This document shows, one piece after another, positions 1 through 44,255 of a stretch of 44,255 nt of DNA. The translations under genes were made by a program, and so were the position numbers. Position 1 is the stretch's first letter; each line of letters starts with the position of its first letter. Source of the DNA: Geobacter sp. (GTDB lineage: Bacteria > Desulfobacterota > Desulfuromonadia > Geobacterales > DSM-12255). The stretch lies in assembly GCA_009886125.1 (NCBI GenBank), contig VFJK01000026.1:1-44255 (forward strand), given 5' to 3'. The notes under the pieces were generated by a model. The model made no database searches. It saw only the letters and a list, made by a program, of their open reading frames with translations, and was not told the DNA's origin.

Positions 1-113
1 ATCAGATTTTGCCGATTTTGAAGGTTAATAGTTGTTCTATTGACCGAGAAAGCGGTGAAATATGAGCCGTTCAGATGGATTTGCAGCAGATTTATTCTAA
101 GTCCGACAGGCTC

Positions 114-965
114 CTAACGGTAGACCGGATTCTGGCCGATAACCTCGACAACCGGGCCATCCTCAAGCTCTTCCAGATTTCCGGGATCGTCCTCATACTC
201 ATCCTCTCCGACCGCCCAGGCATACAATCTCTGCGAGTCCTTAAGCACCGGCTCTTCAGGGGTATCGAACATCCTGTTTTGCATGACTTCGTCAAAAAGA
301 CCGATACAGCCGTGAGATGCCGGTCGACCGGGGAGGTCCCGGGCATGCAGCCAGTAGGCGACATTATCCGGTGCGATATAGAATTGCATGGCATTATCCA
401 TCGGATACTGCTCCTCATCGTCATCGGTCTTGTACAGCGATGAGGTATGATGCCTGTCTCGTGCCGTTATCCGGAACAGTCCGGTGGGGGTCTCAAAACC
501 GGGTCTCCCGGTAGCAGCAGGGTTCGAGAACTTGAGCTTTCCGAACTCATATGCTCCGAGCCACTGCTCGTTCATGCTTATCAGTATATATTTTTCATGA
601 CGTTTTGCCGGTTCGTAGAACAACGGAAGCGGAGAGTAGTTCCTGATCTCGTCCATGTTGTCCGGGACCTTGATAGTCATTCCCGGGTAGACGTGCCGCC
701 GGTCTACCCGGTTGAATCGTGCCACCAGCTGCCAGTCCCTGCCGAACATTGATTCCAGGGTCTCATTCGGCCTGATGAATCGCCCATGCCACTTCATGTT
801 TTTTTGGCTGGGATACTCGACTCTCGACAAGTCCTCTTTTGCCGGATCAAGCGGATTTGCACCGGGTTCTGCTGTTTTCGAAGGGCTGTAAAGGATTGCT
901 GTTGAAATGATACTGAGCGCTATGAAAACGGGACCCGCCCTGAACGCTTTTTGAAGCTTTGTCAT
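114..965 (-). CDS. L,D-transpeptidase (YkuD family), LysM-like N-terminus
   Basis: The 283-residue protein would cross-link or modify peptidoglycan in the periplasm. An N-terminal hydrophobic segment (about residues 10-26) looks like an uncleaved anchor or signal peptide. Residues 65-102 resemble a LysM-like module (YPGMTIKVP). The YkuD domain follows from about residue 125 and carries the signature His207 and SHGC (217-220), with Cys220 as the expected nucleophile. The C-terminus is acidic (Glu/Asp-rich). The ATG overlaps the stop codon of meaB (ATGA), so it is probably translated from the same message, although its function is unrelated to B12. Family call is firm; the substrate is not known from sequence. 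Confidence 0.88.
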   Translation of the reverse strand: MTKLQKAFRAGPVFIALSIISTAILYSPSKTAEPGANPLDPAKEDLSRVEYPSQKNMKWHGRFIRPNETLESMFGRDWQLVARFNRVDRRHVYPGMTIKVPDNMDEIRNYSPLPLFYEPAKRHEKYILISMNEQWLGAYEFGKLKFSNPAATGRPGFETPTGLFRITARDRHHTSSLYKTDDDEEQYPMDNAMQFYIAPDNVAYWLHARDLPGRPASHGCIGLFDEVMQNRMFDTPEEPVLKDSQRLYAWAVGEDEYEDDPGNLEELEDGPVVEVIGQNPVYR

Positions 966-1924
966 GCCGATTCAGATCCTGCATCAAGGAGGTAGCGGTC
1001 AAGCACCTCTTCAACCGCAGAGTAAGGATCTACAGACCTTGTCCCCATCCCGGCAACGATTCTTTTCAGCTCTCCGTTCTCAAGAATACGCCCGTTCACC
1101 GAGTTGAAAAGCCGCTCCTTGAGCATCTCGGAGAAGACAGCTCTGTTCTTCTCTTCAGTAAAGCGCTGCATGATACCTGAAGCAGAAAGGAATCCCCGGT
1201 GTGCCTCAAACTCCGCCATCAGCTCTTCAATCCCGGTTCCGCGGCAGGCTTCGGTCTTCATGACCTTCGGCAGCCACTCTCCCTCTTTGCGGTTTCCCAT
1301 CTCGATCATCATGGAAAGGTCTCTGGCCGTCCTGTCTGCACCATCCCGGTCAGCCTTGTTCACGACAAAGACATCTGCTATTTCGAGAATCCCCGCCTTG
1401 ATTGCCTGAATATCATCACCAAGTCCGGGGACCATGACAACTGCAGTTGTATGAGCCATTCTGACAATATCGATCTCATCCTGACCGACACCGACAGTCT
1501 CGATAATGACAACATCCATCCCCATCGCATCCATTATGTTGACGACTTCACCGGTAGAGCGGGAGATCCCGCCCAGTGCACCGCGAGTCGCAAGGCTTCT
1601 GATGAACACCCCTTCATCGTCAGCATGGCGGTTCATCCTGATCCTGTCGCCGAGAATCGCGCCGCCGGTAAAAGGGCTGGTCGGATCGACTGCAACGATA
1701 CCGACCCTTCTGCCGGACTGTCTGAAACTGGCCGTGATCTGATCGGTGAGTGTCGATTTTCCGGCGCCCGGAGGACCGGTTATGCCGAGTATGTAGGCAT
1801 TACCGGTATGCGGATAAAGGGTCTTCAATTCGGGAAGAGCGGATGAAAAACCGTCATCGACATCCCTCATAAGTCGGGCGGCAGCACGGATATCACCCTG
1901 AAGGATTTTTTCGGCAAGTGACAT
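962..1924 (-). CDS. meaB: MeaB/ArgK-type GTPase, methylmalonyl-CoA mutase chaperone
   Basis: A 320-residue G3E-family P-loop GTPase. The Walker A motif GPPGAGKS is at residues 50-57, followed by VGIVAVDPTSPFTGGAILGD, the switch sequence typical of MeaB, then ETVGVGQ and the NKAD guanine-specificity motif. MeaB proteins gate cofactor loading and protect adenosylcobalamin-dependent mutases. The neighbours fit that role: directly upstream in the operon are a B12-binding mutase domain and a cobalamin adenosyltransferase. Older databases call this family 'LAO/AO transport system ATPase', which is misleading. Confidence 0.93.
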   Translation of the reverse strand: MSLAEKILQGDIRAAARLMRDVDDGFSSALPELKTLYPHTGNAYILGITGPPGAGKSTLTDQITASFRQSGRRVGIVAVDPTSPFTGGAILGDRIRMNRHADDEGVFIRSLATRGALGGISRSTGEVVNIMDAMGMDVVIIETVGVGQDEIDIVRMAHTTAVVMVPGLGDDIQAIKAGILEIADVFVVNKADRDGADRTARDLSMMIEMGNRKEGEWLPKVMKTEACRGTGIEELMAEFEAHRGFLSASGIMQRFTEEKNRAVFSEMLKERLFNSVNGRILENGELKRIVAGMGTRSVDPYSAVEEVLDRYLLDAGSESA

Positions 1925-1928
1925 ATGA

Positions 1929-2327
1929 TCAGCAGCCTATATTTGTCTTGACCCAGGCGACTATGTCTTCAGTCGAAGTCCCGGGGGTGAAGACCTCCTT
2001 AAGCCCTGCTTTCTTGAGCCCCGGAATGTCATCCTCCGGTATGACCCCGCCGCAGAACACAGCGATATCATCGGCTTTTTTCTCCTTCAGGAGGTCACAA
2101 ACGCGGGGGAGGAGTGTGTTGTGGGCACCGGAAAGGATCGAGAGACCGATACAATCGACATCCTCCTGGATAGCTGCGGAAACTATCTGCTCAGGGGTCT
2201 GGTGAAGTCCGGTATAGATGACTTCCAGACCGGCATCACGAAACGCTCTCGCAACTACCTTCGCACCCCTGTCATGCCCGTCCAGGCCGGGCTTCCCGAC
2301 CAGAATTCTCAATTTTCTCTCAGCCAT
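1929..2327 (-). CDS. B12-binding domain protein of methylmalonyl-CoA mutase type (small subunit/C-terminal domain)
   Basis: A 132-residue stand-alone cobalamin-binding Rossmann domain. It has the DxHxxG signature (DGHDRG, residues 16-21) in which the histidine replaces dimethylbenzimidazole as the lower cobalt ligand, then GLSILSGAH and the CGGVIPEDD segment of mutase C-terminal domains. It would pair with a separate catalytic large subunit; none is present in this window. It lies 4 bp upstream of meaB and 14 bp downstream of cobO, so the three genes form a B12-loading cassette. Confidence 0.9.
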
Positions 2328-2341
2328 ATGAAATCTCCTTA

Positions 2342-2872
2342 TTACTTTTCAATTCCAATCCGTGCCGGCACCCCGGCTTTAAAGTAGTGCTTTATTTCGA
2401 CCATCTCGGTAACAAGGTCAGCCGCCTCGATTATCCCCGGATCGGCATTCCTGCCGGTCAGGACCAGTTCGACGGTGAGAGGGCGCAGAGCTATCAGCTC
2501 TAGGACCTCCTGAACCGGAATCAGCCCGAAACCGATAGCGCCGTTGATCTCATCGAGGATCACAAGGTCGTATTCACCTGAAAGGAGCTTTTCCCTGGCG
2601 ATTGACAGGGCGTTTTGTGCAAGCGTTATGTCCTCTTGTGCCGGGTTGTCTTTATTGACCCACCCTTCCCTGCCGGTCGGGATTATAGTCAGATCCGGGG
2701 CCAGACGGGCTGCCGCAAGATGCTCTCCGTACGGACCGCCACCCTTCATGAACTGGATCATGACGACTTTCAGCCCCCGGCCGACAGCCCGGAAGGCAAG
2801 CCCCAAAGCCGCTGTCGTCTTCCCCTTGCAGTTACCGGTATAAACCTGGACACATCCTCGTTCAAGCTTCAT
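2342..2872 (-). CDS. cobO: Cob(I)alamin adenosyltransferase, CobA/CobO/BtuR family
   Basis: A 176-residue cytoplasmic enzyme that transfers the adenosyl group of ATP to cob(I)alamin. The modified P-loop [10 protein letters not shown] is at residues 12-21, and [15 protein letters not shown] is the Walker B region typical of the CobA/CobO type (not PduO or EutT). Length is normal for the family, though slightly short at the N-terminus. It heads the cobO, B12-binding domain, meaB, L,D-transpeptidase run and would supply adenosylcobalamin to the mutase encoded partly by the next gene. Confidence 0.92.
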
Positions 2873-3001
2873 ATCTGTTCCAGATGCCTTCAGGCCTTCA
2901 AAAGTCCTGTTGACGGGATTTTATCGATACTAAAAACGTGCTGCATAATAGCAACCCCCTGAATTTGCTGTCAAGGCGAAAGCTACTTTTGCGACCCTCG
3001 T

Positions 3002-4201
3002 TCACAGGCTTTTCCCCTTGGGATCAAAATCAGGTATGGCTCGCAGCATGAACTGATCGAATAATGGCACAGTAAAAGCCATATCTCCGTAAGAGGGGCT
3101 GTAAATCATCCCTTTTTTGATAAGGCTGGCCCTTACCGGGCCAAGTGTTGTGATTTTCACTCCGAGGAAATCCGCTATATCAGCGGTACGATAAGGAGCG
3201 CCTCCCAACTCGGCCATCGCTCGCAAATACATCTTCTCGCGTGGGGTAAGACGATTAAAGCGAACCCTGAAAAAGTTTTCATCAAGACGGCTTTCAACCA
3301 GAGCAGTTGCTTCCTGAATGGTCTGAAGAGTAATGGGGGAGGCTGTTGCATGATTCCATGATTGATATCCCCACTCTTGCAGGAAGTAAGGATATCCTTG
3401 AGTAAGTCTGTAAATTTCTGTAATCGCTGAATCATCGAACACTTCTCCAGCCGCTTTTACCGGGTCTTTAAGAGCTTTAGCTGCTTCCGGTTCTGCCAGA
3501 GGTCCGATATTTGGGAAGCTGAAAAGGCGCTCGGCGTATGACTTTGAATCACCAGCCAACCCCGGCAGAATCGGCAAACCTGCACCAATTAAGAGCAAGG
3601 GCAACTGACGCTGTTGCATTTTGTGCATTGCCATTATCAGGGCGCTCAATTCAGATGAATTCAGGTACTGAATTTCGTCGATAAGAATAGCTATAGCAGT
3701 TTTGCGCTCTTCTGCGGCCTCGGCTACTGCGACAAAGAGATTTGGAAGATCTATCTCCAGATCTCCGCTGTCAGCGGCGCCTTTTTCCGGATCAGTGTCC
3801 AGTCCGAACTCGACATCACCTACTGTTATCTTTATTCCACTGATGAAGCTTTTGAGCACTGCCAGCCCGCGACGAGCCTTGTCACCAGCACCAACAATTC
3901 TGTCGAGATCAAAGAGAAGGCGGCGCAAGTGCGGCACAAGCAGCAAAGAAAGCGACTTGTCCTCATGGGCCTCCACAAGGATGGTGCGATAGCCGTCAGC
4001 AATCGCCATTCGCTCCATTTCGTTGAGCAGCACCGTCTTGCCGACACCGCGCAGACCGGTCATCAAAATACTTTTTTCAGGACGCTTCTGGAAAACACGG
4101 CCAAGCAGTACATGAGCCTGCTCCAGAATCCCGTCACGACCTGCCAATTCTGGCGGCGGGGAGCCTGCTCCCGGAGAGAATGGATTCTTGATCTTGTCCA
4201 T
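3002..4201 (-). CDS. AAA ATPase with C-terminal winged-helix domain (Orc1/Cdc6-like architecture)
   Basis: A 399-residue protein. Walker A GLRGVGKT is at residues 49-56 and Walker B AILIDEIQ at about 171-178. The C-terminal part (about 300-385) reads as a winged helix (LTPREKMYLRAMAEL, then IADFLGVK, then LIKKGMIYSP). This arrangement is shared by archaeal Orc1/Cdc6-like proteins and by many bacterial STAND/ATPase proteins of mobile elements and conflict systems. No enzymatic effector domain is visible. The ATG is preceded by AGGTG, and the upstream 200 bp is AT-rich and promoter-like. It stands alone between unrelated operons, so its function is unknown. Confidence 0.8.
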   Translation of the reverse strand: MDKIKNPFSPGAGSPPPELAGRDGILEQAHVLLGRVFQKRPEKSILMTGLRGVGKTVLLNEMERMAIADGYRTILVEAHEDKSLSLLLVPHLRRLLFDLDRIVGAGDKARRGLAVLKSFISGIKITVGDVEFGLDTDPEKGAADSGDLEIDLPNLFVAVAEAAEERKTAIAILIDEIQYLNSSELSALIMAMHKMQQRQLPLLLIGAGLPILPGLAGDSKSYAERLFSFPNIGPLAEPEAAKALKDPVKAAGEVFDDSAITEIYRLTQGYPYFLQEWGYQSWNHATASPITLQTIQEATALVESRLDENFFRVRFNRLTPREKMYLRAMAELGGAPYRTADIADFLGVKITTLGPVRASLIKKGMIYSPSYGDMAFTVPLFDQFMLRAIPDFDPKGKSL

Positions 4202-4415
4202 ATGGTCACCTGCTTATATAAACTTATACATATTTATACGGTATTATTCATGTAAAGTCGAATAACTTTTTATAAGTGGGCATAGGTGCGTTACTGTCGT
4301 TTCGCTAAGGAGGCAGGGTTGTCTGGCGAGAGACTCTTTTTTTTACTGTCACGGTTGACTTGATTAAAATTTATTATAAAATATTTGCAATGGATTATGC
4401 TGAAGGAGGGGTACC

Positions 4416-4658
4416 GTGATAAGCTGTGACTTCAATAACACCTGCCCTTTTCTGAACAAGAAAGTGATCGATCTCCCACTAACCACAACAAAACTGGTAG
4501 AAAACTACTGCACCGGGGAATTTTCCCTATGCACGATATATAAAGTTGCGCAGACCCATGGTATCGACAAGGTCCCCAGATATGTCTCTCCGGATGACAC
4601 ATATGAGCTTTCACACAGGGTTATCGAGTTAGCGCGTCTGGACAAGCTGGGGTGGTGA
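4416..4658 (+). CDS. Small Cys-containing protein of unknown function
   Basis: An 80-residue plus-strand ORF with a GTG start and a strong Shine-Dalgarno (GAAGGAGGGG) six bases upstream, which supports a real gene. Four cysteines lie in the first half (about residues 4, 10, 32 and 39), which could bind metal. There is no signal peptide or membrane segment. Its 3' end overlaps the 3' end of the exonuclease gene on the other strand by 30 bp. I do not recognise the family. Confidence 0.6.
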   Translation: MISCDFNNTCPFLNKKVIDLPLTTTKLVENYCTGEFSLCTIYKVAQTHGIDKVPRYVSPDDTYELSHRVIELARLDKLGW

Positions 4659-5264
4659 CTGCTTCAGCATAAACTCTGCGACCTTCTTCTTCGGAGTCTT
4701 CATCAACTGTTGCATCAATCCAAAGTGAACATCCTGCAGACCGTACCTCTCCTTGATATCCGCTATCATTCGGATCCATAGATGTGCGGTCATCTCTGCA
4801 TCAGCCAGTGCCCTATGATGAATCCCATCTGTTTCAAGGTTCTTGTACTTCACCAACGTACCCAGCTTATGATCAGGAGCTTCCGGATATAATCTTCTGG
4901 ATACCAGCAATGAACAACCGAATTGATTGCTTCTCTTGTGGTTTATCCTCCTGAATTCCGCATCCAGAAATCTTGAATCAAAAGATGCATTATGAGCAAC
5001 AAGAGGGTGGTGGGCCAGGAAGCTCTTCAGCTTTGTCATTACATCCTTGATGCCAGGAGCCGATGTCAACATTCGATTCGTGATCCCGGTGTACTCCTCG
5101 ATGAAACCGGATATTCTCATCTCCGGATTCATGAGGCTTTGAAACCTGTCGACGATCCGGTTGTCAGATATCAGGACGGCACCTACTTCTATAGTTCTGT
5201 CTCCATATCCCGGAGAAAGACCCGTAGTCTCAAAGTCGATTACAATGGTAGAGCAGGTATTCAT
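4629..5264 (-). CDS. DnaQ-like 3'-5' exonuclease (DEDDh)
   Basis: A 211-residue protein of the DNA polymerase III epsilon/exonuclease X superfamily. The ExoI motif IDFETTGL is near residues 9-16, the ExoII region HNASFDSRFL in the middle, and the ExoIII motif HRALADAEMTAHL contains the catalytic His-Asp pair. It is the length of a stand-alone exonuclease domain with a short C-terminal tail, and lacks the polymerase-binding region of full epsilon. It could act in proofreading, repair or RNA trimming; the sequence does not decide. Confidence 0.85.
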   Translation of the reverse strand: MNTCSTIVIDFETTGLSPGYGDRTIEVGAVLISDNRIVDRFQSLMNPEMRISGFIEEYTGITNRMLTSAPGIKDVMTKLKSFLAHHPLVAHNASFDSRFLDAEFRRINHKRSNQFGCSLLVSRRLYPEAPDHKLGTLVKYKNLETDGIHHRALADAEMTAHLWIRMIADIKERYGLQDVHFGLMQQLMKTPKKKVAEFMLKQSPPQLVQTR

Positions 5265-5382
5265 AATAGTGTATGGATCACTCTCTTTTCACCGCCCGAT
5301 ATACTTCGGAACCTTTAGGCAGATGCACTATCCCTATCCTAGTTAATCGGAAACCATTTGTATAGCATTCTGATGGCAAATG

Positions 5383-5413
5383 AAAAGCCCGCCAAATGTT
5401 CGGCGGGCTTCTT
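5383..5413. terminator. Bidirectional rho-independent terminator
   Basis: A 9-bp perfect stem, AAGCCCGCC (5385-5393) and GGCGGGCTT (5402-5410), with an 8-nt loop. T-rich tails lie on both sides, so it can stop transcription from either direction. Confidence 0.8.
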
Positions 5414-5422
5414 TATCGTATC

Positions 5423-5560
5423 TTATTGTCTACCCTTTTCAAGGTCTGTTCCGGCCCTTCCTACCTCCGGAGTGATACAACTGTCATGTATGTAACCTGC
5501 ATGGTGGAGTGTCCTCGATAGTATTCCCTCCTTATGTGCAGATTTAACTGACTTGCTACT
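5423..5560 (-). other. Unexplained expressed-looking segment (short ORF or small RNA candidate)
   Basis: The 453-bp space 5265-5717 has no ordinary gene. Inside it, on the minus strand, a strong Shine-Dalgarno-like AAGGAGG (5527-5533) is followed by a frame open to a TAA at 5423-5425 that ends just before the terminator at 5383-5413. Its conceptual end reads PEVGRAGTDLEKGRQ, and it has no normal start codon at the expected spacing. A second frame gives MQVTYMTVVSLRR from an ATG at about 5501-5503. It could be a small RNA, a decayed gene or a peptide with an unusual start. Confidence 0.3.
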
Positions 5561-5654
5561 GATTCAAATATAACACTCTAAACATGAAAAAACAGGCTGT
5601 TTTTATTATTTTTATTGGCGTATAGTTTTAAAGTTGTCTGATGTTTCAGCGAAG

Positions 5655-5690
5655 AAAAAGGCTTTACGGCAAAATCCGTAAAGCCTTTAT
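5655..5690 (-). terminator. Terminator of the lipoprotein gene
   Basis: A 13-bp perfect stem (5657-5669 with 5676-5688, reading AAAGGCTTTACGG in one arm) and a T-rich tail on the minus strand, 30 bp past the stop codon at 5718. Confidence 0.85.
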
Positions 5691-5717
5691 TTATCTTATG
5701 CATTGAGTGATTAATTA

Positions 5718-6299
5718 TTATCTTGTCTTCTCGCTAATAAAACCAGCTAAATTGTAAATAGTGTTTGTAACTCTTCCTTCAAATCCCATGCTTCCATAGC
5801 CTGTTCCAGCTCTTGAATCAATAGCTATTGTACTTGAATAGAGCTCATTCCCGGATTGACCATCAATGAAATATACTGTCACATCAAGTGTATCTGAACC
5901 GCCCATGCCTCCAAATAGCACTTGAGCAGCTGAATTTGTTAACTGGTTATAGTTCGCATCTGTAAATTTAATGACTAAACCTTTTGATGCTGGAGTGTTG
6001 CCAATCGCCTTTGCTGTGTTAATTGTTTTATTCGGCATGTAAGCCTTCAGAAATTCCGGCAAGCTTTCAAGATTAATTTTATTCAGTAAAGCTTTCCAGG
6101 CTCCCTTATCCTTGGCTTCATATCCATATTTCTCATACTTCCCTTCACCAAGGTCAATCCATCCAACATTAAGCTCCTGATATTGCTTAAGGTTTCCTGT
6201 AGGAGAGGTCTGTTTAACTACAGTGTAGGTTGAAGCACATCCATTGATAAGTCCCAAAATCATAAGCCCCGCAGCCCATTGTAATATCAATCGAAACAT
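5718..6299 (-). CDS. Predicted lipoprotein of unknown function
   Basis: The start is placed at the ATG at 6299, which has TGGAGG at good spacing; a longer frame would add 17 residues ahead of the signal peptide. The 193-residue product begins with a hydrophobic signal ending in LINGC, a lipobox, so it should be acylated and held in the membrane facing the periplasm. The mature part is mixed alpha/beta with a Gly-rich central stretch (LFGGMGGSDTLDVTVYF) and resembles DUF4410-type small lipoproteins. Single-gene unit with its own terminator. Confidence 0.75.
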   Translation of the reverse strand: MFRLILQWAAGLMILGLINGCASTYTVVKQTSPTGNLKQYQELNVGWIDLGEGKYEKYGYEAKDKGAWKALLNKINLESLPEFLKAYMPNKTINTAKAIGNTPASKGLVIKFTDANYNQLTNSAAQVLFGGMGGSDTLDVTVYFIDGQSGNELYSSTIAIDSRAGTGYGSMGFEGRVTNTIYNLAGFISEKTR

Positions 6300-6459
6300 A
6301 ATTACCTCCAGATTGTATTTTTCATGACTTGAAAACAGTCCAATTAGCATACCTCCATTAACCTAAACTTCAAGACTTCTAATCAAAAATATGCCATCGT
6401 TTGAGCAGCCTTAAGAGCATATCGCTGCTTTCTGATATGTAAGGATAATATTAGATAAC

Positions 6460-6491
6460 AAAAAAGCCATATCTATCAAGTAGATATGGCT
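6460..6491 (-). terminator. Original terminator of the tRNA operon, now displaced
   Basis: An 11-bp perfect stem, AGCCATATCTA (6465-6475) and TAGATATGGCT (6481-6491), followed on the minus strand by a T run. It sits just beyond the second copy of the tRNA-Leu 3' half, where the terminator of the tRNA-Pro/Arg/Leu unit would lie if the 6505-8245 insertion were removed. Confidence 0.75.
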
Positions 6492-6504
6492 AAGTACAAA
6501 TAAT

Positions 6505-6557
6505 TGGTGCGAGAGAGGAGACTTGAACTCCTATACCTTTCGGTGCCAGATCCTAAG
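6505..6557 (-). repeat. Distal att copy: duplicated 3' half of tRNA-Leu
   Basis: A 53-bp perfect copy of 8246-8298, at an exact offset of 1741 bp, running from the anticodon loop to the encoded CCA. The match stops at 6558/8299 inside the anticodon loop. It lacks the 5' half, so it is not a functional tRNA. Confidence 0.93.
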
Positions 6558-6606
6558 ACTGTGACCCTCAACGCTAATTTCGTCAATACTTTAACATAGT
6601 TATGAG

Positions 6607-7020
6607 CTACGACAAAAAGCATGGCGAAGATTTGGCGAAAGTATTTAATCCAACACACCTTTTACTACAAAATGGACCAGATTTTCCTTGACGCTGATTA
6701 TGCCTTAAATGCCTTGCAACTTTCAATGATTTATTACCGCAATAAAGACAAGTTATTTCAACCAACTCCGACCTTTTTACATGACGTTTAACATGCTCAG
6801 ACCTGCCTAGAACCCTAAAATTCTCTATTCTATTATCGGTAAAATCTCCGTTTATATGGTCAACTGTTTCATCGGGTAGCAACTTACACCCAAGATGTTT
6901 TTCCATTAAATATTTAGGCCAGGACATAAAACGGCTTTTACCGTTTTCTATAATTTGTATTCTACTGCGACCGTCTTTGCAGACATACGGTCCATATACT
7001 TTCTCCATTTTGATTAACAC
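6607..7020 (-). CDS. HNH endonuclease with C-terminal zinc-finger-like motif
   Basis: A 137-residue protein with an HNH_3-type core: ETVDHINGDFTDNRIENFRVL, followed by SEHVKRH, in the middle of the protein. A C-terminal pair CLYCGN and FCSKRC would form a zinc-binding site. Such proteins are typical of homing endonucleases and phage or mobile-element nucleases. I use the GTG at 7020, preceded by AGGG; an internal ATG at 7008 is possible. It follows the replication-relaxation gene by 20 bp, so the two are likely co-transcribed. Confidence 0.75.
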   Translation of the reverse strand: MLIKMEKVYGPYVCKDGRSRIQIIENGKSRFMSWPKYLMEKHLGCKLLPDETVDHINGDFTDNRIENFRVLGRSEHVKRHVKRSELVEITCLYCGNKSLKVARHLRHNQRQGKSGPFCSKRCVGLNTFAKSSPCFLS

Positions 7021-7040
7021 AAAGCCCTGAAACCTACTGC

Positions 7041-7847
7041 TTAAATAAGCGACACTTTATTGCCCTTGGGGGTGACCCAAATTGGTTCTGCAAGGCGGGT
7101 GAATTGGTGGTAGGGGAGAAAGCGGAATTTGTAATCTTCTATGTATTGGCCGAAGGCAGTTAAAAGGAAAAAATCATTTTCAACAGACTGTATTTCATTA
7201 TTTATTTTATGGTCTTCATATTCAATTGGCCTGTTAAAAACCCTGTACCATTCATTCGTAAAGACATATAAAAATTTTGTGTATTTTGACAAATCAAAAT
7301 CATCAAAGTCTGTCATTTTATGGTTTTTAGCGAGCTTGTCTAAATATATCGACTTCGGTGATCGGCTCCGTTCAAATTCAATAATGTAATTATAGACCTT
7401 CCCCTTGCTGTCTTTCAAATGCGCGATTGCGTCCGGCTTATAATTATAGCCTGGGAATTTCAGCACTCTGTCATATTCAAACGTAACCGAATAATCCGGA
7501 AAGCACTTAATCAAGGAAATACAAATATCAATCAAACCGAACTGGTGATGCAGATTAGTTAAGGCTATGCCGTCCTTATATTTATATTTTATGTTTGCTA
7601 CCTTATAGCCTTTGGCGGTTGGGACAAAGAAGGTGTTATATCTGTATTGACGGCCAATCGTGGGGTAAATTTGCAGAGGCGTTATGAGCTCTGCTTTTAC
7701 AAGTCGGTTGAATATCCTGGTGGGCCACTGTAATGATTTATTGAGGTCTCCGGCGTTGGTAACTGTCCACGGCTGAAAATGATAAACAGTAGCCATTCCA
7801 ACTCTGGCTATTATGTTTAGGGTTTCGAGCTCTTTATTGCCTCTCAT
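7041..7847 (-). CDS. Replication-relaxation family protein (plasmid/ICE type)
   Basis: A 268-residue protein. The N-terminal half reads as a winged helix (about residues 5-95). The second half has KPDAIAHL followed by YIIEFERSRS and a Lys-rich helix (YLDKLAKNHK), the pattern of the Replic_Relax family, whose members sit on plasmids and integrative elements and were linked to replication or DNA relaxation at transfer origins. The PD...ExE spacing also recalls the PD-(D/E)xK nuclease fold, which I only infer. The start has a weak ribosome site, and a repeat-rich region lies directly upstream, as expected for a Rep-type gene beside its origin. Confidence 0.65.
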   Translation of the reverse strand: MRGNKELETLNIIARVGMATVYHFQPWTVTNAGDLNKSLQWPTRIFNRLVKAELITPLQIYPTIGRQYRYNTFFVPTAKGYKVANIKYKYKDGIALTNLHHQFGLIDICISLIKCFPDYSVTFEYDRVLKFPGYNYKPDAIAHLKDSKGKVYNYIIEFERSRSPKSIYLDKLAKNHKMTDFDDFDLSKYTKFLYVFTNEWYRVFNRPIEYEDHKINNEIQSVENDFFLLTAFGQYIEDYKFRFLPYHQFTRLAEPIWVTPKGNKVSLI

Positions 7848-7855
7848 ATATTTAT

Positions 7856-8006
7856 ATGCGCAAATCCGTCCTGGCGTAGCAAAGGACAGCTCGGGGCTTG
7901 ATTACGTGTTGTCGTTTTATAGCAACCGTTCAAGTATCGAGCTGTCCTTTGTGGAGGGTTCATCCCCAAAGGACGTGATTTTGCGCACTATGTTTAATTT
8001 TGCGCA
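7856..8006. repeat. Inverted and direct repeats upstream of the replication-relaxation gene (origin or operator candidate)
   Basis: A perfect 13-bp inverted repeat, AAAGGACAGCTCG (7881-7893) and its complement (7938-7950), flanks a 44-bp spacer. AAAGGAC recurs at 7968-7974. ATTTTGCGCA occurs twice in direct orientation at 7978-7987 and 7997-8006 (19 bp apart), and a near copy in the opposite orientation lies at 7856-7865. The remaining space up to the tRNA (8007-8245) holds only a terminator. Layout of this kind is seen at iteron or rolling-circle origins and at transfer origins. Confidence 0.6.
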
Positions 8007-8163
8007 ACTCTAGTCAAAATTTTATCGAGCGTAGCGAGCGAAGGGGTGATTTTGGCTACAACGGATTGGTAAAAATGGGGATATCTTATTTTTATTATAA
8101 CATATACGAAAATCCGGTGAAAGTCTGGTGAAAGAATATCGTTGAAAGGTGTCTTTTGGTAAG

Positions 8164-8200
8164 AAAAAAGGGGAATATCGTCTAAGCGATTTCCCCTTTT
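8164..8200 (-). terminator. Terminator brought in by the element, downstream of tRNA-Leu
   Basis: The stem AAAAGGGGAA (8166-8175) with TTCCCCTTTT (8191-8200) and an inner ATCG/CGAT pair is followed by T6 on the minus strand. It lies 46 bp past the tRNA 3' end and can replace the displaced terminator at 6460-6491. Confidence 0.8.
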
Positions 8201-8245
8201 AATATTTCAATTTATCGTGCTTTAAGGCAGTTATAAGCTTATTTA

Positions 8246-8330
8246 TGGTGCGAGAGAGGAGACTTGAACTCCTATACCTTTCGGTGCCAGATCCTAAGTC
8301 TGGTGCGTCTGCCAATTCCGCCACTCTCGC
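8246..8330 (-). tRNA. tRNA-Leu (UAG)
   Basis: An 85-nt class II tRNA with an encoded CCA (8246-8248). The acceptor GCGAGAG pairs with its 3' strand, the anticodon loop is CTTAGGA (anticodon TAG) between CCAGA and TCTGG, a long variable arm follows, and the T loop is TTCAAGT. Its 3' half is the integration site of the adjacent element and remains intact. Confidence 0.95.
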
Positions 8331-8366
8331 AAATCTGAAAGGTAAGGTTTATCCCTGAATGGTTTC

Positions 8367-8443
8367 TGGCGCGCCCGGTACGACTCGAACGTACGACCTA
8401 CGGCTTAGAAGGCCGTTGCTCTATCCAGCTGAGCTACGGGCGC
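8367..8443 (-). tRNA. tRNA-Arg (UCU)
   Basis: A 77-nt tRNA with encoded CCA. The acceptor GCGCCCG pairs with CGGGCGC. The anticodon loop CTTCTAA gives anticodon TCT between ACGGC and GCCGT, and the T loop is TTCGAGT. Confidence 0.95.
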
Positions 8444-8455
8444 TTAAGAAAAAAA

Positions 8456-8532
8456 TGGTCGGGGAGACAAGATTCGAACTTGCGACCCCCTGCTCCCAAG
8501 GCAGGTGCGCTGCCAGACTGCGCTACTCCCCG
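8456..8532 (-). tRNA. tRNA-Pro (UGG)
   Basis: A 77-nt tRNA with encoded CCA. The acceptor CGGGGAG pairs with CTCCCCG. The anticodon loop CTTGGGA gives anticodon TGG between CCTGC and GCAGG. First tRNA of a Pro-Arg-Leu run that follows rdgB by about 40 bp. Confidence 0.95.
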
Positions 8533-8570
8533 ACGAAAGAAAGATTTATATCACATCTTGTTATTTCAAA

Positions 8571-9182
8571 TCAAGCTTTTGATTGCATATAGCCGTTTTT
8601 TGCCAGATAAAGCCTTAAAGCGGCTGCCGCCCTCCCCCGGTGACTGATCCTGTTCTTGATCTCCAAAGGCAGTTCAGCAAGCGTTTTCCCGTATTCCGGG
8701 ACCATAAAAAGAGGATCATAGCCGAACCCGCCGCTCCCTGAAGGTTTCTCAAGAATCAGACCTTTCAGCTCTCCTTCAAAAGTAACGTTGAACCCTTCAG
8801 GTGTGCAAAAAGCTATCGCGCAACGAAAAGCCGCCAAACGCCTGTTCTTGGTAAACGATGTCAGTTCCTGAAGAAGCTTCAGATTATTGGCTTCATCATC
8901 AGCCCCTTCACCTGCATAGCGGGCAGAGAAGACCCCGGGCTTTCCGTCAAGCGCCTCGACACAGAGTCCGGAATCATCAGCTATGGTCGGCAACCCTGAA
9001 TACCTCGATGCAGCAGCGGCTTTTATAAGTGCATTCTCGCTAAACGTACAGCCATCTTCAACCGGAGGCAGCAGATCAGGGAAATCTTTCAGAGAGTACA
9101 GCTGTATCGCCTCTTCTGAAAAGAGTGCTGCAAATTCCCTCACTTTCCCTGCATTGCCTGTCGCGATCAATAGCTTCTTCAT
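8571..9182 (-). CDS. rdgB: RdgB/HAM1 non-canonical purine NTP pyrophosphatase
   Basis: A 203-residue cytoplasmic enzyme that hydrolyses XTP, ITP and dITP to monophosphates. The N-terminus [14 protein letters not shown] is the family signature, followed by [24 protein letters not shown] (two catalytic Asp in the first part) and [11 protein letters not shown] and SHRGRA near the C-terminus. The ATG overlaps the stop of rph by four bases, a common pairing. Confidence 0.95.
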
Positions 9183-9895
9183 CTGGCAAGCACCTCCTGC
9201 TGGATCTTGACGAGTTTCTGTATCCCGTCAAGAGCAACAGTTCTCATCGCATCCATCTGCTCTATGGTGAACGGCTCCGCCTCGGCAGTACCCTGGACCT
9301 CGACAAAGCGCCCGGATGATGTCACGACAAAATTCATATCGACCTCTGCGGTGGAATCTTCGGAGTAGTCGAGATCAAGCAGCACCTCACCCCCTACGAT
9401 CCCGACGCTTACAGCAGCGACAGCCTCCAGCAGAGGGTTTGTCGGGATCGACCCTTTCCCCATAAGCCAGTTCACTGCATCCACCAGAGCTATGTAGGCA
9501 CCGGTTATGGATGCTGTCCTTGTCCCTCCATCTGCCTGGATAACGTCGCAGTCGATATGGATGCTCCGCTCTCCGAGAGCAGAGAGATCGATAACCGCAC
9601 GTAAAGAGCGGCCTATGAGCCTCTGGATTTCATGTGTCCGGCCGCCGATCTTCCCTTTGGCAGACTCCCTTGATGAACGTGTATGGGTAGCTCTGGGGAG
9701 CATGGAGTATTCGGCAGTGACCCAGCCGCTCCCTTTACCGCGGAGAAACGGCGGCACGCTCTCTTCTACCGAGGCAGTACAGATCACCTTTGTATCGCCG
9801 AATTCGACCAGAACAGACCCTTCGGCATGTCGGGTAAATTTTCTGGTAACAGTGACATCCCGGAGTTCACTAACCCCTCTTCCATTGCTTCTCAT
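9179..9895 (-). CDS. rph: Ribonuclease PH
   Basis: A 238-residue phosphorolytic 3'-5' exoribonuclease that trims tRNA 3' ends. The N-terminus [12 protein letters not shown], the [14 protein letters not shown] strand, [14 protein letters not shown] and [11 protein letters not shown] are family hallmarks, and [19 protein letters not shown] covers the phosphate-binding region. Normal length. It sits between a DHH phosphoesterase and rdgB, with three tRNA genes just downstream. Confidence 0.96.
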
Positions 9896-9913
9896 AGTAA
9901 TCTCCGTAAACTT

Positions 9914-10996
9914 TTATGATCCTATCGATACCGGCTCTGAATCAGCCAGCCCCAGCTCTTTCAGAAATCGCTCCTCCATGAAAGCTTGCAGGCGCGGCAG
10001 AGAATCTGCCACGGGCAGATCGGCTATCTTCCCGCCGGCCATATTCGAGTGACCGCCCCCGGTCCCGATACCTTCAAGGACCCTCTTCATCATCTCACCG
10101 GCATTCAGATCGTCTGAAACGGAGCGGATTGAAAGATACATCTCCCGTGAATACTCTCCGTAGGCAAGAACGGCATCGACCCCTTCCAGCTTGAGGAGAA
10201 AATCTGCCATCTCGGCAACGAGCTCAGGGAAGAATACTTTCTGCATGTCTATGATTACTGCTCTCCCATAGAGTCGTGCATGGTCGATGGTACGCCGTAA
10301 CGTCCTGAAATATTCGATGGGCTGCCGGGGGTTCATGATCTGACAGAGCAGCTGCTTGTCTGCCAACGGGAAAAGCTTCAGATATGCTTCCTTGTCAGGC
10401 CTGTTCGCTTCACGTCCGAGGTCCTGAGTGTCGGATTTAATGGCGTAAAAAATTGCTGTGGCAAGTTCAGGACTTATATCCAGATCAAATGCAAGCAGGT
10501 ATTCGTAAAGAATAGTCGCAGTGACCCCGTAATGCCCCCTGACATCGACCCAACGGCACCCTTTGGTAATCTCCTTTAGAGGATGATGATCGATGACTAT
10601 GTCCACTTGAACAGCAGCGGCTAAAGAGTTGTTACCTGTTCCCGGCTGAGTGTCCAGCATGCAGATCACACCGAATTCAGCCAGGTCGATTATCTCGACA
10701 GGGATAAGCGGGATCTCAAGGATCTTTGCCATTACCAGGTTTTCACTTCTCGCTATCATTCCTGAAAAGGCAATAACAGGCTCTTCACCGATCATGCTGG
10801 TAAAAATATGGCGGAGAGCAAGAGCTGAAGCCAGACAATCCGGGTCAGGGTTGTCGTGAAGGATAATGATGACTTTACCGCGCCCCTTCACCCATTCCAA
10901 CATCCGGGAGCAGAAAAGCCGTGCCCCTTGAAGTCGCTTCTCAAGGGGCATGCTTTCAGTTATCGTTATAACTGATTCTGACATTTCAAGAGTCAT
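9914..10996 (-). CDS. DHH/DHHA1 phosphoesterase (NrnA-like)
   Basis: A 360-residue protein. Motif I is DNPDPDCLASALAL, motif II region LDTQPGTGNNSL, the DHH itself is IDHHPL (about residues 135-140), and the C-terminal DHHA1 domain has GIGTGGGHSNMAGG. Relatives degrade short oligoribonucleotides or pAp/cyclic dinucleotide products. The ATG at 10996 overlaps the stop of nifS; an in-frame ATG at 10984 is a second option. The exact substrate cannot be told from the sequence. Confidence 0.88.
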   Translation of the reverse strand: MTLEMSESVITITESMPLEKRLQGARLFCSRMLEWVKGRGKVIIILHDNPDPDCLASALALRHIFTSMIGEEPVIAFSGMIARSENLVMAKILEIPLIPVEIIDLAEFGVICMLDTQPGTGNNSLAAAVQVDIVIDHHPLKEITKGCRWVDVRGHYGVTATILYEYLLAFDLDISPELATAIFYAIKSDTQDLGREANRPDKEAYLKLFPLADKQLLCQIMNPRQPIEYFRTLRRTIDHARLYGRAVIIDMQKVFFPELVAEMADFLLKLEGVDAVLAYGEYSREMYLSIRSVSDDLNAGEMMKRVLEGIGTGGGHSNMAGGKIADLPVADSLPRLQAFMEERFLKELGLADSEPVSIGS

Positions 10997-12162
10997 CCCT
11001 TTAAGAGATCCCTGCCGAATGGAGACATTTCACGGCCTCGCCGTATGATAGGGGGGAGTTCACGGATTACCGTATCGATCTCATCATCAGTTGTGTAGCG
11101 TGACAGAGAAAACCTGATCGAACCGTGGGCACACGTAAAAGGGACCCCCATGGCCCGAAGCACATGAGAAGGCTCGAGAGAACCGGAGGTACAGGCACTC
11201 CCCGATGAAGCACAAATCCCCAGCTCGGAAAGATACAGAAGTATCAATTCACCTTCGACGTACTCGAAGGCAATAGAGACAGTATTCGGCAGCCGTTCAG
11301 CTCCTCCGCCGTTAATCCTTGATGCCGGTATCAACCTGAGCAGTTCGCTTTCAAGGCGGTCACGCATCCCTTTTACCCGCACGTTCTCATCGACAAGATG
11401 CGATTCCGCCAGTTCGCACGCTTTGCCCAGAGCGATGATCGATGCCGTGTTCTCCGTACCGGCTCTTCGGCTCTTTTCCTGATGACCGCCGACCAGGAAA
11501 GGCCTGAAGGGTACCCCCTTCCTGACGTAGAGAATACCTATCCCTTTCGGAGCATGGAGTTTATGACCGGAGAGCGAGAGCATATCAATCGAGGATGCCG
11601 CCATATTCAGGGGGATCTTGCCGACAGCCTGAACCGCATCAGTGTGAAACAGAGCGCCTTTCTCCTTGACGATCCTCCCGACCTCTTCGACCGGAAAGAT
11701 GACCCCTGTCTCATTATTGGCATACATGACGGAGACTACAGCTGTATTTTCATCGATTGAGGCCCGGAGTTCATCCATATCGAGCCGGCCCTTGCTGTCT
11801 ACGTTCAGCTCGGTAACACGGTAGCCATGCTTTGAAAGGCCACGACAGAAGGTCAGAACCGCCGGATGCTCGACACGCGTCGTTATCACATGGCGCCGGT
11901 TCGGAAAGACTTCGAGTGCAGACTTGATCGCTGCGTTGTCACTCTCGGTTCCGCAGGCAGTAAAGATGATCTCTTCCGGTTGTGCTCCGATCAGGGAAGC
12001 AACCCTTTTGCGCGCCTCATCGACTTTTTTCTGAACCTGCCCGCCGAAATAGTGCATGGAGCTGGGATTCCCGTAAAGCTCGGTAAGGTACGGGCGCATC
12101 TCCTCAAAGACAGCTTCATCCACCTTTGTTGTCGCATTATTGTCGAGGTAGATCACTTTCAT
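10993..12162 (-). CDS. nifS: Cysteine desulfurase, NifS type
   Basis: A 389-residue PLP enzyme that takes sulfur from cysteine for Fe-S assembly. It begins with YLDNNATTKVD, has the PLP lysine in SGHKLHAPKG (Lys201) and the loop cysteine in SSGSACTSGS (Cys324). That short Cys loop is the group I (NifS/IscS) form. The start overlaps the nifU stop by ATGA, which supports a NifU-NifS assembly unit. No nitrogenase genes are nearby, so it is probably the housekeeping system. Confidence 0.94.
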   Translation of the reverse strand: MKVIYLDNNATTKVDEAVFEEMRPYLTELYGNPSSMHYFGGQVQKKVDEARKRVASLIGAQPEEIIFTACGTESDNAAIKSALEVFPNRRHVITTRVEHPAVLTFCRGLSKHGYRVTELNVDSKGRLDMDELRASIDENTAVVSVMYANNETGVIFPVEEVGRIVKEKGALFHTDAVQAVGKIPLNMAASSIDMLSLSGHKLHAPKGIGILYVRKGVPFRPFLVGGHQEKSRRAGTENTASIIALGKACELAESHLVDENVRVKGMRDRLESELLRLIPASRINGGGAERLPNTVSIAFEYVEGELILLYLSELGICASSGSACTSGSLEPSHVLRAMGVPFTCAHGSIRFSLSRYTTDDEIDTVIRELPPIIRRGREMSPFGRDLLKG

Positions 12163-13028
12163 CCCTGCACCTCCTCGACAGTAATATCGTCAGCCACCAG
12201 CTCCCGCAGCTTCTGCTCGACGAATTTTGCCGTATAGCCTGAAGAAGCACATCCTGCGCAGGCCTTTCTGAATGCGATCTGGACAAAATTTCCTGCAATA
12301 TCTATCAGCTCCAGATCACCGCCATCAGCCCAAAGCTGAGGGCGGACCTCATTCTCCAGGACCTCCTGGATCAGCTGCATCTTGCGCAGATTGGTAAGTT
12401 TTTCCGGCTTTATCGGCGCCAGCTTCTGCTGTTCACCCATGACTTCGGCTATCAACTCCTTGATCTTCGGTATGCAGCCGCCACAGGCTCCGCCTGCCTT
12501 GGTAAAATGGGTCACCTGTTCGGCAGTATGGAGCCGGTTCTGGCTGATAAACTTCTTCAGGAACCCGTCGGTAAGTCCGAAACATTTGCAGACGATCTCC
12601 CCCTCCTGTTCCTGGCCATGGCCATGGTCGTGACCATGATCGTGAGCCGGCACAGGGCCGCCTCTGAATTTCGCAATGGCAACTTCAAGTGCCTCCTGAC
12701 CCATGACCGAGCAGTGCATCTTCTCTTCAGGGAGCCCCCCCAGAAAATCTGCTATCTCCTTATTCGTCACCTGCAAAGCTTCATCAAGGGTCTTACCTTT
12801 GATCATCTCGGTCAAAGCAGATGAGGAAGCTATGGCACTACCACAGCCGAAAGTCTGGAACTTTGCTTCGACAATCCTCTCCTTGGCATCATCAAGCTTG
12901 AGAAAGAGTTTCAACGCATCACCGCAGGCAAGGCTTCCCACTTCACCCACTGCATCAGCATCTGCTATATCACCGACATTTCTCGGATTCATAAAGTGCT
13001 CTTTAACTTTATCGGTATAATCCCACAT
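12159..13028 (-). CDS. nifU: NifU, three-domain Fe-S cluster scaffold
   Basis: The start is the ATG at 13028 (MWDYTDKVKEHFMNPRNVG) with GGAGGAG just upstream; a longer frame would add five residues. The 289-residue protein has an IscU-like N-domain with SLACGDALKL, FQTFGCGSAIASSS and MHCSVMGQEAL, a His-rich linker (repeated HDHGH), a BFD-like [2Fe-2S] domain (CKCFGLTD, CGGCIPKI), and an Nfu-type C-domain with the CAGC motif (ACAGCASSG). It passes clusters built with sulfur from the overlapping nifS product. Confidence 0.94.
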   Translation of the reverse strand: MWDYTDKVKEHFMNPRNVGDIADADAVGEVGSLACGDALKLFLKLDDAKERIVEAKFQTFGCGSAIASSSALTEMIKGKTLDEALQVTNKEIADFLGGLPEEKMHCSVMGQEALEVAIAKFRGGPVPAHDHGHDHGHGQEQEGEIVCKCFGLTDGFLKKFISQNRLHTAEQVTHFTKAGGACGGCIPKIKELIAEVMGEQQKLAPIKPEKLTNLRKMQLIQEVLENEVRPQLWADGGDLELIDIAGNFVQIAFRKACAGCASSGYTAKFVEQKLRELVADDITVEEVQG

Positions 13029-13144
13029 AACTCCTCCAATCATTTTTCTGTCATTATAACGTAAAGCAGCCGGAACGCAAAGAGGATATTTTTGGTCTTG
13101 TTACCTCTTCGCGCAGCGGCTGCCTTAATGGAGCGGACTGCTTG

Positions 13145-14563
13145 TCAACCGTTCAGGATGAATTCCCTGCCGGCTCTCATAACCTCATTCAGCCGTCCGG
13201 AAGACGACGATTCACCGTACAGGCGGACTACCGGCTCTGTGCCTGATTTTCTGAAAAGGATCCAGCTGCCGTCTGAAAGGACAAGTTTTGTGCCGTCAAT
13301 CCTGATCACCTGTTCGACCTTCGACCCGGCGATCTCGGCCGGGAGTGCATTGACTCTTTCCGCAAAAACCTCTTCGATTTCGGGAGAGAGCGTGATGTTC
13401 TCTCTTTTTGTTATAAAGCGACCGACCCGGCTGTATAGCTCTTCGAGCAGTTGACCGACAGACTTCCCTTCATGGCCCACCATCTCGGCGACCAGAAAGC
13501 AGGCAAGGATCCCGTCCTTTTCAGGCACGTGCCCCTTGATCGAAAGACCTGCGCTCTCTTCACCGCCGATGACGATCCTGTTCTGGCTGATAAGTTCTCC
13601 GATATATTTGAATCCAACCGGAGTCTCGAACAACTCTATCCCGTGGAATCTGGCAACAGCATCAATAAGGTGAGACGTGGCAACGCTTCTGGCAACTCCT
13701 CCGCTGATCTTCCTGACTCTTACCAGATAATCCAGCAGCAGAGCAATAATGTAATTCGGCTCGATATACGTACCATCTGAATCGACTATCCCGAAACGGT
13801 CTGCATCACCGTCAGTCGCAATTCCGAGCTTTATCGCAGAATCGCTCTTCACCAGCGATATGAAATCAGGAATGTACTTTTCAGCAGGCTCAGGCGGGAA
13901 TCCACCGAAATATGGGTCGCGATGATCGTTGATAACCCTGATGTCTACCCCCCGGGAACGAAGCGGAGCATCAAGATATCCCCTGCCCGTCCCGTAAAGC
14001 GGATTTACGGCAATCGCACCGACTTTCCGGATAGCATCAAAATCTATTTTTGTCTCAAGATCTGCAAGATAGAGTTCTCGTGGATCTATCTCCTCCAGAA
14101 GTCCCTTTTTGTGGGCCTGCTCAAGAGAAATCTCACGATAGCAGACCTCGTTCAGCATCTCGTTGGCGCGCCGTTCAATATCTTTTGTAGTTTCCGGCAG
14201 AGCCGGCCCCCCCCACGAGGGAGAGAACTTTATGCCGTTATATTCCGGGGGATTATGACTGGCCGTAAAGTTGATCCCGCCTGCGGCCTTCCGGCGCAGT
14301 ATCTCGAAGGCGATGACAGGCGTAGGTGTGTCGCGGCTGCAGAGGAAACATTTTACATTGGAAGCTGCAAGTACCCGGGCGGACTCTTTGGCAAAGCTGT
14401 CACCCATGAAACGGGAGTCATAGCCGATGACAACGCCGCCTTTCTCTCCGGCAGCATGCAGATGATCAGCAATCGCCTGAGTGACGATCTTGACATTCTC
14501 AAAGACAAAATCCTCGCAGAGAATCCCCCTCCACCCGGATGTCCCAAATGTGATATGCGACAT
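13145..14563 (-). CDS. Phosphoglucomutase/phosphomannomutase family enzyme
   Basis: A 472-residue alpha-D-phosphohexomutase. It starts ITFGTSGWRGI, carries the phosphoserine loop TASHNPPEYNGIKF (Ser102), the metal loop DGDADR (251-256), the sugar-binding GEESAGLS, and the phosphate-binding RKSGTEPVVRLY near the C-terminus. It interconverts hexose 1- and 6-phosphates for glycogen, LPS or cell-wall precursors. Which sugar is used cannot be read from the motifs. Monocistronic in appearance. Confidence 0.92.
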   Translation of the reverse strand: MSHITFGTSGWRGILCEDFVFENVKIVTQAIADHLHAAGEKGGVVIGYDSRFMGDSFAKESARVLAASNVKCFLCSRDTPTPVIAFEILRRKAAGGINFTASHNPPEYNGIKFSPSWGGPALPETTKDIERRANEMLNEVCYREISLEQAHKKGLLEEIDPRELYLADLETKIDFDAIRKVGAIAVNPLYGTGRGYLDAPLRSRGVDIRVINDHRDPYFGGFPPEPAEKYIPDFISLVKSDSAIKLGIATDGDADRFGIVDSDGTYIEPNYIIALLLDYLVRVRKISGGVARSVATSHLIDAVARFHGIELFETPVGFKYIGELISQNRIVIGGEESAGLSIKGHVPEKDGILACFLVAEMVGHEGKSVGQLLEELYSRVGRFITKRENITLSPEIEEVFAERVNALPAEIAGSKVEQVIRIDGTKLVLSDGSWILFRKSGTEPVVRLYGESSSSGRLNEVMRAGREFILNG

Positions 14564-14671
14564 AAAACCTCCAGCTATGAATATGTTTTCTTATCAGCAG
14601 GCTATTATAGAGAGAAAAATGAGTCAAGTGATTGATACGATATATATCGGAATTCTAGGCCGGTACAAAGA

Positions 14672-14705
14672 AAAGGCCCCGCCTCATACCTGGAGACGGG
14701 GTCTG
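14672..14705 (-). terminator. Terminator beyond the porin remnant
   Basis: A hairpin pairing CCCCG-CTC with GAG-CGGGG (about 14677-14702) and a TTTTCTTT tail on the minus strand. It follows the stop codon of the porin fragment at 14731 and was probably that gene's terminator. Confidence 0.6.
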
Positions 14706-14730
14706 GACAATCAACAAATGCCTGGAAGGG

Positions 14731-14829
14731 CTAAAACTGAACGACCAGTTGAGCCTGCAGCTTCGCCTCCCGGGGATACTCATCTTCCTTGTATTTTGCT
14801 TTTTTGAGGCCGTACGAACGAATCCAGGA
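14731..14829 (-). pseudogene. 3' fragment of an outer-membrane porin gene
   Basis: Between two terminators, one minus-strand frame reads 32 residues and a stop, with the ending EAKLQAQLVVQF. A final amphipathic strand ending in Phe is the hallmark of beta-barrel outer-membrane proteins, and YGLKKAKYKEDEYPRE fits the preceding turn and strand. The frame is closed by a TAA just upstream of 14829 and no start lies within it. I read it as the leftover end of a deleted porin gene, still followed by its terminator. It shares the space with a Pro/Arg-rich frame that I regard as a shadow. Confidence 0.5.
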
Positions 14830-14843
14830 TTAACTCTTCCGGG

Positions 14844-14875
14844 CAAAAAAATCCCCGCTTTGTGCGGGGATTTCA
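14844..14875 (-). terminator. Terminator of the secD-secF-TPR unit
   Basis: The stem AAATCCCCGC pairs with GCGGGGATTT around a short loop (about 14849-14873) and T7 follows on the minus strand, directly after the TPR gene stop at 14881. Confidence 0.88.
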
Positions 14876-14880
14876 TATGT

Positions 14881-15477
14881 TTATTTCCAGTTGCCACTCT
14901 TTGGCGGGCCGCCGCCAGCCTTAAGGTCTTCCACCATGGCCTTTACCTGCTGTCCCTGAGGACTCATGGCATCAAGGACAAGATAGCGCTGCCAGGCGAC
15001 AATAGCTTTATCGTTTTGCTTGAGATCATTGGCGTATACTATCCCGAGGTTGAACAGACTCTGTGTATGTTTCGAGTCGAGCTTGTTCGCCTTGTCAAAA
15101 TTTTCGACAGCTTTGTCAAATAGCCCCATTTTCCGGTACATGACGCCCTGGTCAGTCAGGACATTCGGTGTGTTTTGATGATTCGGATCAATTTCAAGAG
15201 CCTTTGAGTAAGCATTCACTGCTTTCTGCGGCTGCTCGGTATCGAAATAGTCGTTCCCGAGTTGAACCCAGGCCTGATAGTTTTTCGGGTTCTGTGCTAC
15301 TATTTTCTCAGCCTCGACGATCCGCTGGGTATAATCTGCCGGCGAACCGCTCCCCATAGGAACTGCCGCAGGGGCGGAGGCGCCCTTGTTCTTGTTGGAT
15401 ACACTGAAAATCAGAAACCCACCCAGAAGCCCTACCAGCAGCGCGACTACAATATAAACCAGATTCTCCTGTTTCAC
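14881..15477 (-). CDS. Membrane-anchored TPR protein
   Basis: A 198-residue protein. Residues 5-26 (VYIVVALLVGLLGGFLIFSV) form one transmembrane helix, followed by a Gly/Pro linker and about three tetratricopeptide repeats from residue 65 (for example YQAWVQLGNDYFDTEQPQKAVNAYSKALEIDPN split over the first two helices). The repeats would face the periplasm and bind a partner protein. It ends the secD-secF unit, 13 bp after secF, which suggests a link to envelope biogenesis, but no specific role is known to me. Confidence 0.82.
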   Translation of the reverse strand: MKQENLVYIVVALLVGLLGGFLIFSVSNKNKGASAPAAVPMGSGSPADYTQRIVEAEKIVAQNPKNYQAWVQLGNDYFDTEQPQKAVNAYSKALEIDPNHQNTPNVLTDQGVMYRKMGLFDKAVENFDKANKLDSKHTQSLFNLGIVYANDLKQNDKAIVAWQRYLVLDAMSPQGQQVKAMVEDLKAGGGPPKSGNWK

Positions 15478-15490
15478 AGAACACTCCTCC

Positions 15491-16399
15491 TCAGGCTTTT
15501 GCTTTTATACCACGCTCTTCCCAGAGCGAAACAATCGGGCTTGCGACAAAAACTGACGAATACGTAGCAACAGCAATTCCAATCACGAGGGCAAACGCGA
15601 AGTCGTGTATTACCTCACCACCGAAGAGCAAAAGCGAGATGGCCGCAAGAAATGCCGTAAGTGATGTGACGATCGTCCGTGAAAGCACTTCATTGATGCT
15701 CTTGTTGAAAACATTATGCATGGTCTCTTTGAGGTTTTTGTGGAGATTTTCACGGATACGGTCAAAGACAACCACTGTGTCAGTCAACGAGTAGCCGGCA
15801 ATGGTAAGGACAGCAGTGATGAAGAGGAGGTTGATCTCCTTGTTAAGGAGGTAAAAGACGGCGAACATTGCCAGAACATCATGGATCGTGGCTATTGTTG
15901 CGCCGACGCCAAATTTGAAGTCGAAGCGCCAGGCTATGTAGATGATTATGCCTATCAGAGAGATGATAATGGCTGTCAAAGTATCCTTGCGCAGCTTGTC
16001 TCCAACAGAAGGACCGATCTCGGTAGAGCTTTCAACAACAAATTGATTACCGGCAAACTCCTTTTTGAAAGCATCTTCAATAGTGTCAGCAACCTTTCCG
16101 GTAGCAAGAGTTGTCTTGCCGACTTTTATCAATAGCTTGTTACTTTCTTTGATGTCCTGAAGAGAAGCTTCCTTGAGACCATGCTTTGCCAGAGCTTCCC
16201 GCGCCTTGTCTATGCCGACAGGCTGAGTGAATTTGAGCTGCACAGCTGTGCCACCGGAGAAATCAATCCCCATATTGGCTGCGCCCCTTCCCATCTGGAT
16301 CATACCAAAAAGCCCGATTATGGATATAATCGATGAGATGATGAAAGAAACCTTCCTCATCCCGATGAAATCTATGTTTGTTTTACCTATAAGCTCCAT
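15491..16399 (-). CDS. secF: Protein translocase subunit SecF
   Basis: A 302-residue inner-membrane protein of the SecDF complex, which uses the proton gradient to help pull proteins out of SecYEG. The N-terminal helix is followed by GIDFSGGTAVQLKF, the SecF signature, then a periplasmic domain and five C-terminal helices containing TVVVFDRIREN. Encoded after secD with an 86-bp gap that shows no terminator. Confidence 0.96.
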   Translation of the reverse strand: MELIGKTNIDFIGMRKVSFIISSIISIIGLFGMIQMGRGAANMGIDFSGGTAVQLKFTQPVGIDKAREALAKHGLKEASLQDIKESNKLLIKVGKTTLATGKVADTIEDAFKKEFAGNQFVVESSTEIGPSVGDKLRKDTLTAIIISLIGIIIYIAWRFDFKFGVGATIATIHDVLAMFAVFYLLNKEINLLFITAVLTIAGYSLTDTVVVFDRIRENLHKNLKETMHNVFNKSINEVLSRTIVTSLTAFLAAISLLLFGGEVIHDFAFALVIGIAVATYSSVFVASPIVSLWEERGIKAKA

Positions 16400-16485
16400 G
16401 GTTGCCTCCTTGACCCTGAAAACAGGATAAGTGCGTTAACGAAGTTATTTTCTGCCGGACAGCGCAGAAAACAGCTTTTAACTTA

Positions 16486-18087
16486 CTAAATACTCAATCT
16501 CTTCACGTTCATACGGCTGAGCGCGAAGTCAAAGACCACTTTGGTGGCCACAAGAGAAGAAAACAGATTAATGATAATACCGAGACTCAAGGAGACAGCA
16601 AAACCTTTCACCGGACCGGTTCCGAACTGGAAAAGAACGGCAGCAGTTATCAGTGTTGTTACGTGAGAGTCCATAATAGTCAGGAACGCCTTGTCATAAC
16701 CTGCATCGACCGCAGCTATCGGCGGTTTGCCCAGGCGCAGCTCTTCACGGATACGCTCAAAGATCAGAACATTCGAGTCAACCGATATACCGACCAGAAG
16801 AACGATAGCGGCAATGCCGGGAAGAGTCAATGTAGCTCCGAGAGCGGCAAGGGCACCCATCAGGAAAAGAATATTCAGAACCATGCCATAGTTTGCTACC
16901 AATCCGCAGACTTTGTAGTAAACGGCCATGAATATTACTACCAGCAGCACACCAATAGCCCCAGCCATCAACCCCTTGCGGATTGAATCCTGCCCAAGGG
17001 AAGGACCGACGGTCACATTCTGGATGATTTTTACCGGCGCAGGAAGAGACCCTGCACGCAGGACTATAGAGAGGTCGGCAGCATCCTTGTCAGTAAAAGA
17101 GCCCGAGATCTGGGCACTCCCGCCGGAAATACGCTCCCTGATTACCGGAGCCGAATAGATGGTGCTGTCCAGAACGACGGCAAAGCGCTTGCCTACATTA
17201 GCAGCAGTTATCTGATCAAAGAGGCGGGCACCGGTAGAGTTGAACTCAATGGAGACGTACGGCTGGTTGAACTGGGAATCTATCCGTACCTGTGCGTCAG
17301 TAAGGAGGTCACCGGTTATAATCGCCTTCTTCTTGACAACAAGCGGCGTTTCAGTGACAGCCCCGGTGGTCTGGTCGGTACGCTTCTCCATCAACAGTTC
17401 ATCGTCTTCCGGAATAGAGCCTGGGGTAGCAAGTGCAGCATTCACATTTTCATCCACCAGCTTGAATTCGAGACGGGCGGTCTTGCCGATAAGCTCGATC
17501 GCACGTTTCGGATCCTTGATCCCGGGGAGCTGCACAACTATATTGGTAAGCCCCTCACGGGCGATTATCGGCTCGGAAACCCCGAACTGGTCTATCCTGT
17601 TGCGTATGGTCTCCAGAGCCTGGGAAACTGACTTATCCTTGCGGTCAGAGGCAACTTTCTCATTCATTTTGAGCTGAATGACCGTGAAACCACCCTCCTC
17701 AAACTGGGGGAGAAGATCCATCTCCGGATACTTTTTCTTGATGATTGCCTGGACTGTTTCGGCTGTCGCTTTGTCGTAAAGTGTCATCTTGACCTTGTCG
17801 CCACCCTCGCGGGCAATCCGCTTGAATCGGAGTGTCTGCGCAGCAAGAGAGTCTTCAAGATCAGTAGCGATGAGATCCAGGGCTCCTTCCACTGCCTTGG
17901 GTGTATCGACCTCCATGATAAGATGTGATCCACCCTGGAGGTCAAGACCCAGGTGAATCTTCTCTTTAGGGAGGATACCTGTCCACCATGAAGGCATTTT
18001 GGAGACCAGAGTCGGTGTAATGTAGACCACCGACAGCAGGAGGAAGGCGACAATCAGCAGAAAGCGCCAGTTTATTCCTTTCGACAT
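16486..18087 (-). CDS. secD: Protein translocase subunit SecD
   Basis: A 533-residue partner of SecF. I place the start at the ATG at 18087 (MSKGINWRFLL), because GGAG lies eight bases upstream; the alternative GTG at 18096 overlaps that site. LGLDLQGGSHLIMEVD is the SecD signature, the periplasmic P1 domain follows, and the C-terminal six-helix region has VGISVDSNVLIFERIREE. Order yajC-secD-secF is the usual one. Confidence 0.96.
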   Translation of the reverse strand: MSKGINWRFLLIVAFLLLSVVYITPTLVSKMPSWWTGILPKEKIHLGLDLQGGSHLIMEVDTPKAVEGALDLIATDLEDSLAAQTLRFKRIAREGGDKVKMTLYDKATAETVQAIIKKKYPEMDLLPQFEEGGFTVIQLKMNEKVASDRKDKSVSQALETIRNRIDQFGVSEPIIAREGLTNIVVQLPGIKDPKRAIELIGKTARLEFKLVDENVNAALATPGSIPEDDELLMEKRTDQTTGAVTETPLVVKKKAIITGDLLTDAQVRIDSQFNQPYVSIEFNSTGARLFDQITAANVGKRFAVVLDSTIYSAPVIRERISGGSAQISGSFTDKDAADLSIVLRAGSLPAPVKIIQNVTVGPSLGQDSIRKGLMAGAIGVLLVVIFMAVYYKVCGLVANYGMVLNILFLMGALAALGATLTLPGIAAIVLLVGISVDSNVLIFERIREELRLGKPPIAAVDAGYDKAFLTIMDSHVTTLITAAVLFQFGTGPVKGFAVSLSLGIIINLFSSLVATKVVFDFALSRMNVKRLSI

Positions 18088-18128
18088 GCCGGGCACTCCT
18101 TTTTATCGTAGTTCAGTATTTTGAAATA

Positions 18129-18446
18129 TTACTTTTCAACAATGGCGGCAACATGCCCTTTATTGAATTTTATGTTTACGCCGTTTGCCACCTCTATTGT
18201 CACTACAGCATCCTCTACAGCAGTGACTTTGCCGTGCATCCCCCCGGCAGTTACCACCTGATCACCTTTTTTCAGCGATTCCAGAAGGGCTTTATGCTCC
18301 TTCGCTTTTTTCTGCTGCGGGCGGATAAGAAGAAAGTAGAAAATTGCAAACATGATAATAAGCGGGACCATACTCGTAATCCCGGACTGCACACCACCAG
18401 CACCACCTCCAGGCGGGGTTCCCATAGCAAAAGCAAGACCAATCAT
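18129..18446 (-). CDS. yajC: YajC, Sec translocase accessory subunit
   Basis: A 105-residue small membrane protein. The start is the ATG at 18446 with GGAGGT upstream; the longer frame reaching 18608 overlaps tgt and is not credible. One transmembrane segment (MVPLIIMFAIFYFLLIRPQQKKAKEH region) is followed by the conserved cytoplasmic stretch KKGDQVVTAGGMHGKV and a basic C-terminus. It associates with SecDF. Confidence 0.95.
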   Translation of the reverse strand: MIGLAFAMGTPPGGGAGGVQSGITSMVPLIIMFAIFYFLLIRPQQKKAKEHKALLESLKKGDQVVTAGGMHGKVTAVEDAVVTIEVANGVNIKFNKGHVAAIVEK

Positions 18447-18519
18447 TTCCAGACCTCCAAATGAATAAACGTTATCTATTTTTTCAACTTTCGGATAGTG
18501 CCTTAAAACAACCTTAATA

Positions 18520-20338
<1,819 letters not shown>

Positions 20339-20345
20339 GTTATGA

Positions 20346-21455
20346 CTAGCCCTGTCTGACGATATATCGGACGATGTCGTTGAAATATTTTACAATGTCT
20401 TTGGAATATCTGACAAAGTCGTTGTAGAAAGCGAGGACCATCAATCCTATCAAGAGTGCAAGACCTACCTGTTGAGCCATCTCTCTGGCCCTCATGCTTA
20501 CCGGTTTGCGGAAGAGAAACTCCCAGAAGTAAAAAAAGAGGTGCCCGCCGTCAAGAATCGGGACCGGGAGGAGGTTAAGAATACCAAGGTTAATAGAGAG
20601 CAGTGCCATGAACGCGAGAAAGTTCACCCCGCCTGCAGATGCCTGTTCACCGGCCATCTTGGCGATCATGATCGGCCCGCCGACCGTATCAAGAGGCACG
20701 ACCCGTTCAATCAGTTTCACTATCGAGAGCAGCGTCAGAGATATGACTTTCCAGGTCTGCTGACACCCCTTGACTACGGCTTGTACCGGTGAGTAGCGGT
20801 CAGTGACCATCTCTGCTGCGGCTTGCACACCGATAACCGGATAGAAGATCTTTTCGCCAAAAAGGTTTTTCCCCTCTTTTGTCTCAGGGATCATTCTGAA
20901 GGTTATGGCAGAATCCCCCCGCTGTACCGATATCTCCAGCTGAGCCCCTTTGGACGCAGCGATTATCCCGGCAAACTCGTCCCATCTTGTCACCGGCTTT
21001 CCATTGACTGACCGGACCAGATCCTGTGCAAGCAGTCCGGCTAAAGCGGCCGGCTTCCCGGGAAGGACCTCACCGATCCTGGTGGTCGCTGCAGGAACCC
21101 CTATCATATAAACAACTATGAATAGAAAAAGGGCGAAAAACAGATTGAATAACGGCCCCGCTGCAACTATGACGATCCGTTTCAAGGGATGTTTTCCCAT
21201 AAATGAGCGGCCGATATCATCCTGCGATATTTCGGCATCAGGACTTTCACCGACCATCTTCACATAACCGCCGAGAGGGAATGCCGAAATAAGATATTCA
21301 GTTTCACCCACAATCTTGCCGACGATTTTAGGGCCGAATCCGAGTGAGAACTTTTCGACACCCACTCCGAAAAATTTTGCAAAGATGAAATGCCCGAGCT
21401 CATGGACAAAAATCAAGAGCCCCAGGACAACTATTGCGGACAGAAGATAGATCAT
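20346..21455 (-). CDS. rseP: RseP/RIP site-2 metalloprotease
   Basis: A 369-residue inner-membrane zinc protease for regulated intramembrane proteolysis. HELGH (His18, Glu19, His22) lies in the first helix, a single PDZ domain occupies about residues 120-200 ([14 protein letters not shown]), and [12 protein letters not shown] near residue 300 gives the third metal ligand. One PDZ rather than the two of E. coli. The start overlaps the dxr stop by ATGA. Confidence 0.95.
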
Positions 21456-22606
21456 ATTTTTAACAGCTCCCTGGTTCTTTTACGGCTCCAGAGGTCAACC
21501 TCCAGAACGTCTGAAATCGAGCCCAACTTTTCGGGCTGGTGAGCATTCATGGTCTTTTCGATCAGCTCCGGGATTTCCGTAAAGCCGATCTGCCCTGCGA
21601 GGAACGCTTCTACAGCGATCTCGTTGGCAGCGTTCATAACAGCCGGCATACTTTCACCGTCACTCATGGCGCGGTACGCAAGTGAAAGGCAGGGAAAGCG
21701 CTCCAGATCCGGGTTGGAAAAGGTCAAATCTGACAACTCGGTCAGGTCAAGGGGTTTGACGCCGGTTGCAACCCTCTCGGGATAGGAGAGTGCATACGCA
21801 ATCGGCGCTTTCATATCCGGAGTCCCAAGTTGTGCCATGACGCATCCGTCGATATATTCAACCATGGAGTGTATAATGCTCTGTGGGTGGATATTGACAC
21901 CTATCCTGTCAAGCGGAAGTTCAAACAGCCAGCTTGCCTCAATGACCTCAAGCCCCTTGTTCATCATGGTGGCCGAATCGATCGTAATCTTGCGCCCCAT
22001 GCTCCAGTTCGGATGATTCAGGGCATCACCTACTGTGACGCGCCTCAGGCTCTCAATCGGGGTATTGAGAAAAGGTCCGCCTGAAGCAGTCAGAATGATT
22101 CGTGATATGTCGGCATTCCGGTGCCCCTCCATCGACTGGAATACAGCGCTATGCTCGCTGTCTACCGGGTAAAGCCTGACATTATGCTTCTCTATCAACT
22201 CCATAAAGAGATGCCCGGCAGTAACCAGAGTCTCCTTGTTGGCAAGAGCAATATCCTTTCCGGCCTTTATTGCTGCCGCTGTAGGCACCAGACCGGCAGC
22301 ACCGACAATAGCAGCGACAACCATATCTGCTTCGGAAATGGTCGCAGCAGCCACGAGACCATCAATACCGAAAAGGATCTCTGTAGATGAATCTGAAGGG
22401 AGCATCGCCTTAAGCCTGTGTGCAAGCTCTTCGGTCAGCACAGCTGCAAGGCGTGGAGAAAACATGGCGATCTGCTTCGCGAAAAGGTCAAGATTTGCTC
22501 CGGCAGTCAGAGCTTCGACAGTGAACCTGTCCGGATGCGCCGCAACAATCTCCAGAGTGCTGGTGCCGATCGAACCTGTAGAACCAAGTATTGCGAGCCT
22601 TTTCAT
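21452..22606 (-). CDS. dxr: 1-deoxy-D-xylulose 5-phosphate reductoisomerase
   Basis: A 384-residue enzyme of the MEP isoprenoid pathway. The start is the ATG at 22606 ([14 protein letters not shown]), where the NADPH-binding GSTGSIG begins; a 46-residue upstream extension overlaps cdsA and is not real. [12 protein letters not shown] and [11 protein letters not shown] carry metal- and substrate-binding residues, then LTASGGPF and [21 protein letters not shown]. Confidence 0.96.
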
Positions 22607-22613
22607 TGTTGTC

Positions 22614-23465
22614 TCAGTAAAAGAATCTGCCGGAAATGAAGGTAGCATAGTAGTAGGTAGCAGGAGCTGCGAAGAGAATGCTGTCGAGCCTGTCGAGTAT
22701 GCCGCCATGACCCGGGAAGATCGTTCCGGAGTCCTTGACACCACTGCTCCGTTTAATCAGTGATTCGAAAAGATCGCCTGTTTGACCAAACGTGCCGATA
22801 AGAAGGGCGGCAAAAATACCGTTTACAACAGAAAGCTCCGAGAAAAAAAGCAGCTTCGCGATCATAGCGCCTGCCATGCTTCCAGCAAGACCGAACAGGG
22901 CGCCCTCTACACTCTTGTTCGGGCTGACAGCCGGATAAAGCTTGTGCTTCCCGAAACGACATCCTCCGAAATAAGCAGCACTGTCACCGGACATGACAAT
23001 GAACAGTATCAGGAGTATCCAGTCAAGACCTGAAGGACAGCTCCGCAGAAGGATCAGATACCCGAGAAGATACGGCACATAGATGACCCCGAAAAAAATG
23101 AGCCCCGCCTCCGCCGCCGCCTGCTTGACATCACTGAACTTGAAGAGTGTATGAATAGCAATTGAAAGAAAATAAAGAACTATGGCAAAAGCCAGCGCCG
23201 CTGCTGAGCGCAGGTAGAAAAGCATGGGGATCACAACTGCCGAGGCTGATATAAGAAGGCTTTCTACACCTCTTCCGGGCAGGATCATCCGGCAATATTC
23301 AAGAAGCCCGATAACACTGACGACTGCTATAAAAGCTGCGAAAAGGAGAGGACTCCCCTTGATGATCAGGAGCAGTAGTAAAGGGAGTGCAATCCCTGCA
23401 GTAATCAGACGCTGTTTAATGATTCCCCTCCTGTCAGTTCGCAGAACCGGATCTGATCTGATCAC
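22614..23465 (-). CDS. cdsA: Phosphatidate cytidylyltransferase
   Basis: An integral membrane enzyme making CDP-diacylglycerol for phospholipid synthesis. Hydrophobic helices cover most of the protein and the C-terminal signature [19 protein letters not shown] is clear. The only ordinary start codon is the GTG at 23465, inside uppS and without a ribosome site. A strong AGGAGG lies further down (about 23428-23433), directly before an in-frame ATC-ATT-AAA (23423-23418), where family members usually begin (M-x-K-Q-R). A non-canonical start at 23423 or 23420 is therefore plausible and would give about 270 residues. Confidence 0.93.
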
Positions 23466-24189
23466 TTGTCAGTCCGAATCTTCGCTCTCGCGACTGGAAG
23501 TCTGAGATCGCCTTCATAAGCTCATTTCGATTGAAGTCAGGCCAGTTTATATCGGTAAAGTAGAGTTCGGCATATGCAAGCTGCCAAAGGAGGAAATTAC
23601 TGATCCTCATCTCGCCGCTTGTCCTTATGAGAAGGTCGGGGTCAGGAAGCCCTGTCGTGTACAGATATGACGAGAAGAGCTCTTCTGTGAGGTCTTCAGG
23701 CTTCAGCGAACCTTCAGCAATATCGGCTGCAATCCGCCTGGAGGCATCAAGGAGCTCCTGCCTTGAACCATAAGAGAGCGCCAGCGTCAAGGTCATGCCA
23801 CTGTTTTCAGAAGTGATCCTGCGAGCATCATCAAGGGCAAAAGCGACATCATCCGGCAGATCAGAACGGCTTCCGATCACGTTAAAACGGATATTGTTCC
23901 GCATCATCCGCGGGACTTCCATCCGTATATACTTTTTCAGTAGGGTCATGAGGGAGCGGACTTCTGTTTTCGGGCGCGACCAGTTCTCGGCAGAGAATGC
24001 AAAGAGGGTAAGAAAACGAATGCCGAGATTGGAACTCTCCTCCACTATATCCCGGACCGTTTCCACACCCTTGCGATGGCCCATTATACGAGGGAGCAAT
24101 CGGGACTTCGCCCATCTCCCGTTTCCGTCCATAATGATCGCTATATGCCTGGGGAGCTTAAGTGCGACTCTTGAAACAGCGTTGGACAT
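23434..24189 (-). CDS. uppS: Undecaprenyl (isoprenyl) diphosphate synthase
   Basis: A 251-residue cis-prenyltransferase building the carrier lipid for cell-wall synthesis. PRHIAIIMDGNGRWAK contains the catalytic Asp, and FSAENWSRPKTEV and RTSGEMRISNFLLWQLAYAEL complete the signature. The start is taken as the ATG at 24189 with AAGGG upstream. Lies after a terminator that follows frr. Confidence 0.96.
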   Translation of the reverse strand: MSNAVSRVALKLPRHIAIIMDGNGRWAKSRLLPRIMGHRKGVETVRDIVEESSNLGIRFLTLFAFSAENWSRPKTEVRSLMTLLKKYIRMEVPRMMRNNIRFNVIGSRSDLPDDVAFALDDARRITSENSGMTLTLALSYGSRQELLDASRRIAADIAEGSLKPEDLTEELFSSYLYTTGLPDPDLLIRTSGEMRISNFLLWQLAYAELYFTDINWPDFNRNELMKAISDFQSRERRFGLTSDQIRSGSAN

Positions 24190-24224
24190 CAACCCTTATC
24201 TCCATTTTAAATAAACCGTCTAGA

Positions 24225-24250
24225 AACAAAAACCCCCGTTTTGACGGGGG
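24225..24250 (-). terminator. Terminator between frr and uppS
   Basis: A 7-bp GC stem, CCCCCGT (24233-24239) with ACGGGGG (24244-24250), a TTTG loop, and a T5 tail on the minus strand. It ends the pyrH-frr message or attenuates reading into uppS. Confidence 0.82.
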
Positions 24251-24338
24251 AGTTCATTTAATCATAACTGACTTTACAGAGGCAAGGAAAATAACCCTTC
24301 ATAAACGATGCCCTTCAGATAAAGGCGCCGGTTTACCA

Positions 24339-26567
<2,229 letters not shown>

Positions 26568-26617
26568 CGTATCCTCCCATGGAACTGCAGTATTCAAACT
26601 GCAACCGTTGATTTTCT

Positions 26618-27388
26618 TTACTCGGCAGACTCGTCTTCTACTGCAGCCTCTTCGCTGCCGTCCTCTACCTGGGCACCTTCATTGTAGTTCTGAAGCTGCT
26701 GATCCCTCATGTCCCGGCCTTCTATGATAGCATCGGCAATTTTGCCGCTGAGGAGACGGATAGCCCGGATAGCATCGTCATTGCCCGGAATGATATAATC
26801 AATCTTGTCAGGATCGCAGTTGGTATCGACGATCGCCACAACCGGTATTCCGAGCTTCTTTGCTTCGCAGACGGCTATCTCCTCGTTTTGAGGATCTACT
26901 ACAAAAAGGACTCCGGGAAGTTTACCCATCCCCTTTATCCCGCCAAGGATCTTCTCAAGTTTCTCGCGCTCCTTATCGAACTGGAGACGCTCTTTTTTTG
27001 TGTATGCCTCAATGGTGCCGTCGGCAAACATCACGTCAAGTTTTTTCAGACGCTCGATACTCTGCTTGACCGTGGAGAAGTTTGTCAGCATGCCTCCCAG
27101 CCAGCGCTGGTTGACATAGTACATCCCGCAGCGCATTGCCTCTTCGGCAACTGCATCCTGTCCCTGCTTCTTGGTGCCGACAAAAAGGAAGGTCTCCCCT
27201 GCTTTGGCGGCATCTGTTACAAAGTTGTAGGCATTCTTGAAAAGGCGGACCGTTTTCTGGAGGTCGATTATGTAGATTCCGTTACGTGCTCCGAAAATAT
27301 ACGGCTTCATCTTCGGGTTCCAGCGTTTGGTCTGGTGACCGAAGTGAACGCCGGCCTCCAGAAGTTCCTTCATTGTAATGCTTGACAT
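26618..27388 (-). CDS. rpsB: 30S ribosomal protein S2
   Basis: A 256-residue S2 protein. [38 protein letters not shown] and the C-terminal [24 protein letters not shown] are characteristic. The acidic C-terminal tail (about 25 residues) is a common variable extension. Preceded by GGAG and a structured leader. Confidence 0.97.
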
Positions 27389-27410
27389 GTTGAATCTCCT
27401 CGTTTTTTGG

Positions 27411-27480
27411 TTTTTTCCTCCGCTGACCCAGTACCCCGGAACCCCATAGGGGCACCGCCGGAGTAGACAACCAGCGTGCG
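27411..27480 (-). promoter_or_regulatory. Structured 5' leader of rpsB (possible S2 autoregulatory RNA)
   Basis: The untranslated region between promoter and start contains GC-rich complementary arms (CTCCG with CGGAG outside, GTGCCCC with GGGGTAC inside). Leaders of rpsB in other bacteria bind S2 for feedback control. I cannot confirm that this one matches a known motif. Confidence 0.35.
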
Positions 27481-27496
27481 AAATTTATGCAGCGAA

Positions 27497-27527
27497 ATTA
27501 TATAGCACAATCACCCTCATCAGGCAA
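27497..27527 (-). promoter_or_regulatory. Sigma70-type promoter of rpsB-tsf
   Basis: Minus-strand -35 TTGCCT (27522-27527), 17-bp spacer and -10 TATATAAT (27497-27504). About 110 bp upstream of the rpsB start codon, in front of the structured leader. Confidence 0.65.
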
Positions 27528-27590
27528 GTTAAAACTGAAAAAACTGCAGCGCCGGTTTACTTCCTGAATACCTTGATGTATGATTCAGCG

Positions 27591-28751
27591 ATGCCATCGA
27601 CACTCTACCGCTACCTTGCCAGAGAGCTTCTCTCACCCTTTCTGCTGGGGCTTTTCATTTTCACCGGACTCCTCCTGGTCGGGCGGATGCTCAAGCTCGT
27701 GGATATGGTTGTCAGTAAAGGGGTCCCTGTTTCAGAAGTGCTTCTTCTCACCCTCTACCTTCTTCCGAATTTTGCTGCAATCACAATACCGATGGCTCTG
27801 CTTCTGGGAGTACTCCTTGCCTTCAGCAGACTATCGTCAGACAGTGAGATAATTGCTGTAAAGGCTAGCGGAATAAGCCTTTACAGACTTTTACCGCCCG
27901 TCATCCTCATAGCTGTTATTGCCTATGCACTGACAGCATTCATGTCGATCTACGCGCTTCCCAAGGGGAACGTTGCCTTTAAGAACCTTCTCTACAAGGT
28001 GATTCAGAGCAGACTCAACCTTAACCTCAAGGAACAGGTATTCAACAGCAGTATCCCTGGCCTTCTCATATTTGTTGACAGGAATGATGAAAAAACCCGC
28101 ACTCTCTCCGGCATAATGCTCCAGGATGAACGGGATCCTAAAAATGTTTCGACCATCTTTGCAAAAAGCGGCTCCTTGAACATGAATGAAACTGAACGGA
28201 ATGTTCATCTGCACCTTACCGACGGAAGCATCCATCAATCCCGTGAAAAAGATCTCTACAGACGACTGGATTTCAAGGAGTACGAACTCGCGGTAGACCT
28301 CTCAAAAAGCATCAAAGCCTATGAAAAGAACGAACTGGACATGAGCCTCACAGAACTGCGGGAGAATCTCAGAGCAGGAGGGTTCTCCAAAAAGCTCACC
28401 ATTGACATGGGACTTGAGATCCATCGCAGATTCACCCTCCCGTTCGCCTGTTTCATATTCGCCATTGTTGCAATGCCGTTAGGAATTCAAAACCGCCGTT
28501 CCGGGAAGGCTGCCGGTTTTTCGTTAAGCATTGCGGCCATGCTCCTCTTCTATGTCGTCCAGTCGATCGGCAGAACATTCGGGGAGAAGGAGCTCATCCC
28601 CCTGTTTCTAGCAGCCTGGCTTCCGAATATCCTCTTTCTCTCACTTGGCATATACCTTTTCATAAAAGCGGCAAGAGAAGAGGATATCGGCCTTATGACT
28701 ATAATCAGCACCAGTGCGGCATATATTTTCAGGAAGCGGGCAAAACCATGA
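27591..28751 (+). CDS. lptF: LptF, LPS export ABC permease
   Basis: A 386-residue permease of the LptB2FG complex that extracts lipopolysaccharide from the inner membrane. Three N-terminal helices (TLYRYLARELLSPFLLGLFIF start), a periplasmic beta-jellyroll domain, and three C-terminal helices (FALPFACFIFAIVAMPLGIQNRRSGK region) fit the YjgP/YjgQ family. Start chosen at the ATG at 27591 where homology should begin; ATG at 27576 is also in frame and no start has a good ribosome site. Divergent from rpsB; overlaps lptG by four bases. Confidence 0.9.
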   Translation: MPSTLYRYLARELLSPFLLGLFIFTGLLLVGRMLKLVDMVVSKGVPVSEVLLLTLYLLPNFAAITIPMALLLGVLLAFSRLSSDSEIIAVKASGISLYRLLPPVILIAVIAYALTAFMSIYALPKGNVAFKNLLYKVIQSRLNLNLKEQVFNSSIPGLLIFVDRNDEKTRTLSGIMLQDERDPKNVSTIFAKSGSLNMNETERNVHLHLTDGSIHQSREKDLYRRLDFKEYELAVDLSKSIKAYEKNELDMSLTELRENLRAGGFSKKLTIDMGLEIHRRFTLPFACFIFAIVAMPLGIQNRRSGKAAGFSLSIAAMLLFYVVQSIGRTFGEKELIPLFLAAWLPNILFLSLGIYLFIKAAREEDIGLMTIISTSAAYIFRKRAKP

Positions 28752-29827
28752 AGATCATCACACGCTACCTGGTTCGGACTCACGTTGGAATGATAGCGAA
28801 CTGTACGGGAGCCTTCATCTCGATCTACCTGGTCATCGATTTCCTCGAAAGGTTCGGGAAATTCAGCGCTGCAGGAGCACCTGCGCCTCAGATCGCCCTC
28901 TATTTCCTCTGCAAGATACCTGAAATCATTTCACAGACGACTCCGATGGCTGTCCTGATGGGAACGATACTTGCCATCGGCGTGCTCGTCAAAAACAGTG
29001 AGATCACAGCTTTACGAAGCAGCGGAGCAAGCCTGGTGCTGATCGGCAGACCTCTGCTGTTGACCGCCGGGGTGATAAGCATATTTCTTCTGGGAATTCA
29101 GGAGTTCGTAGCCCCTGCAGCAAGCGAAAAGATGAATTACATCGATGAGATCATCGTCAAGAAGAAGTCAAAGGGGGCTTTTTTCAGGCAGAACAATATC
29201 TGGCACCGCGATAACAACCTCATCATGCAGGCAAAACTCTTCAACCCGGATAAATCGACTCTCTCAGGTGTTACCATTTGGGAAATAGGCACGGGAATGA
29301 TCCCTTTATCAAAAACCGAAGCGGTCACAGCTACCCCCTCATCCGGTGGATGGCTTCTTCATGATGTAACAAAACGGCACTTCAACGGTACAGGAGCGAT
29401 AGACACCGGAAAAGAGACCGAGCTGTTCTCCAGGATAGACCTGCTGCCGACGGATCTCAAAGTCGTTGCAAAATCAGCAGAAGATATGAGTTTCACCGCC
29501 TTGTGGCGTTACTGCAAGGCGATCAGTGAGAATGGATACGATGCGGCAAACTACCTGACGCTCATGCATGCCAAGATCTCTCTCCCCTTTGCAGCCCTGA
29601 TCATGGCTTTCCTCGGAATCCCGTTTTCATTACGGGATGGTCGTTCCGGCGGAATCGGGGTAGGAATTGTCATAAGTATCGTGATCGGTTTATCCTATTT
29701 CGTGATAAATGCTCTACTCCTGTCTCTTGGACAACAGGGAGCCCTCCCTCCCATAATAGCGGCCTGGACTGCGAATCTCTTATTTGCCGGAGCAGGGCTC
29801 TGGTCAACACTCACCATGGACACCTGA
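28748..29827 (+). CDS. lptG: LptG, LPS export ABC permease
   Basis: A 359-residue partner of LptF with the same six-helix and jellyroll layout. The N-terminus MKIITRYLVRTHVG, the SQTTPMAVLMGTILAIGVLVKNSEI coupling region and LPFAALIMAFLGIPFSLRDGRSGG are typical. Start overlaps the lptF stop by ATGA. Confidence 0.92.
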   Translation: MKIITRYLVRTHVGMIANCTGAFISIYLVIDFLERFGKFSAAGAPAPQIALYFLCKIPEIISQTTPMAVLMGTILAIGVLVKNSEITALRSSGASLVLIGRPLLLTAGVISIFLLGIQEFVAPAASEKMNYIDEIIVKKKSKGAFFRQNNIWHRDNNLIMQAKLFNPDKSTLSGVTIWEIGTGMIPLSKTEAVTATPSSGGWLLHDVTKRHFNGTGAIDTGKETELFSRIDLLPTDLKVVAKSAEDMSFTALWRYCKAISENGYDAANYLTLMHAKISLPFAALIMAFLGIPFSLRDGRSGGIGVGIVISIVIGLSYFVINALLLSLGQQGALPPIIAAWTANLLFAGAGLWSTLTMDT

Positions 29828-29846
29828 TTTTCAGAAGGGGACGAAC

Positions 29847-30713
29847 ATGCGTACAATCATAACCGCACTTATGCTGTCACTTGCGCTCTGCAGCACTGCT
29901 TATGCTGAAGAGGACTTCAAAGAGGCACCTGCAATTCTCAGCATCATCCCGGGACAGGGCGCGCCAGGGACCAGGGTTATGATATCCGGAGCAGGTTTCT
30001 CACCCGAGAGCATCGTATTTCTGGGTATCGACGAAATCCAGTCGAAACTGATCTCTTCGAAACAGATCAGTTTCGAGATACCTCAGATCGCACCGGGAAA
30101 TTATGCCCTCTACATCCGCCAGAAAGAGGGTGCTTCGGGCAGGGCATACTCTTTTGCGATTTCACCGGTCAAGCCGGTTGCACTCTCCCTTGCACCTGAC
30201 AGCATCTCGTTCTGCTCGTCCGGTGATGAACGGCAGATAAATGTAAAGGGGAAAAACTTCCTGGAAGGGTCTCAGATCCTGTTCGACGGAGCCGCTATCA
30301 AGGGGATCAGGGTATCTGCAGAAGAGATGCTCTTTAACGCACCTGCAGTCCCTGGCGGGCTGCATCAGGTTCAGGTCAAAAACCCTGAAGAGACGATTTC
30401 CGGTGCATTAGGCCTGATGGTAACCAACCGTCCTGAAGTAAGATCCATCAGTCAGGGAAACGACTATGTGAACTATTACGTGTTGGAAATTGAAGGTATC
30501 AACTTCCAGCAGGGATCATCCCTCATGGTCGACGGGAAAAAGATCCAGAGCGGGCAGCTCTATCCCGGCAACCGTGACCAGTTGATTTATAAAAGCTGCA
30601 GTAAAATGACCTACCACCGCTACCCCTACGATCCGTCAAGCAAGAGCCTGCAGATGATGGTCGTAAACCCGAACGGCGAAGAGAGTTCGGTTTTCACTGT
30701 GAACGCGCCATGA
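29847..30713 (+). CDS. Secreted IPT/TIG-domain protein
   Basis: A 288-residue protein starting at the ATG at 29847 (AAGGGG upstream); the frame reaching back into lptG is not used. Residues 1-20 are a signal peptide ending STAYA. Three Ig-like IPT/TIG units follow, each opening with a phrase such as ILSIIPGQGAPGTRVMISGAGFSP and with 'GVxFDG/VDGK' loops. Likely periplasmic or surface-exposed. Its start lies 19 bp after lptG, so it may be transcribed with it. Its end overlaps the convergent TPR gene by 20 bp. Function unknown. Confidence 0.82.
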   Translation: MRTIITALMLSLALCSTAYAEEDFKEAPAILSIIPGQGAPGTRVMISGAGFSPESIVFLGIDEIQSKLISSKQISFEIPQIAPGNYALYIRQKEGASGRAYSFAISPVKPVALSLAPDSISFCSSGDERQINVKGKNFLEGSQILFDGAAIKGIRVSAEEMLFNAPAVPGGLHQVQVKNPEETISGALGLMVTNRPEVRSISQGNDYVNYYVLEIEGINFQQGSSLMVDGKKIQSGQLYPGNRDQLIYKSCSKMTYHRYPYDPSSKSLQMMVVNPNGEESSVFTVNAP

Positions 30714-32361
30714 ACTTTCTGAGTAATTTAAGATTTTCTGCAGCCTCACGGTAATCAGGTCTGATTCTCAACGCCTCTGAATAGGCTGCTTCAGCTTCCT
30801 TGTACCGCGCCATCCCCGAATATGCGACTCCAAGGTTATATCTTATCTTTGAATTGACCGGAGCCGCACTGCTCGCCGTTTTAAGCTGTTCAAGCGCCTC
30901 CGGATACCTTCTCTGTTTGAGATAGAGGGCTCCAAGATTGTTCAAGGCTATATAGTCTGAAGGAGCTATCTGTACCGCCTTAAGATAAGATCTCTCGGCT
31001 TCGGCTGACTTTCCGCCCCGCTGATACGCATGGCCCAGGGCGCCGTACCCCCTCCCCTTTGATGGGCTCTTTCGTACGACATCTTCCCATATGCTTATCT
31101 CACTCTGCCAGATCCGGTTTCGGGAGACAGTCCCGAGACAAAGAGCGGTAACAAGCAGCGACAGAGTCGCCAGGAAAAACATCTTCAGTGAAGAGCCCTG
31201 GATCTTCGAATAAAGATGCCAGGCATACGCAGAAACAAGTATGACGATTCCCGCAGAGGGGAGATACATCCTGTGCTCAAACATCACATCCCGGATCGGT
31301 ATCAGACTGGACTCGACTGAAATAGTTACAAACAACCACCCGATTGCAAATCCGCCTAACAGAGAAAGCCAACTATCCCCCGCCCGGCTTCCACGCCCCC
31401 TTCTCCACATCATGACGCCTGTGATCATAAGTGCAGCCAGGATAACGAACGGGATGACAACTGAAGGGTCACTCAAAGAGGTCCGCAGAGGCTGGTCATG
31501 GTCGAGATTCAATCCGACAGGGAGGAAGAAGAGTCGCAGATACTCAGCTGTCACCGGGAACTGGGTAAGGAGGTACTGCAAGCGGGATGGAGCACCCGTT
31601 TCGGCACTTATTGACTGAAATGAAGAGATCAGATCCTGTCCGCTCCCCCCTTTTACATAGACCATGAAGAGAAGAAGCGCCATGGGCAGAAGATACCCCA
31701 GTAACGGCAGAGATCTTTTCAGGAGATTCCCCCTGAAAAAAGTCAGTTCGCAAAAAAGGATCACCAGCGGCAGAGTGAATGCGTTCTCCTTGGAAAGTAC
31801 CCCTGCCGTGGCGGCTGCAATCGACAAAGAGAGCAAAAACAGTGCTGCTAAGGCCGACTTCTGCAGCCTCGACCTGATATAGAACGTAACACTGGAGAGG
31901 TAGAAAAACGCAGCGAGCAGGGTGACTCTCTGAGCGAGATACGTAACCGCCTGAGTATGGAGAGGGTGTGCAACGAATACCACTGCTGCAAAAAGTGCTA
32001 TCAAACTCGATGCTGAATCAGGAATGCAGTTTTTCAGCTGGGGGGTCTTGAAAAGCGAAGTGGCCAGGAGATAAAGAAGCAGCGAATTGCTGATGTGCAG
32101 CAGAATGTTGACCAGATGATATCCGGGGAGCCAGAATCCATGAATACCGTAGTTGAGTGCAAAGGAGAGATCGCCGAGTATCCGGGTCTTGGGAGTAAAA
32201 GAGAACGACGTAACCAGCGGATTGCCGAGAATGGAGGTTACGTCGTCCAGTATGAACGGGACACGAAAGGTATTGGCATAACAGACCAGGCCGGTAGCGG
32301 CAACAGCCGCTACCGCCAGCATCCAAAACTTCAAAAAATCAAGCCGTGATGTTCCGGTCAT
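30694..32361 (-). CDS. Multi-TM protein with C-terminal TPR repeats (TMTC/PMT-like)
   Basis: A 555-residue membrane protein. The start at 32361 ([12 protein letters not shown]) shares its A with the ahcY stop codon; a longer frame into ahcY is a shadow. The N-terminus FRVPFILDDVTSI carries the acidic pair of the first loop seen in GT-C (O-mannosyltransferase-like) proteins, about 11 helices follow, and from about residue 430 there are three TPRs (GYGALGHAYQRGGKSAEAERSY start). Proteins of this build are thought to be lipid-linked glycosyltransferases. There is no Shine-Dalgarno at the start, so translation may depend on ahcY. Confidence 0.75.
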   Translation of the reverse strand: MTGTSRLDFLKFWMLAVAAVAATGLVCYANTFRVPFILDDVTSILGNPLVTSFSFTPKTRILGDLSFALNYGIHGFWLPGYHLVNILLHISNSLLLYLLATSLFKTPQLKNCIPDSASSLIALFAAVVFVAHPLHTQAVTYLAQRVTLLAAFFYLSSVTFYIRSRLQKSALAALFLLSLSIAAATAGVLSKENAFTLPLVILFCELTFFRGNLLKRSLPLLGYLLPMALLLFMVYVKGGSGQDLISSFQSISAETGAPSRLQYLLTQFPVTAEYLRLFFLPVGLNLDHDQPLRTSLSDPSVVIPFVILAALMITGVMMWRRGRGSRAGDSWLSLLGGFAIGWLFVTISVESSLIPIRDVMFEHRMYLPSAGIVILVSAYAWHLYSKIQGSSLKMFFLATLSLLVTALCLGTVSRNRIWQSEISIWEDVVRKSPSKGRGYGALGHAYQRGGKSAEAERSYLKAVQIAPSDYIALNNLGALYLKQRRYPEALEQLKTASSAAPVNSKIRYNLGVAYSGMARYKEAEAAYSEALRIRPDYREAAENLKLLRKFMARSQ

Positions 32362-33773
32362 CAGTACCGGTAGTGCTCGGCCTTGTAAGGCCCTTCGACC
32401 GCCACGCCAATGTAGTCGGCCTGCTCTTTGGTCAATTCCGACAACTGGGCATTCAGCTTTTTCAGCTGCAGCCTGGCGACCTTCTCGTCCAGATGCTTGG
32501 GCAGGACATAGACGCCTACCGGGTAATTGTCGGGATTGCAGAACAGTTCGATCTGGGCAATGGTCTGGTTGGCAAAAGATGAGGACATGACATAGCTCGG
32601 ATGGCCGGTACCGCAGCCAAGATTCACCAGCCGTCCTTTGGCCAGCAGGATGATTCGCTTGCCGTCCGGCTTGCCCTCTGTGGGGGGAAAGATGACATGA
32701 TCTACCTGGGGCTTGATCTCCTCCCACTGGTATTTCTCCAGAGCAGCAACCTCGATCTCGTTATCGAAGTGACCGATATTGCAGACAATGGCCTGATCCT
32801 TCATTCTGGCCATATGGTCATGGGTGATGACGTGATAGTTACCGGTGCAGGTGACAAAGATATCGGCCTTGTCAGCCGCGTACTCCATGGTAACCACGCG
32901 GTAGCCTTCCATGGCAGCCTGCAGGGCGCAGATCGGATCCACCTCGGTCACCCATACCTGGGCCGAGAGGGCGCGCATCGCCTGGGCCGATCCCTTGCCC
33001 ACATCACCGTAACCGCAGATCAGGGCCACTTTCCCGGCGATCATGACGTCGGTGGCACGTTTGATACCGTCCACCAGCGACTCACGGCAGCCGTACAGGT
33101 TGTCGAACTTGCTTTTCGTTACCGAGTCATTGACATTGATGGCAGGGAAGCGCAGATCGCCCCGCTCATGCATCTGGTAGAGACGATGCACACCGGTTGT
33201 GGTCTCTTCGGTGACACCCCTGATCTCAACCAGACGGACGGAGTACCAGCTTGGATCAACAGCGAGCTTGGCCTTGATGGCGGCAAAAAGGATGGTCTCC
33301 TCCTCAGATCCGGGATTGGCTAGCACGGAGAGGTCCTTTTCAGCCTTGGCGCCAAGATGGAGCAGCAGAGTTGCGTCACCGCCATCGTCGAGGATCATGT
33401 TAGAGAAGCCGTTGTCCTTCCACTCGAAAATGCGGTGGGTGTAGTCCCAGTACTGCTCCAGGGTCTCACCTTTCACCGCGAAAACCGGAATCCCCTGGGC
33501 AGCGATTGCTGCTGCAGCATGATCCTGGGTGGAAAAGATATTACAGGATGCCCAGCGCACCTCTGCACCAAGAGCAGTCAGGGTCTCGATAAGAACTGCG
33601 GTCTGAATGGTCATATGGAGCGAACCGGTGATGCGGGCTCCTTTCAACGGCTGTGCAGCGGCAAACTCATCCCGGATAGCCATAAGACCCGGCATTTCGG
33701 TCTCGGCGATCCTGATCTCCTTGCGGCCCCAATCGGCCAGTTTCAGGTCTGCTACGATGAAATCATGCGACAT
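32361..33773 (-). CDS. ahcY: S-adenosylhomocysteine hydrolase
   Basis: A 470-residue NAD-dependent enzyme that splits SAH into adenosine and homocysteine. [21 protein letters not shown], the NAD-binding [11 protein letters not shown] and the C-terminal [23 protein letters not shown] with terminal HYRY are diagnostic. Codon use looks GC-richer than the neighbours. It lies 38 bp downstream of an ArsR-methyltransferase regulator, so feedback control by SAH is likely. Confidence 0.97.
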
Positions 33774-33811
33774 TGTTATCTCCTTTATTGAGTGACGCTC
33801 TGAGCCTCACG

Positions 33812-34723
33812 TTATTTTGAACTGAAAATGAGAACCGACTCCTGTCCTGAGCCGCCATCTACCCGTTCGTATTCGATATCCACAAAACCTGCAGCGCTCA
33901 GCCATCCGGCCAGCTCACCATCCTCGAAGCCAAGCCACTGGTCAGCAAGCTGATCCCGTGCAGCCTCACGCTCATGACGGGCGAGGTCAGCAATCAACAG
34001 CAGCCCACCTGACCTCAGGACCCTTCTGATCTCGGTTATGACTGCCAGGGGTTCAGCTGCATGATGAAGCACCATGTTAGCGATCACACAGTCGACCGAT
34101 CTGTCCGGAAGCGGGAGATGAGCCATCTCCCCCAGGCGAAGATCAATTCCGCTTAGCCCGCTCTGCACAACCCGCCGACGGGCCTCTTCCAACATTGCCG
34201 GAGAGTGATCGACGCCGATGAGTTCTCTGCCGCTATTGGCGAGCTTCATAAGAAGTATGCCGGTCCCGACTCCGATCTCCAGAAGTTTTGCGCTGTCGGG
34301 AGCTAATGCAAGCAGCCTTTCCTGATATTCCGGAAGCGGCAGGAGCGTGCGGGAGAGCTCATCCCACTGACGGGCATGACGGTCGAAAAACTCCTGGCTT
34401 TTCCTGCGACGCTCGTCAAGAACAGCTGCAACAGCCGCACTATCGGCGCTTCGCTCCGGCAACCGCTCCAGCTCTTTCTCAATGACCTCCCGGATGGACG
34501 AAAAAAACCGGTTTGCCTCTCCGATCCGGTAATAGCTCCAGGTCCCCTGCCGCTTCACGGTCATAAGGGATGCATCGGTCAGTATTTTGAGGTGCCAGGA
34601 GACTTTCGACTGCCCCATCCCCATGATCCGGGTCAACTCCTGCACTGTGAACTCACCATGCAGCAGTATACCGGTCAGCCTCAGTCGGGATATGTCAGAA
34701 AGTGCTTTGAGGGTTTCAATCAT
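33812..34723 (-). CDS. sahR: ArsR-family regulator fused to a SAM-dependent methyltransferase domain (SahR-like)
   Basis: A 303-residue protein. Residues 1-95 form an ArsR winged helix (LKALSDISRLRLTGILLHGEFTVQELTRIMGMGQSKVSWHLKIL in outline). From about 130, LLEIGVGTGILLMKLA is a class I methyltransferase motif I, followed by VDCVIANMVLHHA. SahR regulators of the same architecture sense S-adenosylhomocysteine and control ahcY and methionine genes in Proteobacteria. The position directly upstream of ahcY and a perfect palindrome ahead of its own start support that role. Whether the methyltransferase domain is catalytic is unknown. Confidence 0.82.
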   Translation of the reverse strand: MIETLKALSDISRLRLTGILLHGEFTVQELTRIMGMGQSKVSWHLKILTDASLMTVKRQGTWSYYRIGEANRFFSSIREVIEKELERLPERSADSAAVAAVLDERRRKSQEFFDRHARQWDELSRTLLPLPEYQERLLALAPDSAKLLEIGVGTGILLMKLANSGRELIGVDHSPAMLEEARRRVVQSGLSGIDLRLGEMAHLPLPDRSVDCVIANMVLHHAAEPLAVITEIRRVLRSGGLLLIADLARHEREAARDQLADQWLGFEDGELAGWLSAAGFVDIEYERVDGGSGQESVLIFSSK

Positions 34724-34745
34724 TAATCAGCATCCACTGTTTATA

Positions 34746-34767
34746 TATATCAATAAATATTGATATA
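34746..34767. promoter_or_regulatory. Palindromic operator, probably of SahR
   Basis: Perfect 10-bp arms TATATCAATA and TATTGATATA separated by AA, centred between the divergent sahR and msrA genes and 23 bp from the sahR start. The symmetry fits a dimeric ArsR-type repressor, so autoregulation of sahR-ahcY is likely. Confidence 0.7.
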
Positions 34768-34856
34768 ACATCTCCGGACCGATTTGGCAATCCAAAATCT
34801 CAAAAGCAAGGGAATGATGCTATAATAAATTTATAGGTCCAATAGGGAGGGACACA

Positions 34857-35462
34857 ATGAAATCACCGGTCATGCTTTTCATCGCTTTGGCTACGCTGCT
34901 CTTTACGTATACTCATGCCGACAGTGCAGAGTACAGGAAAGCGACTTTTGCCGGAGGCTGCTTCTGGTGCATGGAGCCTGCATTCGATGCTCTCAAGGGT
35001 GTCATTTCAGTGACATCCGGTTATACCGGAGGAGAAAAGACAAATCCCACATACAAGGATGTCTCGGCAGGCGGGACCGGACATGCGGAGTCAATCGAGA
35101 TTCTTTACGATGCATCAGCCATAAGCTACCAGAAACTTCTGGATACCTTCTGGCATAACATCGACCCGATTGCAGTCAACCGGCAGTTCTGTGACACCGG
35201 GAATCAGTATCGAAGCGCTATATTCTATCACTCTGAAGAGCAGGCACGCCTTGCCAGAACTTCAAAAACCGCTCTTGACAGGAGCAGGCGATTCAGTGAA
35301 CCGGTTGCAACGGAGATAACCCCTGCAGCCAGGTTCTACCCGGCTGAAGAGTATCATCAGGATTACTACAAAAAGAATCCGATCCGGTACAAATACTACC
35401 GGAACGGATGCGGCAGGGACAAGAGACTCAAAGAACTTTGGGGTGAAAACGCAGGGCATTGA
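34857..35462 (+). CDS. msrA: Exported peptide methionine sulfoxide reductase MsrA
   Basis: A 201-residue enzyme reducing the S form of methionine sulfoxide. Residues 1-24 are a signal peptide, so it acts in the periplasm. The active site GCFWCME contains Cys35 and Cys38, GYTGGEKTNPTYKDVSAGGTGHAE follows in part, and the C-terminal GCGRD cysteine can resolve the disulfide. Start ATG has GGGAGGG upstream and a TATAAT box lies about 35 bp before it. Confidence 0.93.
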   Translation: MKSPVMLFIALATLLFTYTHADSAEYRKATFAGGCFWCMEPAFDALKGVISVTSGYTGGEKTNPTYKDVSAGGTGHAESIEILYDASAISYQKLLDTFWHNIDPIAVNRQFCDTGNQYRSAIFYHSEEQARLARTSKTALDRSRRFSEPVATEITPAARFYPAEEYHQDYYKKNPIRYKYYRNGCGRDKRLKELWGENAGH

Positions 35463-35483
35463 AACCTGCAAGGAGGGTGGGGT

Positions 35484-36029
35484 ATGAAAAAATTTCTGTC
35501 GATTATTCCTCTGATCTGCATGCTTGCGGGGTGCAACTCTGCCACAACCGCAGCAGAGCAGAAGAGAAGTACGTCTGCTGTTACGGCTTCAAAACAGATC
35601 AAACTTTACAGCATCAAAGCGAAAGGGTATGTCATGACTGATACAGTGAACAAAACAGATGAAGAGTGGAAAAAACAGCTCTCCCCTGAGGAGTACAGCG
35701 TTACGAGGAAGAAAGGTACCGAGGCCGCTTTTAGCGGAGCGACCTGGAACAATCACGAGAAGGGGGTCTACCGGTGCATATGCTGCGGCAACGACCTTTT
35801 CAGCTCTGAACATAAATATGAATCAGGGACCGGTTGGCCAAGCTTCTGGAAGCCGATTGCAGCTGAAAACGTGACAGAACATCAGGACAACTCGTTTTTC
35901 ATGAAGCGGACAGAAGTCGTCTGCAGCAGGTGCGACGCGCATCTCGGGCATCTCTTCAACGACGGTCCAAAACCGACAGGACTGCGCTACTGCATGAATT
36001 CAGCAGCTATGAGATTCAGCAAGGAATAG
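35484..36029 (+). CDS. msrB: Lipoprotein methionine-R-sulfoxide reductase MsrB
   Basis: A 181-residue enzyme for the R form of methionine sulfoxide. The start has GGAGG seven bases ahead. The signal ends LAGC, a lipobox, so it should be membrane-tethered in the periplasm. CICCGNDLF and [12 protein letters not shown] hold the zinc cysteines, and [11 protein letters not shown] holds the catalytic Cys. Together with the upstream msrA it forms an envelope methionine-repair pair. Confidence 0.93.
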
Positions 36030-36070
36030 GACGCAACCAAAAGCAGGCTTTCATTGAAAAGTCATTGATG

Positions 36071-36130
36071 CGATAACGGGCATGGCTTTGACCCGACGGG
36101 TTTTCGGGCAAGTCGTAAGCCTTGTTGAAA
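36071..36130 (-). repeat. attC-like site 3 (end of cassette cluster)
   Basis: On the minus strand the site runs from TTTCAAC to GTTATCG. The inner arms GGCTT (36084-36088) and AAGCC (36117-36121) and GAC/GTC pair with an offset unpaired base, and CCCG/CGGG close the loop. The right half shares GGTCA, CC and CGTT at the same spacing as sites 1 and 2. It lies just past the GT51 gene. R boxes deviate from the strict consensus. Confidence 0.55.
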
Positions 36131-36148
36131 TCGTCGCTGGCTACTCAT

Positions 36149-36808
36149 TTAAGAATCTTCAAACCCCACATGAAAGCTGCTCCCATCAGGCTCACGTATA
36201 TAACTCAGAATTCGAACCCGACGATCAATTTTCATTTGCCAGACAGCTGAAGGCACAAGTGGTCGTGGATACTTGAGTTGCGCTAAGAACTTCAATGCCT
36301 GTCCATAGCTCACTTTGGCGAGATCGCAGCCGAATTGCTGCTTCAAACCTTTAAGGCCTGTGCATCCAGACCCGAAAAATGCAATTGACATGTATGCGGA
36401 TGCAATTGCTGACTTTGGCCTACGATGCGACAGCGATATTGCAAGCATCTGCTCCCTGATTTTTCTCGAAATAGTACATTCGTATCTAGCCGTTACAACG
36501 CGCACAAATTGTTGTTCAATCGTACTAGCCCCCTGAATTTCACCTTTGAATATAAGTATCTTGAGTGCTCGAAGCATTGCGATTGGGTCAATGCCGAGGT
36601 GCAAATTACTACGATGATCTTCCGCAGTAATTAGAGCATCAACGAAAACCGGTGGCACGCTCAGTTCATGTATATCAATGACCTCTAAACAACGGCGGAG
36701 GTCAATTTCAAGAGATTCAATTTTGAGAAGCTCGGCAACTTTTGACATCACTATATGAAGAAGTGACATCACATGGATGACATATTTTAGAATTCTTTGC
36801 GTTTCCAC
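36149..36808 (-). CDS. GT51-like peptidoglycan glycosyltransferase domain protein, no clear membrane anchor
   Basis: A 219-residue protein with a GTG start (GGAAG six bases upstream) that overlaps the preceding gene by 22 bp. GT51 motifs are present: ALITAEDHR with the expected catalytic Glu63, GASTIEQQ (93-100) and SRKIREQMLA (115-123). Full-length monofunctional transglycosylases (MtgA) are of similar size but begin with a transmembrane helix; here the N-terminus is only mildly hydrophobic (IHVMSLLHIVM). It may be held at the membrane by its overlapping neighbour. It is low in GC compared with the surrounding housekeeping genes, like all genes of this cluster. Confidence 0.7.
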   Translation of the reverse strand: METQRILKYVIHVMSLLHIVMSKVAELLKIESLEIDLRRCLEVIDIHELSVPPVFVDALITAEDHRSNLHLGIDPIAMLRALKILIFKGEIQGASTIEQQFVRVVTARYECTISRKIREQMLAISLSHRRPKSAIASAYMSIAFFGSGCTGLKGLKQQFGCDLAKVSYGQALKFLAQLKYPRPLVPSAVWQMKIDRRVRILSYIREPDGSSFHVGFEDS

Positions 36809-37281
36809 GTTGCGCTTCCATCTTGATTAGCCACCATTGAGCTGAACGTGCCCGACATGACTTCGTTTGAATCGAGAATTAGTTCGTAAAAATTGGTAGA
36901 CTCGCGACCGTGTCCGTTTTCTACAATGTGCAAAAAAATACGATCTTTAGCGAAATAGTTTTTCTCTATGTACCCCGTAGCCTCTCCTCTAGTACGATCC
37001 TTTCCGACAAAGTCACGCTCTCCAGTTGACGAGTTTTCGTAGATTTTTTCAACCGTTCCCTCGATTCGATTTCCTTCACGCCATAACATAGCCACATAAT
37101 GCAAAACCATATTCTCGTATGGTTTATATGAAGTATTAGCTGTGCAAATCTCGAAGTACCAGCGACCGGTCACTTTGGGTAGAGGGAAAATTTTCTCACG
37201 TAACCAGAAGAAAAGAAGAGCAAGAAAAATGCCTCCTATCATCGTGGCAAGAGTGTCAGAACAAAATGAATTAAAGCTCAA
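36787..37281 (-). CDS. Single-TM protein with beta-rich soluble domain, unknown function
   Basis: A 164-residue protein with a TTG start and AAGGAG seven bases upstream. One transmembrane helix (about residues 12-30, MIGGIFLALLFFWL) is followed by a beta-strand-rich domain opening GRWYFEICT and ending GSATWKRKEF, resembling a small lipocalin-like barrel. The layout (membrane anchor plus beta barrel) recalls the beta-barrel effectors of CBASS such as Cap15, but there is no cyclase gene here and I see no firm homology. Its overlap with the GT51 gene suggests the two proteins work together. Confidence 0.6.
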   Translation of the reverse strand: MSFNSFCSDTLATMIGGIFLALLFFWLREKIFPLPKVTGRWYFEICTANTSYKPYENMVLHYVAMLWREGNRIEGTVEKIYENSSTGERDFVGKDRTRGEATGYIEKNYFAKDRIFLHIVENGHGRESTNFYELILDSNEVMSGTFSSMVANQDGSATWKRKEF

Positions 37282-37306
37282 GTAAGTTCTCCTTAATTAT
37301 TTGGAT

Positions 37307-37368
37307 ATTCAACGGTGTGGGCACTGACCTGACGGCTTTATCGGCCCAGCCTTACTCTCTGGTTGGAA
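37307..37368 (-). repeat. attC-like site 2
   Basis: On the minus strand it runs from TTCCAAC to GTTGAAT (a good R' box). Its right 23 bases match site 1 at 18 positions. The inner pairing is weaker than at sites 1 and 3 (TGGGC with GCCCA), so this site may be degenerate. Lies 77 bp past the stop of the gene at 37445 and 26 bp before the start of the next one. Confidence 0.5.
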
Positions 37369-37444
37369 ACTTTCTATCCAGTTTTTCATTCTATCGGCTT
37401 CCGCCCAAATGACCTATTTCAATTCTCAATACGTATGAATTCAT

Positions 37445-38671
37445 TCATCCAGTGCCAACAATTCTGATACCAGGAATAAACATCACTTTATTGAATACTA
37501 TATTTAAAGTTTTGCTATTGAAATTTGTTAACGGCGATGTTTTGGGATATTCAATTTCATTTCCTACACTGACGGAGACCTCAGGCATTGCTAACCAATC
37601 CAATTCTCCATTTTCAGTAACAACAGAAACATACGTGTAACCGCCCGAATGTATGGTTTCTATTACCGTGCCGGTTTCGTGAGGTATTACTGTTACATCT
37701 GAAACTTTATTTGCGACCTTTATTGTTTCTGACAGCTTGCTTTGTGTGCCTTCATATAGGTGTTTCTCAATAATTTCTGCTATGCTTTGAACTTCAGAAA
37801 TGTAGTCATCGTCTGCATTATAATCCTTAATCACTTCACGCGCGGTGCAGTAGTCAGAACTATAACTATGGTACACTGATTTTTCGCGTTCCCATGCTGT
37901 AACCAACTTTTTAACTCCAAGATCAACACTCTCCCTGTCAGTTAGTGGATGGGCTGAAATAACTTGCATAAGCCCGAACGAACTGGATATGCCAAATTTA
38001 CCGACAAAATTCTCCAGAACACGTACCACACGGGGCCGATTGAAATTTTCATAAATCATCACTGACAGTATAAGTGACTTCATTTTTTCGTTATTTGTAT
38101 GAGTTGAAATTAAATCATCATATTTTTCCAAGTACTTGCGTGCCTTTGAAACAAGGTGTTTATGCTTACGCTGTATGCTTCGATCTTCACCAATTCGAAT
38201 CTGATTCATTGCGTAAAATAGGTACAGCGCCATAAGAACCCAAAGCTCGGACATAACATTGGCTCGATCTGGTAACAAACTTGTACGGTCTTTCAAGAGA
38301 AGCAATGTCACACCCCAGTTTATAAAGACAATGATTATTCCTAAGATAATTTCTTTTGGCCAATTGAGAAGAAGACATCTATCCAAAACAATATTGAAAG
38401 TCCATCTGAAGATTACATACATAATGGCCACGACATAGATTTTAGAGACTAAAAAGCCCCACCCGATTTCATACAATGCAGTCGCCGCAATTATAATGAA
38501 TACAGTTGGTGTAAGTACCCTTATTGCAGTATTGAGGGCTGGGGCTTCGTCTGTCCTCGGCAGCAGTTCCATGCTGCGATATCCGCGCGAAATTGAGTGG
38601 CGCCCGATCCAATTAACGATAAGGAATAAGCTAAGAGTAAGTACGGTATAGACCGATAGAATTAAAACCAT
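37445..38671 (-). CDS. Multi-TM protein with lytic-transglycosylase-like core and NrfJ-like C-terminal domain
   Basis: A 408-residue protein. The start is the ATG at 38671 with GGAG eight bases upstream; a GTG at 38713 abuts the attC-like site and has no ribosome site. About five helices fill residues 2-156. Then an SLT/lysozyme-like stretch has MIYENFNRP (candidate catalytic Glu208) and SSFGLMQV, with YNADDDYISEV further on. Residues 332-400 (GGYTYVSV, WLAMPEVSV, NFNSKTL) match the OB-like NrfJ-type domain seen in secreted Geobacter proteins. I know of no named family with this domain order. Confidence 0.6.
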   Translation of the reverse strand: MVLILSVYTVLTLSLFLIVNWIGRHSISRGYRSMELLPRTDEAPALNTAIRVLTPTVFIIIAATALYEIGWGFLVSKIYVVAIMYVIFRWTFNIVLDRCLLLNWPKEIILGIIIVFINWGVTLLLLKDRTSLLPDRANVMSELWVLMALYLFYAMNQIRIGEDRSIQRKHKHLVSKARKYLEKYDDLISTHTNNEKMKSLILSVMIYENFNRPRVVRVLENFVGKFGISSSFGLMQVISAHPLTDRESVDLGVKKLVTAWEREKSVYHSYSSDYCTAREVIKDYNADDDYISEVQSIAEIIEKHLYEGTQSKLSETIKVANKVSDVTVIPHETGTVIETIHSGGYTYVSVVTENGELDWLAMPEVSVSVGNEIEYPKTSPLTNFNSKTLNIVFNKVMFIPGIRIVGTG

Positions 38672-38715
38672 TAGTACTGCTCCAAAATATGTTGCAATTT
38701 TTTTTGTACGCACTT

Positions 38716-38779
38716 GTTCAACGTTGTGGGGCGTGACCTGCGAAGCGGAGCGTAGTAAGAGTCTACGCCCTAGTTGGGT
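38716..38779 (-). repeat. attC-like site 1 (best conserved)
   Basis: On the minus strand it begins ACCCAAC (RYYYAAC, R'') and ends GTTGAAC (GTTRRRY, R'), 64 bp in all. The inner arms GGGCGT (38729-38734) and ACGCCC (38765-38770) pair, followed by GAC/GTC with one extra T (38764) on one side, like the extrahelical bases of attC sites. It lies between two gene units, 21 bp past the stop of the first. Confidence 0.65.
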
Positions 38780-38799
38780 GCTCTTAGCTCAGTCAGTAA

Positions 38800-39198
38800 T
38801 CAATGCTTTCTTTCTTCTTTTAGCACATTGAATTTATGAAAAACTTCCTGTTCTCCAAGTGAATTTTTCTGTTGAACCGTCGAACCTCCTCCTAATTTGT
38901 AGGGGGACATTCGAACTCTCTTCTCGCCTGAATACAACCACTCTTCATCATAAAATTCCCCACCGATAGGCGGAGACGAAGTTCTGACAATGCCATTTTC
39001 AGGTACAACAATAAGCCTAAATCCGTCTTCCATTGGTAAGGGAGGCGCATCTTTCACATTGTAATAAACGTACACCGTTCCATAAAATTTCTCAGGGATG
39101 AGATATCGGTTTCTCTTTGGGTTATTCATCATTCCTACAATAACTATTAGCAAAAGCAGTAATAATAGGTATCTAGGTGCTGAAGTCCGTGAAATCAT
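38800..39198 (-). CDS. Membrane-anchored small protein, DUF6843-like
   Basis: A 132-residue protein with GAGG six bases before the ATG. Residues 9-24 are a hydrophobic anchor (RYLLLLLLLIVIVGMM). The following YLIPEKFYGTVYVYYNV and LIVVPENGIVRTSSPP match the 'IPxxFxGxVxVxY' pattern of DUF6843 proteins, which are common in bacteria and have no known function. Probably exposed to the periplasm. First gene of the cassette-like cluster. Confidence 0.6.
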   Translation of the reverse strand: MISRTSAPRYLLLLLLLIVIVGMMNNPKRNRYLIPEKFYGTVYVYYNVKDAPPLPMEDGFRLIVVPENGIVRTSSPPIGGEFYDEEWLYSGEKRVRMSPYKLGGGSTVQQKNSLGEQEVFHKFNVLKEERKH

Positions 39199-39298
39199 GC
39201 TCGACCTCGATTTGGCGTTACATCTGCTTTAAGTTTGTTTTGTCTTTGATTCAAGTAGGTAGTTTTGATCAAAATCATTTACCCAACATCTTATTGAG

Positions 39299-39322
39299 CG
39301 GTTCACGCGCGCGAGTGAACCG
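39299..39322. repeat. Perfect hairpin downstream of the Fic gene
   Basis: Arms CGGTTCAC (39299-39306) and GTGAACCG (39315-39322) around an 8-base GC loop, without a T run. It may be a terminator-like stem for the Fic gene. A GTTGGGT core (plus ACCCAAC at 39281-39287) lies 11 bp further and could be the outer boundary of the first cassette. The rest of 39199-39358 shows nothing I recognise. Confidence 0.45.
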
Positions 39323-39358
39323 GTGATCTACCCAAATAGGATATTTAGTCCGTGATCA

Positions 39359-40738
39359 TTAACATTTTAGTGACTGTTTTTCACGCCAAACATTAAATTC
39401 AGAAGGTTTGATCCGGAAACGGGCAATATTCCCTTCGTGAAGTGCAGCAACCTCTCGTTTAACCAGGTCTAAAAATTTGGAACGACTCGTTTCCGGAAGG
39501 TTTGCTGTCGCCCATTCACGGATGTAGTCGTCTTCGTTAGCAACAGCATTGCAGACGATTTCTCTTACTACGTTTGCCAGTTGCTTCCTGTATTCCAATC
39601 GAAAAGGATCGGGTTCGCCCAACTCCTCACGAGCGCTCAGGTAGCGCTTAACGGATCGCTCATAGCCCCACACATAGATGTCGCGCAGCAACTCGATCCG
39701 ATTCATCTCATAGACACCCAGAATCCCCTCGACATAGGCCCGTTTCGGCACATCTATAAAAGACAGCGGGCAGAGATTATTTTTGAAAAGTGGGATATTG
39801 GCCGTAAGACGTGCCACCCGCTTGTTGACATCCTCAAATGGTTGCAGGTAGGAGAGATGTACCAAGGCAAAAAACGATTGTTCAAAAGGGTCGGTGATGC
39901 TTGCTGCCGTATCAAGAAACCGTTGAAAGTATTCATCCAGAAGTTGAGGAGTGGCAAGCGGGGTATAAACTGAACCACCGATACCTACCGCAAGTTGACG
40001 GAGACGACCGCATGCTTCCGGATCTGGCAACAGGTTGTCGGATAGCGTGGCGTGAAGATTCAGGATGGTATACCGATTGAAACCAACATCTTCAGCTGAC
40101 TCCACCAAAAACTCGATGGCCTGTTTATGATTCAGGATCATCTGGGTTTCCAGAGCGTCTTTCCCCTCGGCAGCCTGGCCGAATGAGATGAGCCGTTCCG
40201 TTTCCAGTAGTGAGTATGTATTGCCTTCCAAATAGCTGGATGCCCAGGAAAGATCAATCAACAGCCTTCCCAGAACCTGCCGGGCTACTGTTCCAGCGGG
40301 CATGGCGCCTTGATGTGCCCGACCTATCCGGTGGAGATGCTCACGGGTGGCGTCATCGAAATACGGCCCGTTTTCATGGTATGCCAATAGAAAATCACGG
40401 TGATAACCAACTGGTTCACGCCGCTGGATTGGCTGGCTGACATATTGACGGATTTCGTTGCCTGCATCAGAAAGGGGTATTACTGATTCCTGGATGGAAA
40501 AAAGGTCCGCAGGTTTTGCACCTGGCGGCAGATAGAGCCTGCCCTTCAAGACGCCAGTTGCAATGATTCGGTTGTGCTCAATGAGTACCGTCAGACGACG
40601 TAAAAGAGTGCGCCGATTGATGACTACTCCCACAATTGCTAGAGCGGTCTCCAGTTCGGAAATGCTTACACCTCGCGGGTTTGCAGCAATTTGATACTCA
40701 ATAGGCGTCAGCTCTTGTTCTGGGATCTGTCTTGCCAC
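39359..40738 (-). CDS. Fic-domain protein with N-terminal winged helix and degenerate catalytic motif
   Basis: A 459-residue protein. Residues 8-70 read as a winged helix. The class II inhibitory helix motif SSYLEGN is at 167-173. The Fic core is QPFEDVNKRVAR at 299-310, where the consensus is HPFxxGNGRxxR, so the catalytic His is Gln and both glycines are replaced. The remainder of the fold looks intact (LSYLQPFEDVNKR, PLSFIDVP). AMPylation by the usual route is unlikely; relatives with this motif are a known subgroup of unknown activity. The promoter carries a long palindrome, suggesting autoregulation. Confidence 0.82.
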   Translation of the reverse strand: MARQIPEQELTPIEYQIAANPRGVSISELETALAIVGVVINRRTLLRRLTVLIEHNRIIATGVLKGRLYLPPGAKPADLFSIQESVIPLSDAGNEIRQYVSQPIQRREPVGYHRDFLLAYHENGPYFDDATREHLHRIGRAHQGAMPAGTVARQVLGRLLIDLSWASSYLEGNTYSLLETERLISFGQAAEGKDALETQMILNHKQAIEFLVESAEDVGFNRYTILNLHATLSDNLLPDPEACGRLRQLAVGIGGSVYTPLATPQLLDEYFQRFLDTAASITDPFEQSFFALVHLSYLQPFEDVNKRVARLTANIPLFKNNLCPLSFIDVPKRAYVEGILGVYEMNRIELLRDIYVWGYERSVKRYLSAREELGEPDPFRLEYRKQLANVVREIVCNAVANEDDYIREWATANLPETSRSKFLDLVKREVAALHEGNIARFRIKPSEFNVWREKQSLKC

Positions 40739-40779
40739 GATCTCACCCGCATCTGTCGTTAAGATTTATTTAAGACGTG

Positions 40780-40820
40780 ACTATACACTTTTTGTCGTAA
40801 AAAACAACTTTTACGACAAA
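40780..40820 (-). promoter_or_regulatory. Fic gene promoter with a 12-bp-arm palindrome
   Basis: Perfect arms TTTGTCGTAAAA (40791-40802) and TTTTACGACAAA (40809-40820) with a 6-base spacer. On the minus strand a -10 TATAGT (40780-40785) and a -35-like TTGTTT (40802-40807) overlap it, so a bound protein would block the promoter. The winged helix of the Fic protein is the natural candidate. Confidence 0.7.
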
Positions 40821-40833
40821 TGGACTTGACGTT

Positions 40834-40908
40834 GGCCTGAACCGGATCAAGCGTCTTCGCCGGAAGTATGGCATTCGTTGCAAGCAACGGAAGAAGTTCA
40901 TGTCATAA
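40834..40908 (+). pseudogene. Remnant of an IS3-family transposase orfB
   Basis: One frame reads GLNRIKRLRRKYGIRCKQ and six more residues to a TAA. It resembles the 'RxxRLMRxxGIRxxQRKKF' segment of IS3-family OrfB, just before the usual TTxSxH motif, which is missing. No other part of the element or terminal repeats is visible. Confidence 0.5.
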
Positions 40909-40923
40909 AACCGGATATAAAAA

Positions 40924-40949
40924 AAGCCGGATGAAAAATCATCCGGCCA
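40924..40949 (-). terminator. Terminator of the Rrf2 regulator gene
   Basis: A 9-bp stem, GCCGGATGA (40926-40934) with its complement (40939-40947), followed by T7 on the minus strand. Lies about 70 bp past the stop at 41021. Confidence 0.82.
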
Positions 40950-41020
40950 GTATTATGTGAAACGATGTAGCAAGATCCGGTCGTTCTGCCTGACAGCTAC
41001 TCCCATGGATCTATCGCGTG

Positions 41021-41485
41021 TCAGATAGAGTAGGCAAAGAGCTCATCGCCATCTTTTTTAACACCTAATTCCATACCACGTTCGCAAAGATCCTGCAGGG
41101 TGATCTTGTGAAGATAGTCATGAAACACGGCTTCAGCACCCTGCCAGACCGTCTGGGTCGCACATTCGCCGGCAAACTCGCACATGACCTTCTTTCGACC
41201 TTTGCGGGCACACTCTACCAGCATCAGGTCGCCTTCTGTCGCTCTTATTATCTCGCTGAGATTTATATCTGCCGGTATTTTTGCAAGCATATAGCCACCC
41301 TGAGGTCCACGCTTGCTCTTAAGTATCCCCACTTTTTTCAAAGACTGGAATATCTGCTCGAGATAGCGCTGAGAAATATGCTGACGTCTTGATATGTCCT
41401 GGATCTGCGTAGATCCGGCCCCACAGTTATAGGCGATATCGAACAGTGCCCGTAAACCGTACCTGCTCTTTGTGGATAGTCGCAT
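41021..41485 (-). CDS. Rrf2/IscR-family transcription regulator
   Basis: A 154-residue winged-helix regulator. MRLSTKSRYGLRALFDIA is the family start and GPQGGYMLAK the wing. Cys92, Cys102 and Cys108 match the position of the three [2Fe-2S] ligands of IscR, although the first spacing is nine rather than five residues. It may sense Fe-S status, and nifU/nifS (12-13 kb) would be obvious targets, but that is inference. A TACAA/TTGTA inverted repeat overlaps its promoter. Confidence 0.88.
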   Translation of the reverse strand: MRLSTKSRYGLRALFDIAYNCGAGSTQIQDISRRQHISQRYLEQIFQSLKKVGILKSKRGPQGGYMLAKIPADINLSEIIRATEGDLMLVECARKGRKKVMCEFAGECATQTVWQGAEAVFHDYLHKITLQDLCERGMELGVKKDGDELFAYSI

Positions 41486-41503
41486 AATCTACCTCCTGGA
41501 TGT

Positions 41504-41540
41504 ACAATCAGGTTGTATATTCGAGCAGCATAACTGTCAA
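41504..41540 (-). promoter_or_regulatory. Promoter and likely operator of the Rrf2 gene
   Basis: A -35 TTGACA (41535-41540) and a -10 near 41513-41520 on the minus strand. The inverted repeat TACAA-N5-TTGTA (41504-41518) overlaps the -10 region, which fits autorepression by the Rrf2 protein. AGGAGG lies just before the start codon. Confidence 0.6.
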
Positions 41541-41554
41541 GAATTATCAATATT

Positions 41555-41764
41555 CTACCAATGAATTTCCGGAGGATCAACCCGGCCAAGGAGCAGTATC
41601 TCTCCATCCACGACCTTGAAAGAGTCCCCTGCCTGGTTTATCCATGCGTCACCCTCGTCAAGGGGATAAGGGACCTCTCTCCTGCCGAGCCAGACCTCCT
41701 GGTCACCAATAAACGCGAACCAGTCGAGATTTCCTGTCATCCACATCCTGTTATTTACCACCAT
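41555..41764 (-). CDS. Small conserved-looking protein of unknown function
   Basis: A 69-residue protein. I use the ATG at 41764, eight bases past GGAGG; a TTG at 41779 would overlap that site. It is Trp-rich and acidic, with no signal peptide or cysteines. It lies 69 bp upstream of the Rrf2 gene and may share its control region. I do not recognise it. Confidence 0.55.
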   Translation of the reverse strand: MVVNNRMWMTGNLDWFAFIGDQEVWLGRREVPYPLDEGDAWINQAGDSFKVVDGEILLLGRVDPPEIHW

Positions 41765-41864
41765 AATCAAATCCTCCAATAGATGTAAAGGGTACGCCTA
41801 AAAGTGTGGATTGCGTTTCATCCGGAAGCTCGGAGCACCAGGCTTTTTGTCACACATTTAATTT

Positions 41865-41933
41865 CAGGTCAAGCAGGACCTGTTTTTGCTTGTTGAGACA
41901 ACCTGTTTTTGTTATGAAAGTGTATCACTTTCA
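41865..41933 (+). promoter_or_regulatory. Hairpins and repeats ahead of dapF
   Basis: CAGGTC (41865-41870) pairs with GACCTG (41877-41882) and is followed by T5, like a small terminator. ACCTGTTTTTG occurs at 41878 and again at 41901. A perfect repeat TGAAAGTG-TAT-CACTTTCA (41915-41933) ends 23 bp before the dapF ATG. Together they could be an attenuator or operator; no known riboswitch is recognisable. Confidence 0.4.
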
Positions 41934-41956
41934 ACATGATTATCGGGAGAGGTTTT

Positions 41957-42796
41957 ATGAAATTCACTAAAATGCATGGCGCCGGGAATGACTATGTGTA
42001 TGTAGACTGTTTTGTCGAAAAAGTTGAGAATCCTGCAGAGGTCGCCATAAAAGTTTCAAACCGAAACTTCGGCATCGGTTCCGACGGGCTCATTCTTATC
42101 ATGCCCTCAGATAAAGCTGATGTGCGAATGAGGATGTTCAACTCGGATGGTTCAGAATCGGAGATGTGCGGCAACGGTATCCGCTGTGTTGCCAAGTACG
42201 CCTTCGATCATGGCATCGTCTCGAAGAAAGAGATCTCAGCTGAGACCGGAGCAGGAGTGCTTACGCTTCAGCTCGTTACAGGAGCAGATAGCAAGGTTGA
42301 CCGTGTCCGTGTCAACATGGGTAAACCCCGGCTTACAAAAGCTGAAATACCTATGATTGGGGAACCGGCCGGAGACCAGACAATAAACCAGCCGCTCAAC
42401 ATTCTCCATACGGTTTTTCATATCACCACTGTCTCCATGGGAAACCCGCACTGCGTTATCTTTGTTGATGACGTGGATAATTTTCAGGTGCAGAAGTACG
42501 GCCCCCTCATTGAAAATCATGACATCTTCCCGAGAAAGACAAATGTCGAGTTCGTACAGATACTCTCCCGTAATGAGGTCCGTCAGAGGACCTGGGAGCG
42601 TGGTGCCGGCGAGACCCTGGCCTGTGGGACAGGTGCAAGCGCTGTCTGCGTTGCCGCGGCACTGAACGGACTGACCGAGAAAAAGATCCTGAACCACCTC
42701 TCAGGAGGCGATCTCGAACTTGAATGGGCGGACGACGGCAATCTTTATATGACCGGTCCGGCAACCGAGGTCTTCTCTGGAGAAATCTACCTCTGA
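41957..42796 (+). CDS. dapF: Diaminopimelate epimerase
   Basis: A 279-residue PLP-independent epimerase that makes meso-diaminopimelate for peptidoglycan and lysine. The start is the ATG at 41957 (MKFTKMHGAGNDYVYVD) with GGGAGAGG upstream. The two catalytic cysteines lie in SEMCGNGIRC (Cys71) and ETLACGTGAS. First gene of the dapF-nfo-macrodomain unit. Confidence 0.96.
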   Translation: MKFTKMHGAGNDYVYVDCFVEKVENPAEVAIKVSNRNFGIGSDGLILIMPSDKADVRMRMFNSDGSESEMCGNGIRCVAKYAFDHGIVSKKEISAETGAGVLTLQLVTGADSKVDRVRVNMGKPRLTKAEIPMIGEPAGDQTINQPLNILHTVFHITTVSMGNPHCVIFVDDVDNFQVQKYGPLIENHDIFPRKTNVEFVQILSRNEVRQRTWERGAGETLACGTGASAVCVAAALNGLTEKKILNHLSGGDLELEWADDGNLYMTGPATEVFSGEIYL

Positions 42797-42839
42797 TGGA
42801 TAAGTGAATCTCTTTGATATGAACAGAATTGGAGGGATC

Positions 42840-43703
42840 ATGAAAGATCTTCTCGGCGCACATATGTCGATAAGCGGAGGGGTACATCTTGCTCCCGAGC
42901 GTGGCAGATCTGCAGGATGTAGTGTAATCCAGGTTTTCACCCAAAATTCAAACCAGTGGCGCGGCAAAATGCCGACCGATTCGGATGTCTCGCTCTTCCG
43001 TGAAAAATGGGCTGAGAGCGGACTTTCGGACATCGTTTCTCACGACATCTACCTCGTAAACCTGGCTTCTGCTCCGGGCGATGTCCGCGACAAGAGCATG
43101 ATCGCATTTCAGGAAGAGATGCAGCGCTGCGCAAGACTCGGAATCGACAAGATCGTCATGCATCCGGGTTCTCACCTTAGCAATGGAGAAGAAACCGGAA
43201 TCAAGAGGATCGTGGACTCATTCAACACTCTCTTCTCTTCTACACCAGAATTCTCAGGGAGAGTTCTTCTGGAAAACACTGCCGGTCAGGGATCTAATCT
43301 CGGCTTTCGCTTCAGCCATCTTAAATCAATAATTGAAGATTCTGAATACCCGGACCGCTTCGGTGTCTGCCTCGACACCTGCCATGCAGTAGCTGCCGGT
43401 TACGAACTGCGCACTCCCGAGGGATATGCCGCCACCTTTGCCGAGTTCGATTCGCTGATCGGCCTTGAGCGGATAGCCTGCTTTCACCTCAATGACTCCA
43501 AGAAGGGGCTTGGCTCGCACGTGGACCGGCACGAGCATATCGGCAAGGGAGAGCTGGGACTGGAGCCGTTTCGTATGCTACTGAACGATGCACGATTCAA
43601 GACTGTGCCGAAGATCCTGGAGACTCCGAAAGGGGACAACGACGAGATGGATGAAGTTAACCTTAAACTTTTGCGAAGTCTGGTTGCTGGAACAAATGAA
43701 TAA
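42840..43703 (+). CDS. nfo: Endonuclease IV
   Basis: A 287-residue zinc-dependent AP endonuclease for base excision repair. The start is the ATG at 42840 with GGAGGG upstream ([18 protein letters not shown]). [42 protein letters not shown] and [23 protein letters not shown] carry the metal ligands. Confidence 0.96.
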
Positions 43704-44151
43704 CCCCATTGAAATCATACAGACCGACATTACCACCTTGGCAGTGGACGCCATTGTAAATGCCGCCAACAATTCCCTGCTCGGCGGCGGCGGTGTGGAC
43801 GGGGCTATTCACAGCGCCGCCGGGCCTGAACTGCTTGCTGAATGCAGAACCCTCGGCGGATGCGAAACCGGTGATGCCAAAATCACCAAAGGGTACTGCC
43901 TGCCGGCAAAGCATGTCATCCATACCGTCGGGCCGGTCTGGCACGGCGGCAATCGTAGCGAACCTGACCTGCTCCGCTCCTGCTACCGCCGCTGCTTCCA
44001 GCTTGCCCATGAAAACGGCTTGAAGTCGATTGCCTTTCCCGCCATCAGCTGCGGTATCTACGGCTACCCCATGGAACAGGGGTGCCTCATTGCCATTAAA
44101 GAGGCGCGGCAGGCGCTGGCGGAATATCCGGAGTTGGAGCGGGTTGTATGA
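43696..44151 (+). CDS. Macrodomain (ADP-ribose) hydrolase, 3' end replaced by an IS element
   Basis: A 151-residue MacroD-type protein starting eight bases inside the nfo stop region. [22 protein letters not shown] and [17 protein letters not shown], and [12 protein letters not shown], are the ADP-ribose-binding loops of the O-acetyl-ADP-ribose deacetylase group. Family members usually run about 20 residues further, through a final strand and helix after 'ERVV'. Here the stop TGA (44149-44151) coincides with the first bases of an apparent IS end, so the product is probably truncated but retains the binding pocket. Confidence 0.85.
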
Positions 44152-44255
44152 AGTGGTTGCGCTTTTTGAGACATGAGTATAAGCAATGAACCGACCTACA
44201 TTGAGAGGAGAGTTCATATGCCACAACATCGTACACGTCACAGCGCAGAATTTAA
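44149..44255 (+). mobile_element. Left end of an IS3-family insertion sequence (runs off the window)
   Basis: TGAAGTGG at 44149 resembles the terminal bases of IS911-like IS3-family elements, and TTTTTGAGACA follows where the inverted repeat would continue. An orfA start lies 69 bp in, the usual distance. The right end is outside the window. Confidence 0.6.
44218..44255 (+). CDS. IS3-family transposase OrfA, partial (5' end only)
   Basis: The ATG has GAGAGGAG upstream and reads MPQHRTRHSAEF before the window ends. The 'R-H-(S/T)-x-E-F' opening is typical of IS3-family OrfA helix-turn-helix proteins. Confidence 0.7.
   Translation, partial: MPQHRTRHSAEF

Follow-up and report, generated by a model that had tools for sequence, protein, structure and literature searches.

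In a Geobacter sp. genome the tRNA-Leu(UAG) gene is occupied by a small insertion that carries two genes and no recognisable recombinase, bounded by a perfect duplication of part of the tRNA. That this is a site-specific insertion made by a tyrosine integrase is well supported; the fuller reading, a minimal non-autonomous element inserted by a tRNA-targeting tyrosine integrase acting in trans, we hold at slightly better than even odds (about 0.55). Islands of this kind are easily dismissed as debris. The shared feature here, however, is a set of end sequences common to integrase-bearing elements at other tRNA genes, which suggests that the DNA was inserted by the enzyme of another element, or else that it has lost an integrase of its own. 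Because the ends are shared in this way, a 1.7-kb substrate now allows one to test for integration in trans at tRNA sites. A long hairpin provides a second lead, toward a structured RNA or single-stranded DNA that is known to date from two genomes of the order, with compensatory changes between them.

The insertion and its empty site

The window, by which we mean the whole stretch of 44,255 nucleotides analysed (contig VFJK01000026.1 of assembly GCA_009886125.1), carries tRNA-Leu(UAG), tRNA-Arg and tRNA-Pro on its minus strand, and these three tRNAs alone reach the gathering threshold when positions 6400–8600 are compared with known RNA families. An earlier note on this DNA had proposed a 1741-bp AT-rich insertion in tRNA-Leu between perfect 53-bp repeats, and the proposal holds on the evidence of the repeat, the base composition and the uninterrupted site in two relatives. 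The two att copies agree over 53 bp without a mismatch, or over 57 bp if one is allowed, at a spacing of 1741 bp, and the element has a G+C content of 38.6% against 49.4% for the window. The stranded tRNA terminator that the note had described is also present (Table 1), standing behind the tRNA copy and not behind the working tRNA. Element DNA finds one match (E ≤ 0.001) in its own 192-contig assembly, the window holds no third copy of the 53-bp core, and a 21-nt stretch of the core at up to three mismatches finds no further copy assembly-wide; plasmid and phage collections give no match to the element DNA. The perfect core and the intact ends argue for a recent event.

Table 1. Positions and strands of the features discussed, in window coordinates.
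Feature	Position	Strand	Remarks
Original tRNA terminator, stranded by the insertion	6465–6491	−	found by terminator scan
attL, perfect 53-bp tRNA copy	6505–6557	−	approximately anticodon loop to 3' end
Integrated element body	6558–8245		1688 bp; with one core, 1741 bp
Weaker repeat near left core	6589–6608	+	16/20 like 8220–8239 near right core
HNH endonuclease	6607–7020	−	137 aa; matches HNH_3 (Pfam)
Left tandem 11-bp repeats	6622–6643	+	candidate integrase arm-type sites
Orphan protein	7041–7847	−	268 aa
Conserved hairpin	7850–7992	−	one long hairpin, about 7855–7990; z −10.1 (RNA MFE)
Promoter-like site	8094–8121	−	TTCACC-16-TATAAT, 10/12, TG before −10; consensus match only
Right tandem 11-bp repeats	8115–8136	+	candidate arm-type sites
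Element-borne terminator-like hairpin, at present located behind the tRNA	8164–8199	−	by eye; unlisted by terminator scan
Intact tRNA-Leu(UAG)	8246–8330	−	8246–8298 within it = attR, 53-bp core

The empty site is seen in two relatives. In a genome of the same genus (G002), terminator and tRNA-Leu lie together with the site uninterrupted, the equivalent terminator following directly behind the tRNA; its sequence (L045 13519–13629) aligns with window 6453–6561 at 87% over 111 columns, and two pieces of the left flank (within 5380–5635) are collinear there. In a second relative (G005), an empty tRNA-Leu lies between genes from the two flanks, with amino-acid identities of 76–92% for the four on the left and 60–89% for the six on the right. 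Given these empty sites, the insertion is genuine and is no artefact of assembly across a chance repeat. Matches resembling tRNA-Leu were also found in G004, G007, G008 and G011.

Two observations concern the surroundings of the gene. The tRNA-Leu(tag) of G002 (L045 13519–14756, contig G002:C61) stands beside genes that we name by reading as glyQ- and glyS-like, and not beside tRNA-Arg and tRNA-Pro; this different neighbourhood is a rearrangement within the genus. In the window, 3.6 kb (2873–6459) lie between a cobO-like gene (2342–2872, named by reading) and tRNA-Leu. This stretch is absent from G005 and G009, where the cobO-like gene adjoins tRNA-Leu, and is perhaps an older insertion. It contains an AAA_16 ATPase gene (3002–4201) whose product is 73% identical to that of a gene in G088 lying right behind tRNA-Leu(taa) and its element.

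Repeats at both ends and their company elsewhere

The earlier note had also described a repeat-rich region within the element. What stands there is one long hairpin (about 7855–7990), and it is instead at both ends that tandem 11-bp repeats occur. The left (GGCGAAGATTTGGCGAAAG, 6623–6641) and right copies (GGTGAAAGTCTGGTGAAAG, 8116–8134) share the same orientation and match a degenerate pattern with no mismatch; two such matches were reached in none of 100 shuffles of the window, the pattern itself having been drawn in part from the very copies tested. Nearer the cores lies a weaker repeat, whose degree of match is attained by 3 of 200 shuffles.

A 25-letter version of the pattern, at up to two mismatches, occurs in 4 of the 141 genomes of the order, the element's own included, and at four places outside the window: in G516, at G088:C75, at G063:C1 and at G088:C72. 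In G516 the repeats lie 34–55 bp from tRNA-Ser(cga), on the side of an integrase gene whose end they overlap, and 21 bp of the window (8116–8136) are identical to this site; the integrase, of 439 aa, has both Phage_integrase and Arm-DNA-bind_2 domains. G088:C75 (L192 1004–3985) holds an element of 2.9 kb that has 39 bp from the 5' part of tRNA-Leu(taa) at each end. It too has the 11-bp repeats at both ends, and it carries genes for a 167-aa integrase consisting of the catalytic domain only, an HTH protein, a Peptidase_M78 protein and a piece of a transposase. At G063:C1 (L205 7103–7168) there are six tandem 11-bp repeats (TGGTGAAAGTT), near a gene that reads as DnaA-like; neither there nor at G088:C72 did we find a tRNA, a piece of one, or an integrase. 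Two of the four places thus support an arm-site reading, by virtue of the integrase and tRNA found with them, and the other two do not speak for it. A degenerate pair of the repeats (two mismatches), beyond the reach of the 25-letter search, belongs to the end module of an element at tRNA-Arg in G058. The repeats run antisense to the tRNA in the window, in G516, at G088:C75, in G058 and at an integrase remnant beside tRNA-Gly in the element's own genome. From these sequence likenesses we infer that the 11-bp repeats are arm-type integrase sites.

The earlier note had proposed looking elsewhere in the genome for a tyrosine recombinase with this att. Ten Phage_integrase matches were found in the assembly; the repeat pattern, at up to two mismatches, lies near none of them and occurs nowhere in the genome outside the window, and none of the ten is an intact integrase with these repeats. 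As a separate observation, the genome does hold, at tRNA-Gly(gcc) (L058 2374–2864, contig G000:C48), the C-terminal remnant of a tyrosine integrase of the G516 type (45% over 113 aa), and visual inspection shows a related repeat over its end, ATGCGAAAGTTC-ATGCGAAAGCCG, whose period is 12 bp and to which the pattern gives no match at two mismatches.

The right end of the element carries further signals. The −35 box of a promoter-like site falls within the right repeats, so that a factor binding the repeats could also control the operon; seven sites of this kind were found in the region, where shuffles lead one to expect 5.3. The terminator-like hairpin that the element brought to its present place behind the tRNA matches the end of the G088:C75 element at 97% over 35 bp. 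In a search with the whole element DNA, 7 of the 141 order genomes respond at E up to 0.01, the element's own included; the other six are G058, G088, G507, G034, G046 and G036, of which G058 and G088 were examined in detail. The match in G034 is a weak one of 48 bp to the right end of the element, with no tRNA within the 7 kb read.

Genes and hairpin of the element

The element's two genes run in the same direction as the tRNA. For the first, the earlier note's naming as an HNH endonuclease stands: besides its Pfam match, the protein matches 97 phage records, at 45.6% in the best of them (Salmonella phage PVPSE1), and a viral contig at 54%, and its likeness is to the free-standing HNH endonucleases of phages. 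The best phage matches cover residues 2–124; the final 13 codons overlap the left 11-bp repeats, and this overlap may have been left by a deletion.

The second gene, which the note had called replication-relaxation-like, does not sustain that name in Pfam, in NCBIfam or in profile tests. To the eye, the 268-aa protein begins like a winged helix and shows residues of a PD...ExE-like kind that recall Replic_Relax (PF13814), a family equated with the MOBC relaxases (PMC5357655). It has no Pfam match at E up to 10 and no NCBIfam match, and its one weak PHROG match, to "replication initiation by nicking", has an E of 0.022. No homologue was found in 96 relatives besides its own genome, in 394 other genomes of the phylum (in part the same genomes as the 96), or in GTDB contigs, viral contigs, plasmids and phages. 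Membership of PF13814 was tried and rejected: a profile built from five of six phylum proteins (L225 left out as a near copy of L216; L214 cut at 330 residues, its end possibly misread) ranks the protein 97th of 198 rows, at or below the level of shuffles and unrelated proteins; its hhalign probability is 0.1, where unrelated controls (60 of 219 collected ORFs) reach 2.7. Across 395 phylum genomes the PF13814 search returns 11 at E up to 0.01, with five genomes (six places) over the cut-off; the 141 order genomes give no match, as do 14 control genomes, so that this zero shows no absence. CloDF13 was dropped as a MobC yardstick, as its gene table lists none, and a structure model made without an alignment (mean pLDDT 37) was not usable for judging a restriction-endonuclease-like fold.

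That the element encodes no recombinase, as the earlier note had it, was borne out: none was recognised by eye among stop-to-stop frames of at least 25 aa, of five ORFs that lie in the element or overlap it Pfam finds matches for the HNH protein alone, and no remnant of an integrase or excisionase was recognised within the 1688 bp.

Upstream of the 268-aa gene lies the hairpin, with an RNA MFE of −63.1 kcal/mol and, when folded as DNA, a z of −9.1. A single relative turned up, in G058 (DUZS01000031.1), a genome of another family in the same order, where it aligns at 77% over 185 columns (contig positions 144–321), folds alike on its own (z −6.6), and is followed by tRNA-Arg(acg) at 491–567; by reading, promoter-like sequence, repeats, terminator-like hairpin and tRNA are ordered as in the window. 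Of 44 pairs predicted by RNAalifold from the two sequences, 36 are unchanged, one is changed on one side, seven are changed on both sides and none is broken; prediction from the very sequences compared biases this count in the structure's favour. With shuffled partners the double changes average 3.5, and seven are reached in 3 of 500 trials; structures slid by one to three columns yield none or one. A hairpin pattern run over GTDB contigs found three places, G058 and two (L208, L210) that lie inside coding-looking ORFs and were taken as chance, and none in viral contigs; an earlier 14-nt pattern, which hit at least 120 viral stretches, was too short to use. A covariance model matched the element's own genome alone among 395 genomes, G058's presence among which is not established; run directly, G058 scores 163 bits, being one of the model's two sequences. 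The hairpin may be an origin with the 268-aa protein as nickase, or a leader RNA with that protein as regulator.

In G058, too, the other boundary of the insertion can be seen, on another contig: a perfect 45-bp 3' piece of tRNA-Arg lies behind a terminator, with no 11-bp repeats seen at this boundary. There is a further observation to be made on G058, in that the element-internal terminator beside tRNA-Arg (L191 440–500) is almost the same sequence as the terminator behind the displaced piece of tRNA (L213, complement of about 6120–6210), as if the element mimicked the host terminator.

Mechanism, alternatives and known systems

The case for a tyrosine integrase rests on the tRNA core, its boundary at the anticodon loop, the empty site, and the repeats found on integrase-bearing elements. 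With tRNA-targeting integrases the core typically ends at the anticodon loop. An integrase of the Arm-DNA-binding type would join a small circle to the part of tRNA-Leu(UAG) that runs from anticodon loop to 3' end, restoring the tRNA and leaving the 53-bp copy behind. The enzyme would be supplied in trans by a helper element, and hairpin and 268-aa protein may serve replication or transfer of the circle, or control its expression. The earlier note had envisaged such a satellite, and its idea is partly upheld, the repeats being those of integrase-bearing tRNA elements but no intact cognate helper having been found. We favour supply in trans because no remnant is recognised inside, the ends are intact, the core is perfect and the ends are common to other elements. 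It is weakened by the single copy in the assembly, the absence of a homologue of the 268-aa protein from the collections searched, the failure of the ten Phage_integrase matches to yield an intact integrase with the repeats, the two outside repeat places where neither tRNA nor integrase was found, the G034 match with no tRNA in the stretch read, the HNH frame that enters the left repeats, and a hairpin comparison of only two sequences.

Less probable, yet to be taken seriously, is a CIME-like remnant, in which the element's own integrase was later deleted, attL and attR were kept, and the element could move, if at all, only in cis or through an integrase acquired afterwards. Decay of this sort is the usual explanation (PMC5704250, PMC3146451), and it accords with the HNH frame that runs into the left repeats, with the single copy and lack of an intact helper in the assembly, and with the decayed integrase at tRNA-Gly. 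Against it stand the perfect core, the compact layout with both ends intact, and a body of 1688 bp with no recognised piece of integrase or excisionase. Nor was there any sign of the larger, integrase-bearing element at this site that the earlier note had named as the case against its own proposal: tblastn with 13 integrases finds none at the tRNA-Leu(tag) loci read, over stretches of limited length, in 6 of the 12 family relatives.

That a small plasmid with a tRNA-like stretch entered the tRNA gene by homologous recombination across these 53 bp strikes us as improbable. One orphan gene and a hairpin that might be an origin are in keeping with a mini-replicon, but 53 bp offers little length for general recombination, the core stops where tRNA-targeting integrases leave it, both ends bear repeats found on integrase-bearing elements, and the plasmid collection holds no match. 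Movement by the HNH enzyme through homing-type repair, raised in the earlier note, we set aside almost entirely. The protein is indeed of the free-standing phage type, but homing copies a gene into the cognate allele and creates no duplication of a tRNA half, and so it explains neither that duplication nor the intact tRNA and integrase-type ends. The trans-acting integrase remains our preferred reading, and it can be extended, quite speculatively and in our view doubtfully, to a lineage of miniature recombinase-less tRNA elements in the order that share a portable end module of terminator, 11-bp arm repeats overlapping a promoter, and long covarying hairpin. Resident Arm-DNA-binding integrases would move such elements at several different tRNA genes, and the hairpin, with an unrecognised nicking-type protein, would let the excised circle replicate or transfer, making of each a doubly dependent hitcher of under 2 kb.

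Four kinds of known system come nearest to this element. CIMEs are integrase-less islands with both att sites kept (PMC5704250), and the likeness is plain, as the element keeps attL and attR at a tRNA site and has no integration or conjugation genes. It differs in its 1.74 kb and two genes, in that no tandem ICE or IME neighbour was seen that could mobilise it in cis, in showing no sign of descent from either, and in end sequences common to elements at other tRNA genes; an IME, on the other hand, would encode its own excision and integration, which this element does not. In Dehalococcoides, 15 islands at ssrA without an integration module have been suggested to be CIMEs (PMC3146451). These share with the element the 3' end of an RNA gene, a direct repeat and the missing module, but they lie among tandem islands with serine recombinases, whereas the element is solitary, with repeats that match ones next to a tyrosine integrase. 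MITEs and CALINs are hitchers mobilised in trans by the recombinase of another element (PMC11389934), and the present element would likewise depend on a foreign recombinase through shared end or site sequences; unlike them, it targets a tRNA gene, has ends resembling arm-type repeats, and carries coding genes and a conserved hairpin. With IMEs bearing a MOBC (PF13814) relaxase (PMC5357655) it shares a possible nuclease-like protein beside a structured non-coding region, but it has no integrase, and its 268-aa protein matches neither PF13814 nor the five-member phylum profile. A literature search of titles and abstract openings, which is no proof of absence, turned up no description of an element of the same build. 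What sets the element apart from the known kinds is its size, its solitary position and an end module, parts of which recur at different tRNA genes.
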